This document shows positions 1 to 64,000 of a stretch of 64,000 nt of DNA, piece by piece. A model generated the notes under the pieces. It made no database searches. It saw nothing but the letters and a program-made list of their open reading frames with translations, and had not been told where the DNA came from. The position numbers were made by a program, and so were the translations under genes. Origin of the DNA: Qipengyuania citrea (GTDB taxonomy: Bacteria > Pseudomonadota > Alphaproteobacteria > Sphingomonadales > Sphingomonadaceae); contig NZ_JALJZT010000002.1 in NCBI RefSeq assembly GCF_024171405.1, forward strand, positions 434,001-498,000, written 5' to 3'. Position 1 is the stretch's first letter; the number at the start of each line of letters is the position of its first letter.

Positions 1-286
1 TCTGCGCGAATCCGCCCGCGCGCTCGTCGAGGCTGATATCGAGCATCTCAAATCCGATTTTTCGCACAAGAGCCTGGGCGAGCGTGCGTTCGACCGGGTC
101 CGCGAAGGCGCCGCCGATCTCTACGAAGAGGCTATCGATGTCGCCGATGACAACCGCGGCGCGCTCGCCGCGCTGGTCGCGGCGATCGTCGTCTGGTTCG
201 CACGCAATCCGATCCTCGGTGTGCTCGGCTTCGATCGCGAAGCCAATGACGAGCGCGATGAATATGACGGAGATTCGGAACGTTAG
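1..286 (+). CDS. DUF3618-like membrane protein, C-terminal part
   Basis: An open frame enters from the left edge and ends with TAG at 284-286; the start lies outside the window. The visible 94 residues hold a charged amphipathic helical region, then a short hydrophobic stretch (ALVAAIVVWFA) followed by NPILG and an acidic tail. Charged helix followed by a single membrane segment resembles the DUF3618 family, which in alphaproteobacteria often lies next to phage-holin-like and DUF883-like membrane proteins. The next gene is of that kind and starts 48 bases downstream, so the two are probably one envelope-related operon. The function is unknown; the family assignment is from memory of the pattern. 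Confidence 0.6.
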   Translation, partial: LRESARALVEADIEHLKSDFSHKSLGERAFDRVREGAADLYEEAIDVADDNRGALAALVAAIVVWFARNPILGVLGFDREANDERDEYDGDSER

Positions 287-334
287 GCCCGCTCGATCCG
301 TTGGCTTTACGAACGCACATTCCGGAGATTTACC

Positions 335-865
335 ATGGCCGATGCAGCCGAGAACAACGTCACCCCGATCAGCGCCGATAGCAAGTTGAGCGACGAGCAG
401 AAGCGCGAGCAATTGCGCGACCGAATCGAAGCGGGCGAGAAGCGCAACGAAGCGCGTAGCCTGGCCGACCAGGCCAAGGACGCTGCCGACAGCGCAGTCG
501 AATTCACCAAGAAGCACCCCTTCGCCGTTATCGGCGGTGTACTCGTCGCCGGTCTGGCGATCGGCGCAATGACGCGCCCGGGCCGCCGGCTTGGTCGTCG
601 CGGCGGCACCATCGCGGCAATCGCCGCCGATGCCGCGCTCGCCTATGGCGCGCGGATGATCGACAGCATGGCCGACGGCGCGCAGTTCGCCGGCGACCGG
701 CTCGAGGATCTGGGCGACAGCGCCGCCACTACCGCACGCGGGCTTCGCCGCGATGCCGCCTACAAGCTCGACGTGGCCGGTGATGCGCTGCGTAGCTCAA
801 GCCGCAAGGCCGGACGCAAGAGCAGCCGCGCCTATCGCGCGCTGCGGACCGGCATCAAGCACTAG
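335..865 (+). CDS. DUF883/ElaB-like membrane-anchored protein
   Basis: This 176-residue protein starts with ATG at 335. The first 75 residues are highly charged and helical (KREQLRDRIEAGEKRNEAR, then AKDAADSAVEFTKKHP). A single Gly/Ala-rich membrane segment follows (FAVIGGVLVAGLAIGA, about residues 67-83), then a basic RRLGRRGG turn and a second Ala-rich helical half. The order Ala/Lys helix, HP, Gly-rich transmembrane segment is typical of DUF883/ElaB proteins, some of which are ribosome-associated inner-membrane proteins. The C-terminal half is longer than in plain ElaB. It follows the partial DUF3618-like gene on the same strand and ends just before a strong hairpin. Confidence 0.6.
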   Translation: MADAAENNVTPISADSKLSDEQKREQLRDRIEAGEKRNEARSLADQAKDAADSAVEFTKKHPFAVIGGVLVAGLAIGAMTRPGRRLGRRGGTIAAIAADAALAYGARMIDSMADGAQFAGDRLEDLGDSAATTARGLRRDAAYKLDVAGDALRSSSRKAGRKSSRAYRALRTGIKH

Positions 866-889
866 GCACAAGCATCGCAAGGATGCCGT

Positions 890-925
890 AGCGGCGCGAC
901 GGGCTTGCCTGTCGCGCCGCTTTCG
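890..925 (+). terminator. Hairpin after the DUF883-like gene
   Basis: The 11-base arms AGCGGCGCGAC (890-900) and GTCGCGCCGCT (911-921) are perfectly complementary around a 10-base loop and are followed by TTTCGC. The hairpin begins 24 bases after the stop at 865. The stem is strong but the T run is short, so it is a probable intrinsic terminator. Confidence 0.6.
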
Positions 926-975
926 CTATGTGCCGCAGCCATTCCTCTCCCCTCCCCTTCGAGAAAGACGATTCC

Positions 976-1206
976 ATGGAAGAAACCGAGAGCAAGCAGA
1001 CGCTCTACCTCGTGATGGGCGGCCGGGTGACCGATCCGCGCAGCGTGACCTTTGCCGATCCCGAAAGCATCCACGTCGCCGGCGTGTTCAGCAGCAACGA
1101 AGCTGCGGTAGATGCCTGGCGCTCCAACGCGCAGCGTACTGTCGACGATGCCGAGATGAAGTATGTGATCGTCCACCTTCACAAGTTGCTCGATCCGAGC
1201 GCCTAA
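976..1206 (+). CDS. DUF4170 family protein
   Basis: This 76-residue cytosolic protein matches the small alphaproteobacterial DUF4170 family in length and pattern: LYLVMGGRVTDPRS near the N terminus, then DPES, AVDAWRSNAQRTVDDA and a C-terminal YVIVHLHKLLDPS. The ATG at 976 was chosen because the family motif begins right after it; an upstream in-frame start at 928 would add 16 non-conserved residues that overlap the terminator region. The biochemical function is unknown. The GNAT gene starts 8 bases after it, so they are likely co-transcribed. Confidence 0.8.
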   Translation: MEETESKQTLYLVMGGRVTDPRSVTFADPESIHVAGVFSSNEAAVDAWRSNAQRTVDDAEMKYVIVHLHKLLDPSA

Positions 1207-1213
1207 TTTCGCG

Positions 1214-1702
1214 ATGGCCTATGTAATCAGGCCGTATCGCGACGATGATGCCGAGGTGCTTGCCGAAATCCTCGCCTCGGCGATCACCGATATCGGGCCG
1301 CACGCCTATTCACCCGCGCAGGTTGCTGCGTGGGCCGCACGCCACCCCGGTGCCCGGCGGTACCGGGAGCGGGTTGCCGCTGGCGATGTGATCTTTGTCG
1401 CGGCCGATGTCGATGACCGGCCGGTCGCCTACGTCCTGCTCGAGCAGGACGGACATATCGATCATCTCTACAACCATCCCGAGCATATACGGCGCGGCCT
1501 GGCCACGCAGCTGCTGGCAACTGCGGCGACCTATGCGCGCAAACACGGGATGGAGCGCCTCTACGCCGAGGCCAGCGATCTTGCCCGCCCCGCTTTCCAG
1601 CGGGCCGGCTTCACCGCGACGCACAAGCGCGAATTCACCATTCCGCACGGCGACCGGGACGTCCCGATCCACAATTGGGGAGTGGAGAAACCCCTGTCGT
1701 GA
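1214..1702 (+). CDS. GNAT family N-acetyltransferase
   Basis: The 162-residue product has the single-domain GNAT layout: an N-terminal IRPYRDDDAEVL strand-helix, a central strand (FVAADVDDRPVAYVLL), the acetyl-CoA pyrophosphate loop at about residues 92-101 (IRRGLATQLL), and a late AFQRAGFTATHKRE motif near the acetyl-CoA site. It resembles the YafP/PhnO-like group. The acceptor substrate cannot be read from the sequence. It starts 8 bases after the DUF4170 gene and converges on greA with 27 bases between the stops. Confidence 0.88.
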   Translation: MAYVIRPYRDDDAEVLAEILASAITDIGPHAYSPAQVAAWAARHPGARRYRERVAAGDVIFVAADVDDRPVAYVLLEQDGHIDHLYNHPEHIRRGLATQLLATAATYARKHGMERLYAEASDLARPAFQRAGFTATHKREFTIPHGDRDVPIHNWGVEKPLS

Positions 1703-1722
1703 GGCCCCGCATACCCGGGGCC
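1703..1722. terminator. Hairpin between convergent GNAT gene and greA
   Basis: GGCCCCG (1703-1709) pairs with CGGGGCC (1716-1722) around a 6-base loop, in the 27 bases between two convergent stop codons. It could act for both strands, but neither side has a good T run. Confidence 0.45.
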
Positions 1723-1729
1723 CCGCCGA

Positions 1730-2197
1730 TCAGATGAATTCGATCTTGTTGATCAGGTAGAACTTGTCGCCCGAGGGAACGGTCACTTCGACCTCTTCAT
1801 CGAGCTGCTTGCCGATCAGCGCGCGCCCGATCGGCGAATTGTAGCTGATCCGGCCCTTCGCGGCATCGGCTTCGGTCTGGCCCACGATCTGGTAACGCAC
1901 AGGCTTGTCGTTCTCGTCGAGCAGCGTGACCGTTGCCCCGAAGATCACCTTGTCGCCCGACAGCGTGGTGGGATCGATGATCTGCGCGCGGGTAATCTTG
2001 TCCTCAAGGTCGGCGATCTGCGTTTCAACGTGGCCCTGGCGTTCCTTGGCCGCGTGATATTCGGCATTCTCCGACAGGTCGCCATGCGCACGTGCTTCCT
2101 CGATCGCATCGACGATCAGGGGACGCTCGGCACGCAGGACCTTGAGTTCCGCCGTGAGCTGTTCGTAGCCCTCGGCCAGCATCGGCACTTTTTCCAT
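1730..2197 (-). CDS. greA: Transcription elongation factor GreA
   Basis: GreA rescues backtracked RNA polymerase by stimulating transcript cleavage. The 155-residue product has the N-terminal coiled coil with the acidic tip motif GDLSENAEY (Asp40 and Glu43, equivalent to the catalytic acidic pair of E. coli GreA) and the C-terminal FKBP-like domain with [14 protein letters not shown]. The length fits the family (about 158). The ATG at 2197 gives the standard MEKVPML start; longer in-frame extensions run into the gap before carB. It lies 112 bases downstream of carB on the same strand and may be partly co-transcribed with the car operon. Confidence 0.97.
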
Positions 2198-2309
2198 AGG
2201 GCTCTTGTCCTTCCTGTTCCGGCTGACCCCCCGGGGACAATTCGAACCCGGTCCGCCGGATTGCGGAACACAAGCGGTTCGAATGTCGGGAGGGGGAGCG
2301 TGTTTTTCG

Positions 2310-5300
2310 TCAGCTATAATAGTCTTGCAACGAACGTACTTCAAGCTGGTCCGGCGAAACCTCTGCGATTGCTTGCGCAACGGCCAGCGAAGCGGCGGCC
2401 GTGGTGTAGTAGGGCAGCTTCTTTTCCAGCGCCGCTTCGCGGATCGATTTGCTGTCGAGCAGCGACTGCCAGCCCTCGGTGGTGTTGAAGATCAGCTGCA
2501 CCGCGCCGTCGATGATCGCATCGACGATATGCGGGCGCCCTTCGGCCACCTTGTTGACCGGTTCGACCGCGAGACCCTGCTGCGCCAGATACTGCTGCGT
2601 GCCGCCGGTGGCGATTACGCGGAAGCCCTTGTCGAGCAGTGTTTTCACGGCCGGCAGGATCAGCGGCTTGTCGGTATCCTTGACCGACACGAACAGCGTG
2701 CCCGACTGCGGCGGGGTCATGCCCGCGCCGAGCTGCGACTTGAGGAAGGCGGCGGCAAACCCGCGATCGATCCCCATCACCTCGCCGGTCGATTTCATCT
2801 CGGGCGATAGCGCCGGGTCGGCACCCGGGAAGCGCGCGAAGGGGAACACCGCTTCCTTCACCGCCATGTGGTTGGGGTTGAGGTCGAAGGGTTCGAACGC
2901 GCTCAGCGGCTCTCCCGCCATGACGCGTGCAGCGACCTTGGCGATGGGCCGGCCGATCGCCTTGGCGACGAAAGGCACCGTGCGGCTGGCGCGCGGATTG
3001 ACCTCGATCAGATAGACCTCGCCTTCCTTGACCGCGAACTGGACATTCATCAGCCCGCGCACTTCCAGTGCCACGGCCAGTTCGGTCGCCTGGCGCTCCA
3101 TCTCGGCGATGATGTCCTGCGGCAGGCTGTAGGGCGGCAGCGTGCAGGCACTGTCTCCCGAATGGACACCGGCCTCCTCGATATGCTGCATTACGCCCGC
3201 GATCCGCACTTCGGTGCCGTCGGAAACGACATCGACATCGCATTCCACCGCATCGCGCAGATACTGGTCGACCAGTACCGGGCTGTCGCCGCTGACATTG
3301 ACCGCCGTGGCGATATAGTCGTCGAGTTGCGCTTCGCTGTCGACGATTTCCATCGCGCGGCCACCGAGCACGTAGCTGGGACGCAGCAGCACCGGATAGC
3401 CGATCCGCGCCGCCACTGCGGCGGCCTCGTCGCGGCTCTTGGCGATGCCGTTCAGCGGCTGCTTGAGCTTGAGCTTGTTGATCAGCTTGGCAAAACGTTC
3501 GCGGTCTTCGGCCAGGTCGATCGCATCGGGGCTGGTGCCGAGGATCGGAATGCCTTCGCGTTCGAGCGCAGCGGCCAGCTTGAGCGGGGTCTGCCCGCCG
3601 AACTGGACGATGACGCCGACCACTTCGCCCTTCGACATCTCGACCCGCATGATCTCGAGCACGTCTTCCTCGGTCAGCGGCTCGAAATAGAGCCGGTCGG
3701 AGGTGTCGTAATCGGTCGAAACGGTTTCCGGATTGCAATTGACCATGATCGTTTCGAACCCGGCCTCCGCCAGTGCGAAACAGGCGTGGACGCAGCAATA
3801 GTCGAACTCGATGCCCTGCCCGATGCGGTTGGGCCCGCCGCCCAGGATGACGATCTTCCTGCGATCGGACGGGTCCGCTTCGTCCTCGGGCTCGCCGAAG
3901 CTGGGCGCTTCGTAGGTCGAATACATATAAGGCGTGATCGCCTCGAATTCGGCGGCGCAGCTGTCGATCCGCTTGTACACCGGATAGACACCAAGCTTGC
4001 GGCGCAGATTGCGCACTTCCTGCTCGCTCGTCGCGCCGGCCATCGCGCGCAGTGCATCGTGCAGCAGGCCCGACCGCTTGGCCTGCGTTTCGCCCAGCCC
4101 GCCCGCGACGCCGACCGAACGCACCGCCAGCGTGGCAAGCCGCTTGTCCGAAAAGCCCATCGCCTTGAGGCGGCGCATCTCGGTCTCGGTATTGGGCAGG
4201 CCGTTATGCGCGATCATGTTCTCTTCGTAGATGATCGCTTCGATCTGGCGCAGGAACCACGGGTCGTACCCGGTGATCGGCTGGATATCCTCGACGCTCA
4301 GCCCCTCGCGGAAGGCCTGCGCGATCTTGAGGATGCGCTCGGGGGTGCGCTGGCTGAGCGAGGCGACGATCTTGTCGCGCGACACGCCTTCCAGCTCGGT
4401 CACCCGGTTGAACCCGTCGAGATCGGTTTCGAGACCGCGCAGCGCCTTCTGCATCGATTCGGCAAAGCAGCGGCCGATCGCCATGACCTCGCCGACCGAT
4501 TTCATCGCGGTCGACAGTTCGTTCTTCGCGCCCTTGAACTTCTCGAACGCGAAGCGCGGGATCTTGGTCACGACATAGTCGATCGTCGGTTCGAAACTGG
4601 CCGGCGTCGCGCCGGTGATCTCGTTCTGGATCTCGTCGAGCGTATAGCCCACCGCCAGCTTGGCGGCGACGCGCGCGATCGGGAAGCCGGTCGCCTTCGA
4701 TGCCAGCGCCGACGAGCGCGACACACGCGGGTTCATCTCGATCACGATCAGGCGGCCATCTTCCGGATTGACCGCGAACTGGACGTTCGATCCGCCGGTT
4801 TCGACCCCGATCTCGCGCAGCACGTTGATGCTGGCGGTGCGCATGATCTGGTATTCCTTGTCGGTCAGCGTCAGCGCAGGCGCCACGGTGATGCTGTCGC
4901 CGGTATGCACGCCCATCGGATCGACATTCTCGATCGAACAGATGATGATGCAATTGTCCTTGCGGTCGCGCACCACCTCCATCTCGAATTCCTTCCACCC
5001 GAGGAGCGATTCCTCGATCAGGACTTCGGTGGTGGGCGAGGCTTCGAGGCCTTCGCGCACGATCCGTTCGAACTCGGGCTTGTTATAGGCGATCCCGCCG
5101 CCGGTGCCGCCCAGCGTGAAGCTGGGGCGGATGATCGACGGCAGGCCGGTGCGTTCGAGCACCGCAAGCGCCTCGTCCACCGTATTGGCGACGCCGCTGC
5201 GTGCGCTTTCGAGCCCGATCTTGTCCATCGCCTCGCGGAAGCGCTGGCGGTTCTCGGCCTTGTCGATCGCATCGGCATCGGCGCCGATCATCTGCACGCC

Positions 5301-5633
5301 GTATTTCTCGAAGGTGCCGTCGTTGAACAGCGCCAGCGCGCAATTGAGCGCCGTCTGCCCGCCCATCGTCGGCAGCACCGCGTCGGGGCGTTCCTTGGCG
5401 ATGATCTTGGCGACGATCTCGGGGGTGATCGGCTCGACATAGGTCGCGTCGGCCATTTCCGGATCGGTCATGATCGTGGCGGGGTTGGAGTTGACCAGGA
5501 TGACCCGGTAGCCCTCCTCCTTCAGCGCCTTGATCGCCTGCGTGCCCGAATAGTCGAACTCGCAGGCCTGGCCGATGATGATGGGACCTGCGCCAATGAC
5601 GAGGATCGAGGAGATGTCAGTGCGTTTGGGCAT
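2310..5633 (-). CDS. carB: Carbamoyl-phosphate synthase large subunit
   Basis: CarB makes carbamoyl phosphate from bicarbonate, ATP and ammonia delivered by CarA, for pyrimidine and arginine synthesis. The 1107-residue length is normal. Two homologous ATP-grasp halves are visible: the first begins [19 protein letters not shown] and the second (near residue 600) [21 protein letters not shown]-terminal MGS-like allosteric domain follows ([17 protein letters not shown]). Its ATG directly abuts the stop codon of an unrelated 215-residue gene, which separates it from carA; in most bacteria carA and carB are neighbours. Confidence 0.99.
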
Positions 5634-6281
5634 TTAGATCAACTTTAGAAGAGCTTCGATGAGATCGCTTGCTAGCTTTCCGATCGCGCCAGAGGAGAAC
5701 TTGTCCGCGAGCTTTTTGAGCAGCGGCACGATCAAGGTAATCAACTTGCTAAGGCGGAATGACTCCCCCTTTAACATCGCCTCGCCAGCGTCGATTTCTG
5801 CCAGCATCGCGCCTTTGGGCTCATTCAGAAGCTCTTCAACCGAATTGCTTTTCTGAATTTCTGCCTCAAGCGCAGCCAACCGATCCTCGATCTCTTCAAT
5901 TTGAGGGAGATTGTCGGCCCTAGTGACTATCCGGTCTGAAGCCGGGATGTAATTCAAGGTCGAAAGGGATAAGGTCTCCCCTTTGTTCAGCGCATATCTC
6001 GATAGGTAACTGCTAGGTTCGGCAAGCTGCTGCTCTACTTTGATATAACCTTTTCTAACGATGCTATATCCGTTGAGTTCGTAGTCGCTCGTTTCGTTAT
6101 GAAGGAGAGACTGATTATCTAATTCAAGCAAAGCCATTTCGACGCGAACTGCTGACGATTTGACGGGGAGTCTTTCGCGCAAACCGTCAGCATTGATAGG
6201 ATCATCACTATCCTGCGCATGTTCAAAAAGTTCAAATAGCAGAGCGTCTTCCAACGCCTTTTGAGAAATAAAGTTTGCCAT
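5634..6281 (-). CDS. Unknown 215-residue protein inserted between carA and carB
   Basis: I do not recognise this protein. Residues 10-85 look like a winged helix-turn-helix: a helix (ALEDALLFELFEHA), INADGLRERLP as possible recognition turn, a third helix (AVRVEMALLELDNQSLL) and a wing-like strand pair ending YSIVRKGYIKVEQQ. Residues 126-145 can form a short coiled coil. The last 40 residues (176-215) are an amphipathic or weakly membrane-seeking helix pair. Its start overlaps the carA stop by one base (TGATG) and its stop abuts the carB ATG, so it should be translationally coupled. Hand-counted GC in three lines is about 42-50%, against about 65% in carB, which suggests transfer. It is translated in a real, conserved-looking frame but its role is unknown. 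Confidence 0.85.
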   Translation of the reverse strand: MANFISQKALEDALLFELFEHAQDSDDPINADGLRERLPVKSSAVRVEMALLELDNQSLLHNETSDYELNGYSIVRKGYIKVEQQLAEPSSYLSRYALNKGETLSLSTLNYIPASDRIVTRADNLPQIEEIEDRLAALEAEIQKSNSVEELLNEPKGAMLAEIDAGEAMLKGESFRLSKLITLIVPLLKKLADKFSSGAIGKLASDLIEALLKLI

Positions 6282-7456
6282 CAGAGCATCCCCACAAACT
6301 TCTCGAACAGGTAGAAGCTGTCCTGCGGGCCGGGGCTTGCCTCGGGGTGGTACTGCACGCCGAAGGCCTTTTTGCCCTTAATCGAAATCCCGCAATTGGT
6401 GCCGTCGAAGAGCGAGACGTGGGTTTGCTCCACCCCCTCGGGCAGGGTCTCGCCATCGACCGCGAAGCCGTGGTTCATGCTGGTGATCTCGACCAAGCCC
6501 TCGCTCTCGCTCCAACCTGACCCAACGCGCTGGACGGGGTGGTTGGCGCCGCGGTGGCCCTGGAACATCTTGGCGGTCTTCGCGCCTGCTGCGAGGCCGA
6601 GCATCTGGTGGCCGAGGCAGATGCCGAACAGCGGAATGTCGCTTTCGAGCAGCCCCTCGATCACCGGCACCGCATATTCGCCCGTCGCTGCCGGGTCGCC
6701 CGGACCGTTCGACAGGAACACGCCATCGGGCTGCAGCGCGAGCACTTCGTCGAGCGTGACGCGCGCGGGCACGACAGTGACCTTGGCCCCCGCCTGCACG
6801 AGATTGCGGAAGATATTGTCCTTCGCGCCGTAATCGATCGCGACGACATGCGGCTTGGTGGCCTTGGCTTCGCCATAGCCGAAGCCGAGCTGCCAATGGC
6901 CGCCGGTCCAGTCTTCATTGGACTCGCGGGTGACGCCGGGGACGAGGTCGAGACCTTCGAGCCCGCTCCATTCGGCGGCCTGCGCCTTCAGTGCCGGAAG
7001 GTCGAATTCGCCGCGCGGGCTATACGCGATCACCGCATTGGGCGCGCCGGCCATGCGGATCCGGCGGGTCAGCGCGCGTGTGTCGACGCCCGACAGGCCG
7101 ATCTTGCCGTGATCCTTCATCCATTCGACGAATTGATCTCGCGCGCGGAAGTTCGAATGCGGGGTCACTTCCTGCCGCACCACGCAGCCCACCGCGCCGA
7201 GGCCGCGGCTTTCGTGGTCTTCCTCGTTCGCGCCGACATTGCCGATATGCGGGAAGGTAAAGGTGACGATCTGGCTGTCGTAGGAGGGATCGGTCATCAC
7301 TTCCTGATAGCCGGTCATCGCGGTGTTGAAGCAGACCTCGCCGACGGCAGTGCCGGTGGCGCCGAAGCCCTTGCCCCAGATAACGGTGCCGTCGCCCAGC
7401 ACGAGGACTCCCGTCGCGCCTGAGGGTTGCGCGTGCGAAGATGCGGACAGGGCCAT
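6281..7456 (-). CDS. carA: Carbamoyl-phosphate synthase small subunit
   Basis: CarA is the glutaminase subunit that feeds ammonia to CarB. The 391-residue product has the N-terminal CPSase domain (VLVLGDGTVIWGKGFG; FNTAMTGYQEVMTDPSY) and a C-terminal class I glutamine amidotransferase domain with the nucleophile in LFGICLGHQML and the catalytic His/Glu in VQYHPEASPGP. It is first in the minus-strand operon carA, unknown gene, carB, and is divergent from the yqeY-like gene across a 150-base gap that must hold both promoters. The stop overlaps the next start by one base. Confidence 0.98.
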   Translation of the reverse strand: MALSASSHAQPSGATGVLVLGDGTVIWGKGFGATGTAVGEVCFNTAMTGYQEVMTDPSYDSQIVTFTFPHIGNVGANEEDHESRGLGAVGCVVRQEVTPHSNFRARDQFVEWMKDHGKIGLSGVDTRALTRRIRMAGAPNAVIAYSPRGEFDLPALKAQAAEWSGLEGLDLVPGVTRESNEDWTGGHWQLGFGYGEAKATKPHVVAIDYGAKDNIFRNLVQAGAKVTVVPARVTLDEVLALQPDGVFLSNGPGDPAATGEYAVPVIEGLLESDIPLFGICLGHQMLGLAAGAKTAKMFQGHRGANHPVQRVGSGWSESEGLVEITSMNHGFAVDGETLPEGVEQTHVSLFDGTNCGISIKGKKAFGVQYHPEASPGPQDSFYLFEKFVGML

Positions 7457-7606
7457 GGGCGCTCCGGGTAAATGGTTTTCCAGCGATGTTGCTAAGCCTC
7501 AGCGGCTAGAGACGCGCTGGCGTTCCGTCAAGCGCAACGCTTGGCTTTGCGGCAGCTTGTTCTACAGGACGTATGAACCATCCACAGCTTAGTGCAAGGA
7601 GGCGTC

Positions 7607-8059
7607 ATGCTCCGCGAGAAAATCCAGTCCGAAACCGTTACCTCGATGAAGGCCAAGGACAAGGACCGCACCGCCGCGCTCCGCCTGATCGGCGCGAAGA
7701 TCAAGGACCGCGACATCGAATTGCGCACCGCGGACACCAAGCCCGACGACGAGGCGATGATCACCGATTTGTTGATGAAGATGGCCAAGCAGCGCCGCGA
7801 ATCGATCGAGATGTACGAGGATGGCGGCCGCCAGGAGCTTGCCGACAAGGAAAAGGCCGAGCTGGCGGTGATCGAGGAATTCCTGCCGCAGCAGATGAGC
7901 GAGGACGAAACCCGCGCCGCGATCGCGCAGATCAAGACCGACCTTGGTGCCGATGGCATGAAGGACATGGGCCGCGTGATGGGGGAACTCAAAGGCCGCC
8001 ACGGCGCTACTCTGGATATGAGCAAGGCCAGCGGACTGGTGAAGGAAGCCCTATCATGA
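7607..8059 (+). CDS. GatB/YqeY domain-containing protein
   Basis: The 150-residue helical product (MLREKIQSETVTSMKAKDK; AALRLIGAKIKDRDIELR; EEFLPQQMSEDETRAAI; LGADGMKDMGRVMGELK) is a stand-alone YqeY protein, related to the tail domain of the GatB amidotransferase subunit that contacts tRNA. Its own function is not firmly established. The ATG at 7607 is preceded four bases upstream by a perfect AAGGAGG (7596-7602), preferred over the GTG at 7592. yqeY genes commonly precede dnaG and rpoD in alphaproteobacteria; here two lipoprotein genes intervene. Its stop overlaps the next start as ATGA. Confidence 0.93.
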   Translation: MLREKIQSETVTSMKAKDKDRTAALRLIGAKIKDRDIELRTADTKPDDEAMITDLLMKMAKQRRESIEMYEDGGRQELADKEKAELAVIEEFLPQQMSEDETRAAIAQIKTDLGADGMKDMGRVMGELKGRHGATLDMSKASGLVKEALS

Positions 8060-8799
8060 ACAAGATCGTATTCGCCCTCCCCCTTTCGCTGGCGCTCGCC
8101 GCCTGCGGGTCCGCCGATGAACCGCCGACCGATCTGGAAAACGCGGAGAGCGATGGCGCGGCCGCGGCGCTCGCGCGCAATATCGAGGCAGGCGAATTCC
8201 TCGATCTCGATCTTGGTGCAAAGATCGTCGGACCGCAGGGTCCCGAAGTGACGAGTGCGCTGTCGAACGCCGAAGGCAATTTCGCCGATATGCGCAGCTT
8301 CGTCGCCTGTCCTGCGGACATGACCGAATGCGATCCTGCAACCGCGCCCGAAGGCACGATCTATACCTATGTCCATGTCGTCTATCCGGGCGAGGACAAT
8401 GAAGCCGGGACCGGCAGCGGCGAAGGCAATGATTCGTCGGACGTCGAACGCGCGACCGCGTTTCGTATGACGCGCCCGGCGACCGGGTTCACCGGCGCGG
8501 CCGGTTATTCGAAAGACGAGGCGATGGCTGCGATCGGGGCCAAGGCCGATGTCGTCATCACCTGCGACGATGGCGCGCTGGTCTGGACCGTCAGTGCGGG
8601 CGACGGCGGGGACCAGTGGGAGCAGGCCGAACCGCTGACCTTCTGGTGGCAATCGACCGTCGCGCCCGCAGGTCCCGTGGCCGCCTATGCCATCGACGCC
8701 AATTATGCGCAGGCCACGGGCAGCGGCCCCTACCCCGCCGATGCGCCCGGCGCGCCCAACGCCTGCAACGCACCCGCCGTAGCGGGCGCGGAAGGGTAA
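8056..8799 (+). CDS. Unknown lipoprotein, first of a tandem pair
   Basis: The 247-residue product has a lipoprotein signal ending in the lipobox LAAC with Cys17, so it should be attached to a membrane from the periplasmic side. After a variable acidic linker it carries motifs shared with the next gene: LGAKIVGPQG.EV, a VACPA...C pair, GTIYTYVHV, ATGF..A.GYS, an ITCDDGALVWTV strand, and TFWWQSTVAP.GP..AY near the end. I do not recognise the family. The ATG at 8056 overlaps the yqeY stop (ATGA), and the paralogue starts 4 bases after its stop, so it is part of the yqeY-dnaG-rpoD transcription unit. Confidence 0.85.
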   Translation: MNKIVFALPLSLALAACGSADEPPTDLENAESDGAAAALARNIEAGEFLDLDLGAKIVGPQGPEVTSALSNAEGNFADMRSFVACPADMTECDPATAPEGTIYTYVHVVYPGEDNEAGTGSGEGNDSSDVERATAFRMTRPATGFTGAAGYSKDEAMAAIGAKADVVITCDDGALVWTVSAGDGGDQWEQAEPLTFWWQSTVAPAGPVAAYAIDANYAQATGSGPYPADAPGAPNACNAPAVAGAEG

Positions 8800-8803
8800 T
8801 CGC

Positions 8804-9505
8804 ATGATCCGCGCCGCAGGAATCGCAACCGTCATGGGGTGCCTGGCTATGGCCGGGTGCGGGAACAGCGAGCCTGCGCCCGCGCCCTCCCCCACCCCGA
8901 CCATCGCGGCCCCGCGCACGCTGGTCGGCGCGGATCTCGATCTGTCGACGCTCGGCGCAAAGATCGTCGGGCCGCAGGGATCCGAGGTGGAAACCGTGCT
9001 CAGCGCGGGCAATCGCCAGATCGGCACGCTGGTCAGCTATGTCGCCTGCCCCGCGGGCACGCTTGTGTGCGAACCCGGCGAAATGCCCGTGGGCACTGTC
9101 TACACCTACGTCCATTCAATCACGCTGGTGGACGCCGAAGACGTCGCCGAAGGTCCTGTCGCCGATGCTCCCGACCTGCGCGAAACCCCGCCCACGCTGT
9201 TCCGCACGCTTCGCGCGGCGACCGGGTTCAACCAGGCGGTCGGCTATTCGACAGCGGAGGCCGACGCCGCGCTGGGCGATCCCGATGCGATTTCGATCAC
9301 CAATGATAACGGCAGCCTGATCTGGCGCGTGGTGCGCGGCTCGGGCTGGCAGCCGGGCGGCACGGTCACGCTGTGGTGGCAGTCCACCGCTGCACCGCAG
9401 GGTCCGGCGGAAGCCTATCTATTCGAACTTGACGGCCAGCAGGTTGCGACCACCGGCCCCTTCCCGCCGGAGGATAAGCCTGTGGAGGGTTCCGCCGCGC
9501 GCTAG
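8804..9505 (+). CDS. Unknown lipoprotein, second of a tandem pair
   Basis: The 233-residue product has a lipoprotein signal with lipobox MAGC (Cys19), then a Pro/Ala-rich linker. It shares with the preceding protein the ordered motifs LGAKIVGPQGSEV, YVACPAGTLVCEPGE, GTVYTYVHS, RAATGFNQAVGYS, ITNDNGSLIWRV and TLWWQSTAAPQGPAEAY. The two Cys residues of VACPA...C are kept in both and could form a disulfide. The pair clearly arose by tandem duplication and has since diverged strongly. The function is unknown. dnaG starts 36 bases downstream. Confidence 0.85.
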   Translation: MIRAAGIATVMGCLAMAGCGNSEPAPAPSPTPTIAAPRTLVGADLDLSTLGAKIVGPQGSEVETVLSAGNRQIGTLVSYVACPAGTLVCEPGEMPVGTVYTYVHSITLVDAEDVAEGPVADAPDLRETPPTLFRTLRAATGFNQAVGYSTAEADAALGDPDAISITNDNGSLIWRVVRGSGWQPGGTVTLWWQSTAAPQGPAEAYLFELDGQQVATTGPFPPEDKPVEGSAAR

Positions 9506-9541
9506 CGGTGGCCGCATCCCGGCGATAAGGTCTGCGACCTT

Positions 9542-11398
9542 ATGGCCCTGTCACCCCAATGGTTAGACGAATTGCGCATGCGGACCACGCTGTCCGCGGT
9601 GATCGGTCGTACCCTGCGGCTGACCAAGGCGGGCCGCGAGTTCAAGGCCTGTTGCCCGTTCCATAACGAGAAGACGCCGAGCTTCTACGTCAATGACGAG
9701 AAGGGCTTCTACCATTGCTTCGGCTGCGAAGCGCATGGCGATGCGATCCGTTGGCTGACCGACCAGCGCGGCCTGCCGTTCATGGATGCAGTGAAGGAAC
9801 TGGCCGCGGAAGCCGGGATGGAAGTCCCCGCCCCCGATCGGCAGGCCGCCCGCCGCGCCGAGCAACGCGCCAGCCTCCACGATGTGACCGCTGCGGCGCA
9901 GGACTGGTTCGAGGGCAATCTGCGCGGTGCGGACGGGGCGCAGGCGCGCAGCTATCTCGGGCGGCGCGGATTTTCCGATGCGACGGTGCGCGAATTCGGC
10001 TTCGGCTATGCGCCCGAGGACCGGCAGGCGCTGAAGCGCGCGCTGGGCCGGTTCGAGGAACCCATGCTGATCGAGGCTGGCATGCGGATCACGGTCCAGG
10101 ACAAGGAACCCTACGACCGCTTCCGCAGCCGGTTGATGCTGCCGATCCACGATACGCGTGGGCGGGTGATCGCCTTCGGCGGCCGGATCCTCGACAGCGA
10201 AGCCAATCCCAACGCGCCCAAATATCTCAACAGCCCCGATACGCCGCTGTTCGACAAGGGCCGCACGCTTTACAATCTGCACCGCGCCGCGCCCGCCGCG
10301 CGGCAGAGCGGGCGGATGATCGTGGTCGAGGGCTATATGGACGCCATCGCGCTGGCCAATGCAGGCATTCGCGAAGCGGTCGCCCCGCTGGGGACCGCGC
10401 TGACAGAGAACCAGATCGAGCTGCTCTGGCGCCAGGTCGAACGGCCGATCCTGTGCTTCGATGGCGACAAGGCCGGGCAACGCGCGGCGATGCGCGCCAT
10501 TTCGCGCGCCCTGCCGATGCTGCGCCCTGCGCATTCGCTGGCGATCGTGCGCCTGCCCACGGGGATGGACCCCGACGATGTCATCCGCGACCAGGGTGTC
10601 GGCGCAATCGAGCAATTGCTCGCCGAACCGGCCAGCCTGCTCGATACGCTGTGGGACTTCGAGAAGGCCGCGGCCCCGCTCAATTCGCCCGAGGACAAGG
10701 CCGGGCTCAAGGCGCGGCTGCTCGATCACGTCGACAGCATCCAGCACCCCGATATCCGCGCGCTGTACAAACGCGAACTGCTCGAGCGGTTCTCTGCCTA
10801 TGCCTTCCCCCCGCGCCCGCCGCGCGAATTCCGCCCACGCGGCGAGTGGCAGAAGGGCGGCTTCAAGCCCCCCGCGCCCAGCTTGTCGCCCGAAGCCCGC
10901 GACAGCCTGACGCGGGCGATGGCGGGCGGCGCGCGCGATTCGCTGACCCGCGCGGTGATCGCGGGACTGGTCAAGTTTCCCGACCAGATCCTGCGCCACG
11001 AAGACGCGCTTTCGGACCTTGCGCGGCGTGACCAAAATGTCGGTCCGGCGCTCGATTCGCTGCTTGAAGCTGCCGAGACGCTTGATTTGTCCGCGCAATC
11101 GACCATATCGCTCGAGCGAGGCCTTCCCGCCCCACCGGCAAAAACCTTATTCGCCTTCCTCGATGAAGGCATCGACCCGGGTGATGCGCGCGAGGATCTG
11201 GCCGAGGCCGTGTCGCTCCTGGTCGAAAGGCCAGCGCTGGAATCCGCTTTGGCGGAGGCTACAGCGCGCTTTGAACGCGATCCGGAAGGCTCCATCGCCG
11301 AACAGGGCCGATTGCGCGAGCGATTGCTGGCCCTGAACGAGCGTTTGAAGCGTTTTGGACGTAGGAAAGCTGCAGCAGACGGCGAATCGGACACATGA
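9542..11398 (+). CDS. dnaG: DNA primase DnaG
   Basis: DnaG synthesises RNA primers at the replication fork. The 618-residue product has the N-terminal zinc finger (CPFHNEKTPSF ... YHCFGCEAHGD, a Cys-His-Cys-Cys set), the RNA polymerase core with the Toprim motifs VVEGYMDAIAL and FDGDKAGQRAA, and a C-terminal DnaB-interaction region. The order zinc finger, Toprim core, helical tail is complete. It is followed 52 bases later by rpoD, the conserved alphaproteobacterial dnaG-rpoD arrangement without a neighbouring rpsU. Confidence 0.98.
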   Translation: MALSPQWLDELRMRTTLSAVIGRTLRLTKAGREFKACCPFHNEKTPSFYVNDEKGFYHCFGCEAHGDAIRWLTDQRGLPFMDAVKELAAEAGMEVPAPDRQAARRAEQRASLHDVTAAAQDWFEGNLRGADGAQARSYLGRRGFSDATVREFGFGYAPEDRQALKRALGRFEEPMLIEAGMRITVQDKEPYDRFRSRLMLPIHDTRGRVIAFGGRILDSEANPNAPKYLNSPDTPLFDKGRTLYNLHRAAPAARQSGRMIVVEGYMDAIALANAGIREAVAPLGTALTENQIELLWRQVERPILCFDGDKAGQRAAMRAISRALPMLRPAHSLAIVRLPTGMDPDDVIRDQGVGAIEQLLAEPASLLDTLWDFEKAAAPLNSPEDKAGLKARLLDHVDSIQHPDIRALYKRELLERFSAYAFPPRPPREFRPRGEWQKGGFKPPAPSLSPEARDSLTRAMAGGARDSLTRAVIAGLVKFPDQILRHEDALSDLARRDQNVGPALDSLLEAAETLDLSAQSTISLERGLPAPPAKTLFAFLDEGIDPGDAREDLAEAVSLLVERPALESALAEATARFERDPEGSIAEQGRLRERLLALNERLKRFGRRKAAADGESDT

Positions 11399-11450
11399 TC
11401 TTGGCGGGAACGCGGCCCGCTGGAAGTTTTAGACTGGATTAGAAATCTTT

Positions 11451-13469
11451 ATGGCCACCAAGTCGAAGACCACGGACGATGGCGACGCTCCCCTGATCGA
11501 CCTCAACGAAGCCTCGATCAAGAAGCTGATCGCCAAGGCGAAGCGCAAGGGTTACGTCACCTATGACGAGCTTAACGACGCGCTGCCGCAGGGCGAGATG
11601 AGTTCGGACCAGATCGAGGATATCCAGTCAGCCCTGTCCGACATGGGTGTGCAGATCGTCGAAAGCGACGAGGAAGCCGAAGCCGCGGCCGAGGAAGATT
11701 CCGAAGTCGAGGAAATCGCAGCGGGTGCCAAGAAAGACACCAAGGCCGCAGCCAACAAGCCCACCGCCACGCGCAAGCTCGCCACCGGCGAACGCACCGA
11801 TGACCCGGTCCGCATGTACCTGCGCGAAATGGGCGCGGTCGAACTGCTCAGCCGCGAAGGCGAGATCGCGATCGCCAAGCGCATCGAAGCCGGCCGCGAC
11901 ATGATGATCATGGGCCTGTGCCAGAGCCCGATCACCTTCCACGCCATCATCCAGTGGTCCGAAGCGCTCAATGCCGAGGAAATGCAGCTGCGCGAGATCC
12001 TCGATCTCGATGCCATGCTGTCGAAGGAACCCCCGCCCGAGAAGATGGAAGCGGGCGAGGATGAAGACGACGACGGCGAGATTTCCGAGGAAACCGCCGG
12101 TCCGACGATTCGCGACGACGATGAAGACGAGGATTCGGAAGAAAACGGCGAAGAGGGCGAGGAAGGTTCGTCCAAGAGTGACGACGAAGAGGAAGAGGAC
12201 AACACCATGTCCCTTGCTCAGATGGAAGCCGCGCTCAAGCCGGATGCCATCGAACGCTTCGCGCGTATCGCCGATTTGTTCGGCAAGTTCGAGAAGCTCC
12301 AGAAGGAGCGCGTCGACCTGATGGCCAAGGGCGAGGTGTTCACCCGCGCCAAGGAAAAGAAATACGAAGCACTTTCGGAACAGCTCACCGCCGAAGTCGA
12401 AAGCGTCCAGTTCCACGCGACCAAGATCGAATTCCTGGTCGACAATCTCTACGCTTTCAACCGCCGTCTGACCGCGCTGGGCGGCCAGATGCTGCGCCTT
12501 GCCGAACGCCACAAGGTCAAGCGGATCGATTTCCTCGATGCCTATATCGGCAACGAGCTCGACGACAGCTGGCTCAAGGAACGCGCCAAGAAGGACAAGA
12601 AGTGGGCGGCCTTCGCCGAGAAGGAAGGCGATGCGGTCGAACGCATCCGTGCCGAGATCTCGGACATCGCCAGCCAGACCGGCATGGCGCTGGAAGAGTT
12701 CCGCCGTATCGTGAACATGGTCCAGAAGGGCGAGCGTGAAGCGCGTATCGCCAAGAAGGAAATGGTCGAGGCGAATTTGCGCCTCGTGATCTCGATCGCC
12801 AAGAAATACACCAACCGCGGCCTGCAGTTCCTGGATCTCATTCAGGAAGGCAACATCGGCCTGATGAAGGCGGTCGACAAATTCGAATACCGCCGCGGTT
12901 ACAAGTTCAGCACCTATGCAACCTGGTGGATCCGTCAGGCAATCACCCGCTCGATCGCCGACCAGGCACGCACGATCCGTATTCCGGTCCACATGATTGA
13001 AACGATCAACAAGCTGGTGCGCTGCAGCCGCCAGTTCCTGCACGACCAGGGCCGCGAACCGACACCCGAAGAGATGGCGGAGAAACTCTCCATGCCGCTC
13101 GAGAAGGTGCGCAAGGTGATGAAGATCGCCAAGGAACCGATCAGCCTCGAAACGCCGATCGGCGACGAGGAAGATTCGCATCTGGGCGATTTCATCGAGG
13201 ACAAGAACGCGATCATCCCCGTCGATGCCGCGATCCAGGCCAATCTCAAGGAAACCGTCACCCGCGTGCTCGCCAGCCTTACCCCCCGCGAGGAGCGCGT
13301 GCTGCGCATGCGCTTCGGTATCGGCATGAACACCGATCATACGCTCGAGGAAGTCGGCCAGCAGTTCAGTGTGACGCGCGAACGTATCCGCCAGATCGAG
13401 GCGAAGGCGCTGCGCAAGCTCAAGCACCCGAGCCGCAGCCGCAAGATGCGTTCGTTCCTCGATCAGTAA
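11451..13469 (+). CDS. rpoD: RNA polymerase primary sigma factor RpoD
   Basis: This is the housekeeping sigma-70. In the 672 residues one sees region 1.1 ([29 protein letters not shown]), region 1.2 ([22 protein letters not shown]), a very acidic non-conserved insert at about residues 198-250 rich in Asp/Glu, regions 2.1-2.4 ([42 protein letters not shown]), region 3 ([13 protein letters not shown]) and region 4 with the helix-turn-helix ([28 protein letters not shown]). The length and order are normal for an alphaproteobacterial RpoD. It ends the yqeY to rpoD block. Confidence 0.99.
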
Positions 13470-13566
13470 GCGCATGCGCACCCTGCGGGAGCGCATGCCC
13501 ATCACCCCAACCGGTAAATTCTTCGGATTGCCGGGAACCGTTGGGCGTCCAATGCTTTAAGGCGCC

Positions 13567-15042
13567 ATGCGGGGAGAAATGCTAGGGGGCCCGGTCGCGA
13601 AATCGGCCGGTGTTCGGGGATCATCGACGTTGGATAGGGCTATCGACTTCAAGCTCGTGCTCGCGCACTCGCCGAACCCCTATCTGCTGCTCGATCACGA
13701 GCTGAATATACGATGGGCAAACGAAACCTATCTCGAGCTCATGGATCGCGAGCGCGACGACATTGTCGGCCGCCATGTATTCGATGCATTCCCGAACAAA
13801 GGTGAGAGCCGCCAGCAACTCCAGACCTCCTTCGACCGGGTGCTCGAGACGGGTGAGCCCGACGAAATCGCGCACATAAAATACGATATTCCCAATGCCT
13901 CGGGCGGCATGGATGCGCATATCTGGAGCACGACCCAGGTTCCGATCCTCGACGATGGCGGGGCCGTCGAATACATTCTCCAGCATCCCATCCAGATCAC
14001 GAAGATCGAACAGCGCGATACTGCGGGCGTTGTCCGCCGGGCCGAAGCGGTCGAAGAGCGGTGGCGCGGGGCATCGAAGGAATTGGACCGGCTGCGCGCC
14101 TTGCTGGAACAGGCGCCCGGTTTCGTGGCCGTACTTGCAGGTCCGGAACATCGCTTCGTCATGTCGAATGCCGCCTATCGCCGCCTGATCGGAGAGCGCG
14201 AACTGGAAGGCAAGAGTGTGGCGGAGGCGCTGCCCGAAATCGCCGAACAGGGCTTCGTCGAAGTGCTCGACAGGGTCATGAGCACCGGCGAACCCTATTT
14301 CGGACGCCGCGAAAAGATCCTGCTGAAAAGCAGCGATGACGATGAATTGCGCGAGCGGCATCTCGAATTCATTTTCCAGCCCATCCGCGGCCCGGATCGC
14401 TTCGAGGGCGTGCTGGTCCAGGGGTATGATGTCACCGAGGAAGTGGTGGCCGAGGAAAGCCAGCGCATCCTGATCAACGAACTCAACCACCGCGTGAAAA
14501 ACACGCTGGCTGTCGTTCAGGGCCTGGCGCAGCAATCGTTCAGGGGTGACAAGCAAAATCCCCAGCTCGACATCTTCGTCAAACGGCTGGCGGCCTTGGC
14601 CAGTGCGCACAGCCTGCTGACCGAACGGCGGTGGGAATCGGCCGATCTGGCAACCATTGTCCGGGGTGCGCTCGAAGCAACCGCCGGGACCCGGCAGTCC
14701 CGCTATACGCTCGACGGGCCGGATATCCGTCTCGAGCCGCAGCCCGCTGTCGCCTTGGCGATGGTCATCCATGAATTGTGCACCAATGCGGTGAAGTACG
14801 GCGCGTTTTCGACCGAGGGCGGCTCGGTCGATATTCACTGGTCGCTCGAACAGGGCACCGACGGCAGCCGGCTCGTTCTCGATTGGCGCGAAACCGGCGG
14901 CCCGACGGTCGCCAAGCCCGACAGGACCGGATTTGGATCGCGGCTCATCAAGCGCGGGCTCGGCACACCGGGGAGCCGCACCGAGATCGACTATGCACCC
15001 GCCGGCCTGCACTGCCGCCTCGAGGGCATTCTATGCCCCTGA
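13567..15042 (+). CDS. HWE-family sensor histidine kinase with two PAS domains
   Basis: The 491-residue protein has no membrane segment or signal peptide. Two PAS-type domains are visible at about residues 30-145 (PYLLLDHELNIRWAN) and 180-292 (FVAVLAGPEHRFVMSNAAYRRL). The kinase core begins with ELNHRVKNTLAVVQ (phospho-acceptor His308), followed by the N-box HELCTNAVKYGAF and the WRE motif DWRETGGP, which define the HWE/HisKA_2 class common in sphingomonads and other alphaproteobacteria. It is therefore probably a soluble redox, light or ligand sensor. The response-regulator gene overlaps its 3' end by 10 bases, so that is the likely partner. Confidence 0.92.
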   Translation: MRGEMLGGPVAKSAGVRGSSTLDRAIDFKLVLAHSPNPYLLLDHELNIRWANETYLELMDRERDDIVGRHVFDAFPNKGESRQQLQTSFDRVLETGEPDEIAHIKYDIPNASGGMDAHIWSTTQVPILDDGGAVEYILQHPIQITKIEQRDTAGVVRRAEAVEERWRGASKELDRLRALLEQAPGFVAVLAGPEHRFVMSNAAYRRLIGERELEGKSVAEALPEIAEQGFVEVLDRVMSTGEPYFGRREKILLKSSDDDELRERHLEFIFQPIRGPDRFEGVLVQGYDVTEEVVAEESQRILINELNHRVKNTLAVVQGLAQQSFRGDKQNPQLDIFVKRLAALASAHSLLTERRWESADLATIVRGALEATAGTRQSRYTLDGPDIRLEPQPAVALAMVIHELCTNAVKYGAFSTEGGSVDIHWSLEQGTDGSRLVLDWRETGGPTVAKPDRTGFGSRLIKRGLGTPGSRTEIDYAPAGLHCRLEGILCP

Positions 15043-15380
15043 CTGGCAAACGAATCCTGGTGGTCGAGGACGAACCCATCATTGCCTTCTCGCTCGAGGA
15101 CATGCTCCTCGAGGACGGCGCCGATGTGGTCGCCGTGGGCTCGCTTGAAGAGGGGCTCGATCAGGTCAAAGCTGGGGCGTTCGATTTTGCCATTCTCGAC
15201 ATCAACCTGCATGGCAAGAAAAGCTACCCCATCGCCTTCGAGCTTGTGCGCAAGGGCGTCCGCTTCGTCTTCGCCAGCGGCTATGGCGACGCCGAACACC
15301 CGGCAGAACTGGCGGATGTCACCACGCTAACCAAGCCCTATGTGCTGGACGACATCCGCGATATCGCGATCGACAACTGA
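15033..15380 (+). CDS. Single-domain response regulator (FAT GUY-like)
   Basis: The 115-residue product is a bare receiver domain: acidic pair in VVEDEP (Glu12, Asp13), phospho-acceptor Asp56 in ILDINLH, Ser82 in FVFASGYGD and Lys101 in LTKPY. FVFASGYG closely resembles the motif of the FAT GUY receivers, whose Sphingomonas member SdrG acts in general-stress phosphorelays. There is no output domain, so it probably works as a phosphate shuttle or by binding a partner. The ATG at 15033 lies inside the end of the kinase gene, giving a 10-base overlap and coupling. Confidence 0.9.
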   Translation: MPLTGKRILVVEDEPIIAFSLEDMLLEDGADVVAVGSLEEGLDQVKAGAFDFAILDINLHGKKSYPIAFELVRKGVRFVFASGYGDAEHPAELADVTTLTKPYVLDDIRDIAIDN

Positions 15381-15453
15381 CCCCTATCAATCCGGCGTGG
15401 GCAACCGCCACAAGGAGGTGGCGAGCCGCGGCGGAAACGACTATGGGGCGCGC

Positions 15454-15891
15454 ATGCGTATCGCCATAGCATCCGACCACGCCGCGCTCGATCTCAAGAC
15501 CGAGCTGCGCGACTGGTTGATCGAGCAGGGCCACGAGGTCGCCGACCTTGGCCCCGAGACCGCCGACAGCGTCGATTATCCCGACTTCGGCTACAAGCTG
15601 GCCAGCGTCGTCGCCGATGGTACCGCCGAGCGCGGCGTCGCCCTGTGCGGGAGCGGGGTCGGCATTTCGATGAGCGTCAACCGCAACCCCGCCATGCGCT
15701 GCGCGCTGGTGGGGGAACCCTTGTCGGCCACCCTCGCCCGCGAACATAATGATGCGAACTGCATCGCCATGGGTGCGCGCCTGACGGGCAGCGACATGGC
15801 CAAGGCGTGCCTTTCCGCCTTCCTCGAAACCCCCTTCGCCGGCGGCCGCCACCAGCGCCGCGTTGACAAGCTTTCCAACCCGGACATCTGA
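15454..15891 (+). CDS. rpiB: Ribose 5-phosphate isomerase B
   Basis: RpiB interconverts ribose 5-phosphate and ribulose 5-phosphate. The 145-residue product has the hallmark IAIASDHAALDLK start, VDYPDFG, the catalytic Cys65 in LCGSGVGISMSVNR, and EHNDANCIAMGAR. The length fits the family. The ATG at 15454 gives the standard N terminus; the only good Shine-Dalgarno (AAGGAGGTG near 15412) is about 35 bases further upstream, so initiation may be weak or start from another site. The gene ends 3 bases before glyA. Confidence 0.95.
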   Translation: MRIAIASDHAALDLKTELRDWLIEQGHEVADLGPETADSVDYPDFGYKLASVVADGTAERGVALCGSGVGISMSVNRNPAMRCALVGEPLSATLAREHNDANCIAMGARLTGSDMAKACLSAFLETPFAGGRHQRRVDKLSNPDI

Positions 15892-15894
15892 TCT

Positions 15895-17208
15895 ATGGCT
15901 ACCCAGGCAAAAGACACCGCGCGCGATCCGATGGACCGCTTCTGGCACGATACGCTGGCCGAAGCCGATCCCGAGATCCACGCTGCGATCCGCAACGAGC
16001 TGGCCCGCCAGCAGGACAAGATCGAGCTGATCGCGAGCGAGAATATCGCCTCCGCCGCGGTTCTCGAAGCCACGGGTAGCGTGTTCACCAACAAATATGC
16101 GGAAGGCTATCCCGGCAAGCGCTATTACGGCGGCTGCGACTATGCCGACGTCATCGAAACGCTGGCGATCGACCGCGCCAAGCAGTTGTTCGGGTGCGAA
16201 TTCGCCAACGTCCAGCCCAATTCGGGCAGCCAGATGAACCAGGCCGTGTTCCTTGCGCTGCTGCAGCCGGGCGACACTTTCATGGGGCTCGACCTCAATT
16301 CGGGTGGTCATCTCACGCATGGCTCGCCGGTCAATATGAGCGGCAAGTGGTTCAATCCGGTCAGCTACGGTGTGCGCCAGGATAACGAGCTGATCGACAT
16401 GGACGAGGTCATGGCGATCGCCAGGGCCAACAAGCCCAAGCTCATCATTGCGGGCGGCACTGCCTATTCGCGCGTGTGGGACTGGGCCGCTTTCCGCAAG
16501 GTGGCCGACGAGGTCGGGGCCTATCTGATGGTCGACATGAGCCACATCTCGGGCCTCGTCGCTGGCGGCGCCCACCCCAATCCCTTCCCGCATGCGCATG
16601 TCGTGACCACCACTACGCACAAATCGCTGCGCGGCCCGCGTTCGGGCGTGATCCTGTGGAATGACGAGGCGCTGACCAAGCCGTTCAACATGGCGGTTTT
16701 CCCCGGCATGCAGGGCGGCCCGCTGATGCATGTCGTCGCCGCCAAGGCTGTGGCCTTTGGCGAGGCGCTGCGGCCCGACTTCAAGGATTATGCGCGGCGC
16801 GTCGTCGACAACGCCCGCGCGCTGGCCGAAGGCATCGAGGCCAATGGCTTGCGCGTCGTCTCGGGCGGGACGGACAACCACTCCATGCTGGTCGATCTCA
16901 CCGCCAAGGACGTGACCGGCAAGGCCGCGGAAGCCGGGCTCGACCGCGCCTGGCTGACCTGCAACAAGAACGGCATTCCCTACGACACGCGCAGCCCCTT
17001 CGTGACCAGCGGTATCCGCCTCGGCACGCCGGCGGGCACCACGCGCGGTTTCGGGCCCGACGAGTTCAGAACCATTGGCGCGCTGATCTGCGAAGTGGTA
17101 GATGGGATGTCGCGCAATGGCCCCGAGGGCGACGGCCAGGTCGAAGAGCAGGTGCGCGGCAAGGTTGCCGAACTGTGCGCTGCCTTCCCCGTCTATCCGG
17201 GGCGCTGA
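15895..17208 (+). CDS. glyA: Serine hydroxymethyltransferase
   Basis: GlyA converts serine and tetrahydrofolate to glycine and methylene-tetrahydrofolate, the main one-carbon supply. The 437-residue product shows [30 protein letters not shown], the PLP-binding Asp in [16 protein letters not shown] and the Schiff-base Lys in [15 protein letters not shown]. Length and motifs are complete. It lies 3 bases after rpiB and 11 bases before a small membrane-protein gene. Confidence 0.99.
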
Positions 17209-17219
17209 GGAGACAAGCG

Positions 17220-17444
17220 ATGGACGAGCACGACCCCAAGCACCAGGATCACGAGCTTCTTTCCGACGCCAAGGACGAGGTGAAGGACATGGCTACCAAG
17301 GGCCTCGACCATCCTTCGACCAAACCGGTCCTGACCGGCGCGGCCGTCGGCGCGATTGCGGGCGGTCTGCTGCCCGTCGTGACCTGGCCGATCGGTCTCG
17401 TCGCAGGCGCGGGTTTCATGCTCTACAAACGTCTCCGACCGTAA
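17220..17444 (+). CDS. Small glycine-zipper membrane protein
   Basis: The 74-residue product has a charged N-terminal 40 residues rich in His, Asp and Lys, then a hydrophobic segment with Gly repeats (LTGAAVGAIAGGLLPVVTWPIGLVAGAGFMLYKRLRP) that can form one or two short membrane helices with a positive C terminus. The function is unknown. The ATG at 17220 has a good AGGAG at 17208-17212. It lies between glyA and nrdR, and its TAA is immediately followed by the nrdR ATG. Confidence 0.75.
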   Translation: MDEHDPKHQDHELLSDAKDEVKDMATKGLDHPSTKPVLTGAAVGAIAGGLLPVVTWPIGLVAGAGFMLYKRLRP

Positions 17445-17915
17445 ATGCGCTGCCCTTTCTGCGCGCATGACGACAGCCAGGTAAAGGACAGTCGTCCGAC
17501 CGAGGATTCCACCTCGATCCGGCGGCGGCGGCAGTGTTCCAGCTGCGGCGCACGCTTCACCACCTTCGAACGCGTCCAGCTGCGCGAGGTCACCGTGCTC
17601 AAATCGGGCGACCGCCGCCAGCCCTTCGATCGCACCAAGCTCGAGCAGTCGATTGCGCTCGCCTGCCGCAAGCGCGACGTTCCGCAGGAACGCATCGATC
17701 AGCTGGTCAGCGGGATCCAGCGCCAGGTCGAAACCGCGGGCGAGGCAGAGATTGCTTCGCAGCGTATCGGCGAAATGGTGATGGACGGACTGCGCGGCCT
17801 GGACAGCGTCGCCTATATCCGCTTCGCCTCGGTCTATCGCGACTTCAGCGAAGCGCGCGATTTCGAGGAATTTGCCAGCACTGTGCAGGAAGCGGCCGCC
17901 AATGAGCGAAGCTGA
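17445..17915 (+). CDS. nrdR: Transcriptional repressor NrdR
   Basis: NrdR represses ribonucleotide reductase genes in response to ATP/dATP. The 156-residue product has the N-terminal zinc ribbon with Cys3, Cys6, Cys31 and Cys34 (CPFC ... CSSC), the linker [17 protein letters not shown], and the ATP-cone domain ([31 protein letters not shown]). Length and motifs are standard. It starts directly after the preceding stop and overlaps trmJ by 14 bases. Its position next to glyA is common in proteobacteria. Confidence 0.98.
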
Positions 17916-18630
17916 TACGCGCAAACCCGTAATCGTCCTCGTCCGCCCGCAGCTGGGTGAGAATATCGGCAAGGCGGCGCGCGCGATGCTCAACTTCGGA
18001 TTGGTCGAAATGCGGCTGGTCGAGCCCCGCGATGGCTGGCCCAACCCCGCTGCCGGTCCTGCCGCGGCGGGCGCGGACATCGTGCTCGACCAGGCGCAAG
18101 TGTTTGCCACCACTGCCGAAGCCGTCGCCGATTGCGCGCATGTCTATGCCACGACAGTGCGCAAGCGCGGTGTCACCAAGCCCGTTGTCACGCCCGAGCA
18201 AGCGAGCCAGGAAATCGCCGCAGCGCAGGGTCGCAGCGCGATCCTGTTCGGGCCCGAGCGTTCGGGTCTGGAGACCGAGGACGTAGCGCTGGCCCGCGCG
18301 ATCCTAACCGTACCGATCAATCCCGAATTCGGATCGCTCAACCTCGCGCAGGCGGTGATCCTGTGCGCGTATGAATGGTCGAAGCACGAGCATTTGGTCC
18401 AGCCCACGCAGGAAGACCTCCTGCCCCCCGCCCCCCAAGAAGAGCTCGACGGGCTGGTGGCGCATCTCGAGGGCATGCTTGCACCCAAGGGCTATTTCCT
18501 CCCCGAGTCGCGCGCCGAAGCATCGCGCCGCACGCTGCGCGGCGTGCTCACCAAGCCGGGCTGGAATCATCTCGAAGTCCGCACTCTGCGCGGGGTTTTG
18601 TCTTCTCTGGCGCGCCCACCCAGAGACTAG
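17902..18630 (+). CDS. trmJ: tRNA (cytidine/uridine-2'-O-)-methyltransferase TrmJ
   Basis: TrmJ methylates the 2'-OH of residue 32 in the anticodon loop of some tRNAs. The 242-residue product is a SPOUT (knotted) methyltransferase: [23 protein letters not shown] at the N terminus, and the SAM-binding knot motifs [11 protein letters not shown] and [20 protein letters not shown]. The C-terminal extension is TrmJ-like ([24 protein letters not shown]). The specificity call rests on similarity, since SPOUT enzymes can differ in target position. The ATG at 17902 overlaps nrdR. Confidence 0.88.
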
Positions 18631-18716
18631 GTCGTTCTAATTTCTTGATTTCGCGATATTGTGGTAGTCTTCTTCTGCCCTCCTTTTGCAAGGGTCGGAA
18701 GGTGAGAGGACAAGAC

Positions 18717-19025
18717 ATGACAAATACAGGCACAATAGCGCTTTTTGCTGGCGCCCTATTCTTCACATTTCCTGCGATTGCTCAGGACAATTCCGAAAAT
18801 CCCGACGCGGCCGCAAAGGTTGCTTTGAGCGATGAGGCCGAAGACGCTGCGGTGGAGCGCCAGGACGAAACCATCGTTTGTCGTGAACTGGCCCCCAAGG
18901 CTGGCACGCGCATCCCTGGTCGCGAGGTCTGCCTGCCGGTTTATAAGTGGGAAGAATGGGAACGGACGACACGCGAAACGGCGAATGATGTCGAACGGCG
19001 CGGGCGGATCAGAAATAATCCCTGA
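18717..19025 (+). CDS. Small secreted protein with Cys pair, paralogue A
   Basis: The 102-residue product has a signal peptide (TIALFAGALFFTFPAIAQ, cleavage likely after Ala-Gln near residue 23). The mature part is acidic, then has ETIVCRELAPKAGTRIPGREVC: two Cys 18 residues apart, followed by a WEEWERTTRE helix. The next gene encodes a protein with the same arrangement. The family is unknown to me; proteins with this C...GSR.PG..VC pattern are frequent in sphingomonads. The ATG at 18717 has GAGAGGA just upstream. Expected location is the periplasm. Confidence 0.75.
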   Translation: MTNTGTIALFAGALFFTFPAIAQDNSENPDAAAKVALSDEAEDAAVERQDETIVCRELAPKAGTRIPGREVCLPVYKWEEWERTTRETANDVERRGRIRNNP

Positions 19026-19148
19026 CAATCCCGGCTGGGCTCGATAGGCTGCTTTCGCATCTTGCAATCCGCGCCTCACGCTTGGGGTGGACTGGCGCGG
19101 ATTGCCTATCGATGGCCCATGCCATGGGCTGGCTCACAGGAGGAAAAT

Positions 19149-19445
19149 GTGAATACCAAGTATCTGACTATCGCTGCGGGCGCTGCAGCACTCTTTCTGC
19201 TTCCCTCACCCGCATTGGCGGATGGCGAAAAGGGCGTAGTCGGGGACGAAGACAGTGCAGCCGCCAAGGATGCGGCCACGATCGTTTGCAAGCGTCAGCC
19301 CCCGCCCGTAGGCTCGCGCCTGGGCGGCAAGAGGGTTTGCAAGACTAACGCCGCATGGAAGATCGAGCGCGAAGCCGCTAGCGCTGCCGCGCGTGAAAAC
19401 CAGGATCGCAGCGGCACGGGCAACACCCGTAGCACCGCTGGCTAG
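19149..19445 (+). CDS. Small secreted protein with Cys pair, paralogue B
   Basis: The 98-residue product starts at GTG 19149, chosen because AGGAGG lies at 19138-19143 with 5-base spacing and the overlapping ATG is followed at once by a stop. A signal peptide (YLTIAAGAAALFLLPSPALA) precedes an acidic linker and ATIVCKRQPPPVGSRLGGKRVC, with two Cys in the same frame as paralogue A (IVC...GSR/GTR.....VC), then a helical tail rich in Glu and Arg. The function is unknown. Its TAG shares the palindrome CTAG with the stop of the convergent chorismate mutase gene. Confidence 0.75.
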   Translation: MNTKYLTIAAGAAALFLLPSPALADGEKGVVGDEDSAAAKDAATIVCKRQPPPVGSRLGGKRVCKTNAAWKIEREAASAAARENQDRSGTGNTRSTAG

Positions 19446-19759
19446 TTTCCTTCGCGGAGCCGGTCCCACTCGACCAGCTCGTAAGCGATTGAGGTTTCGA
19501 CCAAATCTTCCCATATCCGCCCAAGCGGATCTGCCGGAAGATTGCGGCGAATGGCATCGGAGCGCGCATTGCCGACCACTTCGGCTTTGCGCGCTTCGTC
19601 GCGCACGGCGTTGCGGTCGGATTTGATCCGTGCCGCCGCGCGCATGTAGCCGAACCGCCGCTCGAGCAAATCCATCAATTCGCGGTCGGTCGCATCGACG
19701 CCGCGCCGCACGTCGCGCATATCGGTGCAGTCGTCGGGCAGTTTGTAATCCTGGGTCAT
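19442..19759 (-). CDS. Chorismate mutase (AroQ class)
   Basis: This enzyme would convert chorismate to prephenate for phenylalanine and tyrosine synthesis. The 105-residue all-helical product has the AroQ layout: DMRDVRRGVDATDRELMDLLERRFGYMRAAARIK, with the expected Arg18/19, Asp22 and Lys46 positions, then AIRRNLPADPLGRIWEDLVETSIAYE in the last helix. It is monofunctional, in the size class of stand-alone AroQ and PchB-like enzymes (the latter act as isochorismate pyruvate lyases, a possible alternative). The ATG at 19759 was chosen since longer versions overlap GC-rich non-coding sequence. Confidence 0.85.
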   Translation of the reverse strand: MTQDYKLPDDCTDMRDVRRGVDATDRELMDLLERRFGYMRAAARIKSDRNAVRDEARKAEVVGNARSDAIRRNLPADPLGRIWEDLVETSIAYELVEWDRLREGN

Positions 19760-19964
19760 GGCGCAGCGCCCTGCCCCGCTTGCTCCGCCTTGTCGAGCGC
19801 CTATGTTACCGCTTGACGCGCAGCCCGATCTTGATAAGAGCGCGCCTTCGCAAATTGGCTCCGCACCCCGGTGAAGCGGAAGCCGCGTCGAACCCCCGGT
19901 TCGGCGGTGTGATGCCGGGTTTGATGGCCGTCGATGGGATGGCCCAGCAAATTGGAGAATATCT

Positions 19965-20579
19965 ATGACGAAGCGCACCAGCGCCAAGTACAAGCTCGAC
20001 CGCCGGATGGGTGAAAACATCTGGGGCCGCCCGAACAGCCCGGTCAACAAGCGTTCCTACGGCCCCGGCCAGCACGGTCAGCGCCGCAAGAGCAAGATGA
20101 GCGACTTCGGCCTGCAGCTGCGCGCCAAGCAGAAGCTCAAGGGCTATTATGGCGACGTCACCGAGAAGCAGTTCAAGCGCACCTACAAGGAAGCGTCGGC
20201 CATGAAGGGCGACACGGGCCAGAACCTCGTCGGCCTGCTCGAACAGCGTCTCGACATGGTCGTCTATCGCGCCAAGTTCGCGCCGACCATCTTCGCCGCC
20301 CGCCAGATCGTGAGCCACGGCCACATCCTCCTCAACGGCGTGAAGACCAACATCGCCTCGGCCCGCGTCAAGGTCGGCGACGTTGTGGCGCTCGGCAAGA
20401 AGGCGCAGGAAATGGCGCTGGTCATCGAAGCGCAGAGCCTGCCCGAGCGTGACATTCCCGACTACGTCGCTCCCGACGGCAACGACAAGGTGACCTTCAC
20501 CCGCGTGCCCAAGCTCGACGAAGTGCCCTACCCGGTCACGATGGAACCGAACCTCGTGGTAGAATTCTACTCGCGCTAA
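19965..20579 (+). CDS. rpsD: 30S ribosomal protein S4
   Basis: S4 is a primary 16S rRNA binding protein and, in many bacteria, a translational regulator. The 204-residue product shows the S4 N terminus ([17 protein letters not shown]), [10 protein letters not shown] and the S4 RNA-binding domain ([34 protein letters not shown]). It stands alone rather than in the alpha operon, as is usual in alphaproteobacteria. The 205 bases upstream are likely to hold its promoter, but I could not name a convincing -35/-10 pair. A strong terminator follows. Confidence 0.99.
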
Positions 20580-20600
20580 GCCTCACCGGCAGCGACACAG

Positions 20601-20637
20601 AAAAAGGGCGGTCCCTCGCGGGGCCGCCCTTTTCTTT
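20601..20637 (+). terminator. Intrinsic terminator after rpsD
   Basis: AAAAGGGCGG (20602-20611) and CCGCCCTTTT (20624-20633) pair as a GC-rich stem around TCCCTCGCGGGG, followed by CTTTG. The stem has an A tract before and a T tract after, so it may terminate in both directions; it lies between convergent rpsD and the S9 peptidase gene. Confidence 0.88.
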
Positions 20638-20656
20638 GTGGTTGGTATGGCTTGGC

Positions 20657-22650
20657 TCAGGAGCCCAGGTTGGTGGAGAGGAACGCGTCGATCCGCATCA
20701 GCATGTCCTTGCGCGCTGCACTATCGCGGAGCGAGTGTTCCAAGCCCTCGAATTCGAGATACTCGACGGATTTGCCCGCTCGCCTTAGTGCCGCTTCCAT
20801 ATCGCGCGACTGCTCGACGTCGACGTTGTTGTCGGCCGTGCCATGGACGAGGAAGACAGGTGCGGCGAAGGACTGAGCGTTGCGCATCGGGCTGCCCTGT
20901 TCGAGATGCGGTCCATCGCCGACGAATTTCTGAACGAGGCGGAAATTGGAGGACATTCTCTCCTCCTCGATCAGCTGCCGCCAATCGGTGACCGGCGCGA
21001 CCGCGACCACAGCCTTGTATAGCTCGGGATCCACGACCTGCGATTGCAACGCTGCGTAGCCGCCATAGGACCACCCGACGATCGCAAGTTTTTCCGAATT
21101 CGCAATCCCCTGCGAGACCAGCCAGCGACCGGCATCGTTTACATCGCCAATGGCGGTACGCCATGCCTTGACGCCGTTCTTGCCGAACCAAGCCTTGCCG
21201 TAGCCTGTCGAGCCGCGGAAGTTGGGCTGCAGCACCGCATAGCCCCGTGCGGCAAAGAACTGGACCAGCCAGTCGAAGCCCCATTCGTCCCGGGCGGAAG
21301 GGCCGCCGTGCGGCATGACGATGGCGGGTATGTTCTTTCCGTCCGACCCGGTCGGCAGTGTGAGGTAGCCGGGGATCACCGTTCCGTCGGCGGCAGGAAA
21401 GGTTACCGGCTTCATCTCGGCCAGTTTGCGCCCCTCGGTCATCTCACGCACGGGCAACAACGGGCTCAGCTCGTTGGTATCGCGGTTGAAGCGATACAGC
21501 ATGCCCGGATCGACATCCGACCCCGTAACAATCAGCAGCTTGCGCTCGTCCTCGCTCGCACCGACGAAATTCACCATGGGCTGGCCGGGAAGTGCATTGC
21601 CCAGCGCAATAGCCAGATCGCGCAGTCCGGGGTCGAAATATTTGACCAAGCGTTTCTCGGTCGCGAAACTGGCACCGATCACGCGCTGGCGACGGCCTAT
21701 CGTTACCAGATCGTCGACATCGGCACCCTCGGCGGAAAGCACCAGCGACTTCGCCAGGCTGCCATCAAGCGCAATCGAATAGAGGTTGGTAAAACCCCGG
21801 TCGCCGTAATCGAAACCGTACACCACATTACCGGCTGCATCGACAGCATGCGGTTCAAATCCATCAACGGTCTGGCTGTCGATCTCCGCCCGAGAAAGCG
21901 GCTGCCAGCGCTGTGACCCTTGCTCGCGGTAAAAGTAGGCCAGCACATCCTTCGAGTAACCGCGCGCTGTCGCGTTACCGGTGCCTTTTATCCGAACGAC
22001 GCCGTTACTGTCCGCGATATATCCGAAAGCGTCCTTGTCCGGCGCTTCGACACGCTTTTCTCTCCCCGTATCGACATCGTGCGAAACGACGCCAAGACCG
22101 TCCTTCTGATTGGCAAGGCGTGTGTTGAGCGAGCTTTCCTTGCCATATAACCGGCTAACTAGGATCGAACTGTCGTCGCTCTCGGCATTGAGCGAGACGA
22201 TCCCGCCGCCGTAATAGGTATGGCTCAGAGCCCGCAGCGAGCGGGCGCCCTCGATAACGTTTGGTTCGCTGCCATCGGAATTCACCGCAATCATGCGGGT
22301 TGCCGAGATGTAGCGCCCGATCGACTCGTCCTCGCGCGATACAATCGTCTGGCAAACAAGGCGCTGTTCGGTGATCCAGTTGCAATAGGCCAGATCGCTC
22401 ATGACATCGAGTGCGGCAAGCGCGCGTTGCGGCGGCGTGCCCGCAGCAAGGTCGACCGTGTAAAGCGCTTCGCCGCCCGCGCCGACGCTGGCGACATAGG
22501 CAAGCTTGTCACCCGAAGGCACAGGCTGGCATGGATCACCGATTGCCGCGCGCCAAAGGCGGTAGCGTCTTCTTCAGCGGTCTCTGCGGAGAGCGGCGTG
22601 GCAGCCGCGCAAAAAGAAATGGCGGCGACACCCGCGAGTAGCTTGTTCAT
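20657..22650 (-). pseudogene. S9 family prolyl oligopeptidase, frameshifted near the N terminus
   Basis: The main frame from 22522 to 20657 encodes 621 residues of an S9-type acylaminoacyl/prolyl peptidase: a beta-propeller half, then an alpha/beta hydrolase with nucleophile motif GWSYGGYAAL, Asp in VHGTADNNVD and His in EGLEHSLRD. It lacks a signal peptide. An upstream frame in another phase (start ATG 22650) supplies one (LLAGVAAISFCAAATPLSA) and continues to ARQSVIHASL before going out of phase; the main frame resumes with PSGDKLAYVA. Adding one base around 22517-22523, for example CCC for CC, restores one continuous secreted protein. It is either a real one-base deletion or a sequencing error. 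A GTG at 22522 could start a cytosolic form. Confidence 0.75.
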
Positions 22651-22861
22651 GAATACGACCCCTCAAGTAATAATGCGTCGAAGCCTAACAACCAGTGGCA
22701 TCAATGCAACCTCAGAGAAGGCCTGATTGCGGCCCGATGGCCGCCTATCCAAATGGACAACCGCCTTGGGCTCAACCCATGCTTGAAGGGGGTTCACTTG
22801 TCCTTTCGCCGGACAAGGATGGGTGCAACACTCGTCCGCGGCATCAAGACGAAGGCCCAAC

Positions 22862-22912
22862 ATGAACATATTGCTGCTCGACGCACATCCGGACCGTGAG
22901 CGCTTTGCATCA
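22862..22912 (+). pseudogene. Possible remnant of a flavodoxin-fold NAD(P)H oxidoreductase
   Basis: From ATG 22862 the frame reads NILLLDAHPDRERFAS, which resembles the first strand and loop of NAD(P)H quinone reductases of the flavodoxin-like fold (strand, then AHPD). After about 16 residues the frame runs into the antisense of the M50 gene end and becomes Arg/Pro/His-rich noise. It looks like the first 50 bases of a lost gene fused to the 3' end of the convergent neighbour. The match is short and could be chance. Confidence 0.35.
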
Positions 22913-23671
22913 GTAGCGGCTGGCCACCTGCAGCGATTTCCACACCATCGCGGCGATCGCGAGCGTGATCGCCCCGCCCCAGAACCAGTAGGGCAGGAAC
23001 AACGCATCGGCGATGCGGCCGGTGTCGGACAAGACGGCTTGCCCGCCAAGCTGACCGCCAGGACTGAAGAGATAGCCGAGGTCCTGATATACGCTCACGG
23101 CGCCCTGCACGCCGAGGAACTCGACCGCGACGCGTTGCCATTTCGCATTGCCGCGCAGCGCGATGTAACCCGCCGCGACGGCGAATAGCGGCAGCACGAT
23201 CCATCCCGCGATCGAGCGCACCCATACCAGCGTCGTTACTGCCAGCGCGGCCGCAAGACCCAGCAGCACCCAGCGGGTGGCCCGCCGCGAACGCGAGGCG
23301 ATAATCATCAGGCACCCCGCGATACTCGGACCCAGCAACCCTGCGGCCGCGACAATCGCTTGGCCGATGCCCCACATACTCCCGGAATATTCGGCAAATC
23401 CCGAGCCATTGGCAAAGATCACCAGACGCTCGAACTCGGCGCCGAGCAGCATCGCGGTCAGCCCGTGCGCCATCTCGTGGAACCAGGTCGCCAATAGCGT
23501 AAACGGCATCAGCGCCAGCGTCCCGATCTCGGTCTGCCAGGCGATAATCGTCAGTACTGCGAAGGCGAGGATATAGCTCTGCTCGCGTTGGATGGCCGGC
23601 TGCATGTGGTCCTCCGCATAGGGCAGGCCCCATTTCGCGGGCGCGACGAGCGGCTGGGGATTATCGGTCAT
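22910..23671 (-). CDS. M50-like membrane metalloprotease
   Basis: The 253-residue polytopic protein has a cytosolic 28-residue N terminus and about six membrane segments. The first pair carries the zinc motif HEMAH (His65, Glu66, His69) followed by GLTAMLLGAEFERLV, as in the M50B family related to site-2 proteases. The second-half Asp motif typical of S2P is not obvious; a QDLGYL stretch near residue 205 may contribute. No PDZ domain is present. The substrate is unknown. It is followed at its 3' end by a possible gene remnant on the other strand, and preceded by tgt on the same strand with 25 bases between. Confidence 0.8.
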   Translation of the reverse strand: MTDNPQPLVAPAKWGLPYAEDHMQPAIQREQSYILAFAVLTIIAWQTEIGTLALMPFTLLATWFHEMAHGLTAMLLGAEFERLVIFANGSGFAEYSGSMWGIGQAIVAAAGLLGPSIAGCLMIIASRSRRATRWVLLGLAAALAVTTLVWVRSIAGWIVLPLFAVAAGYIALRGNAKWQRVAVEFLGVQGAVSVYQDLGYLFSPGGQLGGQAVLSDTGRIADALFLPYWFWGGAITLAIAAMVWKSLQVASRY

Positions 23672-23696
23672 CGCCGCAGCCTATCGCCCGTCGGCC

Positions 23697-25771
<2,075 letters not shown>

Positions 25772-25827
25772 GGGCTGCGCGTAGCGCCTAGTTTCGCGCC
25801 TCGCCACCCTCCAATCGATGGAACGTG

Positions 25828-26592
25828 TCAGGCGCGCAGGCGCCATCCGGTCTTGAAGATATAAGCGATCACCGCGACGCAGGTTGCGAGGAAGCCGAGC
25901 GTGATGCCGAAGCTGATCCCAATGTCGACATCGCTCGATCCGTAGAAGGTCCAGCGCAAACCGCTGACCAGATAGACGATCGGATTGGCGAGCGCGATCG
26001 TGTCCCACGGCTCGGGCAGCATATCGATCGAATAGAAGGTCCCGCCGAGAAAGGTCAGCGGGGTCAGGAACAGCATCGGGATGATGCCGAGCTTCTCGAA
26101 ATTGTCCGCCCAGATGCCGAGGATGAAGCCGAACAGGCTGAAGGCCGCGGCGACCAGCATGATGTAGCATACCGCCAGCAAAGGGTGCGCGATCGAATAA
26201 TCGACGAATAATCGCGCGGTGAGCAGGATGATCGCGGCGAGCAGCAGGCTCTTGGTCATCGCGGCGCCGACGAAACCGATCAGCGTCTCGGCAACGCCCA
26301 CCGGCGCGCTGAGCAGTTCGTAGATCGTCCCGGTAAAGCGCGGCATGTAGATGCCGAAACTGGAATTGCTGGTGGTCTCGCCCAGCAGTGTAAGCATCAG
26401 CAGGCCGGGAATGATGAAGGCGCCATACTCCACCCCCCCGAGATCGGGCATGCGACCGCCGATCGCCGCGCCGAAGACGATGAAATAGAGCGAAGTCGTC
26501 AGCACCGGCGCAAGCACCGACTGGAACGCGGTGCGCAGGAACCGCATCAGTTCGCGGGTGTAGATCGACCAGGTCGAACGCCAGGAGATCAT
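25828..26592 (-). CDS. ABC-2 type transporter permease
   Basis: The 254-residue membrane protein has six hydrophobic segments in ABC-2 order and the family motifs YIVFGAAIGG-like first helix, GLLMLTLLGETTSNSSFGIYMPRFTGTIYELLSAPV, and FLTPLTFLGGTFYSIDMLPEPW before the last helices. It would form the channel of an exporter with the ATPase encoded just upstream; the start overlaps that gene's stop by four bases (ATGA). It resembles YadH, so substrate could be lipid, polysaccharide or drug; nothing in the sequence decides this. Confidence 0.93.
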   Translation of the reverse strand: MISWRSTWSIYTRELMRFLRTAFQSVLAPVLTTSLYFIVFGAAIGGRMPDLGGVEYGAFIIPGLLMLTLLGETTSNSSFGIYMPRFTGTIYELLSAPVGVAETLIGFVGAAMTKSLLLAAIILLTARLFVDYSIAHPLLAVCYIMLVAAAFSLFGFILGIWADNFEKLGIIPMLFLTPLTFLGGTFYSIDMLPEPWDTIALANPIVYLVSGLRWTFYGSSDVDIGISFGITLGFLATCVAVIAYIFKTGWRLRA

Positions 26593-27527
26593 GCCGCCTC
26601 CCCCTCGCCCAGCAGCGAGACGAAGATATCCTCGAGGCTGCTCTCGCGCGTTTCGATGCCGGTGTAGTCGATCTCTGCGGCGATCAGTGCCTTGGTGAGC
26701 TCGGCAACCTCGGCCTTGCCCTTGCCGGTCCCGTCGCCGCCGCGATAGCAGAGCGAGGTTCCGCCCTGTTCCAGCTCGACCGGAAAACGGGCGATTGCCG
26801 GCGGCAGTACGCTCAGCGGCTCGGCCAGCGCGATATGCGCCTCGGTGCGGCCGAGCCGCGCCATCATGGCATCCTTCTGGTCGACCATCAGCAATTTGCC
26901 GCGATTGATGATCCCCACGCGGTCGGCCATCATCTCGGCTTCCTCGATATAATGCGTAGTGAGAATGATGGTCACGCCGCGGCTGCGCATGTCGTCGATG
27001 ATCGCCCACATGCTCTTGCGGAGTTCGACATCGACACCCGCGGTGGGCTCGTCGAGAAACAGCAGATCGGGCTCATGCGCCAGCGCCTTGGCAATCAGCA
27101 CCCGGCGCTTCATCCCGCCCGACAGCGCCATGATGCGCTCGTCGCGCTTGTCCCACAGGCTCAGGCTGCGCAGGATTTCCTCGATCCGCTCGCGGTCGGG
27201 GGCAAGACCGAACAGCCCGCGCGAATAGCTGACCGCGCGCTCGACGGGTTCGAACATGTCGGTGCTGAGTTCCTGCGGCACCAGACCGATACGGCTGCGC
27301 GCCCGGCGCCAGTCGCTGGCGAGGTCGTAGCCAAACGCTTGGATCGTGCCCGAACTCGGCCGGACCAACCCGCAGACCGCACCGATCAGCGTGGTCTTGC
27401 CCGCCCCATTGGGACCGAGCAGCGCGAAAATCTCGCCCCTGCTGACCGTCAGATCGACATGGTCGAGCGCTTTCAGCCCGCCGGGATAGACCTTCGACAG
27501 GCCGCTGAGTTCGAGAATCGGATCCAC
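26589..27527 (-). CDS. ABC transporter ATP-binding protein
   Basis: The 312-residue ATPase has Walker A GPNGAGKTT (38-46), Q-loop LVPQELSTDMF, signature LSGGMKRR, Walker B LLFLDEPTAG and switch His in TTHYIEEAE. A C-terminal 90-residue extension is typical of ABC-2 exporters such as YadG and NatA-like systems. With the overlapping permease gene it makes a complete two-gene exporter. It lies 6 bases downstream of the carotenoid oxygenase stop on the same strand, so the three genes could share a transcript. Confidence 0.95.
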   Translation of the reverse strand: MDPILELSGLSKVYPGGLKALDHVDLTVSRGEIFALLGPNGAGKTTLIGAVCGLVRPSSGTIQAFGYDLASDWRRARSRIGLVPQELSTDMFEPVERAVSYSRGLFGLAPDRERIEEILRSLSLWDKRDERIMALSGGMKRRVLIAKALAHEPDLLFLDEPTAGVDVELRKSMWAIIDDMRSRGVTIILTTHYIEEAEMMADRVGIINRGKLLMVDQKDAMMARLGRTEAHIALAEPLSVLPPAIARFPVELEQGGTSLCYRGGDGTGKGKAEVAELTKALIAAEIDYTGIETRESSLEDIFVSLLGEGEAA

Positions 27528-27533
27528 AGCCTC

Positions 27534-28964
27534 CTAGCTAGCGGCGATCCAGTTGCCGTGGAAGCCCGGTGGGATGAGATGCGGGATATGGACCGCCGCG
27601 ACCGGGGAAAGGCTCATCGCGTCGAGGATCTCGAGTGCGCTGGTGCCGTGGTTGCGGTCGATCACATATCCCATCACCCAGCCATCGCCTTCGGGTGCGT
27701 CGGCCGAGCGCGGAACAAAGACGAATTCGCCGGGAATGCGCCCTTCGCCGAAAACATGCTGCACGCGTTCGCCAGTGGCGAGATCGTGGCGATAGAGCGG
27801 CATCGGCGCGACAAATTCCAGATCCCCGTCTTCGGGCATGCCCATCGACCAGAGATATCGATGAGGCTTGGTAAAATAGCGCTCGTCCGGCCGGGGAAAT
27901 TCCTGGCCCGCTGCGTCCATGGTGCGGCGGGTGACCTTCCCGCCCTGCCCGTCGGCCGTCCAGCGTTCGAGCCCCAGCGCCTTGCCATAGGGCCCCGGCA
28001 TCTCGCCGTCGAAAATGGTCTCATAGGGGCAGACGTCGATGATCACCTGGTCGGTTTCATCTTCGAAACTGTTGCCGACATGAAAGACATAGCAGGGGTC
28101 GACCTCGTGCCACACGACCTCGTCGCCCGTGGCGCCGCGCGGCAGCAATCCGACCCGCGCCTGGTGGCCGCGGTTCCAGCGATAGGGGAACTTGTGGCCT
28201 GACATCAGCGCCTGCATCGAGAAGGTGACCGGCAGGTCGAGGATCACCACGAAGTTCTCGGTGAGCGCGCAATCGTGGATCGAGGGTCCATGCTTTACCG
28301 CGATCTCGGTTTCGCGCAGCACCTTGCCGTGCCGGTCCATGGCGACGTGGCGAATGGTGTCCTGCGACGGACCCTCGTAGCAAATCGCGTGATATTCGCC
28401 CGTATCGGGGCATTGATGCGGATGCGCGGTGAAGGAACCGGTCAGCCCGCCGCCGAAATCGGAATAGGCGACGCTGTCGAGATTGCCGTCGAGTTCGACC
28501 GGGAAGCTGTTGGCCTCGACCAGCGCCATGATCGTTCCACCGATATCGAGGACATTGGTGTTGACGGTGTCGCCAAAGCCGCGGCGCGGGCCGCCCACGG
28601 CCGGCGGGCCGCCCTTGCCTTCAAGCTCGGCGGACCGGATGAAGCGGTTGCGATACCATTCGGCCTTGCCATCCTTCAGCCGGACGCCGTGCACCATCCC
28701 ATCGCCCAGAAACCAGTGGTGACCCTTGCCGGTTTCGCCGAAAGGGTTGGGACCGATCCGGACATAGCGGCCATCGAGTTCGACGGGAATGGTGCCGGTC
28801 ACCGCCAGGTTATCGAGCGTGAACTCCTCGGTCAGCGGTGTATGGATGCCGTGCAGGAACGGATTGTCCTCCGCACCCGGCAGACGGGTGCGGTTGATGC
28901 TGGCAACCGCCTGTAGTGCGGGCGTAACTGCCTTGCGGATGGTTTTCTCGATGACGCTTGCCAT
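27534..28964 (-). CDS. Carotenoid oxygenase family protein
   Basis: The 476-residue product is a retinal-pigment-epithelium/carotenoid cleavage dioxygenase type seven-bladed propeller. Iron-ligand His motifs are visible: TAHPHQCPDTGEYHAICYEG, HGPSIHDCALTENFVVILDLP, WHEVDPCYVFHVGNSFED and, at the end, HIPHLIPPGFHGNW. RYVRIGPNP near the N terminus is also family-typical. Substrates may be carotenoids, apocarotenoids or lignin-type stilbenes (lignostilbene dioxygenases in sphingomonads belong here). It is divergent from a TetR regulator with only 45 bases between. Confidence 0.95.
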   Translation of the reverse strand: MASVIEKTIRKAVTPALQAVASINRTRLPGAEDNPFLHGIHTPLTEEFTLDNLAVTGTIPVELDGRYVRIGPNPFGETGKGHHWFLGDGMVHGVRLKDGKAEWYRNRFIRSAELEGKGGPPAVGGPRRGFGDTVNTNVLDIGGTIMALVEANSFPVELDGNLDSVAYSDFGGGLTGSFTAHPHQCPDTGEYHAICYEGPSQDTIRHVAMDRHGKVLRETEIAVKHGPSIHDCALTENFVVILDLPVTFSMQALMSGHKFPYRWNRGHQARVGLLPRGATGDEVVWHEVDPCYVFHVGNSFEDETDQVIIDVCPYETIFDGEMPGPYGKALGLERWTADGQGGKVTRRTMDAAGQEFPRPDERYFTKPHRYLWSMGMPEDGDLEFVAPMPLYRHDLATGERVQHVFGEGRIPGEFVFVPRSADAPEGDGWVMGYVIDRNHGTSALEILDAMSLSPVAAVHIPHLIPPGFHGNWIAAS

Positions 28965-28989
28965 GACCGACTCGCTCCGGTTAAAGTGA

Positions 28990-29025
28990 ACGCTGTAAAC
29001 ATAGAGGTCATGATAACAGTGTCAA
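28990..29025 (-). promoter_or_regulatory. Promoter and possible TetR operator before the carotenoid oxygenase
   Basis: On the minus strand TTGACA (plus 29020-29025) and TATGTT (plus 28998-29003) are 16 bases apart, a fair sigma-70 promoter for the carotenoid oxygenase. Imperfect inverted arms ACGCTGT (28990-28996) and ACAGTGT (29016-29022) flank its core and could be the TetR operator. It overlaps the 5' end of the TetR gene. Confidence 0.5.
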
Positions 29026-29576
29026 CATCGCCTGCCAGCTACCATCACGGTAACCTGCGCGACGCCCTGCTCGCCGCCGGGCTGGAAGCGCTCGAAGGGG
29101 CCGAGGGCAAGGCCCCCTCGCTGCGCGAACTGGCGCGCGAAGTCGGGGTTTCGGCGACTGCGGTGTATCGCCATTTTCCCGACAAGCAGGCGCTCGACAA
29201 GGCGCTGGCGCAGGAAGGCCTCGCGCTACTTGGAAGCGAGCAGGCGAAAGCGGCGAAAAAAGCGGGTGGCGGGGCGGCGGGCTTTGCCGAGACGGGGCGG
29301 ACCTATGTCCGCTTCGCGCTCGCGCATCCCGCGCTTTTCCGGCTGATGTTCACGCAAGGCCATCCTGTCGGCGACCGCGATGCACCCGATCAGGCGCGCG
29401 AGTTACTGACCGCACATACCCAGGCACTCACCAGCGATCCCGAACGTGCCGAAACGCTCGCACTGCAGGCGTGGTCGATTGCGCACGGGATTGCGATGCT
29501 GATGCTCGACGGGCGCATTAGCGCCGATGATGCGCTGATCGACCGCTTGCTCGATACAGACAACGTGTTCCCCTAG
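29010..29576 (+). CDS. TetR/AcrR family transcriptional regulator
   Basis: The roughly 188-residue product has an N-terminal helix-turn-helix (SYHHGNLRDALLAAGLEAL; SLRELAREVGVSATAVYRHFPDKQALDKAL) and a TetR_C-type ligand domain (GRTYVRFALAHPALFRLMF ... ALQAWSIAHGIAMLMLDGRI). The start is uncertain: GTG 28986, ATG 29010 and GTG 29019 are all in frame; ATG 29010 is used here and 29019 would also leave the domain whole. Divergent placement suggests it controls the carotenoid oxygenase and perhaps the ABC exporter. It converges on queA with one base between stops. Confidence 0.9.
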   Translation: MITVSTSPASYHHGNLRDALLAAGLEALEGAEGKAPSLRELAREVGVSATAVYRHFPDKQALDKALAQEGLALLGSEQAKAAKKAGGGAAGFAETGRTYVRFALAHPALFRLMFTQGHPVGDRDAPDQARELLTAHTQALTSDPERAETLALQAWSIAHGIAMLMLDGRISADDALIDRLLDTDNVFP

Positions 29577-29577
29577 A

Positions 29578-30606
29578 TCAGGGAAGCAGCAGCGAGGAAT
29601 CGCCATAGCTGTAGAAGCGGTATTCCTGCGCAATGGCGTGCTCATAGGCAGCCATCATCCGGTCGCGCCCCATCAACGCGCTCACGAGCATCATCAGCGT
29701 CGATTTGGGCAGGTGGAAATTGGTCATCAGCCCGTCGATCGCGCGAAACCGGTAACCCGGCGTGATGAAGATGGCCGTATCGCCCGCAAACGGCTGGATC
29801 ACGCCGTCTTCGCCCGTCGCGCTTTCGAGCAGGCGCAGGCTGGTGGTGCCGACCGCGATGACCCTGCCGCCGGCCTCGCGCACTGCATTGAGCCGGTCGG
29901 CTACTGCAGGTTCGATCTGGCCCCATTCGGCATGCATCGCATGGTCGTCGGTGTCGTCCGCCTTGACCGGGAGGAAAGTCCCTGCCCCGACATGCAGCGT
30001 GAGTGTTTCGGTCCCAACCCCCGCTTCAGCCAGCAAAGCCATTAGCTCGGGCGTGAAATGCAGCGCGGCGGTGGGTGCGGCGACCGCGCCATCTTCCTGC
30101 GCGAACATGGTCTGGTAGTCTTCGCGGTCGCGCGCGTCGGTGGGGCGCTTGCCGGCGATATAGGGCGGCAGCGGCATCCGCCCTGCCCGCTCGAGCAGGA
30201 CCTCGACCGGTTCATCGCCCCCGAAGGCGAGCACGAAGCTGCCATCGGGCAGCCGTTCTTCGGCGAGCGCGGTCACCCCGCCGCCGAATTCGGCGATATC
30301 GCCGACCCGCAATCTCTTGGCATTGCGCACGAAGGCCTGCCAGCGGCGCAAGTCGATCCGCTTGTGCAGCGTGGCACCGATCCTGGCTTCGCCCCGACGT
30401 CCTTCAAGCTGCGCCGGGATCACGCGCGTATCGTTGAACACCAGCACATCGCCCGCGCGCAGCATGTGCGGCAGGTCGCGTACGCCGCGATCCTCGAAGG
30501 GGCCTTCCCCGCGGACGACGAGCATGCGCGCAGCATCGCGCGGACGCGCCGGGCGCAGCGCAATCCGTTCGGGCGGGAGTTCGAAATCGAAGAGGTCGAC
30601 TTTCAT
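29578..30606 (-). CDS. queA: S-adenosylmethionine:tRNA ribosyltransferase-isomerase QueA
   Basis: QueA transfers the ribosyl part of SAM to preQ1-tRNA to make epoxyqueuosine. The 342-residue product has [27 protein letters not shown] at the N terminus, [64 protein letters not shown] and [17 protein letters not shown]. These match the family throughout. Together with tgt it gives two steps of queuosine synthesis in this window. The cyclophilin gene lies upstream on the same strand, 37 bases away. Confidence 0.98.
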
Positions 30607-30643
30607 CGCGCCGCCCCTAGTCCGGGTGCGGCGCGATGGAAAG

Positions 30644-31342
30644 TCAGTTGCCGATCGGCGCGTTCAGATCGCTGGCCGAAATCTCCGCATCGGGCACGCT
30701 TGGCGCGGGCATGGCGGGGACCGGCTTGTTGTCCGCCGCGATCGACGCTTGGAGGATCCGCGTGGGGTTCGCGGGCGGCTCGCCGCGCTCGATCGCGTCG
30801 ACGGCGGCCATATTGGCAATGACGCGGCCGAAATTGGTGTAATTCTCGTCGAGGTTGAAGCGCGGGTAGAAGACGAGGAAGAACTGGCTGTTCGCGCTGT
30901 CGGGGCTGGCCGAGCGCGCCATCGACACGCTCCCGCGGACATGCGGCATGCGGTGGAATTCCTCCGCAATGTCGGGCAATTCCGAACCGCCGGTGCCGGT
31001 CCCGGTCGGATCGCCGGTCTGCGCCATGAACCCGTCGATCACACGGTGAAAGATGATCCCGTCATAGAACCCCTGCCGGGTCAGCGTCTTGACCCGCTCG
31101 ACATGGTTGGGTGCCCAGTCGGGCTTCAGCCGGATCGATACGCGTTCGCCATTCGACAGGTCGAGCAGCAGGATGTTTTCGCGGTCCTCGGTCACGTCGA
31201 AATTGACCGGCGTGAATACGCGCGTATCGGCTTCCGCTTCGGCGGCAACCGTCGGGTCAGCTTCCTGCGCTTGGGCGGCAAAGGGGGCCGCAGCAAGCGA
31301 AAGCGTGGCAGCAATGGCAAGCGAAGTCTTGAGCATCGTCAT
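30644..31342 (-). CDS. Periplasmic cyclophilin-type peptidyl-prolyl isomerase
   Basis: The 232-residue product has a signal peptide ([19 protein letters not shown]) and a single cyclophilin domain: [29 protein letters not shown] carries the active-site Arg-Phe-type region, and [14 protein letters not shown] is the second signature. The C-terminal 35 residues are a Pro/Ala-rich tail. It should act on prolyl bonds of exported proteins. The ATG at 31342 is used; MLKT at 31336 is equally possible. It lies 77 bases after coaD on the same strand. Confidence 0.94.
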
Positions 31343-31419
31343 TCCGTAGCAATGTCCTGGATGGCGGATCGTCTAGCGACCGGCGTCTGTCGGTTCAATG
31401 AATAGCTTGGGTAGCCGCG

Positions 31420-31929
31420 TCAGCCGCCGCGGGGGCCGAGCTTCTGCACCCGCGCCTCGACATCGGCGCGCACGGCGGGGGTCACGAACTTCCCGATCGG
31501 GCCGCCGTAGAAAGCGATTTCCTTGACCAGACGGCTGGCGATCGGCTGCAGTTCGACATCGGCCATCAGGAAGACGGTTTCGATCTGGTCGTTGAGCTGC
31601 CGGTTCATGCCCGTGAGCTGGTATTCATATTCGAAATCGGTCACGCCGCGGATTCCGCGGATGACGATGCCCGCACCCATCTGCTGGGCAAAGTCCATCA
31701 GCAGCGAATTGAAGCCGACCACGCGGATGCTCTGGCTCTTGATGCCCGCTACTTCGCGTTCGACCATGGCGATACGCTCGTCATCGTCGAACATGGGCGA
31801 CTTGGCGATATTGGTGGTGACACCGATGATCAGCTCGTCGACCAGCTTCGCGCCGCGCTCGATTATATCCATATGCCCGAGCGTGATCGGATCGAAGGTC
31901 CCCGGGTAAATGCCGATACGCTTGGCCAT
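31420..31929 (-). CDS. coaD: Pantetheine-phosphate adenylyltransferase
   Basis: CoaD makes dephospho-CoA from 4'-phosphopantetheine and ATP, the penultimate step of coenzyme A synthesis. The 169-residue product has the nucleotidyltransferase motif GTFDPITLGH (TLGH at residues 16-19), VVGFNSLLMDFA, IRGIRGVTDFEYEYQ and a C-terminal ISS-type region altered to EIAFYGGPIGKFV. The start overlaps the ispA stop by one base (TAATG), so it is coupled to ispA. Confidence 0.98.
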   Translation of the reverse strand: MAKRIGIYPGTFDPITLGHMDIIERGAKLVDELIIGVTTNIAKSPMFDDDERIAMVEREVAGIKSQSIRVVGFNSLLMDFAQQMGAGIVIRGIRGVTDFEYEYQLTGMNRQLNDQIETVFLMADVELQPIASRLVKEIAFYGGPIGKFVTPAVRADVEARVQKLGPRGG

Positions 31930-32837
31930 TAATGATCCCTCTTCACGATGAAACGCGCCAGCTCAACCAGCAGCCGCGCATCCTCGCCATGGCTGGCAAG
32001 GTGCCGTCCGGCCTGTTCGACCAGCATGGTCGCCTGCGCGCGCGCCTGTTCGACGCCCATCAGCGTGACGAATGTCTGCTTGCCCTGCACCTCGTCCTTG
32101 CGCAGCGCCTTGCCGGCGCGTTCTTCGTCGCCTTCGACGTCGAGCAGGTCGTCGGCGATCTGGAAGGCGAGGCCGATATCGCGGGCATAGGCGCGCAAAT
32201 GCGCCCGTCCTTCGGGCGGTACCCGGCCGAGCACGGCCCCCATCTCCACGCTGGCAGCGAGCAGTGCGCCCGTCTTGAGCTGCTGGAGGCGCGTGATCTG
32301 GCGCAGGTCGTAGGCCTGTTCTTCGGACATGATATCCATCATCTGGCCGCCCGCCATACCGTCATGACCGCTGGCGCGGGCGAGCGTGGCGACCAGCTCG
32401 GCGCGGACGAAGGGATCGGTGCTGGTATCGGGCTGGCTCAGGATATCGAAAGCCAAGGCATGCAGGCAATCCCCCGCGAGCACGGCGGTCGCTTCGTCGA
32501 AGGCGGTGTGCACGGTGGGTTTGCCGTGCCGCAATTCGTCATCGTCCATGCAGGGTAGATCATCGTGGATCAGCGAATAGGCATGGATCGCCTCGACGGC
32601 GCAGCCGGCATTGATCGCGGCGCTGCGGTTGACCCCGAACAGGTCGGTGGTCGCGACGAGCAGCAGCGGACGCACCCGCTTGCCGCCGCCGATCGCGGCA
32701 TAGCGCATCGCCTCGACCAGTCGCGCGCGGGTATCGTCGGGGACGGGAAGAAACGCGTCGAACGCGCTATCGATATCGGCCTGGACCCGCTCGAACGCGT
32801 CGCCAAGCAGGTCGGGCAGCGCGGTAACCACCGTCAC
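31929..32837 (-). CDS. ispA: Polyprenyl synthetase (farnesyl diphosphate synthase type)
   Basis: IspA condenses isopentenyl diphosphate with DMAPP and GPP to farnesyl diphosphate. The 302-residue product has GGGKRVRPLL, the first aspartate-rich motif in HDDLPCMDDDELRHG, KTGALLAASVEMGA and the second motif QIADDLLDVEGDEE. The start is GTG 32837, which overlaps the xseB stop as GTGA; upstream extension runs into xseB. The xseB-ispA order is the usual proteobacterial one, although dxs is not next to it here. Chain length is inferred from the family. Confidence 0.94.
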   Translation of the reverse strand: MTVVTALPDLLGDAFERVQADIDSAFDAFLPVPDDTRARLVEAMRYAAIGGGKRVRPLLLVATTDLFGVNRSAAINAGCAVEAIHAYSLIHDDLPCMDDDELRHGKPTVHTAFDEATAVLAGDCLHALAFDILSQPDTSTDPFVRAELVATLARASGHDGMAGGQMMDIMSEEQAYDLRQITRLQQLKTGALLAASVEMGAVLGRVPPEGRAHLRAYARDIGLAFQIADDLLDVEGDEERAGKALRKDEVQGKQTFVTLMGVEQARAQATMLVEQAGRHLASHGEDARLLVELARFIVKRDH

Positions 32838-33091
32838 GCGGCGCCGCCTGCATCGAAGGGCTCGGTGCCCGCCGGTTTGCCATCGGCGCCGGCCACGATC
32901 TTCTCGATCCGCGCCTGCGCCGCATCGAGCCGCGCCTGGCACGCCTTGCGCAGTTTTTCACCACGCTCGTAGAGATCGATGCTCTCGTCCAGCGGTACAT
33001 CGCCGCTCTCAAGCCGGCGAACCACACCCTCGAGTTCGCGCAATGCCTGCTCGAAGCTCAAATCCGAAATCTGTGACTGTTCCTCTGCCAT
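32834..33091 (-). CDS. xseB: Exodeoxyribonuclease VII small subunit
   Basis: XseB associates with XseA to form the single-strand-specific exonuclease VII. The 85-residue product shows LSFEQALRELEGVVRRLESGDVPLDESIDLYERGEKLRKACQARLDAAQARIEKI, the family signature, followed by a short variable tail. The ATG at 33091 was chosen because the earlier in-frame Met adds residues without family similarity. It is first in the unit xseB-ispA-coaD. Confidence 0.97.
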   Translation of the reverse strand: MAEEQSQISDLSFEQALRELEGVVRRLESGDVPLDESIDLYERGEKLRKACQARLDAAQARIEKIVAGADGKPAGTEPFDAGGAA

Positions 33092-33153
33092 CGCAGGCAA
33101 GCATTGACGGTCCGCCTGCGCGCGGTCAAGTAAACCCAAACGGGGGAGCCAAT

Positions 33154-33549
33154 ATGACGTGGATTGTCGCTGTCATCGCTGTGGCGTTGGTGTTCGGGGC
33201 CTTGGATGCGGTGTGGCTGAGTTGGGCCGGACCCAATTTCTATCGCCCCAAACTCGGCGATCTGCTGGCGGACAGTTTCCGCATAGCGCCGGCGCTGGTG
33301 TTCTATGCGGCCTATGTCGCCGCAGTGGTCTGGTTCGCCGTGCGCCCGGGCCTCGCCAACGGGATCGCATCTGCCGCGATCAATGGCGCCCTGCTCGGCG
33401 CGATCTGTTATGCGACCTATGATTTGACCAACCAGGCCACGCTGCGGAACTGGTCGACCACGGTTACCATCGCCGACATCGTCTGGGGCGCGTTCGCTAC
33501 GGCAGTCGCGGCAAGCGCAGCCACTTTTGCCGCCGACAAGTTCGGCTAG
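33154..33549 (+). CDS. DUF2177 family membrane protein
   Basis: The 131-residue product has four membrane segments. Its first helix contains ALDAVWLSWAGPNFYRPKLGDLLAD and the third ICYATYDLTNQATLRNWS, both characteristic of DUF2177, a family of small inner-membrane proteins of unknown function. It is divergent from xseB (62-base gap) and is followed 3 bases later by another membrane protein gene, so the two are probably co-transcribed. Confidence 0.88.
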   Translation: MTWIVAVIAVALVFGALDAVWLSWAGPNFYRPKLGDLLADSFRIAPALVFYAAYVAAVVWFAVRPGLANGIASAAINGALLGAICYATYDLTNQATLRNWSTTVTIADIVWGAFATAVAASAATFAADKFG

Positions 33550-33552
33550 ACC

Positions 33553-34224
33553 ATGTTCATCGGCCATTTCGCCCCCGCTTTGCTGGCCCGCGGAATCACT
33601 GAGGATGCGCCCAAGCTCGGCGTGCTGTTCATCGCCGCGCAGCTGGTCGACTGGGCATTCTTCACATTCGCGATATTCGGCATCGAGCAGCTTCGCATCG
33701 TGCCCGGCATCACCGAGATGAATCCCTACGATCTCGTCTTCATGCCCTATTCGCACAGCCTCCTCGCGACGGCCGGCTGGGCACTGGTCTTTGGCGTGGT
33801 CGTCGGGGTCGTCCTGCGCAACATGGTCGCTGCCGCATGGGGTGCGATCGTCGTTCTCAGCCATTGGCTGCTCGACCTGCTGGTCCATCGCCCCGACCTG
33901 ACGATCGCGGGGGGCGAGGACAAATACGGGCTTGGTCTGTGGAACACGCCCCATATCGAAATGCCGCTGGAGATCGGCCTCGTCCTGCTTGCCTACTGGT
34001 TCTATATCAGCCGGACCAAGGGGCCCGTAATCCCCCCGCTGATCCTGCTTGCGGCCATGCTGCTGTTCCAGGCGATCAACTGGTTCGGACCGCAGCCCGA
34101 AACCGCAGGCGTCGGCATGTATCTCTCGGTCTTCCTGTCCTATGGGATCCTGACCGCCATGGCCTTCTGGGTGCAATCGACACGGTGGCATAAAAACCAG
34201 CGGGGTCTGGCGGTCGCGGGCTAG
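33553..34224 (+). CDS. Unknown polytopic membrane protein (YdjM-like)
   Basis: The 223-residue product has about six membrane segments. Histidine-containing motifs [11 protein letters not shown] at the start, [14 protein letters not shown] and [17 protein letters not shown] are placed like the metal-binding histidines of YdjM/DUF457-type membrane metal-dependent hydrolases, though I would not claim catalysis. It starts 3 bases after the DUF2177 gene. The function is unknown. purL begins 19 bases downstream, so read-through into purL is possible. Confidence 0.75.
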
Positions 34225-34243
34225 CGGGGCTAAGCGCGCGCGC

Positions 34244-36490
34244 ATGGCAACAGTCGAATCCGCGATCACCCCCGAAGTCGTCGAACAGCACGGCCTCAGC
34301 CCCGCAGAATACGAACGCGTCCTGCACGCGCTGGGCCGCGAGCCCAATCTGGTGGAGCTGGGCATCTTCTCGGTCATGTGGTCCGAGCATTGCAGCTACA
34401 AGAGCTCGCGGCTGCATCTCAAGAAACTGCCGACCGAGGCGCCCTGGGTAATCTGCGGCCCCGGCGAGAATGCCGGCGTCATCGATATCGGCGACGGGCA
34501 GGCGGCGATCTTCAAGATGGAGAGCCACAACCATCCGAGCTATATCGAACCCTATCAGGGTGCGGCGACCGGCGTGGGCGGCATCCTGCGCGACGTCTTC
34601 ACCATGGGCGCGCGCCCGGTGGCGAATGCCAATGCGCTGCGCTTCGGGCGCCCCGAGCATCCCAAGATGCAGCACCTGGTCAAGGGCGTCGTCTCCGGCA
34701 TCGGCGGCTATGGCAATTGCGTGGGCGTGCCCACCGTATGCGGCGAAACCAATTTCCATCCCGCCTATGACGGCAATATCCTCGTCAATGCGATGACGGT
34801 GGGCGTGGCCGACCAGGACAAGATCTTCTATTCCGCCGCCACCGGCGTGGGCAATCCGATCGTCTATGTCGGATCGAAGACCGGCCGCGACGGCATTCAC
34901 GGCGCGACCATGGCCAGCGCCGATTTCGAGGAAGACGCCGACGCCAAGCGCCCCACCGTGCAGGTGGGCGACCCCTTCACCGAGAAGCTGCTGATCGAGG
35001 CCTGCCTCGAACTCATGGCGACCGACGCGATCGTCGCGATCCAGGATATGGGCGCCGCGGGCCTGACCTCTTCCAGCGTAGAAATGGCGACCAATGGCAA
35101 GGCCGGCATCCGTCTCGATATGAACAAGGTGCCGTGCCGCGAAGACGGCATGACGCCCTACGAGATGATGCTGAGCGAAAGCCAGGAGCGGATGCTCATG
35201 GTCCTCAAGCCCGGCAAGGAAGCCATGGCGCAGGCCATCTTCGACAAGTGGGAGCTCGATTTCGCGATCATCGGCGAGGTCACCGATACGCAGCACATGG
35301 TGCTCGAATTCGATGGCGAGGTCGTGTGCGACATTCCGCTCGGCCCACTGGCAGCCGACGCACCCGAATACGACCGGCCCTACCTGTCCAAGGAAGACTA
35401 TACTGCCTGGGCGGGCATTGCGCCGATGCGCGAGCGTCCCGACACCGGCGATGTCGGCGGCGACGTGATGAAGCTGCTCGCCTCACCCAACCTGTCCTCG
35501 CGCCGCTGGATCGCCGAGCAATACGACAGCCAGGTCGGCGCGGATACCCTGCAGACCGGCGGCGATGCCGGTGTCGTCCGCGTGCATGGAACGAAGAAGG
35601 CGCTCGCGATCACCACCGATTGCACCCCGCGCTATGTTCATGCCGATCCCTATGAAGGCGGCAAGCAGGCGATTGCCGAGGCCTACCGCAATCTGTGCGC
35701 GGTCGGCGCGCGCCCGCTGGCGGTGACCAATTGCCTCAATTTCGCCAACCCGCAGCGCCCCGAGATCATGAGCCAGTTCGTCCACGCGCTCGAAGGTATG
35801 GGTGCCGCCTGCCGCGTGCTCGACTTCCCGATCGTGTCGGGCAATGTCTCGCTCTACAATGAAAGCAAGGCGACCGGGGGTGGCAGCGCGATCCTGCCCA
35901 CGCCCGCGATCGGCGGCGTCGGCCTGATCGACGACTACGACCGCATGATGACCATGCCGTTCAAGGCAGCGGGCGAAGCGATCTACCTGATCCGCGCCGA
36001 ACACTGGGCGACCCCCGATCCCGAACGCTCGCATCTGGGCAAATCGCTGTGGCTGTCCGAAATCCATGGCCGCGACGAAGGCCGCACCCCGCCGACCGAC
36101 CTCACCGTTGAGAAGAACGCGGGCCGGATCGTGCGCCAGCTGATTGCCGACGGGCTGGTCAGCGCCGTGCATGATGTGTCCGATGGCGGACTGGCGATTG
36201 CGCTGGCCGAAATGGCGATGGCGGGCGGGATCGGTGCCGAGGTCGAATGGCATCAGGACTATACGCAGGCGCAGTGGTGGTTCGGCGAGGATCAGGGCCG
36301 GTATGTGGTGACCGTGCCCGATACCGAGGCGCTCAACCGCGCGCTGGCCAAAGGCACCGAGAGCGATGAAACCGCCTCGATCGGGTTCCGCCGCATCGGC
36401 AAGACCGGCGGCAGCACGCTGTTCGGCAAGAACGTCGATGAAATGCGTGCCGCGCACCAGAGCTTCTTCGCCGACTGGATGGAAGGCTGA
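34244..36490 (+). CDS. purL: Phosphoribosylformylglycinamidine synthase subunit PurL
   Basis: PurL, with PurS and PurQ, makes FGAM from FGAR, ATP and glutamine in purine synthesis. At 748 residues this is the small PurL form. Visible motifs: [40 protein letters not shown]-type ATP-binding region, [12 protein letters not shown], and in the second half GNVSLYNES and [18 protein letters not shown]. The two-fold AIRS-like repeat is complete. PurS and PurQ are not in this window. Confidence 0.98.
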
Positions 36491-36494
36491 CGCG

Positions 36495-36902
36495 GTGGCG
36501 GCGGGCTATTCCAACACGCCGCTGGCGAAAAAACTCAGCCTGCGCGACGGGCAACGGGTGTGGTTCGATGACATGCCCGAGGCCATCCAGGACGATATTG
36601 GCGAATACGCGCTCGAGCTGACCTTCGTCGGCGGACCGGAGGAAGGCCCGGACGCTGCGCATATCTTCGTTACCGAACGGACGCAGCTGGAAGCGAAACT
36701 GGTGACGCTGCGCGACCACATGGCGCGCGACGGGCATGTCTGGGTCAGCTGGCCCAAGCAGGCCGCGAAGCTGCCGACCGACATCACCGAGGACACTATT
36801 CGCGAAGTCGCGCTCCCGCTGGGCCTTGTCGACACCAAGGTCTGTGCGGTGGACGAGGTCTGGTCGGGCCTCAAGCTGGTGATCCGCAAGGAATTGCGCT
36901 GA
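36495..36902 (+). CDS. DUF3052 family protein
   Basis: The 135-residue product ([81 protein letters not shown]) matches the DUF3052 family, which has a WxSWPK motif and no known activity. The start is GTG 36495, four bases after the purL stop, because no ATG lies closer to the conserved start and upstream frames belong to purL. It is probably co-transcribed with purL. Confidence 0.88.
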
Positions 36903-36928
36903 CCCCTGCATGGGCTAGAACATCGCCC

Positions 36929-37600
36929 ATGCGCGACCATGACACCGTCCCCTATTCGCTCCCCGACCTGCCCGACGAGGACCGCATCGCCCGCGCCCGG
37001 GCCCTGCGCGACCGATTCAAACAACGCCGTAGTTGCCGCTATTTCTCGGACCGGCCGGTTCCGCGCGCGATTATCGAGGCGGCGATCGAGGCCGCCGGCA
37101 GCGCTCCCAATGGCGCGAACCACCAGCCCTGGCATTTCGCGGTGGTCTCGTCCCCCGACAAAAAGCGCGCAATCCGCGAGGCGGCTGAAGCCGAAGAACG
37201 CAGTTTCTATGCCGGCAAGGCAAGCGGTGAATGGCTCGACGCGCTGGCCCCGCTCGGAACCGACGCGGACAAGCCCTTTCTCGAAACCGCCCCCTGGCTG
37301 ATCGTGGTCTTCGCCCAGCGCAAGGGCGGGATCGAGGAAGACGGCAACACCCAGAACTATTACGTCAATGAAAGCGTCGGGATCGCCTGCGGCATGCTTA
37401 TCGCGGCGCTGCACGAAGCGGGGCTCGCCACGCTGACGCATACGCCCTCGCCCATGGGATTCCTGCGCGAATTATGCGGTCGGCCCGATCACGAGAAGCC
37501 GCTGATGGTGGTGGTCGTCGGGCACCCGGCTCAAGGTGCCACTGTCCCCGCGCATGCGCTGAGGAAGAAACCGCTGGAACAGATTTCCAGCTGGCTGTGA
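36929..37600 (+). CDS. Nitroreductase-fold protein of iodotyrosine-deiodinase type
   Basis: The 223-residue flavoprotein has the FMN motif [13 protein letters not shown] near residues 34-46, [13 protein letters not shown], a lid region [30 protein letters not shown], and [33 protein letters not shown]. The lid with Glu-Glu...Tyr and the THTPSP motif followed by RP..EK resembles iodotyrosine deiodinase (IYD), a reductive dehalogenase, more than NfsB-type nitroreductases; bacteria do have IYD homologues. The actual substrate is unknown. It converges on the coq4-like gene with two bases between. Confidence 0.88.
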
Positions 37601-37602
37601 TC

Positions 37603-38451
37603 TCAGGCGACTGCAGCTATTTCGTGCTCGGACTGCTGCGCTAGCAAATCGTAGGGGTCGATCCCCTCTGCGCGCCAGACGCGGTGGCATTCCCGATACC
37701 AATTCGGCTCGGGAATGTTCAGTTCGGCGCGCGCTTCTTCGAGGTCCTTGGTCAATAGCTCGCGGATCGAGAGGCCGACCAGCGTGGGACAGGCCGCGCC
37801 GGTACGGTGGGCCTGACGTACCGCCTTCAGGATCGGGGCCGCGCTCTTCACCTGCTGTTTCAGGTGAAACGAGCCTGCATAGCCGAGCAGCAAATGCCCC
37901 TGACTCGGCGCCTGGCCATGGGTGAACAGCAGCACGCACTGTTCGCCCAGCGCATCGCGGCCATAGCCGGTCAACACATGCATCAGATCGTGCGTGTCAC
38001 GCTGGCGGTAACCGAACCACTGGACCAGATCGTCATAGCTGGGACGGCCGGTCTTGTTCGATTCCTCGACCAGTCCGGCAGCGGAGAGACCTTCGCGCTC
38101 CATGAAATCGCAATAGGCCTGCGCGACCGAACCTTGGGGGAGCCGTCGCAGGGCCTCGTGATCGTCGAGGATCGGCGGGAGAAAGGGCTCGCTTGCCCGC
38201 AGCGCCTCGCCATGCGGGCTCAGCGTCAGCGCGCGCACGCGGGGCAGGAATTTGGCGGAGGGCAGCGCGTCGTAGATCCTGAAGACCTCGGCGGTATTTT
38301 CCTTGTCCTTGAGCAGCCGGCGAAAGTGTTTCACCGCCGTAAATGGCCGATAGCGAGCCTTGGGGCGGCGCGGGTGCCGCAGCGGGGTGCCGTCGCGCGC
38401 GGCATCGAGATCGGCGGAATTGAAGGCGCTGCTGGTCATGGGTCTATTCAT
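37603..38451 (-). CDS. coq4: COQ4-type ubiquinone biosynthesis protein
   Basis: The roughly 282-residue product contains the COQ4 signature HDLMHVLTGYGRDALGE, i.e. His154-Asp155-x-x-His158 followed by Glu170, the proposed metal site. COQ4 has been linked to C1 decarboxylation of the ubiquinone precursor ring. Flanking motifs LPQGSVAQAYCDFM and SYDDLVQWFGYRQRDTHDL also fit. The N-terminal 30 residues are variable and the start is uncertain between ATG 38451 and 38439. It is next to serB on the same strand with 56 bases between. Confidence 0.85.
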   Translation of the reverse strand: MNRPMTSSAFNSADLDAARDGTPLRHPRRPKARYRPFTAVKHFRRLLKDKENTAEVFRIYDALPSAKFLPRVRALTLSPHGEALRASEPFLPPILDDHEALRRLPQGSVAQAYCDFMEREGLSAAGLVEESNKTGRPSYDDLVQWFGYRQRDTHDLMHVLTGYGRDALGEQCVLLFTHGQAPSQGHLLLGYAGSFHLKQQVKSAAPILKAVRQAHRTGAACPTLVGLSIRELLTKDLEEARAELNIPEPNWYRECHRVWRAEGIDPYDLLAQQSEHEIAAVA

Positions 38452-38507
38452 ATCAGATCGGTCTTTAACGGAAACCGACCTCCCACGATTGGAAAAGCTC
38501 GCCACGC

Positions 38508-39404
38508 CTATGCCGGGCTGAATTCCTCGACCCACTCGCTTTCGGGGATGCCGAACAGCTTGAGGATGGGGGTCAGGCCCGCGCTGGCGATCCGGCCATT
38601 GGCGGCATCGCGCGCCTTGGGCTTGGCGCGGTAGGCAATTCCGTAATCGGCTGCCTGCAGCATGGGGATGTCGTTCGCACCGTCGCCCGTTGCCAGCACC
38701 CGCGCGCCGTCGCCCAGGCCGGTCCGCTCATCCTCCAGCGTCGCCAGCTTGGTCGAGGCATCGCTGACCGGTCCGGCCAGCAGGCCCGTCAACTTGCCCC
38801 CCGCCACGCCGAGACGATTGCCGACCACACGTTCGAAGCCGAGGTCCTGTGCCACCGGGTCGGCGAAATGATGGAAGCCCCCGGTTACCAACACGGTCTT
38901 GCAGCCTTTGCTGCGCAGGGTCGCGGCCAGCGTGCGGGCACCTTCGACCGGGCGAATTCGCTCGCGCAGGCAGCGGTCGATCGCGCTTTCCTCAAGGCCT
39001 TCCAGCAGCCCCACCCGCTCTTTCAGCGCGCTGGTGAAGTCGAGTTCGCCTTGCATCGCGCGCTCGGTGATTGCGGCGACCTGGTCCTTGATCCCCGCAT
39101 AGTCGGCAAGTTCGTCGATGCATTCCTGGCCGATCATCGTGGAATCCATGTCGGACACGAACAGCCGCGGGATCTCGATTTCGTGATCCGCCACGAGAAG
39201 GTCACATTCGCCGAAGTGCTCGACGAGGATCGCGGTAAGCTGCGCGCGGTCGCCATGCGGGAGCGAGAGCTGGAGCACATCGCCGCAGAAGTCGAGCAGC
39301 CCGGCCATCGCCACCGGCATTTCCGCTGCAGCGCAAGCCTGCATTGCTGCATCGAGGCGTGTTTCCACACTCTCCATGTCTGCTATCAGCCGCGCAATGA
39401 GCAC
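38508..39404 (-). CDS. serB: Phosphoserine phosphatase SerB
   Basis: SerB makes serine from phosphoserine. The 298-residue product has a small N-terminal ACT-like region (about residues 1-75), then the HAD catalytic motif SDMDST (Asp85, Asp87), [38 protein letters not shown] and the last motif [12 protein letters not shown]. The start is taken as GTG 39404, giving the usual LIARLIAD N terminus; ATG 39377 would drop nine residues. With the GTG start, its first codon lies inside the divergent miaA gene, so the 5' ends overlap by 8 bases. Confidence 0.95.
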
Positions 39405-40350
39405 CTTGAACCCTCCCGAGAAAAAGCCGGTCGCGCTCATTGCAGGGCCGACCGCGAGCGGCAAGAGCCATCTCGCGGTCGAACTCGCACAGCGACTGGC
39501 GCGTGCCGGGCGGCGCGGGGTCATTGTCAACGCCGATAGCCAGCAGGTCTATCGCGACCTCACGATCCTCTCCGCGCGTCCGACCGTTGGCGAGATGGGC
39601 GGTATAGAGCACCGATTGTTCGGCACCTGGGACGGGGCAGAAGCGTGCTCGGCCGCCGACTGGGCCGTTGCGGCAAAGCAGATGATCGCCGACATTCATG
39701 GCGCAGGGGACGTACCGATCCTCTGCGGGGGAACCGGCCTCTATTTGCGCACGCTGCTCGACGGGATCGCGCCGGTGCCCGAAATCGATCCCGGCATCCG
39801 CGAGGCCGTGCGCGCCTTGCCGCAAGCCGATGCGCGTAGCTCGCTAGAGCGTGAGGATCCTGCCGCCGCTGCCCGCCTAGCCCCCGCCGATGCCACGCGC
39901 ACGGCCCGCGCACTCGAAGTGGTGCGCTCGACCGGTCGCACATTGGCCGAATGGCAGTCGCAGAAGACCGGCGGGATTGCCGGCGACATCGCGCTGCATC
40001 CGCTCATCCTGCTCCCCGATCGCGACTGGCTGAACGCGCGCTGCGACCTGCGTTTCGAACGCATGCTGGACGCGGGCGCGATTGACGAGGTCGAAGCGTT
40101 ACTTGCGCGTGACCTCGATCCCGACTTGCCGGTCATGCGCGCCATTGGGGTGCGCGAGATCGCGGGGATGCTCCAAGGCGAACTATCGCGCGCTCAAGCT
40201 ATCGCCGCTGGCCAGACCGCGACCCGGCAGTATGCCAAACGCCAATATACGTGGTTCCGCAACCAGCCCCCGGATGAATGGCTGCGCGCGGATAACAAAA
40301 CTATTGTCGAGTGCGATTATTTTGTTTCATTGTTTCACGATAACGGTTGA
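39397..40350 (+). CDS. miaA: tRNA dimethylallyltransferase MiaA
   Basis: MiaA adds a dimethylallyl group to A37 of tRNAs reading UNN codons. The 317-residue product has the P-loop GPTASGKS (17-24), [47 protein letters not shown] and [16 protein letters not shown], and the C-terminal [15 protein letters not shown]. The length is normal. Its start codon overlaps the serB start region on the other strand, so the two promoters must lie inside each other's coding sequence. Confidence 0.98.
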
Positions 40351-40375
40351 CCACGCAATTCAATGCCCCTATTGG
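40347..40375 (+). promoter_or_regulatory. Candidate promoter of the ilvB operon
   Basis: TTGACC (40347-40352) and TATTGG (40370-40375) are 17 bases apart, overlapping the miaA stop codon. The -35 is good, the -10 moderate. A transcript from here would begin near 40382, just before a strong hairpin. Confidence 0.4.
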
Positions 40376-40386
40376 GTGCCTGTCGG

Positions 40387-40413
40387 CCCGGCGCTATAGA
40401 CCCCAGCGCCGGG
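40387..40413 (+). promoter_or_regulatory. Hairpin in the ilvB leader
   Basis: CCCGGCGCT (40387-40395) and AGCGCCGGG (40405-40413) are perfectly complementary around ATAGACCCC, followed by TCGATTTGTG. It could be the miaA terminator or a leader control element for ilvB, whose GGAGG (40448-40452) lies 34 bases on. The T run is weak. Confidence 0.5.
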
Positions 40414-40457
40414 TCGATTTGTGTCTTGCAAGCACCGGAAACGGGCCGGAGGTTAGT

Positions 40458-42209
40458 GTGAATACCGAGCGCAGCGGCGCTGCAATCCTGATCGAATGCC
40501 TCAAGCGGCAGGATGTCGAATTCGTTTTCGGCTATCCTGGCGGCGCGGTCCTGCCGATCTATGACGAGCTGTTCGCCGACGACGGCATCCGCCACATTCT
40601 GGTGCGGCACGAAGCCGGCGCTGCGCATGCCGCCGAAGGCTATGCCCGCTCGACCGGCAAGCCCGGCGTGGTGCTCGTCACCAGCGGACCGGGTGCGACC
40701 AATGCGGTCACGGGTATTGCCGATGCCTATATGGATTCGATCCCGCTGGTAGTGATCACCGGACAGGTCCCCACGGCGCTGATCGGAACCGACGCGTTCC
40801 AGGAGGCCGACACCGTCGGCCTAACGCGTCACTGCACCAAGCACAATTACCTCGTGAAGGACCCCGAGCGCCTACAGGCGACGATCGAGGAAGCCTTCCG
40901 CATCGCCACCACCGGCCGTCCCGGCCCGGTGGTGGTCGACATTCCCAAGGACGTCCAGATCGCGCTCGCCAATTGGGGCGAACAGGACGACACCCCGCTC
41001 CCCTCGCACCGCTATCAGCCGCGCATGGTTGGTGCGGCGGATGAGATCGCAGAAGCCATCGACATGCTTGCTGCCGCGGAACGTCCGGTGTTCTATACCG
41101 GTGGCGGCGTGATCAACGCCGGGCCGCATGCCAGCGCGATGCTGCGCCGCCTGCAGCATGCCACCGGCGCGCCCGTCACCAGCACTCTGATGGGCCTGGG
41201 TGCCTTTCCCGCCGATCATCCCGACTGGCTGGGCATGCTCGGCATGCACGGCACCTATGAAGCCAATATGGCGATGAACCGCGCCGACCTGATTGTCGCG
41301 ATCGGGGCGCGGTTCGACGACCGGGTGACCGGGCGGCTCGATGCCTTCGCGCCCGAAGCCAAGAAGATCCACATCGATATCGACCGTGCGAGCATCAACA
41401 AGATCGTCCCCGTCGATCTTGGCATCGTCGGCGATTGCGCGCATGTGCTCGAGCAGATGCTCGAAGCCTGGGGCGGCCGCAAGCCGCGCGACCTGTCCGA
41501 ATGGAACGCCCGCATCCTCGGCTGGAAGGCGCGCGACTGCCTCGCCTATCCCGAGCGCGGAAGTGAGCAGATCATGCCGCAGAAGAGCATCGAACGGTTG
41601 TTCGCGCTCACCCGCGACCACAACCCGATCATCACCACGGAGGTCGGCCAGCACCAGATGTGGGCGGCGCAATATTTCCGGTTCTTCGGCCCGAACAAGT
41701 GGCTCACCAGCGGCGGTCTGGGGACCATGGGTTATGGCCTGCCCGCCGCAATCGGTGCGCAATTGGGCAATCCGGGCAGTCTGGTGATCGACATCGCGGG
41801 CGAAGCCAGCATCCAGATGAACATCCAGGAACTAGGCACGGCGAGCCAGTACCGCCTGCCGGTCAAGGTGTTCATCCTCAACAATGAATATATGGGCATG
41901 GTCCGCCAGTGGCAGGAACTGACCTATGAGAGCCGCTATTCGAACAGCTACTCGGACAGCCTGCCCGATTTCGTGAAACTGGCCGAAGCATACGGCTGGA
42001 AGGGCATCCGGATCGAGGATGAAAGCCAGCTCGACGCCGGGATCGAAGCGATGCTCGCGCATGATGGCCCGGTGATGGTCGATTGCCAGGTGGCGAAGGA
42101 AGCGAACTGCTTCCCGATGATCCCGAGCGGCGCGGCGCATACCGAAATGCTGCTCTATGGCGACCAGGTGGGCGGCACGATGGACGACGAAGCGAAGGCA
42201 TTGGTGTGA
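40458..42209 (+). CDS. ilvB: Acetolactate synthase large subunit
   Basis: IvlB-type ALS forms acetolactate and acetohydroxybutyrate, the first common step to valine, leucine and isoleucine. The 583-residue thiamine-diphosphate enzyme shows [16 protein letters not shown], the catalytic Glu in [50 protein letters not shown]-type binding region, and the ThDP motif near [33 protein letters not shown] (GEA replaces the commoner GDG, with N..NN kept). The start GTG 40458 has GGAGG five bases upstream. The stop overlaps the next gene by one base. Confidence 0.97.
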
Positions 42210-42508
42210 TGGGCATGATGGCGAAAATTCCGCAGGGCTTCGAAACGCGCGCCGAGCGCCGCAGCTGGTATTCGCGTGCGGATGCAGAAAGCCTGCTCGA
42301 CTGGCTCGAAGACAATGGGCACCGGTTCGTAGGCATGGACGTGGCGCAGAAGCAGGACGACGGGAACTGGACGCTCTTGGCCGACCGGCTCGACCTGACG
42401 CGGCAGACCGAGAATTTCGAAGCGGTGCGCATGGGCCGCGTTTTCCTGGCCGAATATGATGGCGATGGCCGGATGTTCGAACCCGTATGGCAGGACCCCG
42501 CGCGATGA
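42209..42508 (+). CDS. Unknown small protein between ilvB and ilvN
   Basis: The 99-residue (or 96-97, if a later Met is used) soluble protein reads IPQGFETRAERRSWYSRADAESLLDWLEDNGHRFVGMDVAQKQDDGNWTLL and so on, rich in charged residues with a likely helix-strand-strand pattern. I do not recognise it. It overlaps ilvB by one base (TGATG) and ilvN by four (ATGA), so it is translated with the two acetolactate synthase subunits. A helper or regulator of the enzyme is conceivable but only by position. Base composition matches its neighbours. Confidence 0.8.
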   Translation: MGMMAKIPQGFETRAERRSWYSRADAESLLDWLEDNGHRFVGMDVAQKQDDGNWTLLADRLDLTRQTENFEAVRMGRVFLAEYDGDGRMFEPVWQDPAR

Positions 42509-43020
42509 AGATCACCCAGGAGGCGAACGAACGGCACGTCCTCAATGTCATCGTCGATAACGAACCGGGCATCCTCGCCAAGATCACCGGCATGTTCACC
42601 GCGCGCGGGTACAATATCGACAGCCTGACCGTGGCCGATATCTCGGAAGATCACGCGATCAGCCGGATCACCATCGTGACCCGCGGGCCCGAACCGGTGA
42701 TCGACCAGATCCGCGCGCAGCTTGAGCGGCTGGTGCCCGTCCACAAGGTCATCGACCTCACCGAAAGCGGTGAGCATGTCGAGCGCGAGCTGGCGCTGGT
42801 CAAGGTCGCCGGCAAGGGCGACGACCGGGTCGAGGCGCTGCGGATCGCGGAACTGTTCCGCGCCAATGTGGTCGATACCACGACCAGCAGTTTCGTGTTC
42901 GAACTGACCGGCTCGCCCGACAAGATCGACAGTTTCATCGTTCTGATGCGCGAGCTCGGCCTGGTCGAGGTCGGCCGCTCGGGGATCGTGGGAATGATGC
43001 GCGGGGCCCAGCCCGACTAA
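42505..43020 (+). CDS. ilvN: Acetolactate synthase regulatory subunit
   Basis: IlvN activates IlvB and gives valine feedback inhibition. The 171-residue product has an N-terminal ACT domain (HVLNVIVDNEPGILAKITGMFTARGYNIDSLTVA) and the C-terminal ALS_ss_C domain (ELALVKVAGKGDDRVEALRIAELFRANVVD; DSFIVLMRELGLVEVGRSGIVGM). The ATG at 42505 overlaps the previous stop. ilvC follows after 109 bases. Confidence 0.97.
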   Translation: MKITQEANERHVLNVIVDNEPGILAKITGMFTARGYNIDSLTVADISEDHAISRITIVTRGPEPVIDQIRAQLERLVPVHKVIDLTESGEHVERELALVKVAGKGDDRVEALRIAELFRANVVDTTTSSFVFELTGSPDKIDSFIVLMRELGLVEVGRSGIVGMMRGAQPD

Positions 43021-43048
43021 GCGAGACAATTTCATCGCTCCGGCATAA

Positions 43049-44164
<1,116 letters not shown>

Positions 44165-44172
44165 TCGTTACT

Positions 44173-44213
44173 GTCGGCATCCGTCGAGAGGGGACTCGCC
44201 GATGGATGCCGAC
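44173..44213 (+). promoter_or_regulatory. Hairpin enclosing the start site of the GFA-like gene
   Basis: GTCGGCATCC (44173-44182) pairs perfectly with GGATGCCGAC (44204-44213). The second arm covers the last base of the ATG (44202-44204) and the next codons, and the loop contains GAGAGGGG, the likely ribosome site. It may limit translation or serve as the ilvC terminator. Confidence 0.4.
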
Positions 44214-44801
44214 AACCGACTGAGCTTTGCCTGCGCCTGCGGGACGATCGCGGGGACGATCCACCGGGCGACCCCCGACCAGGGCGACCATGTCGTCTGC
44301 CATTGCACGGATTGCCAGGCCCTCCCGGCGTTTTTCGGGGCCACCGAGCGTATTCTCGATGAGGCGGGGGGCACCGCGCTCTACCAGTCGCGCTGCGCCC
44401 GGCTCGAATTCGCGCGCGGCAGCGAGCGGCTCGCCTGCCTGCACCTGACCGACAAGCCGACGCTGCGCTGGTATGCGATGTGTTGCGACACGCCGATGTT
44501 CAACACCTATGCCACCGGCCGGATCCCCTACGTCACCACCATTCTCGCCAATTGCGAAGTAGCGGAGCGCGAACGCCTCGGCCCGCCGCGCGGGCATCTG
44601 TTTCTCGAGGATGCACCGGGTTCGACAGAGGGGCTCAAGCCACTGTCGATGACCACGCTGATGCGGCATTTTCTGGTGCGGATGGTAAAGGATTACGTGT
44701 CGGGCGATCATCGCCGCAATCCGCTGTTCGATCCCAAGACCCTGCAACCAATCGCCACGCCGCGGCGGCTCACACCCGAACAGCGCCTCGCACTCTCGTA
44801 A
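44202..44801 (+). CDS. GFA/CENP-V-like zinc-binding protein
   Basis: The 199-residue product has Cys11 and Cys13 (FACACGT), Cys33, Cys35 and Cys38 (CHCTDCQALPAFFG), and Cys94-Cys95 (YAMCCDTPMF), the zinc-site pattern of the GFA/CENP-V fold; the longer C terminus fits the related DUF6151 group. No catalytic activity can be assigned: some relatives act on glutathione adducts. It lies 37 bases after ilvC with a hairpin over its start. The YceI gene follows after 78 bases. Confidence 0.75.
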   Translation: MDADNRLSFACACGTIAGTIHRATPDQGDHVVCHCTDCQALPAFFGATERILDEAGGTALYQSRCARLEFARGSERLACLHLTDKPTLRWYAMCCDTPMFNTYATGRIPYVTTILANCEVAERERLGPPRGHLFLEDAPGSTEGLKPLSMTTLMRHFLVRMVKDYVSGDHRRNPLFDPKTLQPIATPRRLTPEQRLALS

Positions 44802-44879
44802 CGTAGGCGCGCGTGCCGTGCGCGGGAACGGGTACTTGCCGACGATCATTCAGAACTAAGCATCAACAGGAGGCCGACC

Positions 44880-45524
44880 ATGAAGAAATCGATCCTTGCC
44901 CTCGCGCTTGCCGCAAGCGGCACGCTTGCCGTGACCGCAATCTCCGCACAGGAACAGCCGCAGGTGCCCGGCGCACCCGATGTCAGCCGCGTTCAGGCAG
45001 GCGACTATACGCTCGATGCTTCGCATACGCTGGTCAGCTGGCAGGTCGGTCATTTCGGCTTCAACGACTATTTCGGTCTGTTTGGCCAGATCGAAGGGAC
45101 GATGACGCTCGACCCGGCCAATATCGGGGCAACCGAGTTCGACATTACCGTGCCGATCACCAGCGTCTCGGTGCCCAGCGAAGGGCTGCGCGACCATCTG
45201 CTGCGACCCGGCAAGGATGGAGCGGCCCCCGACTTCTTCGGCCCCGAACCTGAAGCGGCGCGCTTCGTTTCCACCTCGGTCCGGCGCACGAGTGAGACGA
45301 CCGCGGTTGCGACCGGGCAGTTGACGATGAACGGCAATACCGGACCGGTCACGATGCTGGTGGAATTCTCCGGAGCCGGCGAAAATCCCATGAGCAAGGC
45401 GCAGACCGTCGGCTTCCACGCCCGCGCGCAGATCGACCGTACGGCGTGGGGCATCAGCTATGCCGCGCCGCTGGTCGATCCCATGGTCGACCTTGAAATC
45501 AGCGCCGCCTTCGAACGCGACTAA
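44880..45524 (+). CDS. YceI family periplasmic lipid-binding protein
   Basis: The 214-residue product has a signal peptide (SILALALAASGTLAVTAISA) and a YceI lipocalin-like barrel: GDYTLDASHTLVSWQVGHFGFNDYFGLFGQIEGTMTLDP, GLRDHLLRPGKDGAAPDFFGPEPEAARF, and a late GFHARAQIDRTAWGISYAAPLV. Family members bind isoprenoid chains or similar lipids in the periplasm. The start ATG 44880 has an AGGAGG about 6 bases upstream (in ACAGGAGGCCGACC). The start region is well separated from the previous gene. Confidence 0.95.
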   Translation: MKKSILALALAASGTLAVTAISAQEQPQVPGAPDVSRVQAGDYTLDASHTLVSWQVGHFGFNDYFGLFGQIEGTMTLDPANIGATEFDITVPITSVSVPSEGLRDHLLRPGKDGAAPDFFGPEPEAARFVSTSVRRTSETTAVATGQLTMNGNTGPVTMLVEFSGAGENPMSKAQTVGFHARAQIDRTAWGISYAAPLVDPMVDLEISAAFERD

Positions 45525-45567
45525 AGCACTCTCGACAACCGCGTGACGAGCGGCCACGGTCCGCCGC

Positions 45568-46716
45568 ATGCGCTTGTCAGACTGCCACAATATCGACGAT
45601 TTCCGCCGCCTTGCGCGGCGACGGCTGCCGTGGCCGGTGTTCGACTACATCGACGGTGCCGCCGATGACGAGATCACCAAGACGCGCAATACCAGCGCCT
45701 TCGACGAGGTCGACCTCGTCCCCGATGTGCTGGCGGGCGTCGGCGAGATCGACACCGGCTGCACGATCATGGGTCGCCGCAGCGCGCTACCGCTGATGCT
45801 CAGCCCGACCGCGCTGCAGCGGGCCTTCCACAAGGACGGCGAGCGGGCGGTCGCCAGGGCGGCGGCAAAGTTCGGCATCTGGTTCGGCATCTCCAGCCTC
45901 GCCACTCATTCGATCGAGGAAATCGCCGCGCTCACCAGCGGCCCGAAGCTGTTCCAGCTCTACGTTCACAAGGACAGGGGGCTGAATGCCTCGATGATCG
46001 AACGCTGCCGCGAAGCGCAATTCGACGCGCTGGCGCTGACGGTCGACACGATCGTGTCGGGCAAGCGCGAGCGGTGCCTGCGGTCGGGCTTTACCACCCC
46101 GCCCCGTTTCAGCGCTTCGTCCCTGTGGAGCTACGCCACGCGCCCGCGCTGGACGCTCGACTATGTGTTCGGGCCCAAATTCCGCCTGCCCAATCTCGAT
46201 GGGCATGTGCAGGAAGGCAGCGGGAAATCGGTAAGCATCCAGGACTATTTCAACACCATGCTCGATACGAACATGGATTGGGACACCGCCGCGCGTATCC
46301 GGCAGGACTGGGGCGGCACTTTCGCGCTGAAGGGCGTGATGAGCGCCGCCGACGCACGCCGCGCAGTCGAGATCGGCGCCGACGCGATCTGGATCTCCAA
46401 CCATGGCGGCAGGCAGCTTGATGGCAGCCGCGCCCCCTTCGACCAATTGCGCGAGATCGTCGATGCAGTGGGGGGCGAGATCGAGATCGTCCTCGATGGC
46501 GGAGTGCGGCGGGGCACGCATGCGCTCAAGGGCCTCGCGGCAGGCGCCACCGCCGCCTCGGGCGGCCGCCTCTACCTCTATGCGCTTGCCGCGGCGGGGC
46601 AGGAGGGCGTCGAACGCGCGATCGAAATCCTCAAGGAAGAGATCGAACGCGGCATGCGGTTGATGGGCGTGACGTCGATCGACCAGCTCACCGCCGATCG
46701 GCTGCGCTGGCGGTAA
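45568..46716 (+). CDS. FMN-dependent 2-hydroxy-acid dehydrogenase (LldD-like)
   Basis: The 382-residue product belongs to the L-lactate dehydrogenase/glycolate oxidase family: FDYIDGAADDEITKTRN at the N terminus, LMLSPTALQRAFHKDGERAVARAA, GIWFGISSLATHSIEEIA, LALTVDTIVSGKRERC, and the active-site SNHGGRQLDGSRAPFDQL followed by the FMN phosphate motif VLDGGVRRGTHALKGLAAGA. L-lactate is the likeliest substrate but mandelate or glycolate cannot be excluded. Confidence 0.92.
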   Translation: MRLSDCHNIDDFRRLARRRLPWPVFDYIDGAADDEITKTRNTSAFDEVDLVPDVLAGVGEIDTGCTIMGRRSALPLMLSPTALQRAFHKDGERAVARAAAKFGIWFGISSLATHSIEEIAALTSGPKLFQLYVHKDRGLNASMIERCREAQFDALALTVDTIVSGKRERCLRSGFTTPPRFSASSLWSYATRPRWTLDYVFGPKFRLPNLDGHVQEGSGKSVSIQDYFNTMLDTNMDWDTAARIRQDWGGTFALKGVMSAADARRAVEIGADAIWISNHGGRQLDGSRAPFDQLREIVDAVGGEIEIVLDGGVRRGTHALKGLAAGATAASGGRLYLYALAAAGQEGVERAIEILKEEIERGMRLMGVTSIDQLTADRLRWR

Positions 46717-46724
46717 GCGCCCAT

Positions 46725-46826
46725 CCAGTCATTGCGAGCGCAGCGAAGCAATCCAGTCCTTCGCTTGGCTGCCAGTCCCGCACCTTCTGGATTGCCGCGT
46801 CGCCTGCGGCTGCTCGCAATGACTGG
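46725..46826. repeat. REP-like long inverted repeat
   Basis: The ends CCAGTCATTGCGAGC (46725-46739) and its reverse complement GCTCGCAATGACTGG (46812-46826) are perfect 15-base arms; inner boxes GCAATCCAG (46748-46756) and CTGGATTGC (46787-46795) also match. GTCATTGCGAGC...AAGCAATCC is a widespread intergenic palindrome in many proteobacteria. It fills the gap between two convergent genes. Confidence 0.8.
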
Positions 46827-46835
46827 GTTCGGAGT

Positions 46836-47963
46836 TCAGGCCACCTTCGCGAAACAGGCGCGCAATTCCTGCACGAACAGCTCGGGCTGCTCCCATGCGG
46901 CGAAATGCCCGCCGCGCTCGACCTCGTTCCAATAAACCAGTTTGGTCAGCGTCCGCGCCGCCCATTCGCGCGGTGCGGGGAGGATTTCTCCGGGAAACGC
47001 GCTCGCGCCCGCGGGGATCGCGACGATGCCTTCGCCGAAACTGCCGAAGCTCTCCCAATACAGCCGCGCCGCCGACGCTCCCGTCGCGGGCAGCCAGTAG
47101 AGCATGATGTCGTCGATCACCTGGTCCATCGCCAGGACATCCCACGGCGAACCGTCGTTATCGGTCCAGAAATAGATTTTCTCGAGCATCCATGCCGCGA
47201 GGCCCACCGGCGAATCGACCAGCGCATAGCCGATCGTTTGCGGGCGCGTGCTTTGCTGCTTCGAATAGCCCGAATCCCACTGCTGATAGAATCCCAGCCG
47301 CTGGAGCGCCTTGAGCACTTTGGGATCCTTGCTCTCCATATCGTCGGAGCCGGGCCGACCGATCGGCATGTTGAGATGGATGCCGCGGCACCCGTCGGGC
47401 GCAAGTTGGCCGATGGCGGTGGTCACTGCCGCGCCCCAATCGCCCCCTTGCGCAACCCAGTGGCCGTAGCCGAGCCGCTGCATCAGTTCCGCCCAGGCGC
47501 GGGCAATACGCTCGACCCCCCAGCCCGTTTGCCTCGGCTTGCCCGAAAAACCGTACCCGGGCAGCGATGGCGCGACGACATGGAAGGCGGGCGCCGCCGG
47601 ATCCGAAGGCTCGACCAATTCGTCGATCACACCGAGGAATTCGACCACCGACCCCGGCCAGCCATGCGTGATAATCAGCGGCAGCGCATCCTCGCGCGAC
47701 GAGCGCTTGTGGAGGAAATGGATATCGAGCCCGTCGATCTCGGTGATAAACTGGCCGATGGAATTGAGGCGCGCTTCGCACCGCCGCCAGTCATATTCGA
47801 TCCGCCAATACGCGACCAGTTCCCTGAGCGCCGCCAGCCGCGTGCCCTGCGACCAGTCGTCGACCGGTTCTTCCTCGGGCCAGCGGGTCTGGTCGAGCCG
47901 GTCGGCCAGCGCCACCAGCTGGTCTTCGGGAATGGCGAGTTCGAACGGGCGGATCGCGGTCAT
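46836..47963 (-). CDS. Epoxide hydrolase family protein
   Basis: The 375-residue product has the N-terminal EHN segment (IRPFELAIPEDQLVALADRLDQTRWPEEEP) typical of microsomal-type epoxide hydrolases, then an alpha/beta hydrolase: oxyanion HGWPGSVVEFL, nucleophile Asp in AQGGDWGAAVTT, and a late His in VERGGHFAAWEQPE. No signal peptide. The substrate is unknown. It is coupled (ATGA overlap) to the preceding thioesterase gene and converges on the 2-hydroxyacid oxidase across the REP-like repeat. Confidence 0.92.
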   Translation of the reverse strand: MTAIRPFELAIPEDQLVALADRLDQTRWPEEEPVDDWSQGTRLAALRELVAYWRIEYDWRRCEARLNSIGQFITEIDGLDIHFLHKRSSREDALPLIITHGWPGSVVEFLGVIDELVEPSDPAAPAFHVVAPSLPGYGFSGKPRQTGWGVERIARAWAELMQRLGYGHWVAQGGDWGAAVTTAIGQLAPDGCRGIHLNMPIGRPGSDDMESKDPKVLKALQRLGFYQQWDSGYSKQQSTRPQTIGYALVDSPVGLAAWMLEKIYFWTDNDGSPWDVLAMDQVIDDIMLYWLPATGASAARLYWESFGSFGEGIVAIPAGASAFPGEILPAPREWAARTLTKLVYWNEVERGGHFAAWEQPELFVQELRACFAKVA

Positions 47964-48388
47964 GCCGGCTCGCCCGTCGCTTTCTTCGAAGCGGCCACCA
48001 CCCGGCTCATATCCGCGAGCAGGATCGTGCTCGTCGCTTTGGCGAGCACGTTACCTTCCGCATCCTTGAGATGGCCTTCGTAGAAGCTCGTGCGCTTGCC
48101 ATGCCGCTCGACCCATGCCTCGGCCACGACCAGCCCCGGCCTCGTCGGCGCAAAATAGCTGACCTTGAGTTCCAGCGTCATCGGTACGATGCCCGGGCCG
48201 TTCTTCGCCATCGCCGCATGCGCCATCGCCGCATCGATCCATCCACTGATGAAGCCGCCCTGCACCACGCCGCCCGAATGGCATTGCTCGCGCTTGGCCT
48301 CGTATTCGAGGCTCGCATGGCCCTCCGCGTCGGTCGATACGACCCGTATCAGTCCCAAAGTCTCGTTCAGCGAATGCCCCTCGGCCAT
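47960..48388 (-). CDS. PaaI-type hotdog thioesterase
   Basis: The 142-residue product is a single hotdog domain: EGHSLNETLGLIRVV, HSGGVVQGGFISGWIDAAMAHAAM with the PaaI-type HGG-like turn changed to HSGGVVQGG, LELKVSYFAPTRPGLVVAEAWVERHGKR and a closing LLADMSRV. It probably cleaves an acyl-CoA thioester. The ATG at 48388 was preferred over an upstream in-frame Met at 48433 because the conserved part begins there. It is divergent from leuA. Confidence 0.9.
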   Translation of the reverse strand: MAEGHSLNETLGLIRVVSTDAEGHASLEYEAKREQCHSGGVVQGGFISGWIDAAMAHAAMAKNGPGIVPMTLELKVSYFAPTRPGLVVAEAWVERHGKRTSFYEGHLKDAEGNVLAKATSTILLADMSRVVAASKKATGEPA

Positions 48389-48444
48389 GCTCTCTCCTGC
48401 GCAGCGTGAAATATAATTTCTCGCGATGCCCAAGACTGTTTTGC

Positions 48445-48473
48445 TTTACAACCCTGCCTGGCTTTCGCATAGC
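48445..48473 (+). promoter_or_regulatory. Candidate promoter of leuA
   Basis: TTTACA (48445-48450) and CATAGC (48468-48473) are 17 bases apart. The -35 is good and the -10 weak. Transcription would start close to the A of the leader-peptide ATG at 48481, suggesting leaderless translation of that peptide. Confidence 0.4.
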
Positions 48474-48480
48474 AATCGCC

Positions 48481-48531
48481 ATGCACATTGCACTCGGCCT
48501 GACCCTGCGACTTACCCGCCCTTGGGCGTGA
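48481..48531 (+). CDS. leuA leader peptide
   Basis: ATG CAC ATT GCA and so on encode a 16-residue peptide, MHIALGLTLRLTRPWA, ending in TGA 85 bases before leuA. Four of 16 codons are Leu (CTC, CTG, CTG, CTT) packed into seven residues, the mark of a leucine attenuator. No Shine-Dalgarno is visible before it; with the predicted promoter the message may be leaderless. The 3' part of the frame overlaps one arm of a 10-base stem. Confidence 0.7.
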   Translation: MHIALGLTLRLTRPWA

Positions 48532-48571
48532 TAGCTGGCGTATCTCTCCGGGTGCGCTAAGCGCCCAAGGG
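48519..48571 (+). promoter_or_regulatory. leuA attenuator stems
   Basis: CCCTTGGGCG (48519-48528, inside the leader frame) pairs perfectly with CGCCCAAGGG (48562-48571). A competing bulged hairpin joins GGGTGCGC (48550-48557) to GCGCCC (48561-48566). The two use the same downstream arm, so only one can form. Which one stops transcription is not clear: the T run after it is only CTTT. Confidence 0.6.
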
Positions 48572-48615
48572 ACCGACTTTCACCCAGCCAGTTACGCTAC
48601 AGCCGAGTACATCCC

Positions 48616-50298
48616 ATGCCCATGCTCCGCGACCCGAGCAGCAAATATTCGCCCTTTCCGCAGGTTCCCCTCGCCGACCGCCAGTGGCCGACGCGTACCA
48701 TCACTGCGCCGCCGCGCTGGCTCAGCACCGATCTGCGCGACGGCAACCAGGCGATCGTCGATCCGATGGATGCGCATAAGAAGAACCGCTTCTTCGACCT
48801 GCTGGTCGAAATCGGAGTGCGCGAGATCGAGGTCGGTTTCCCCAGCGCGGGTGCGACCGAATTCGATTTCATCTCCTGCCTCGTGCAATCGAACCGCATC
48901 CCCGACGATGTATTCGTCCAGGTACTCACCCAAAGCCGCGAGGATCTGATCCGGACCAGCTTTGCCAGCCTGACCGGCGCGAAGCAGGCGATCGTCCACC
49001 TCTACAACGCAGTCAGCCCGGCGTGGCGCGAAGTGGTCTTCGGGATGACCAAGGACCAGGTCCGCGACATCGCGGTTCACGGCGCCAAGGTCATGCGCGA
49101 CGAAGCGGGCAAGCAGCCCGGTACCGACTGGCATTTCCAATACAGCCCGGAAACCTTCTCCACCGCCGAGCTCGATTTCAGCCTCGAGGTCTGCGAGGCG
49201 GTGATGGAGGTGCTGGCCCCGACGCCAGACCACCCGATCATCCTCAACCTGCCCGCCACGGTCGAGGCGGCGACGCCCAATATTTACGCCGACCAGGTCG
49301 AATATTTCATCCGCAATTTGCCCAACCGCGACAGCGCGGTGATCAGCCTGCATACGCATAACGACCGCGGCACGGGCGTGGCGGCGGCCGAACTGGCGCT
49401 GATGGCCGGCGCCGACCGTGTCGAAGGTTGCCTGTTCGGCAATGGCGAGCGTACGGGCAATTGCTGCCTCGTCACGATGGCGCTCAACATGTATACGCAG
49501 GGCGTCGACCCGGGGCTCGACTTCTCCGATATCGACCGCGTGATCGAGACAGTCGAATATTGCAACGAACTGCCCGTTCACCAGCGCCATCCCTATGGCG
49601 GCGAACTGGTCTACACGGCTTTTTCGGGTAGCCACCAGGACGCGATCCGGAAGGGTTTCGGCGCGCTCGAAACGCAGAACGACCCGCACTGGCGCGTCCC
49701 CTATCTGCCGATCGACCCCGCCGACCTCGGGCGCAGCTACGAAGCGGTAATCCGGGTCAATTCGCAATCGGGCAAGGGCGGCTTCGCCTGGGTGCTCGAA
49801 CAGGATCAGGGCCTCAAGCTGCCCAAGAAGATGCAGGCCGATTTCGGCCCCCACGTCCAGCGCATGGCCGATGCGCTGGGCCGCGAACTCAACGCTGCCG
49901 ATATCTGGGACGCGTTCAAGGCCGCCTATCACGTCCAGACGAGTGACAAGCATTTCCAACTGGTCGATTACGAGGAACGCCGCGGGACCGACGGGACACG
50001 GCTGTTCACGGGGACGATCGCGGTCGCGGGTCAGGAACAGACGGTTTCGGGTCGCGGCAACGGCCTGATTTCCTCGGTGCTGACGACGATCGAGGATGCC
50101 TTTGGCCTGCAACTGGAAGTGGTCGACTATACCGAACACGCGCTGACCACCGGACGCGACAGCCGCGCGGCCGCCTATCTCGAATGCCGCGATGCGGCAG
50201 GGCGGACGATCTGGGGCTGCGGGATCGATGAAGACGTGGCGACCGCCAGCGTCAGGGCGGTGCTGAGCGCCGCGAATTCGGCGGTCGAAGACGCCTAG
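48616..50298 (+). CDS. leuA: 2-isopropylmalate synthase
   Basis: LeuA condenses acetyl-CoA with 2-oxoisovalerate, the committing step of leucine synthesis. The 560-residue product is the longer LeuA type: SSKYSPFPQVPLADRQWPT, catalytic-site STDLRDGNQAIVDPMD, EVGFPSAGATEFDF, LHTHNDRGTGVAAAELALMAGADRVEG with the metal-binding HTH.N, and a C-terminal LeuA allosteric dimer domain (ISSVLTTIEDAFGLQLEVVDYTEHAL). It is preceded by the leader peptide. Its TAG shares CTAG with the stop of the convergent cyclase gene. Confidence 0.98.
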   Translation: MPMLRDPSSKYSPFPQVPLADRQWPTRTITAPPRWLSTDLRDGNQAIVDPMDAHKKNRFFDLLVEIGVREIEVGFPSAGATEFDFISCLVQSNRIPDDVFVQVLTQSREDLIRTSFASLTGAKQAIVHLYNAVSPAWREVVFGMTKDQVRDIAVHGAKVMRDEAGKQPGTDWHFQYSPETFSTAELDFSLEVCEAVMEVLAPTPDHPIILNLPATVEAATPNIYADQVEYFIRNLPNRDSAVISLHTHNDRGTGVAAAELALMAGADRVEGCLFGNGERTGNCCLVTMALNMYTQGVDPGLDFSDIDRVIETVEYCNELPVHQRHPYGGELVYTAFSGSHQDAIRKGFGALETQNDPHWRVPYLPIDPADLGRSYEAVIRVNSQSGKGGFAWVLEQDQGLKLPKKMQADFGPHVQRMADALGRELNAADIWDAFKAAYHVQTSDKHFQLVDYEERRGTDGTRLFTGTIAVAGQEQTVSGRGNGLISSVLTTIEDAFGLQLEVVDYTEHALTTGRDSRAAAYLECRDAAGRTIWGCGIDEDVATASVRAVLSAANSAVEDA

Positions 50299-52130
50299 CT
50301 GACTACGGTCAGCGGTAGTTTCCTGAGCGGCCCTTCGCGTGGCCCGAAACGGTCGATGTCCTGTGCGTGGCGGAGGCAATTGCGTCCCGACGCCTTGGCC
50401 GAATAAAGCGGACCGTCCGCCGCCTGGAGGGCCATGGTCGAACTGCACCGCTCCGCAATCCGAGCGACGCCGACGCTGGCAGTAATCGAGAAGGTGCCGC
50501 CATCGCTGTTGGTCATGACCCGGCGCTGGATGGCGAGCCGCAGGCGTTCGCAAACCTTCGATACTCTCTCCAATGCCGGGCCGACCGCAACCATCCCGAA
50601 CTCTTCCCCGCCGACCCGGGCGAAGAAGCAGTTTTCAGTGGCAGCCTCGCGCATGATCTCCGCGACCTGCTTCAACGCCATATCGCCCACGGTATGGCCA
50701 TAGGTATCATTGACGCGTTTGAAGTGGTCGAGATCGATCAGCGCGAGCGCGAAGGGATGGTCGTGGGCGCCCGCGAGATGGCCTTCGAGGACATCGAGGA
50801 AGGCCCTGCGATTGGGTAATCCGGTCAGCGCATCGGTCCGCGCTTCCAGCGAAGCCTGAAGCTCCTCGAGCTTGCGCTCCGTTACGTCGCGAATGGTGAC
50901 CACGAAGGCCGAGGGCTGTTGCTTGGACGATTCAACCGCACGCAGCTTGGCTTCGAGCCAGTTGGTCTGGCCGCCGCGCACGACGGACCGTTCGAAAATC
51001 TCCGTCCGCCCCGGGTGCTGCGCGGCAGAGGCAAGCGCAGCGGAAACGATCGCTTTATCGGTATCGCTGAAGAACACCGCCAGATGTAGATCCATAACCT
51101 CCTCGAGACCGCTCAGGCGCTGCGATGAAGGGGATGCGAAGCGGATCGTCCCGTGCCGGTCGAGATGCAGCAGCGCATCGTCCGAATGGTCCGCAATGAG
51201 CCGCAGCATGGCTTCGCGATCGACCAGCTCCTGCATGACCCGTTCACGCTGGTTGAGTGCGACTGCCAGCGGGAAAGAGATCAGCAGCAATCCTGCGAGG
51301 TAGAATTGGAGGAACAGTGCCTTCTGCCACAATGGCATCGCCAGTTCGGCAAGGATGCCCGCGTCCATCCCGAGCGATCCGGCAGCGGCTATCGAGATGG
51401 TCAGCACCGCAATGGAGGCACCGAACCGCCCGAAACGGAAGCTAGCGAGCACCAGCGGGACGATCGGCAGGAATAGCAAAGGCAAGGTCGACTGGAGGAA
51501 GGCGACCAGCGAAATGGCGATCGTCAGCACCACCATTCCGGCAAAGGACGCCACCCTCTCCCGCCGCTTCAACAACGCCTGCGGTCCAGAGCGGCTCGCA
51601 GAACCCAGCAACAATACCAGCGGCATGACCAGCAGAGTGCCGAGGCCATGCGCGACCGCCCAAGAGAAGGCATGGTCGTGCCATTCGCCGCCGACAATCT
51701 GCATGACCACGATCCCGCCCGCTACCGAGGACGGCAGCGGGCCGACCAGTCCGGCGAGAAAGCCCAGCCAGACGATCCCGCTCTCGCGGTCGAGATAATC
51801 ACGCTGAGGGCGGAAATGCAGCAGCAGCCGCGCGATGAACCACGCCTCGAAAATATTGATCAGCCCCAGCGGGAAGGCCCATTCATGGCCGAAACCGAAC
51901 AGGCTTGTCGCCAGCGTGCTCAGCACGACCAGCACTGCGGCCGCCAGGAGGTGGCGTGATCGCGGAAGGGAAAGGAACAGGGCCGCGGCAATCGCGGTTC
52001 CGGGCCAGACCAGCGCCAACCCGCCGGCGAACCGCGTCCAGAAGATCGTGAACGAGGTCACGACAAAGAAAATCGCGCCGTAAAGAGCGATCTGCCACAC
52101 CGGGTGCGTTCGAGGTGATGCCCGTCCCAT
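50295..52130 (-). CDS. MASE1-PAS-GGDEF diguanylate cyclase
   Basis: The 611-residue protein has an N-terminal MASE1-type domain with about eight membrane segments (residues 12-290), a PAS domain (about 305-420; SDDALLHLDRHGTIRFASPSSQRLSGL) and a GGDEF domain (DALTGLPNRRAFLDVL; ALIDLDHFKRVNDTYGH; RVGGEEF at 506-511). The GGEEF signature suggests active c-di-GMP synthesis. The RxxD inhibitory site expected just before it is replaced by TENC (498-501), so product inhibition may be absent. It converges on leuA. Confidence 0.93.
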   Translation of the reverse strand: MGRASPRTHPVWQIALYGAIFFVVTSFTIFWTRFAGGLALVWPGTAIAAALFLSLPRSRHLLAAAVLVVLSTLATSLFGFGHEWAFPLGLINIFEAWFIARLLLHFRPQRDYLDRESGIVWLGFLAGLVGPLPSSVAGGIVVMQIVGGEWHDHAFSWAVAHGLGTLLVMPLVLLLGSASRSGPQALLKRRERVASFAGMVVLTIAISLVAFLQSTLPLLFLPIVPLVLASFRFGRFGASIAVLTISIAAAGSLGMDAGILAELAMPLWQKALFLQFYLAGLLLISFPLAVALNQRERVMQELVDREAMLRLIADHSDDALLHLDRHGTIRFASPSSQRLSGLEEVMDLHLAVFFSDTDKAIVSAALASAAQHPGRTEIFERSVVRGGQTNWLEAKLRAVESSKQQPSAFVVTIRDVTERKLEELQASLEARTDALTGLPNRRAFLDVLEGHLAGAHDHPFALALIDLDHFKRVNDTYGHTVGDMALKQVAEIMREAATENCFFARVGGEEFGMVAVGPALERVSKVCERLRLAIQRRVMTNSDGGTFSITASVGVARIAERCSSTMALQAADGPLYSAKASGRNCLRHAQDIDRFGPREGPLRKLPLTVVS

Positions 52131-52283
52131 AAGGGAGCGATAGAGCGGTAAGGTTAACGGTTGGAAAGGAATGCGTCAGGAAACGTCCCTACCATTTTAC
52201 CGCGCGATTGCGGCAACTGCCAATGGAGCGAAGCCCGCCAATTTTCCTTGTCAGGACTGCGGTCCATGTGTTCCATCGTCGCA

Positions 52284-52300
52284 GCCCCCGGAACGGGGGC
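52284..52300. repeat. GC-rich hairpin before the amidohydrolase gene
   Basis: GCCCCCG (52284-52290) and CGGGGGC (52294-52300) pair around GAA, in the 211-base gap between the divergent cyclase and amidohydrolase genes. No T run follows, so it may be a leader structure or a short palindromic repeat. Nothing else stands out in the gap. Confidence 0.4.
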
Positions 52301-52341
52301 CGAACGATACCTAAAGGGCAGCAAAGGGGAGAGAGCCGCCG

Positions 52342-53391
52342 ATGACCGAAGAGATCCTCGAACCCGGCCTGCCGATCATCGATCCGCACCACCATCTGTG
52401 GGACCTGCGCGCACTGGTGCCCGCCTTTCCCGAACCGCGACACGATTTCATCGAAGCGATCGCGGGCGCGGCCTATTACACCTTCGACGCGCTGCATGCC
52501 GATACGCATTCGGGCCACAACGTCGTGGGCACCGTGTTCACAGAATGCGGCGCCTTCTACGATGCCGCGCGCGACGAGGCGATGAAGCCGGTCGGCGAGG
52601 TCGAGTTCGTCAATGGCGTGGCGGCGCAGGGGGCAAGCGGCCTCTATGGCGATTACCGCCCCTGCGCGGCGATTGTCGGACATGCCGATCTGACATTGGG
52701 CGATGCGGTCAAGCCGGTGGTCGAGGCGCTGGTCGCGGCGGGCAATGGCCGCTTCAAGGGGATCCGTCACAGCGCCGCATGGGATGCCGATCCCGCAGTG
52801 CTCGGCCCGCCCTTCCACGCCCCCGAGGGCCTGTATGGCTCGGACGCCTTTCGCTCCGGGATGGCCGCCTATTCCGAATATGGCCTGACCTTCGATGCCT
52901 GGCTGCTGGAACCGCAGCTTGACGATGTCCTCGCGCTCGCCAAGGCTTCCCCCGACCAGCAGATCGTCCTCGACCACTGCGGCACGCCGCTCAACATCGC
53001 CTGCTATCACGGCAAGTTGCACGAGCGCTTCGACGGCTGGCGCCGGTCGATCCGGGCGATTGCCGAATGCCCCAATGTCGCGGTCAAGCTGGGCGGGCTG
53101 GCGATGGCCTTCTGCGGCTTGCCCGACACCGGCCCCGACAAGGGCCACGGTTCGGAGCATCTCGCAGGACTGTGGCGGCCCTATATCGAAACGTGCATCG
53201 AAGCCTTCGGCGCGGACCGGGCGATGTTCGAATCGAACTATCCCGTCGACCGCTGGGGCGCGAGCTATCCGGTGCTGTGGAACGCCTTCAAGCGGCTGGC
53301 CGCCGGGCACAGCGCGGCGGAGAAACACGCGCTGTTCGCCGGCACCGCAGCACGCATCTACGATATCGAGCACGTCCTCCCCGCCACTTGA
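52342..53391 (+). CDS. Amidohydrolase family 2 protein
   Basis: The 349-residue product is a TIM-barrel metal-dependent hydrolase: IIDPHHHLWDLRAL gives the metal-binding HxH, VGTVFTECGAFYD, FKGIRHSAAWDADP, IVLDHCGTPL and MFESNYPVDRWGASYP with the final metal Asp-like position. It belongs to the Amidohydro_2 group (lactonases, decarboxylases). A soil-type lactone or aromatic breakdown role is possible but the substrate is open. Nitronate monooxygenase follows after 83 bases. Confidence 0.9.
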   Translation: MTEEILEPGLPIIDPHHHLWDLRALVPAFPEPRHDFIEAIAGAAYYTFDALHADTHSGHNVVGTVFTECGAFYDAARDEAMKPVGEVEFVNGVAAQGASGLYGDYRPCAAIVGHADLTLGDAVKPVVEALVAAGNGRFKGIRHSAAWDADPAVLGPPFHAPEGLYGSDAFRSGMAAYSEYGLTFDAWLLEPQLDDVLALAKASPDQQIVLDHCGTPLNIACYHGKLHERFDGWRRSIRAIAECPNVAVKLGGLAMAFCGLPDTGPDKGHGSEHLAGLWRPYIETCIEAFGADRAMFESNYPVDRWGASYPVLWNAFKRLAAGHSAAEKHALFAGTAARIYDIEHVLPAT

Positions 53392-53474
53392 CGTTGACGT
53401 AACGTCACCCTCGACAAGCGCGGGAACGCGCCATACGCCCACGTCTCACGACACCAGCGAGGAGCCCGCCTACC

Positions 53475-54443
53475 ATGACCCTGCCCGCCCCCTTCGACAA
53501 ACTGCGCATCCCCGTCATCGGATCGCCGCTGTTCATCGTATCCGGGCCGGAGCTGGTTATCGCGCAGTGCAAGGCGGGCATCGTCGGCAGCTTCCCCGCG
53601 CTGAATGCGCGGCCGCAAAGCCAGGTCGACGAATGGCTGCACCAGATCACCGAGGAACTGGCGGCGCATAACCGCGACAATCCCGATCGCCCGGCCGCGC
53701 CCTATGCGGTCAACCAGATCGTCCACAAATCGAACGACCGGCTCGATGCGGACATGCAGACCTGCGCCAAATGGCAGGTGCCGATGGTCATCACCTCGCT
53801 GGGCGCGCGCGAGGAAGTGTTCAACGCGGTCAGCGGCTGGGGCGGGATCACCATGCATGACGTGATCAACAACCGCTTTGCGCACAAGGCGATCGAAAAG
53901 GGCGCGACGGGCTTGATCCCCGTGGCTGCAGGGGCCGGCGGGCATGCCGGCGTGCTCAGCCCCTTCGCGCTGATGCAGGAAATCCGCGAATGGTTCGACG
54001 GGCTGGTCGCGCTCTCGGGTTCGATCGCGCATGGCCGCTCGATCCTTGCCGCACAGGCACTCGGCGCCGACTTTGCCTATATCGGCTCGCCATGGATCGC
54101 GACCACCGAGGCCAATGCCGACGAGCGCTACAAGCAAGCGATCGTCGAAGGCGGCGCGGATGGCATCGTCTACACCAATCTGTTCACCGGGGTGCATGGC
54201 AATTACCTGCGTTCGAGCATCGAGAGCGCCGGGCTCGACCCCGATGATCTGCCCGTGAGCGACCCGACCAAGATGAACTTCGGCAGCGGCGGGAATACCA
54301 AGGCCAAGGCGTGGAAGGACGTGTGGGGCTCGGGCCAGGGCATCGGCACGGTCACCGCCAGCGCACCGGTCGAGGACACCGTGGCGCGGCTCGAACGCGA
54401 ATACACCGCGGCGAAGGAAGCCCTGGCGCGCGCGACTGCCTAG
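53475..54443 (+). CDS. Nitronate monooxygenase
   Basis: The 322-residue FMN enzyme has PFDKLRIPVIGSPLFIVSGPELVIAQCKAGIVGSFPALNARPQ, AGAGGHAGVLSPFALMQEIREWFDGLVALSG, and ILAAQALGADFAYIGSPWIATTEANADERYKQ, matching the 2-nitropropane dioxygenase fold with the AGGHAG loop. Family members oxidise alkyl nitronates such as propionate-3-nitronate. It has a possible GAGGAG site upstream (in GCGAGGAGCCCG). Its TAG shares CTAG with the convergent AHH gene stop. Confidence 0.92.
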   Translation: MTLPAPFDKLRIPVIGSPLFIVSGPELVIAQCKAGIVGSFPALNARPQSQVDEWLHQITEELAAHNRDNPDRPAAPYAVNQIVHKSNDRLDADMQTCAKWQVPMVITSLGAREEVFNAVSGWGGITMHDVINNRFAHKAIEKGATGLIPVAAGAGGHAGVLSPFALMQEIREWFDGLVALSGSIAHGRSILAAQALGADFAYIGSPWIATTEANADERYKQAIVEGGADGIVYTNLFTGVHGNYLRSSIESAGLDPDDLPVSDPTKMNFGSGGNTKAKAWKDVWGSGQGIGTVTASAPVEDTVARLEREYTAAKEALARATA

Positions 54444-54973
54444 GGCGCGGTCGCACCCCACAAGGATTCGGCCATCGCGTCGAGGTCGGCGAAATCCATC
54501 CCCTTGCCTACCGGGTCCTTGCGGTTGAGCCGCAAGGGCTGGCGCTCGTCGAGCAGCCGCCGACGCAGCGCCCGCTGGAGCAGCGAGAATCGCATCAGCG
54601 CGGTATCCGCCGCACCGCGTGGATCGGCCAGCGTCTGGCGTGACCAGCGCCGCTCGATCCGCCCGACGCGTTCGATGACCATTGCATTGTAATCGCGATG
54701 CGGCCCGCGGTGCAGCGGCAGCGCAAGCCGCCGCACCGCCTCCTCGCGCGCAGGCAGCAGCAACCCGTTGCGCCGGAAGTCGTCGAACCCGATCCGGTCC
54801 TTGCCCAGCGTCTCGATCAGCGGGGCGAAACACCTTTTGCCGAGCAGCTCGCAGGGCAGCAGGTGATGCCTCCGAAGCGCCGGATCGTACTGCGGCGACC
54901 CCCGCCGGTTGACCGCACGAAACGGCAAGCGACGGCGCATGTGCGAGGGAGTGTATTGCGTGCCCTCCCCCAT
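54440..54973 (-). CDS. AHH-domain putative nuclease
   Basis: The 177-residue product carries an AHH-type HNH/Endo VII nuclease signature: RRHHLLPCELLG with His36 and His37, then RNGLLLPAREEAVRRLALPLHRGPHRDYNAMV with His88 and His92. The family is often found as a toxin tip domain or an orphan nuclease; here no immunity gene, secretion-fusion part or signal peptide is seen. The start could be ATG 54973 or 54940. It lies 7 bases after an unknown gene on the same strand. Confidence 0.75.
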   Translation of the reverse strand: MGEGTQYTPSHMRRRLPFRAVNRRGSPQYDPALRRHHLLPCELLGKRCFAPLIETLGKDRIGFDDFRRNGLLLPAREEAVRRLALPLHRGPHRDYNAMVIERVGRIERRWSRQTLADPRGAADTALMRFSLLQRALRRRLLDERQPLRLNRKDPVGKGMDFADLDAMAESLWGATAP

Positions 54974-54980
54974 ATCGCAC

Positions 54981-55787
54981 CTAGGCTGGGCGGAGCTTGA
55001 AGAGCCCCATCGGAAGATCGGGTTCGAGCGTGAAGACCTCGCCGCCCTCGGTCGTGAACTCCTGCGGCCCGTCGGGTCGCTGGTAGCCGACCAATTCCTG
55101 AACGATGCGGACCGCCAGGCGCGTGGCGGCCAGGCGATCGCGGCATGCCGCAGGATCGATAGCAAGTTCGCAGCCGATGAAGAACCGCAGGCCCTCGCTC
55201 CGCAGTCCACCCTGTTCGTCGAAGTCGAACCCGAGCATTCCGAGCGCGGGAAACGGCCCCCCGCCGAGCCAGGCATCGACCGTCCGGGCGAAGAATCGCG
55301 GCGCAATCGCGGTGCGCGCCACCGGCCAGCAAACCGTCTGCACGCCCTCGAGCGCGTCGGTCAGCGCTGCCCCAAGGCCCAGCAGCGTGCGGATGATCGG
55401 CAAGGCATGCGCGCCTTGCGCGATATGCGGGCCGGGAACGAGCGCAAGCGCCTCGCTATCGAGCAGGCAGTCGATATCGCAATTGTACCGGTGGGCGACC
55501 TCGGGCGCGGACAGGCCCGGACCGGGCGAGAGTCCCAACAGGTCGAATGTCAGCCCGTCGGCGAGAAGCTCGAGCCAGTCCTCCCCCGCCGCAGCCCGCT
55601 GCGGCGGATCGGCGACATGATGGGCAGGATCGGCCTGTGCGGGATCATGGCTGACCACGGCGCGCGGAATAGTCGCCAGCGCTGCGGCCACCGCCGCGCG
55701 GTCGGGCCGCCGGCCACGATCGAACATCAGCATCAAACCGGGTCGGGTGCCCCCGTCCTGGTCGCCGCCTTGCGCATCCACTGTCAC
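54981..55787 (-). CDS. Unknown 268-residue protein
   Basis: I do not recognise this family. The product is soluble, with mixed helices and strands: LMLMFDRGRRPDRAAVAAAL at the start, ALPIIRTLLGLGAALTDALEGVQTVCWPVARTAIAPRFF in the middle and a last third (FPALGMLGFDFDEQGGLRSEGLRFFIGCELAIDP) with a Gly-turn pattern. It precedes the AHH-type nuclease gene on the same strand with 7 bases between, which raises the question of a functional link. The N-terminal start at 55787 is the longest; a later Met at about residue 19 is also possible. Confidence 0.7.
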   Translation of the reverse strand: MTVDAQGGDQDGGTRPGLMLMFDRGRRPDRAAVAAALATIPRAVVSHDPAQADPAHHVADPPQRAAAGEDWLELLADGLTFDLLGLSPGPGLSAPEVAHRYNCDIDCLLDSEALALVPGPHIAQGAHALPIIRTLLGLGAALTDALEGVQTVCWPVARTAIAPRFFARTVDAWLGGGPFPALGMLGFDFDEQGGLRSEGLRFFIGCELAIDPAACRDRLAATRLAVRIVQELVGYQRPDGPQEFTTEGGEVFTLEPDLPMGLFKLRPA

Positions 55788-55883
55788 CGAAATCGCCGTC
55801 CTTCTGCCCGCGGGGTGGTCTTGGCGGCAATCGGATAGTCCGTCGAGTCTTCGCCGCCCAACCGCTCGGATGTGGAGCGAGTT

Positions 55884-56369
55884 CTAGAAAATGCCCTGCG
55901 CGATGCCCTCTGCCAGCGCCGCGCCGAGTTCGGCCGCCCGCGCACGCTCGCTGTCGCTCACGGTTTTCGGAGCGAGGATTTCTTCGGGCTCTTGCGCATC
56001 GGTTTTGACGATCCACGGATCGGTCACGCGCTTCAGCCGCCAGCCGGTCGCGATCCGGTCGAGCTGCCGCTGCGCGCCCTCGCCATCCGATCCCGCCGCA
56101 ATCACCGTCGCGTAAGGTCGCCCCTCGATGCGTCCGAGGACGGGGTAAAAGCAGCGATCGAACATCTCTTTCATCTCGCCGCTCATGCTGGCCAGGTTTT
56201 CGGGGCAGCAGAACAGATAGCCGCCCGCAGCGAGGAGATCGTCCGGCGCGGTATCGCAGGCACGCAACAACCGCGCGCCCTCGCCCGCGCCCTCGCAGGC
56301 GGCCGCGGCCAATTGCTCGCTGGTGCCGGTGCGGCTGTGCCAGATGATGAGGAGCGGGCCGGTGGACAT
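55884..56369 (-). CDS. Flavodoxin-like NAD(P)H-dependent oxidoreductase
   Basis: The 161-residue product has a flavodoxin fold: LLIIWHSRTGTSEQLAAAACEGA with the phosphate-binding S-R-T-G-T-S loop, AGGYLFCCPENLASMSGEMKEMFDRCFYPVLGRIEGRPYATVIAAGSDGEGA. It is a WrbA/NADPH-FMN reductase relative. The ATG at 56369 was chosen over an earlier Met at 56429 because the first strand begins just after it. It is divergent from recJ with 80 bases between. Confidence 0.88.
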   Translation of the reverse strand: MSTGPLLIIWHSRTGTSEQLAAAACEGAGEGARLLRACDTAPDDLLAAGGYLFCCPENLASMSGEMKEMFDRCFYPVLGRIEGRPYATVIAAGSDGEGAQRQLDRIATGWRLKRVTDPWIVKTDAQEPEEILAPKTVSDSERARAAELGAALAEGIAQGIF

Positions 56370-56449
56370 CCCCCGAAGCATCGCCCGCGCCTGTCGATTG
56401 TCAATCACCGGAACTTCCGCTGCCCACAAGCAGGGGCTATTGCCCCGTC

Positions 56450-58228
56450 ATGGCATCGCAGGCCCTTTCGCACGTATTCGGCGTATCCTCGTCCCTCACC
56501 GGCCGCGCATGGCGCTGGCGCGGCGGCAATATGGAGCTTGGTGCAAAGCCGACGCTGGGCGACGATATCGTCCGCCAGCTGCTGCTGTCGCGCGGCGTCG
56601 AGGCCGCCGATATCGAACGGCATCGGCAACCGACCCTGCGCAATTTCCTGCCCGATCCATCGCTGTTCCGCGATATGGACGTTGCTGCCGACCGGATTGC
56701 CCAAGCGGTCATCGCGGGCGAAACGATCACCATCTACGGCGATTACGACGTCGACGGGGCGACCAGTTCCGCGCTGCTGATCCGCCTCCTGCGCGAGCTG
56801 GGTGTCGAGGCGGGCTATTACATCCCGGACCGCCTGCTCGAAGGCTATGGCCCCTCGGGCGAAGCGCTGGTCAAGCTGGGCCAGGCAGGGTCCAGCCTGA
56901 TCGTCACGGTCGATTGCGGTGCCATGGCGCATGAGGCGCTGGGTATGGCGCATGCGGCAGGGATCGACGTGATCGTGGTCGACCACCACAAATGCAGCCC
57001 CGATCTTCCGCAGACGGTCGCTCTGGTCAATCCCAACCGCCTGGACGAAGAAGACGAGGCCGCTGCGCATGGGCATCTCGCCGCAGTAGGCGTCGCATTC
57101 CTGCTGGCGATCGCGCTGGTCCGTACGCTGCGCCAGCGCGGCTTCTTCGCCGATCGCAAGGAGCCCGACCTGCTCGCGCTGCTCGATGTCGTCGCGCTGG
57201 GCACCGTCGCCGATGTCGCCGCGCTGCACGGGCTCAACCGTGCGTTCGTCGCGCAGGGGCTCAAGGTCATGGCGCGGCGCGACAATATCGGCATGTCCGC
57301 CCTGATCGACGCCAGCCGGCTGAAGCGTAGTCCGGCCTGTTCGGATCTCGGCTTCGCATTGGGGCCGCGAATCAACGCTGGTGGGCGTGTCGGCGAGTCG
57401 ACGCTTGGCGTCCGCCTGCTGACCACGCGCGACCCCGAAGAGGCGCGGACCATTGCCGCGCAATTATCCGCGCTCAATGAGGAACGCCGCCTGATCGAGG
57501 CCGAGGTTCAGGAAGCGGCCGAACAGCAGCTGGCCGCCCAGCACAATCGCGCCGTCCATCTGGTGGCGGGCGAAGGCTGGCATCCGGGTGTGATCGGGAT
57601 CGTTGCCGGGCGGATCAAGGAAAAGACCGGCAAGCCCGCGCTGGTCATCGCGCTCGATGGCGAAACCGGCAAGGGATCGGGCCGCTCGATTTCCGGCGTC
57701 GACCTCGGCGCGGCGATCATCCGCGCGCGTGACGAAAGCCTGCTGGTCGCCGGTGGTGGTCATGCGATGGCTGCCGGTCTGACGGTGAGCGCCGACAAGG
57801 TCGATGCGCTTGCCGAATGGCTCGATCGCACGCTGGAGGGCCAGGTTGCCCGCGCCTCTGCCAGTCGCGAGATGGCGCTCGACCTCGCGGTGTCGCCCGG
57901 CGGGCTGACCTCCGAACTGGTCAATTCGCTCGAGGAGGCCGGTCCCTACGGCGTGGGCTGGCCCGGACCGCGCGTGGCGGTGGGACCGGTGCGTCTCGTC
58001 AAATGCGATATCGTGGGCACCGATCACGTGCGCCTGATCGCCGCCGGCGACGACGGCAAGAGCTTCAAGGGCATCGCGTTCCGCGCAGCCGACAGCGATA
58101 TGGGCCAGGCGCTGCTGCACGGTTCGCGCGGGCGCCGGCTATGGCTGGCAGGCCGGGTGAAGATCGACGATTGGGGCAGCCGCCCGCAGGCCGAACTGCA
58201 CCTCGAGGACGCCGCCTGGGCCGATTGA
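56450..58228 (+). CDS. recJ: Single-stranded-DNA-specific exonuclease RecJ
   Basis: RecJ degrades single-stranded DNA 5' to 3' in recombination and mismatch repair. The 592-residue product has YGDYDVDGATSS (Asp98, Asp100, Asp102), VVDHHKC (Asp178, His179, His180), SACSD-like region PACSDLGFALGPRINAGGRVG and the DHHA1 motif GGGHAMAAGLTV with the C-terminal OB-type domain. Length and motifs are standard. Two tRNA-Glu genes follow. Confidence 0.98.
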   Translation: MASQALSHVFGVSSSLTGRAWRWRGGNMELGAKPTLGDDIVRQLLLSRGVEAADIERHRQPTLRNFLPDPSLFRDMDVAADRIAQAVIAGETITIYGDYDVDGATSSALLIRLLRELGVEAGYYIPDRLLEGYGPSGEALVKLGQAGSSLIVTVDCGAMAHEALGMAHAAGIDVIVVDHHKCSPDLPQTVALVNPNRLDEEDEAAAHGHLAAVGVAFLLAIALVRTLRQRGFFADRKEPDLLALLDVVALGTVADVAALHGLNRAFVAQGLKVMARRDNIGMSALIDASRLKRSPACSDLGFALGPRINAGGRVGESTLGVRLLTTRDPEEARTIAAQLSALNEERRLIEAEVQEAAEQQLAAQHNRAVHLVAGEGWHPGVIGIVAGRIKEKTGKPALVIALDGETGKGSGRSISGVDLGAAIIRARDESLLVAGGGHAMAAGLTVSADKVDALAEWLDRTLEGQVARASASREMALDLAVSPGGLTSELVNSLEEAGPYGVGWPGPRVAVGPVRLVKCDIVGTDHVRLIAAGDDGKSFKGIAFRAADSDMGQALLHGSRGRRLWLAGRVKIDDWGSRPQAELHLEDAAWAD

Positions 58229-58312
58229 CCGAAATGCGTGCATTGGAGGGTTGACGACCCGCACCCCCACGCCTAATTGGCCCGCCACGCCACCGACCCG
58301 CCATGCGGGCGT

Positions 58313-58387
58313 GGCCCGTTCGTCTAGCGGTTAGGACGCGGCCCTTTCACGGCTGAAACACGGGTTCGATTCCCGTACGGGTCACCA
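58313..58387 (+). tRNA. tRNA-Glu (TTC), copy 1
   Basis: The 75-base sequence folds as a tRNA with acceptor arms GGCCCGT and ACGGGTC, D arm with TAGCGGTTAGGA, anticodon loop CTTTCAC (anticodon TTC, glutamate), T arm GGGTTCGATTCCC and an encoded CCA end. It lies 84 bases after recJ. Confidence 0.97.
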
Positions 58388-58432
58388 CGGTGGGGTGTTG
58401 CATCTGCAATTTCTTGCCAGCGCCACATCTGT

Positions 58433-58507
58433 GGCCCGTTCGTCTAGCGGTTAGGACGCGGCCCTTTCACGGCTGAAACACGGGTTCGATTCCCGTACGG
58501 GTCACCA
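58433..58507 (+). tRNA. tRNA-Glu (TTC), copy 2
   Basis: Identical to the first copy across the whole 75 bases, with the same anticodon TTC and encoded CCA. The copies are exactly 120 bases apart and separated by a 45-base spacer; the two bases before each copy also match. Confidence 0.97.
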
Positions 58508-58571
58508 TCTCACCACATCATCGGGAAAAGCAGGTGGCGCGGCGAACCGCGCCCCGCTAAGCCGCGCAGCA

Positions 58572-59759
58572 ATGAGCGAGCGTAGTTTTCCCTGGTCCGG
58601 ATTCGTGCTGGCGCTGCTCGCCTGCATCATTCTCGCGACGCTCGGTACCAGCCTTGTCTATGCCGCCCTGATCTTCATCGTATGGATCGGCTCGCTCTAT
58701 CTCGTTGCTGCGCGCCCGCCCGAGGTCAAGGAGGCCCCCGTCGGGCCATCCTTCACCCGCGACAACATGGCCGATTTGTTCGAACATTCGGAAACCCCGG
58801 TGGTCATCACCGAACGCGACCGGGTGATCATTGCCAATCTGTCGGCGCGCAAGCTGCTGGGCGGCCATATCGTCGGGCAGGATGTGCGCATGGCGCTGCG
58901 CCAGCCCGAGGCGATTCGACTGCTCGCGCGCAATGCCGAAGGCGGCGCGGTGGTGCGCGGCCTCAACCGGCGGACCGATATCTGGCGGATAAACCGCAAG
59001 ACGCTGCCGGGCGAACTTGCGGTGATCGAATTCGTCAACAAGACCGCCGAGGCCGACATCGCCCGCGCGCATACCGATTTCGTTGCCAATGCCAGCCATG
59101 AACTGCGCACGCCGCTGGCCGCGATCATCGGTTATGTCGAAACGCTGCGCGAGGATGTCGAGAACCTCGATCCGAAAATGGCCGACAAGTTTCTCGCGAT
59201 CATCCAGCGCGAGGGGAAACGGCTCCAGGATCTCGTCAGCGATCTCATGTCGCTCTCGCGGATCGAGGCGGAAAAGCACGATCTGCCCGATCGCACGCTC
59301 GAATTCTCCAAGCTTGCCGAACGCGCCGCGCATGACGCGGCCAGCGGAGACCGCGGCGAATTGCTCGATTTCAAGTCGGCAGGCGAATTCGTCATCCGCG
59401 GCGACCGGCAGCAGCTCGAACAGCTGGTCCGCAATCTGGTCGACAATGCCTTCAAATACGGGAAGCCGGGCCAACCGGTTACCGTCCGGCTGCATCCCAA
59501 GGGCCAGAACCGGCTGCGGCTGACCGTGACCGATCGCGGCGACGGGATCGCTCCCGAACACATCCCGCATCTCACCCGACGTTTCTATCGCACGGATCCC
59601 GGACGCAGCCGCGCTTCGGGCGGCACCGGACTGGGCCTGGCGATCGTCAAGCATATCGTCGAGCGCCATCGCGGGCGGCTCGATATCGACAGCACGCTGG
59701 GCGAAGGCACCCGCGTGACAGTCATCCTGCCGCTGGAAAAAGACGACAAGGAAAGCTGA
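58572..59759 (+). CDS. phoR: Phosphate regulon sensor histidine kinase PhoR
   Basis: The 395-residue kinase has one or two N-terminal membrane segments (residues 10-46), a PAS-like domain (about 65-155; EHSETPVVITERDRVIIANLSARKLL), H-box VANASHELRTPLAAIIGYVE with His176, N-box LVRNLVDNAFKYG, and G boxes DRGDGIAP and GGTGLGLAIVKHIV. Its position just upstream of the phosphate porin and pst genes identifies it as PhoR, sensor of phosphate starvation. The partner phoB is not in the window. Confidence 0.92.
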   Translation: MSERSFPWSGFVLALLACIILATLGTSLVYAALIFIVWIGSLYLVAARPPEVKEAPVGPSFTRDNMADLFEHSETPVVITERDRVIIANLSARKLLGGHIVGQDVRMALRQPEAIRLLARNAEGGAVVRGLNRRTDIWRINRKTLPGELAVIEFVNKTAEADIARAHTDFVANASHELRTPLAAIIGYVETLREDVENLDPKMADKFLAIIQREGKRLQDLVSDLMSLSRIEAEKHDLPDRTLEFSKLAERAAHDAASGDRGELLDFKSAGEFVIRGDRQQLEQLVRNLVDNAFKYGKPGQPVTVRLHPKGQNRLRLTVTDRGDGIAPEHIPHLTRRFYRTDPGRSRASGGTGLGLAIVKHIVERHRGRLDIDSTLGEGTRVTVILPLEKDDKES

Positions 59760-59816
59760 GCCCGGGCCCTGGCGGCCTGCTCGGTAGCCGTACGGTGGAT
59801 GGGCCGCGCACGTTCG

Positions 59817-59848
59817 ATGTCATATATCTGCAACATCATGGTCATAGT
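59817..59848 (+). promoter_or_regulatory. Pho box and -10 of the phosphate porin gene
   Basis: Three PhoB-type half-sites begin exactly 11 bases apart: ATGTCAT (59817), CTGCAAC (59828) and TGGTCAT (59839), the first two spaced by ATAT as in the CTGTCAT-n4-CTGTCAT consensus. CATAGT (59843-59848) is a fair -10. The porin start is at 59891. Confidence 0.75.
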
Positions 59849-59890
59849 GGCGTCGTCGATCCGTAACCCTCCTTACAAGAGAATCGATTG

Positions 59891-61201
59891 ATGCGCACCC
59901 GCTCACGCCTTTGTCTGGTGACCCTTGCACTTGGCTGCGCCTTGCCAACCCCGTTGCTTGCGCAGGACGCTGCCGAGGATCTGGCCGCGCTACGCTTGCA
60001 GCTTGCAGCGATGAATGCGCGCATCGACCAGCTCGAAAACGAACTAGAGGCGACGCGCGCTACCCCCGCAGTCGCAGCGCCCGCTAAACCGGCAGCAGAC
60101 ACGCCGGTGGCTGCGCTGGGCAAGTCGGACGGCTGGAGCTTCAAGCCCCGCGGTCGGCTGATGTTCGACGCGGGCTTTACCTCGGCCCCCCCTTCGACCG
60201 GCGCCGCCGACGGCTTCGGCAACGAAGTGCGCCGCGCACGGCTCGGCGCTTCGGGCGACATGCCGGGCGGTTTCGGATACAAGTTCGAAGTCGATTTCGC
60301 AGGCAACCAAATTTCCGTGGCCGACGCCATTCTGTCCTACGAAGACGGCCCGCTCGAAGTGAGCATCGGCCAGCACAACACCTTCCAGTCGCTCGAGGAA
60401 TTGACCAGCAGCCTCCACACGACCTTTATCGAGCGCGCGGCCTTTACCGATGCCTTCGGTTTCGAGCGCCGCCTCGGTGCCTCGATCACCTACGCCCGCG
60501 GCGATTTCCTCGCCCAGGCCGGCGTCTTTACCGACAATATCGAGGATACGGACAGCAAGAACCGCGGCGTCGATGCGCGGCTCGTCTACATGCCGAAAGC
60601 CGGTGATGCGCAGCTGCATTTCGCGGGCTCGGTCCATTACAACGACCTCGATGATGCCGCTACGCAGCTGCGGTATCGCCAGCGCCCGCTGGTGCACTTC
60701 ACCTCGCAGCGCTTCATCGACACGGGCAGCATGGAGGCTACCAGCGAAACCGGTTTCGGGCTCGAGGCGGCTGCGATCGCCGGGCGCTTCCACGTGGCAG
60801 CCGAAGGGTACTGGCAGACCGTCGCCATGCCCGCGCTGGCGACCGATCCGACCTTCTTTGGCGGCTATGCCGAAGCAGGCGTCTTTCTGACCGACGATTC
60901 GCGCGGGTACAAAGGCGGCAAGTTCGACCGCACCAAACCGCAGCGCCCGGTTGGTGAAGGCGGCTTCGGATCGCTCCAGTTCACGCTTCGCTACGACCAT
61001 CTCGATCTTAACGACGCGGGAATCCTGGGCGGACGCCAGGCGGGCTATCTCGCCTCGCTGATCTGGAAACCGACCGATTATACCGCGCTATTGGTCAATT
61101 ACGGCCGTCTGCAGTACGAAGATGCCATCCTGCCCGCCGCCAATGGCGATACCTCCTATGGCGTCGATGCCTTCGGCGTCCGTGCGCAAATCGATTTCTG
61201 A
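59891..61201 (+). CDS. Phosphate-selective porin (OprO/OprP type)
   Basis: The 436-residue product has a signal peptide (SRLCLVTLALGCALPTPLLA), a coiled-coil stretch (AAEDLAALRLQLAAMNARIDQLENELEATRA) typical of OprO/P trimerisation, and a beta-barrel ending in VRAQIDF with the terminal Phe. The SWSF-like KSDGWSFKPRGRLMFDAGF opening fits the family. It should allow anions, above all phosphate, through the outer membrane. ATG 59891 is preferred to TTG 59888. A Pho box lies upstream. Confidence 0.93.
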   Translation: MRTRSRLCLVTLALGCALPTPLLAQDAAEDLAALRLQLAAMNARIDQLENELEATRATPAVAAPAKPAADTPVAALGKSDGWSFKPRGRLMFDAGFTSAPPSTGAADGFGNEVRRARLGASGDMPGGFGYKFEVDFAGNQISVADAILSYEDGPLEVSIGQHNTFQSLEELTSSLHTTFIERAAFTDAFGFERRLGASITYARGDFLAQAGVFTDNIEDTDSKNRGVDARLVYMPKAGDAQLHFAGSVHYNDLDDAATQLRYRQRPLVHFTSQRFIDTGSMEATSETGFGLEAAAIAGRFHVAAEGYWQTVAMPALATDPTFFGGYAEAGVFLTDDSRGYKGGKFDRTKPQRPVGEGGFGSLQFTLRYDHLDLNDAGILGGRQAGYLASLIWKPTDYTALLVNYGRLQYEDAILPAANGDTSYGVDAFGVRAQIDF

Positions 61202-61240
61202 CAGGCCGGGAAAACGCGTTTATTTCCGCGCTGCGGACCA

Positions 61241-61270
61241 CTGGTCAAAATATTGTCGCAACCATGTAAC
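61241..61270 (+). promoter_or_regulatory. Pho box before pstS
   Basis: Three half-sites again start 11 bases apart: CTGGTCA (61241), ATTGTCG (61252) and CATGTAA (61263), with AAAT and CAAC between. The pattern matches direct-repeat PhoB sites. A small hairpin (GGCGC TTTT GCGCC, 61276-61289) follows, then the pstS start at 61317. Confidence 0.7.
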
Positions 61271-61316
61271 ATTGGGGCGCTTTTGCGCCGCTAGCTAGAC
61301 TTACAAGGGGTTATCC

Positions 61317-62363
61317 ATGAGCAAGACCAAATCTTTCATCTTCGCCGCGGCATCGGCTGTCGCCCTCACCGCCTGCGGCGCCAATGGCGGCGACGGCGGA
61401 TCGCGCGATTCGATCCGCGCGGTCGGCTCCTCGACGGTATTCCCCTTCGCCAAGGCCGTATCCGAAGCCTTCGTGCGTGCGCAGCCCGACTACCGCTCGC
61501 CGATCATCGAATCGACCGGCACCGGCGGCGGGATGAAACTGTTCTGCGCCGGCCTCGGAGCGGACACCCCCGACATGACGCATGCCTCGCGCCGCATGAA
61601 GGCGAGCGAATTCGCCGACTGCCAGGCCAATGGCGTGACCGACGTCATCGAAATCCAGGTCGGGCTCGACGGAATTGCCTTCGCCTCGGCCAAGGGCGGG
61701 ATCACCATGAGCCTGACCCCCAAGCAGGTTTACGAGGCGATTGCCGCTTCGCCCTATGGCGGCGAACAGACCAACCAGACCTGGTCGGATGTCGATCCCT
61801 CGCTCCCCGACCAGCCCATCCTCGTCTACGGGCCGCCCAGCACTTCGGGCACGCGCGACGCGCTCAAGGAACTGGTGCTCGAAGTCGGCTGTGACACCAA
61901 TGCCGAAATGGAAGCGCTGAAGGACAGCGACAAGGATCGCCACGCGCAGCTGTGCACCGAAGTGCGCTCGGACGGCGCCTATGTCGATCAGGGCGAGCAG
62001 GACAATCTGATCGTCCAGAAGATCGAGGGCAATCCCAACGCCGTCGGCATCTTCGGCTACAGCTATCTCGAGGAAAACGCCGACAAGGTGCAGGGTCTCG
62101 ACATGAACGGCGTTGCGCCGACTTACGAGAACATCGCCAATTTCGACTATCCCGGTGCGCGGCCGCTTTATGTCTACGCGAAGAAGGCGCATCTCGATGC
62201 GATCCCCGGCCTGCGCGAATACCTGCTCCAGTGGACCAAGATGTGGGCCAAGGACGGGGAACTGGCCAAGATCGGCCTTGTCGCATCGCCCGAGGACGTT
62301 ATGGCGACCAACCTGAAGGCAGCCACCGAGTACACCACGCTCGACGGCGCGCAGCTCAAGTAA
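61317..62363 (+). CDS. pstS: Phosphate ABC transporter substrate-binding protein
   Basis: The 348-residue product has a lipoprotein signal with lipobox LTAC (Cys20), so it is a membrane-anchored phosphate binder. The mature part shows IRAVGSSTVFPFAKAVSEAF, STGTGGGMKLFCAG, the later VYGPPSTSGTRDALKE and ENIANFDYPGARPLYVYAKK, all PstS-like, including the GSST and SGTR phosphate-binding loops. It is followed 17 bases later by pstC and has a Pho box upstream. Confidence 0.97.
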   Translation: MSKTKSFIFAAASAVALTACGANGGDGGSRDSIRAVGSSTVFPFAKAVSEAFVRAQPDYRSPIIESTGTGGGMKLFCAGLGADTPDMTHASRRMKASEFADCQANGVTDVIEIQVGLDGIAFASAKGGITMSLTPKQVYEAIAASPYGGEQTNQTWSDVDPSLPDQPILVYGPPSTSGTRDALKELVLEVGCDTNAEMEALKDSDKDRHAQLCTEVRSDGAYVDQGEQDNLIVQKIEGNPNAVGIFGYSYLEENADKVQGLDMNGVAPTYENIANFDYPGARPLYVYAKKAHLDAIPGLREYLLQWTKMWAKDGELAKIGLVASPEDVMATNLKAATEYTTLDGAQLK

Positions 62364-62379
62364 GGTCTGAAAGCAACCC

Positions 62380-63765
62380 ATGTCGCCAGCTATCCTGCTT
62401 CTCCTGGCCCTGGGGCTCGGGCTCGCCGGATGGCTGGCGGCCCGTGCCCGGGCGTGGGCATTCCGGCGTGACAGCGCCGATGGCCGCTTGCCCAGCCTGC
62501 CGGTCTATCACGCGTGGTACGTCGCGCTGTGGGTCATCCTGCCCATGGTCGCCTTCATCGCGCTGTGGAGTGCAATTGCCCCGGGTCTCGTGACGCAGCA
62601 GGTGCTCGCCAGCCCGGCGGCGGCCGAACTGCCCGCCTTCGGGTTCCAGCGCCAGACCATCCTCAACGAAGCCCGCGCGGTCGCGACTGGGGCCGCGTCC
62701 GCAGTGTTCAATCCGCAGGCCTCGGGCCTTGTCGAACCCTATCGCGAGGCCTTGTTCTACTACAACACGATCGGCATCGTCGTGGCGCTGCTGATCGCCT
62801 TTCTTGCCGGTACGTACGCCTTCCTCAAGCTGCGGCCCGATTTCGCCGCGCGCAGCAAGGTGGAGCGGATCGTCATGGCGATCCTGCTGGGTGCCTCGCT
62901 GGTCGCGATCCTGACGACCATCGGCATCCTCGCCAGCCTGGTGTTCGAAACCGTGCGGTTCTTCGGCATGGTCTCGCCCATCGACTTCCTGTTCGGCACG
63001 CATTGGGGGCCCGACCCGATGGCCAATCCCGACAATCCGGACGGCAGCCGCTACGGCGCTGTCCCGCTGTTCTGGGGGACGCTATTCATCGGGGCGATCA
63101 TCGCCATGATCGTCGCGATTCCGCTCGGCCTGATGAGCGCGATCTATCTCACGCAATATGCCGACCCGGCCCTGCGGCGCTGGGTCAAGCCCGCGCTGGA
63201 GATCCTCGCGGGTGTGCCGACGGTGGTCTATGGCTATTTCGCGGCGCTGACGATCGCCCCGGCGATCCGCGACCTTGCGATGAGCCTCGGGGTCTCGAAC
63301 CCGTCGAGCGAAAGCGCGCTGGCCGCAGGCCTCGTGATGGGCGTCATGATCATTCCCTTCGTGTCCTCGATGGCCGACGATTCGATTGCCGCAGTGCCCA
63401 GCGCCATGCGCGACGGCAGCCTGGCGATGGGCGCCACGCGTTCGGAAACGATCAAGCGCGTGATGATCCCTGCCGCGCTGCCCGGTATCGTTGCCGGGAT
63501 CATGCTGGCGATCAGCCGCGCCATCGGCGAGACGATGATCGTGGTGATGGCTGCATCGACCGCCGCCAATCTCTCCGCCAATCCACTCGAATCGATGACC
63601 ACGGTGACTGTCCAGATCGTCGCCATGCTGACCGGCGAAGGCAGTTTCGACCATCCCGCCACGCTCAGCGCCTTTGCCCTGGGCTTCGTCCTGTTCATGG
63701 TGACACTGGGTCTGAACTTCGTCGCCCTGCGCGTCGTCAAAAGGTATCGCGAAGCTTATGAGTGA
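62380..63765 (+). CDS. pstC: Phosphate ABC transporter permease PstC
   Basis: The 461-residue product has an unusual N-terminal extension of about 200 residues with two membrane segments (residues 3-20 and 43-70) and a periplasmic stretch, then the PstC permease domain with the EAA-type loop DGSLAMGATRSETIKRVMIPAALPGIVAGIMLAISRAIGETMIVVM. Additional membrane helices run FWGTLFIGAIIAMIVAIPLGLMSAIYL and VPTVVYGYFAALTIAPAI. The length is over 100 residues more than E. coli PstC, as in other alphaproteobacteria. Its end overlaps pstA by 8 bases. Confidence 0.96.
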   Translation: MSPAILLLLALGLGLAGWLAARARAWAFRRDSADGRLPSLPVYHAWYVALWVILPMVAFIALWSAIAPGLVTQQVLASPAAAELPAFGFQRQTILNEARAVATGAASAVFNPQASGLVEPYREALFYYNTIGIVVALLIAFLAGTYAFLKLRPDFAARSKVERIVMAILLGASLVAILTTIGILASLVFETVRFFGMVSPIDFLFGTHWGPDPMANPDNPDGSRYGAVPLFWGTLFIGAIIAMIVAIPLGLMSAIYLTQYADPALRRWVKPALEILAGVPTVVYGYFAALTIAPAIRDLAMSLGVSNPSSESALAAGLVMGVMIIPFVSSMADDSIAAVPSAMRDGSLAMGATRSETIKRVMIPAALPGIVAGIMLAISRAIGETMIVVMAASTAANLSANPLESMTTVTVQIVAMLTGEGSFDHPATLSAFALGFVLFMVTLGLNFVALRVVKRYREAYE

Positions 63766-64000
63766 GCGCATCGCCCCCACGCGCACGCCCGAATTCGAAG
63801 CGCGGCTGAAAAAACGCTACGCCTCGGAAAAGCGCTTCCGTGCGCTCGGCCTCGGCGCGATCGTGTTCTCGATTGCGGTGCTGGTCTTCCTGCTTGGAAC
63901 GATGACTTTCAACGGCATCGGCGGCTTTCAGCGCGTCGAGATGAAAGTCCCGATCGACTTCACGCAGGCCGGCATCGCCGCCAGTCCCGATACGATGGCG
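63758..64000 (+). CDS. pstA: Phosphate ABC transporter permease PstA, N-terminal part
   Basis: The frame opens with ATG 63758 (overlapping pstC by 8 bases) and runs off the right edge after 81 codons. It shows a charged cytosolic start (TPEFEARLKKRYASEKRFR), one membrane helix (ALGLGAIVFSIAVLVFLLGTMTF) and a periplasmic start (FNGIGGFQRVEMKVPIDF). The ALGLGA...GTMTFNGIGGF pattern is that of alphaproteobacterial PstA, where such long periplasmic loops occur. The ATPase pstB and phoU would be expected downstream. Confidence 0.9.
   Translation, partial: MSERIAPTRTPEFEARLKKRYASEKRFRALGLGAIVFSIAVLVFLLGTMTFNGIGGFQRVEMKVPIDFTQAGIAASPDTMA

Follow-up and report, generated by a model that had tools for sequence, protein, structure and literature searches.

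Comparison of genomes shows that the junction between carA and carB is a hypervariable cassette site, in which the start codon, and often the stop codon, of the inserted gene can be fused to the neighboring genes, and that one protein domain family is found mostly there. The explanation that we favor, with a probability of about 0.48, is that the gene found at this junction in Qipengyuania citrea is a translationally coupled, horizontally exchanged and modular effector cassette occupying a one-gene slot, and that it acts against phages in the manner of abortive infection. Transcription and coupling, spread by flanking homology, the roles of sensor and effector and the anti-phage function are the parts of this explanation that we infer.

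The gene between carA and carB

The window is the whole stretch of DNA that was analyzed, 64,000 nucleotides long. Around the junction it is organized as follows:

6281..7456, minus strand: carA, carbamoyl-phosphate synthase small chain, the flank upstream of the cassette (open reading frame; match to a solved small chain, E 4e-113)
6279..6283, minus strand: TGATG, with a single base common to the carA stop and the cassette start (sequence)
5634..6281, minus strand: cassette gene, 215 amino acids, with a predicted winged helix and PASDRIV four-helix domain (open reading frame, AlphaFold2, relatives)
5631..5636, minus strand: TAA-ATG, the cassette stop followed by the carB start (sequence)
2310..5633, minus strand: carB, carbamoyl-phosphate synthase large chain, the flank downstream of the cassette (open reading frame; match to a solved large chain, E 0)

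A sequence-only reading of this DNA had described the gene as an open reading frame (ORF) of 215 residues with an ATG start, overlapping carA by one base and abutting carB. Coordinates, strand and length are exact, and both contacts are seen: base 6281 belongs to the carA stop codon (6281-6283) as well as to the cassette ATG (6279-6281), and the cassette TAA (5634-5636) directly adjoins the carB ATG (5631-5633). The composition had been called AT-rich and foreign, and this holds. The GC of the ORF is 0.477, compared with 0.641 for the 64-kb window, and is the lowest among 56 ORFs taken greedily and without overlap from the window, a list that surely includes some spurious ones; the next lowest is 0.590. 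In GC3 (0.537) the gene is merely the fifth lowest of these 56. Between positions 5400 and 7700 there is no excess of promoter-like sites (one, against 0.7 in shuffled sequences) or of terminator-like sites (two, against 2.4), and Rfam at gathering scores has no match within 5400-7900.

Turnover at the junction

Among the 60 genomes of the genus, 57 have a carB match and could be read at the junction. An insert of 223-1790 bp is present in 52 of them, while four have a gap of 0 and one a gap of 94 bp. A single insertion of recent date into a junction that is otherwise empty is thereby ruled out, and the earlier picture of a one-off event between genes that normally adjoin has to be given up. 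The idea of a recent insertion had also been tied to whether most relatives carry the same gene at this place: most relatives in the genus do carry an insert, but it is usually another gene. As inserts are common in the genus and mostly consist of other genes, the junction is an exchange hotspot, and its present occupant in the window is probably a recent swap.

The first ORF of the insert overlaps the carA stop in 47 of the 52 junctions (42 by four bases and five by one), a count that assumes the most upstream start codon, so that true starts may be farther downstream. At the other end, 33 of the 52 overlap or abut carB. The mean GC of these first ORFs is 0.536, and 37 of them are below 0.56. 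Together with ten first ORFs from other genera they form 23 blastp clusters, 15 of which are singletons. The cassettes would be expressed from the carAB message, through read-through and coupled translation. The selection for co-expression that had been proposed earlier agrees with the starts that could be coupled, 47 among the 52 genus junctions.

The filling of the junction varies with taxonomy. In an order-wide sample of 75 genomes, of which 73 gave a gap value and two were dropped, a gap of 150 bp or more is seen in 30 of 35 members of the window's family, compared with 10 of 38 from the other families of the order. Among these ten are six gaps from one other family (L274-L279) that hold a protein of 223-235 amino acids, by eye similar to outer-membrane beta-barrels. 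The class was sampled by 40 regions, and nine without carA within about 3 kb and two without a carB start were set aside. Gaps in the 29 readable regions are between -17 and +33 in 19, 67 and 98 in two, and at least 344 in eight, with adjacency undercounted because the sample leaves out 18 genomes in which a single match spans both adjacent genes. Equal filling in all Alphaproteobacteria is ruled out by the 19 near-adjacent pairs, and two of the eight large gaps are from the window's own family.

Close relatives show how fast the contents change. In G023, a genome labeled as the same species, the flanks at the junction are near-identical and the gene between them is an unrelated one of 75 amino acids; the absence of a counterpart there agrees with the acquisition that had been proposed. 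The seven genus cassettes in the blastp cluster of the window gene have a mutual identity of 15-30%, while their carA proteins are 82-93% identical. Six of the seven have a C-terminal domain of the PASDRIV type, described below; the seventh (G034) has the N-terminus only, without PASDRIV.

We also placed the cassette types on a tree of carA and carB from 56 genomes, excluding G038 because of its short contig. For the count of changes 16 of these genomes were unlabeled (15 once-seen cassettes and G035). Over the 40 labeled genomes the types change 20 times, against a mean of 27.6 and a minimum of 22 in shuffles, where 0 of 200 are as low; i.e. the types are more clustered on the tree than in shuffles. 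If the lipoprotein type and empty sites are left out, there are 16 changes in 26 genomes, which is near-random (shuffle mean 17.2, with 53 of 200 shuffles no higher). The tree groups the window genome with G043 and not with G023 (SH-aLRT 97 and 99), so carAB may itself have been exchanged by recombination. For the exchange of cassettes, homologous recombination within the essential and conserved flanking genes would be the route.

An ORF between carA and carB is also described for Pseudomonas aeruginosa and Xanthomonas citri, according to the excerpted text of PMC4619228, which cites Kwon 1994 and Lu 1997. In the same excerpt the X. citri ORF is 444 bp long, overlaps carA by one base as in the window, is co-transcribed by RT-PCR, and has no similarity to the P. 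aeruginosa ORF. The likeness to the window is one of position, and, unlike here, the excerpt (PMC4619228) describes no hypervariability, modular family or horizontal exchange.

A two-part protein and its relatives

The protein has two parts, with the following features:

6012..6266, minus strand: predicted N-terminal winged-helix domain, residues ~6-90 (AlphaFold2; VIA-align Z 9.8-11.4)
5637..5969, minus strand: C-terminal PASDRIV domain, residues 105-215, predicted as a compact bundle of four helices plus a short pair of strands (alignments A2, A4 and A8; AlphaFold2)
5925..5945, minus strand: PASDRIV motif, residues 113-119 (alignments A4 and A8)
5640..5687, minus strand: last helix, residues 199-214, moderately hydrophobic (AlphaFold2, hydrophobicity)

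The name PASDRIV, used for the C-terminal domain and for the cassette family bearing it, was coined in this analysis. The AlphaFold2 model of the whole protein (10 sequences; pLDDT 83.1, pTM 0.47) consists of a winged helix, a low-confidence linker at 103-115 and a helical C-terminus. A winged helix had been expected at residues 10-85 and is predicted at about 6-90 (block pLDDT 69-95 over residues 1-90), while the coiled coil expected near 126-145 corresponds to a long helix at 121-144. The C-terminal domain modeled alone (12 sequences) reaches a pLDDT of 90.8 and a pTM of 0.82. The proposed amphipathic tail survives in part: there is a helix at 199-214, but it is predicted to belong to the compact four-helix domain and not to form a free membrane tail. 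Some relatives do end strongly hydrophobic, with a 17-residue maximum of 2.39-3.10 in G056, G033, G042 and G210, against 1.29 in the window copy. A hydrophobic C-terminus is seen in 25 of 29 cassettes compared with 8 of 56 window ORFs, a count with some circularity, since membrane ends were in view when classes B and D were chosen by eye, and with spurious ORFs in the control.

With VIA-align, the N-terminal model matches mostly winged helices of the MarR/PadR/MepR type over 75-108 residues; Foldseek alone gives no match for the model of the window protein at E <= 0.001. The winged helix is a common fold. Structure searches with the C-terminal domain return generic bundles only (best Foldseek E 0.14, VIA Z at most 8.8), and the best match of its profile to solved sequences, at E 0.049, is to a designed protein. 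Because the searches find ordinary winged helices and generic bundles, neither predicted half points to a function. The fold predicted for the N-terminal part is that of MarR/PadR-type regulators, to which the window protein adds the four-helix domain.

Family searches are likewise sparse. For the window protein, Pfam has no MarR/PadR family at E 10 and nothing above the curated cut-off, PADLOC has 0 families at E 10 and PHROGs was unproductive. Among 15 relatives, one matches PadR in Pfam (E 0.0012) and PADLOC gives only weak matches of single members (best 0.0029). In PHROGs, L169 matches a regulator family at 0.0075. The PASDRIV motif is invariant in the 12 rows of alignment A8, which were largely retrieved with patterns containing it; in the 17 rows of A4, P-A-x-D-x-x-V is invariant. 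G032 and G042 carry a degenerate form of the motif. The window locus matches profile A4 at E 9.3e-34, partly by construction since the window sequence is one of its rows.

The first relatives were retrieved with the window protein alone, before profile A4. The relatives found by this search are weak; they come from four of the 59 other genus genomes and from 10 other genomes among 298 of the family. All 14 sit between carA and carB (10 of 10 outside the genus), and such a recurrence at the same junction in other genera is more than chance. Used as a query against phages, plasmids and contigs of viruses and genomes, the window protein gave nothing useful.

Besides the window, profile searches with the C-terminal domain give 22 matches among 346 genomes of the order, five among 289 of the class, and five among 398 of the phylum, all of the latter from the same class. 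Taken together, 30 distinct other genomes have the domain, and in 25 of them it lies between carA and carB, or in 18 of 23 when genomes serving as profile rows are left out; all rows of profiles A2 and A10 are carAB members, which favors the finding of such members, A4 contains one outside row, and 10 of the 30 genomes are A4 rows, three of them retrieved before becoming rows. The five outside carAB are G474, G881, G924, G926 and G1138. Nine PASDRIV loci come from named genomes: seven are in carAB, including those of Glacieibacterium frigidum, Tsuneonella rigui, Novosphingobium sp. ERN07 and Sphingomonas sp. ATCC 31555 (three of the seven are the same records as family matches of the window protein), and the other two are from uncultured Bartonella.

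The preference for the site is not absolute, since one copy of the winged-helix type (L157, 34% identical to G210 over 186 residues) is located outside carAB. A gene in G924 (L143:1003-1818) matches the PASDRIV profile at 1.5e-8 and has no blastp match at 1e-3; its start codon, at position 1003 or 1024, lies inside the end of gyrB, whose frame closes at 1031. Given this overlap, essential genes other than carAB may have a coupled gene as well.

Five copies outside carAB (L134, L140, L141, L178 and L179) resemble each other over their whole length, with 27-69% identity over 221-267 residues, and their N-terminus differs from that of the window protein. In four of them it matches PDC-M14B, which is a PADLOC candidate only, where the window protein has a winged helix instead; the match is weak except in L134 (9.8e-7; L141 8.5e-4, L178 0.011, L140 0.047). 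L179 has no match to PDC-M14B, its sole PADLOC match being GajB at 0.021, and PADLOC matches neither the two uncultured Bartonella PASDRIV proteins (L175 and L176) nor L143 and L157. The neighbors of the L178 gene are an HNH endonuclease (PHROG 1.6e-26) on one side and a terminase small subunit (2.3e-24) on the other.

A search of plasmids with the L178 protein gave 322 records, and the 20 listed cover residues 74-230 at 28.8%. In the one record inspected, an F-like E. coli plasmid (L281:3803-4702), the L178-like protein carries a TIR domain of the CAP12/Pycsar type (3.7e-37; PDC-S35 1.1e-65). On one side of it PifA follows beyond an IS element, and on the opposite side there are VapBC and a gene matching PDC-S06. 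The match between L178 and this TIR protein is modest (28.8%, E 2e-5), and what they have in common is mainly the last part of the N-terminus. Part of the L178-type N-terminus thus precedes TIR on this plasmid, while the window protein is without TIR. Since this part is common to both proteins, PASDRIV would occupy the place of the TIR effector, and the two seem to be alternatives behind one N-terminus. Searching phages with L178 was unproductive, and searching viral contigs for close relatives of these two proteins, L178 and L179, gave back only the contig of the query. The company kept by the C-terminal module lends the idea of defense, which stays conjectural, some indirect support.

Halves of the cassette proteins have been exchanged, as comparison of their two ends shows. 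A second C-terminal module, WTG, occurs in 8 of 264 family genomes, in six of the eight between carA and carB. The N-terminus of a WTG protein (L290) matches that of a PASDRIV protein (G287) with 35% identity over 89 residues (E 6e-18). Further, G034 matches L169/G131 at the N-terminus (31% over 103 residues) but the membrane-segment end of G016 at the C-terminus (31% over 67 residues). By profile comparison, a part in common with class A is supported for only 3 of 11 groups (G034, G044 and G017, at 89-95%, with the rest at 0.2-22%).

In the effector reading, the winged helix could be the sensing or DNA-binding half, and the PASDRIV domain, WTG or a C-terminal membrane segment could be the effector half. 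Such a single-gene effector might change state on infection and then harm the cell; its C-terminal helix would perhaps do so at the membrane.

Other cargo and alternative explanations

Many of the other junction cassettes resemble, by eye, secreted proteins or small lipoproteins, and the slot therefore does not serve defense alone. PADLOC gives MTase_II at 0.044 as the best match for ten other cassettes, and Pfam gives Retrotrans_gag at 0.0052, below the cut-off, for nine. A conserved family of 74-75 amino acids is found at the junction in several genera, including G023 (L070, L075, L090, L113, L250-L253 and L264). DUF559 genes are present in 11 junctions (L085, L086, L105, L107, L110, L129, L226 and L270-L273). 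One of them, the second insert of G005, has a Pfam match of 4e-36 and tblastn relatives in 10 other junction loci. Several are flanked by G+C-rich repeat-like sequence, and some follow a displaced start of carB; the DUF559 genes resemble a separate, small mobile unit.

Such variety of unrelated inserts (lipoprotein-like, secreted, 74-75 amino acids, DUF559, PIN-type) is what would be seen if the junction were merely permissive, its cargo spreading by recombination in the flanks and serving assorted unrelated roles, with no defense function for the window gene. A permissive site would however not be expected to hold most copies of PASDRIV (25 of 30) and of WTG (6 of 8), although both profiles were first built from carAB members. 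We consider this explanation unlikely, yet it is a serious alternative.

A gene inside the operon with a predicted MarR/PadR-like winged helix might instead control carAB transcription, for example by the arginine or pyrimidine state, and by its position regulate itself. Against this, the gene is missing or replaced by unrelated genes in close relatives, its divergence within the genus is very high (15-30% identity), and its C-terminal module also exists outside carAB with another N-terminus. A regulator of the operon is accordingly improbable.

Slightly more improbable still is a selfish gene of the toxin or addiction type, retained through its fusion to an essential operon. The hydrophobic C-termini would suit it, as would toxin-like genes at the junction. 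In G060 a minus-strand gene in the gap (L269) matches structures named 'Trafficking protein B' at 1.6e-12, which we take to be the PIN toxin FitB, and VapBC-like genes are seen by eye among the second inserts of L125 and L130. But the window gene stands alone with no evident antitoxin, and the gap is 0 in 4 of 57 genus genomes.

In several junctions a displaced piece of the carB start, about 20-100 bp long and with varying ends, lies between the first and second insert (G032, G037, G005, G027, G180, G152 and G289, some by eye). These pieces are the one point in favor of a mobile element that integrates site-specifically at an attachment site in the 5' end of carB, which is very improbable: breakpoints vary among the junctions read, no integrase is visible by eye in the inserts, and synonymous-codon conservation in the flanks is barely above the gene means. 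Pair identity at synonymous codons is 0.72 in carA alignment codons 421-435, compared with a gene mean of 0.66 and other blocks of up to 0.83, and 0.77-0.80 in the first 60 codons of carB, compared with 0.73. An att-like site is thereby ruled out, and recombination with homology on one side would suit the displaced carB pieces better than a fixed attachment site.

A more far-reaching form of the effector reading is offered tentatively, as doubtful in its entirety. It holds that sphingomonad-type Alphaproteobacteria have a dedicated exchange slot in which a winged-helix sensor is combined with at least three interchangeable killing modules (PASDRIV, WTG and a membrane segment), coupled to an essential enzyme and spread by recombination. 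PASDRIV would then be a new effector domain that replaces TIR, and may act like four-helix membrane-lysing domains. Among the papers listed by a literature search, which covered few subscription papers or preprints, there was no account of a carA-carB hotspot or of PASDRIV or WTG modules.

Accessory-gene hotspots hold variable cargo at one place bounded by conserved core genes. The carA-carB site is alike in its variable, bounded cargo; here, however, one to few genes lie in an essential operon, with starts and stops fused to the neighbors. Defense genes are usually searched for in islands, prophages and plasmids. If the effector reading is true, such searches would miss a one-gene slot of this kind, which lies in an essential biosynthetic operon and whose sensor and effector halves can be swapped. 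The slot would also illustrate how an operon can take up a foreign gene and stay intact. Whether the PASDRIV domain is an effector becomes a testable question. Even if the cargo is harmless, a hypervariable site with fused codons would be a clean system in which to follow gene exchange by flanking homology.
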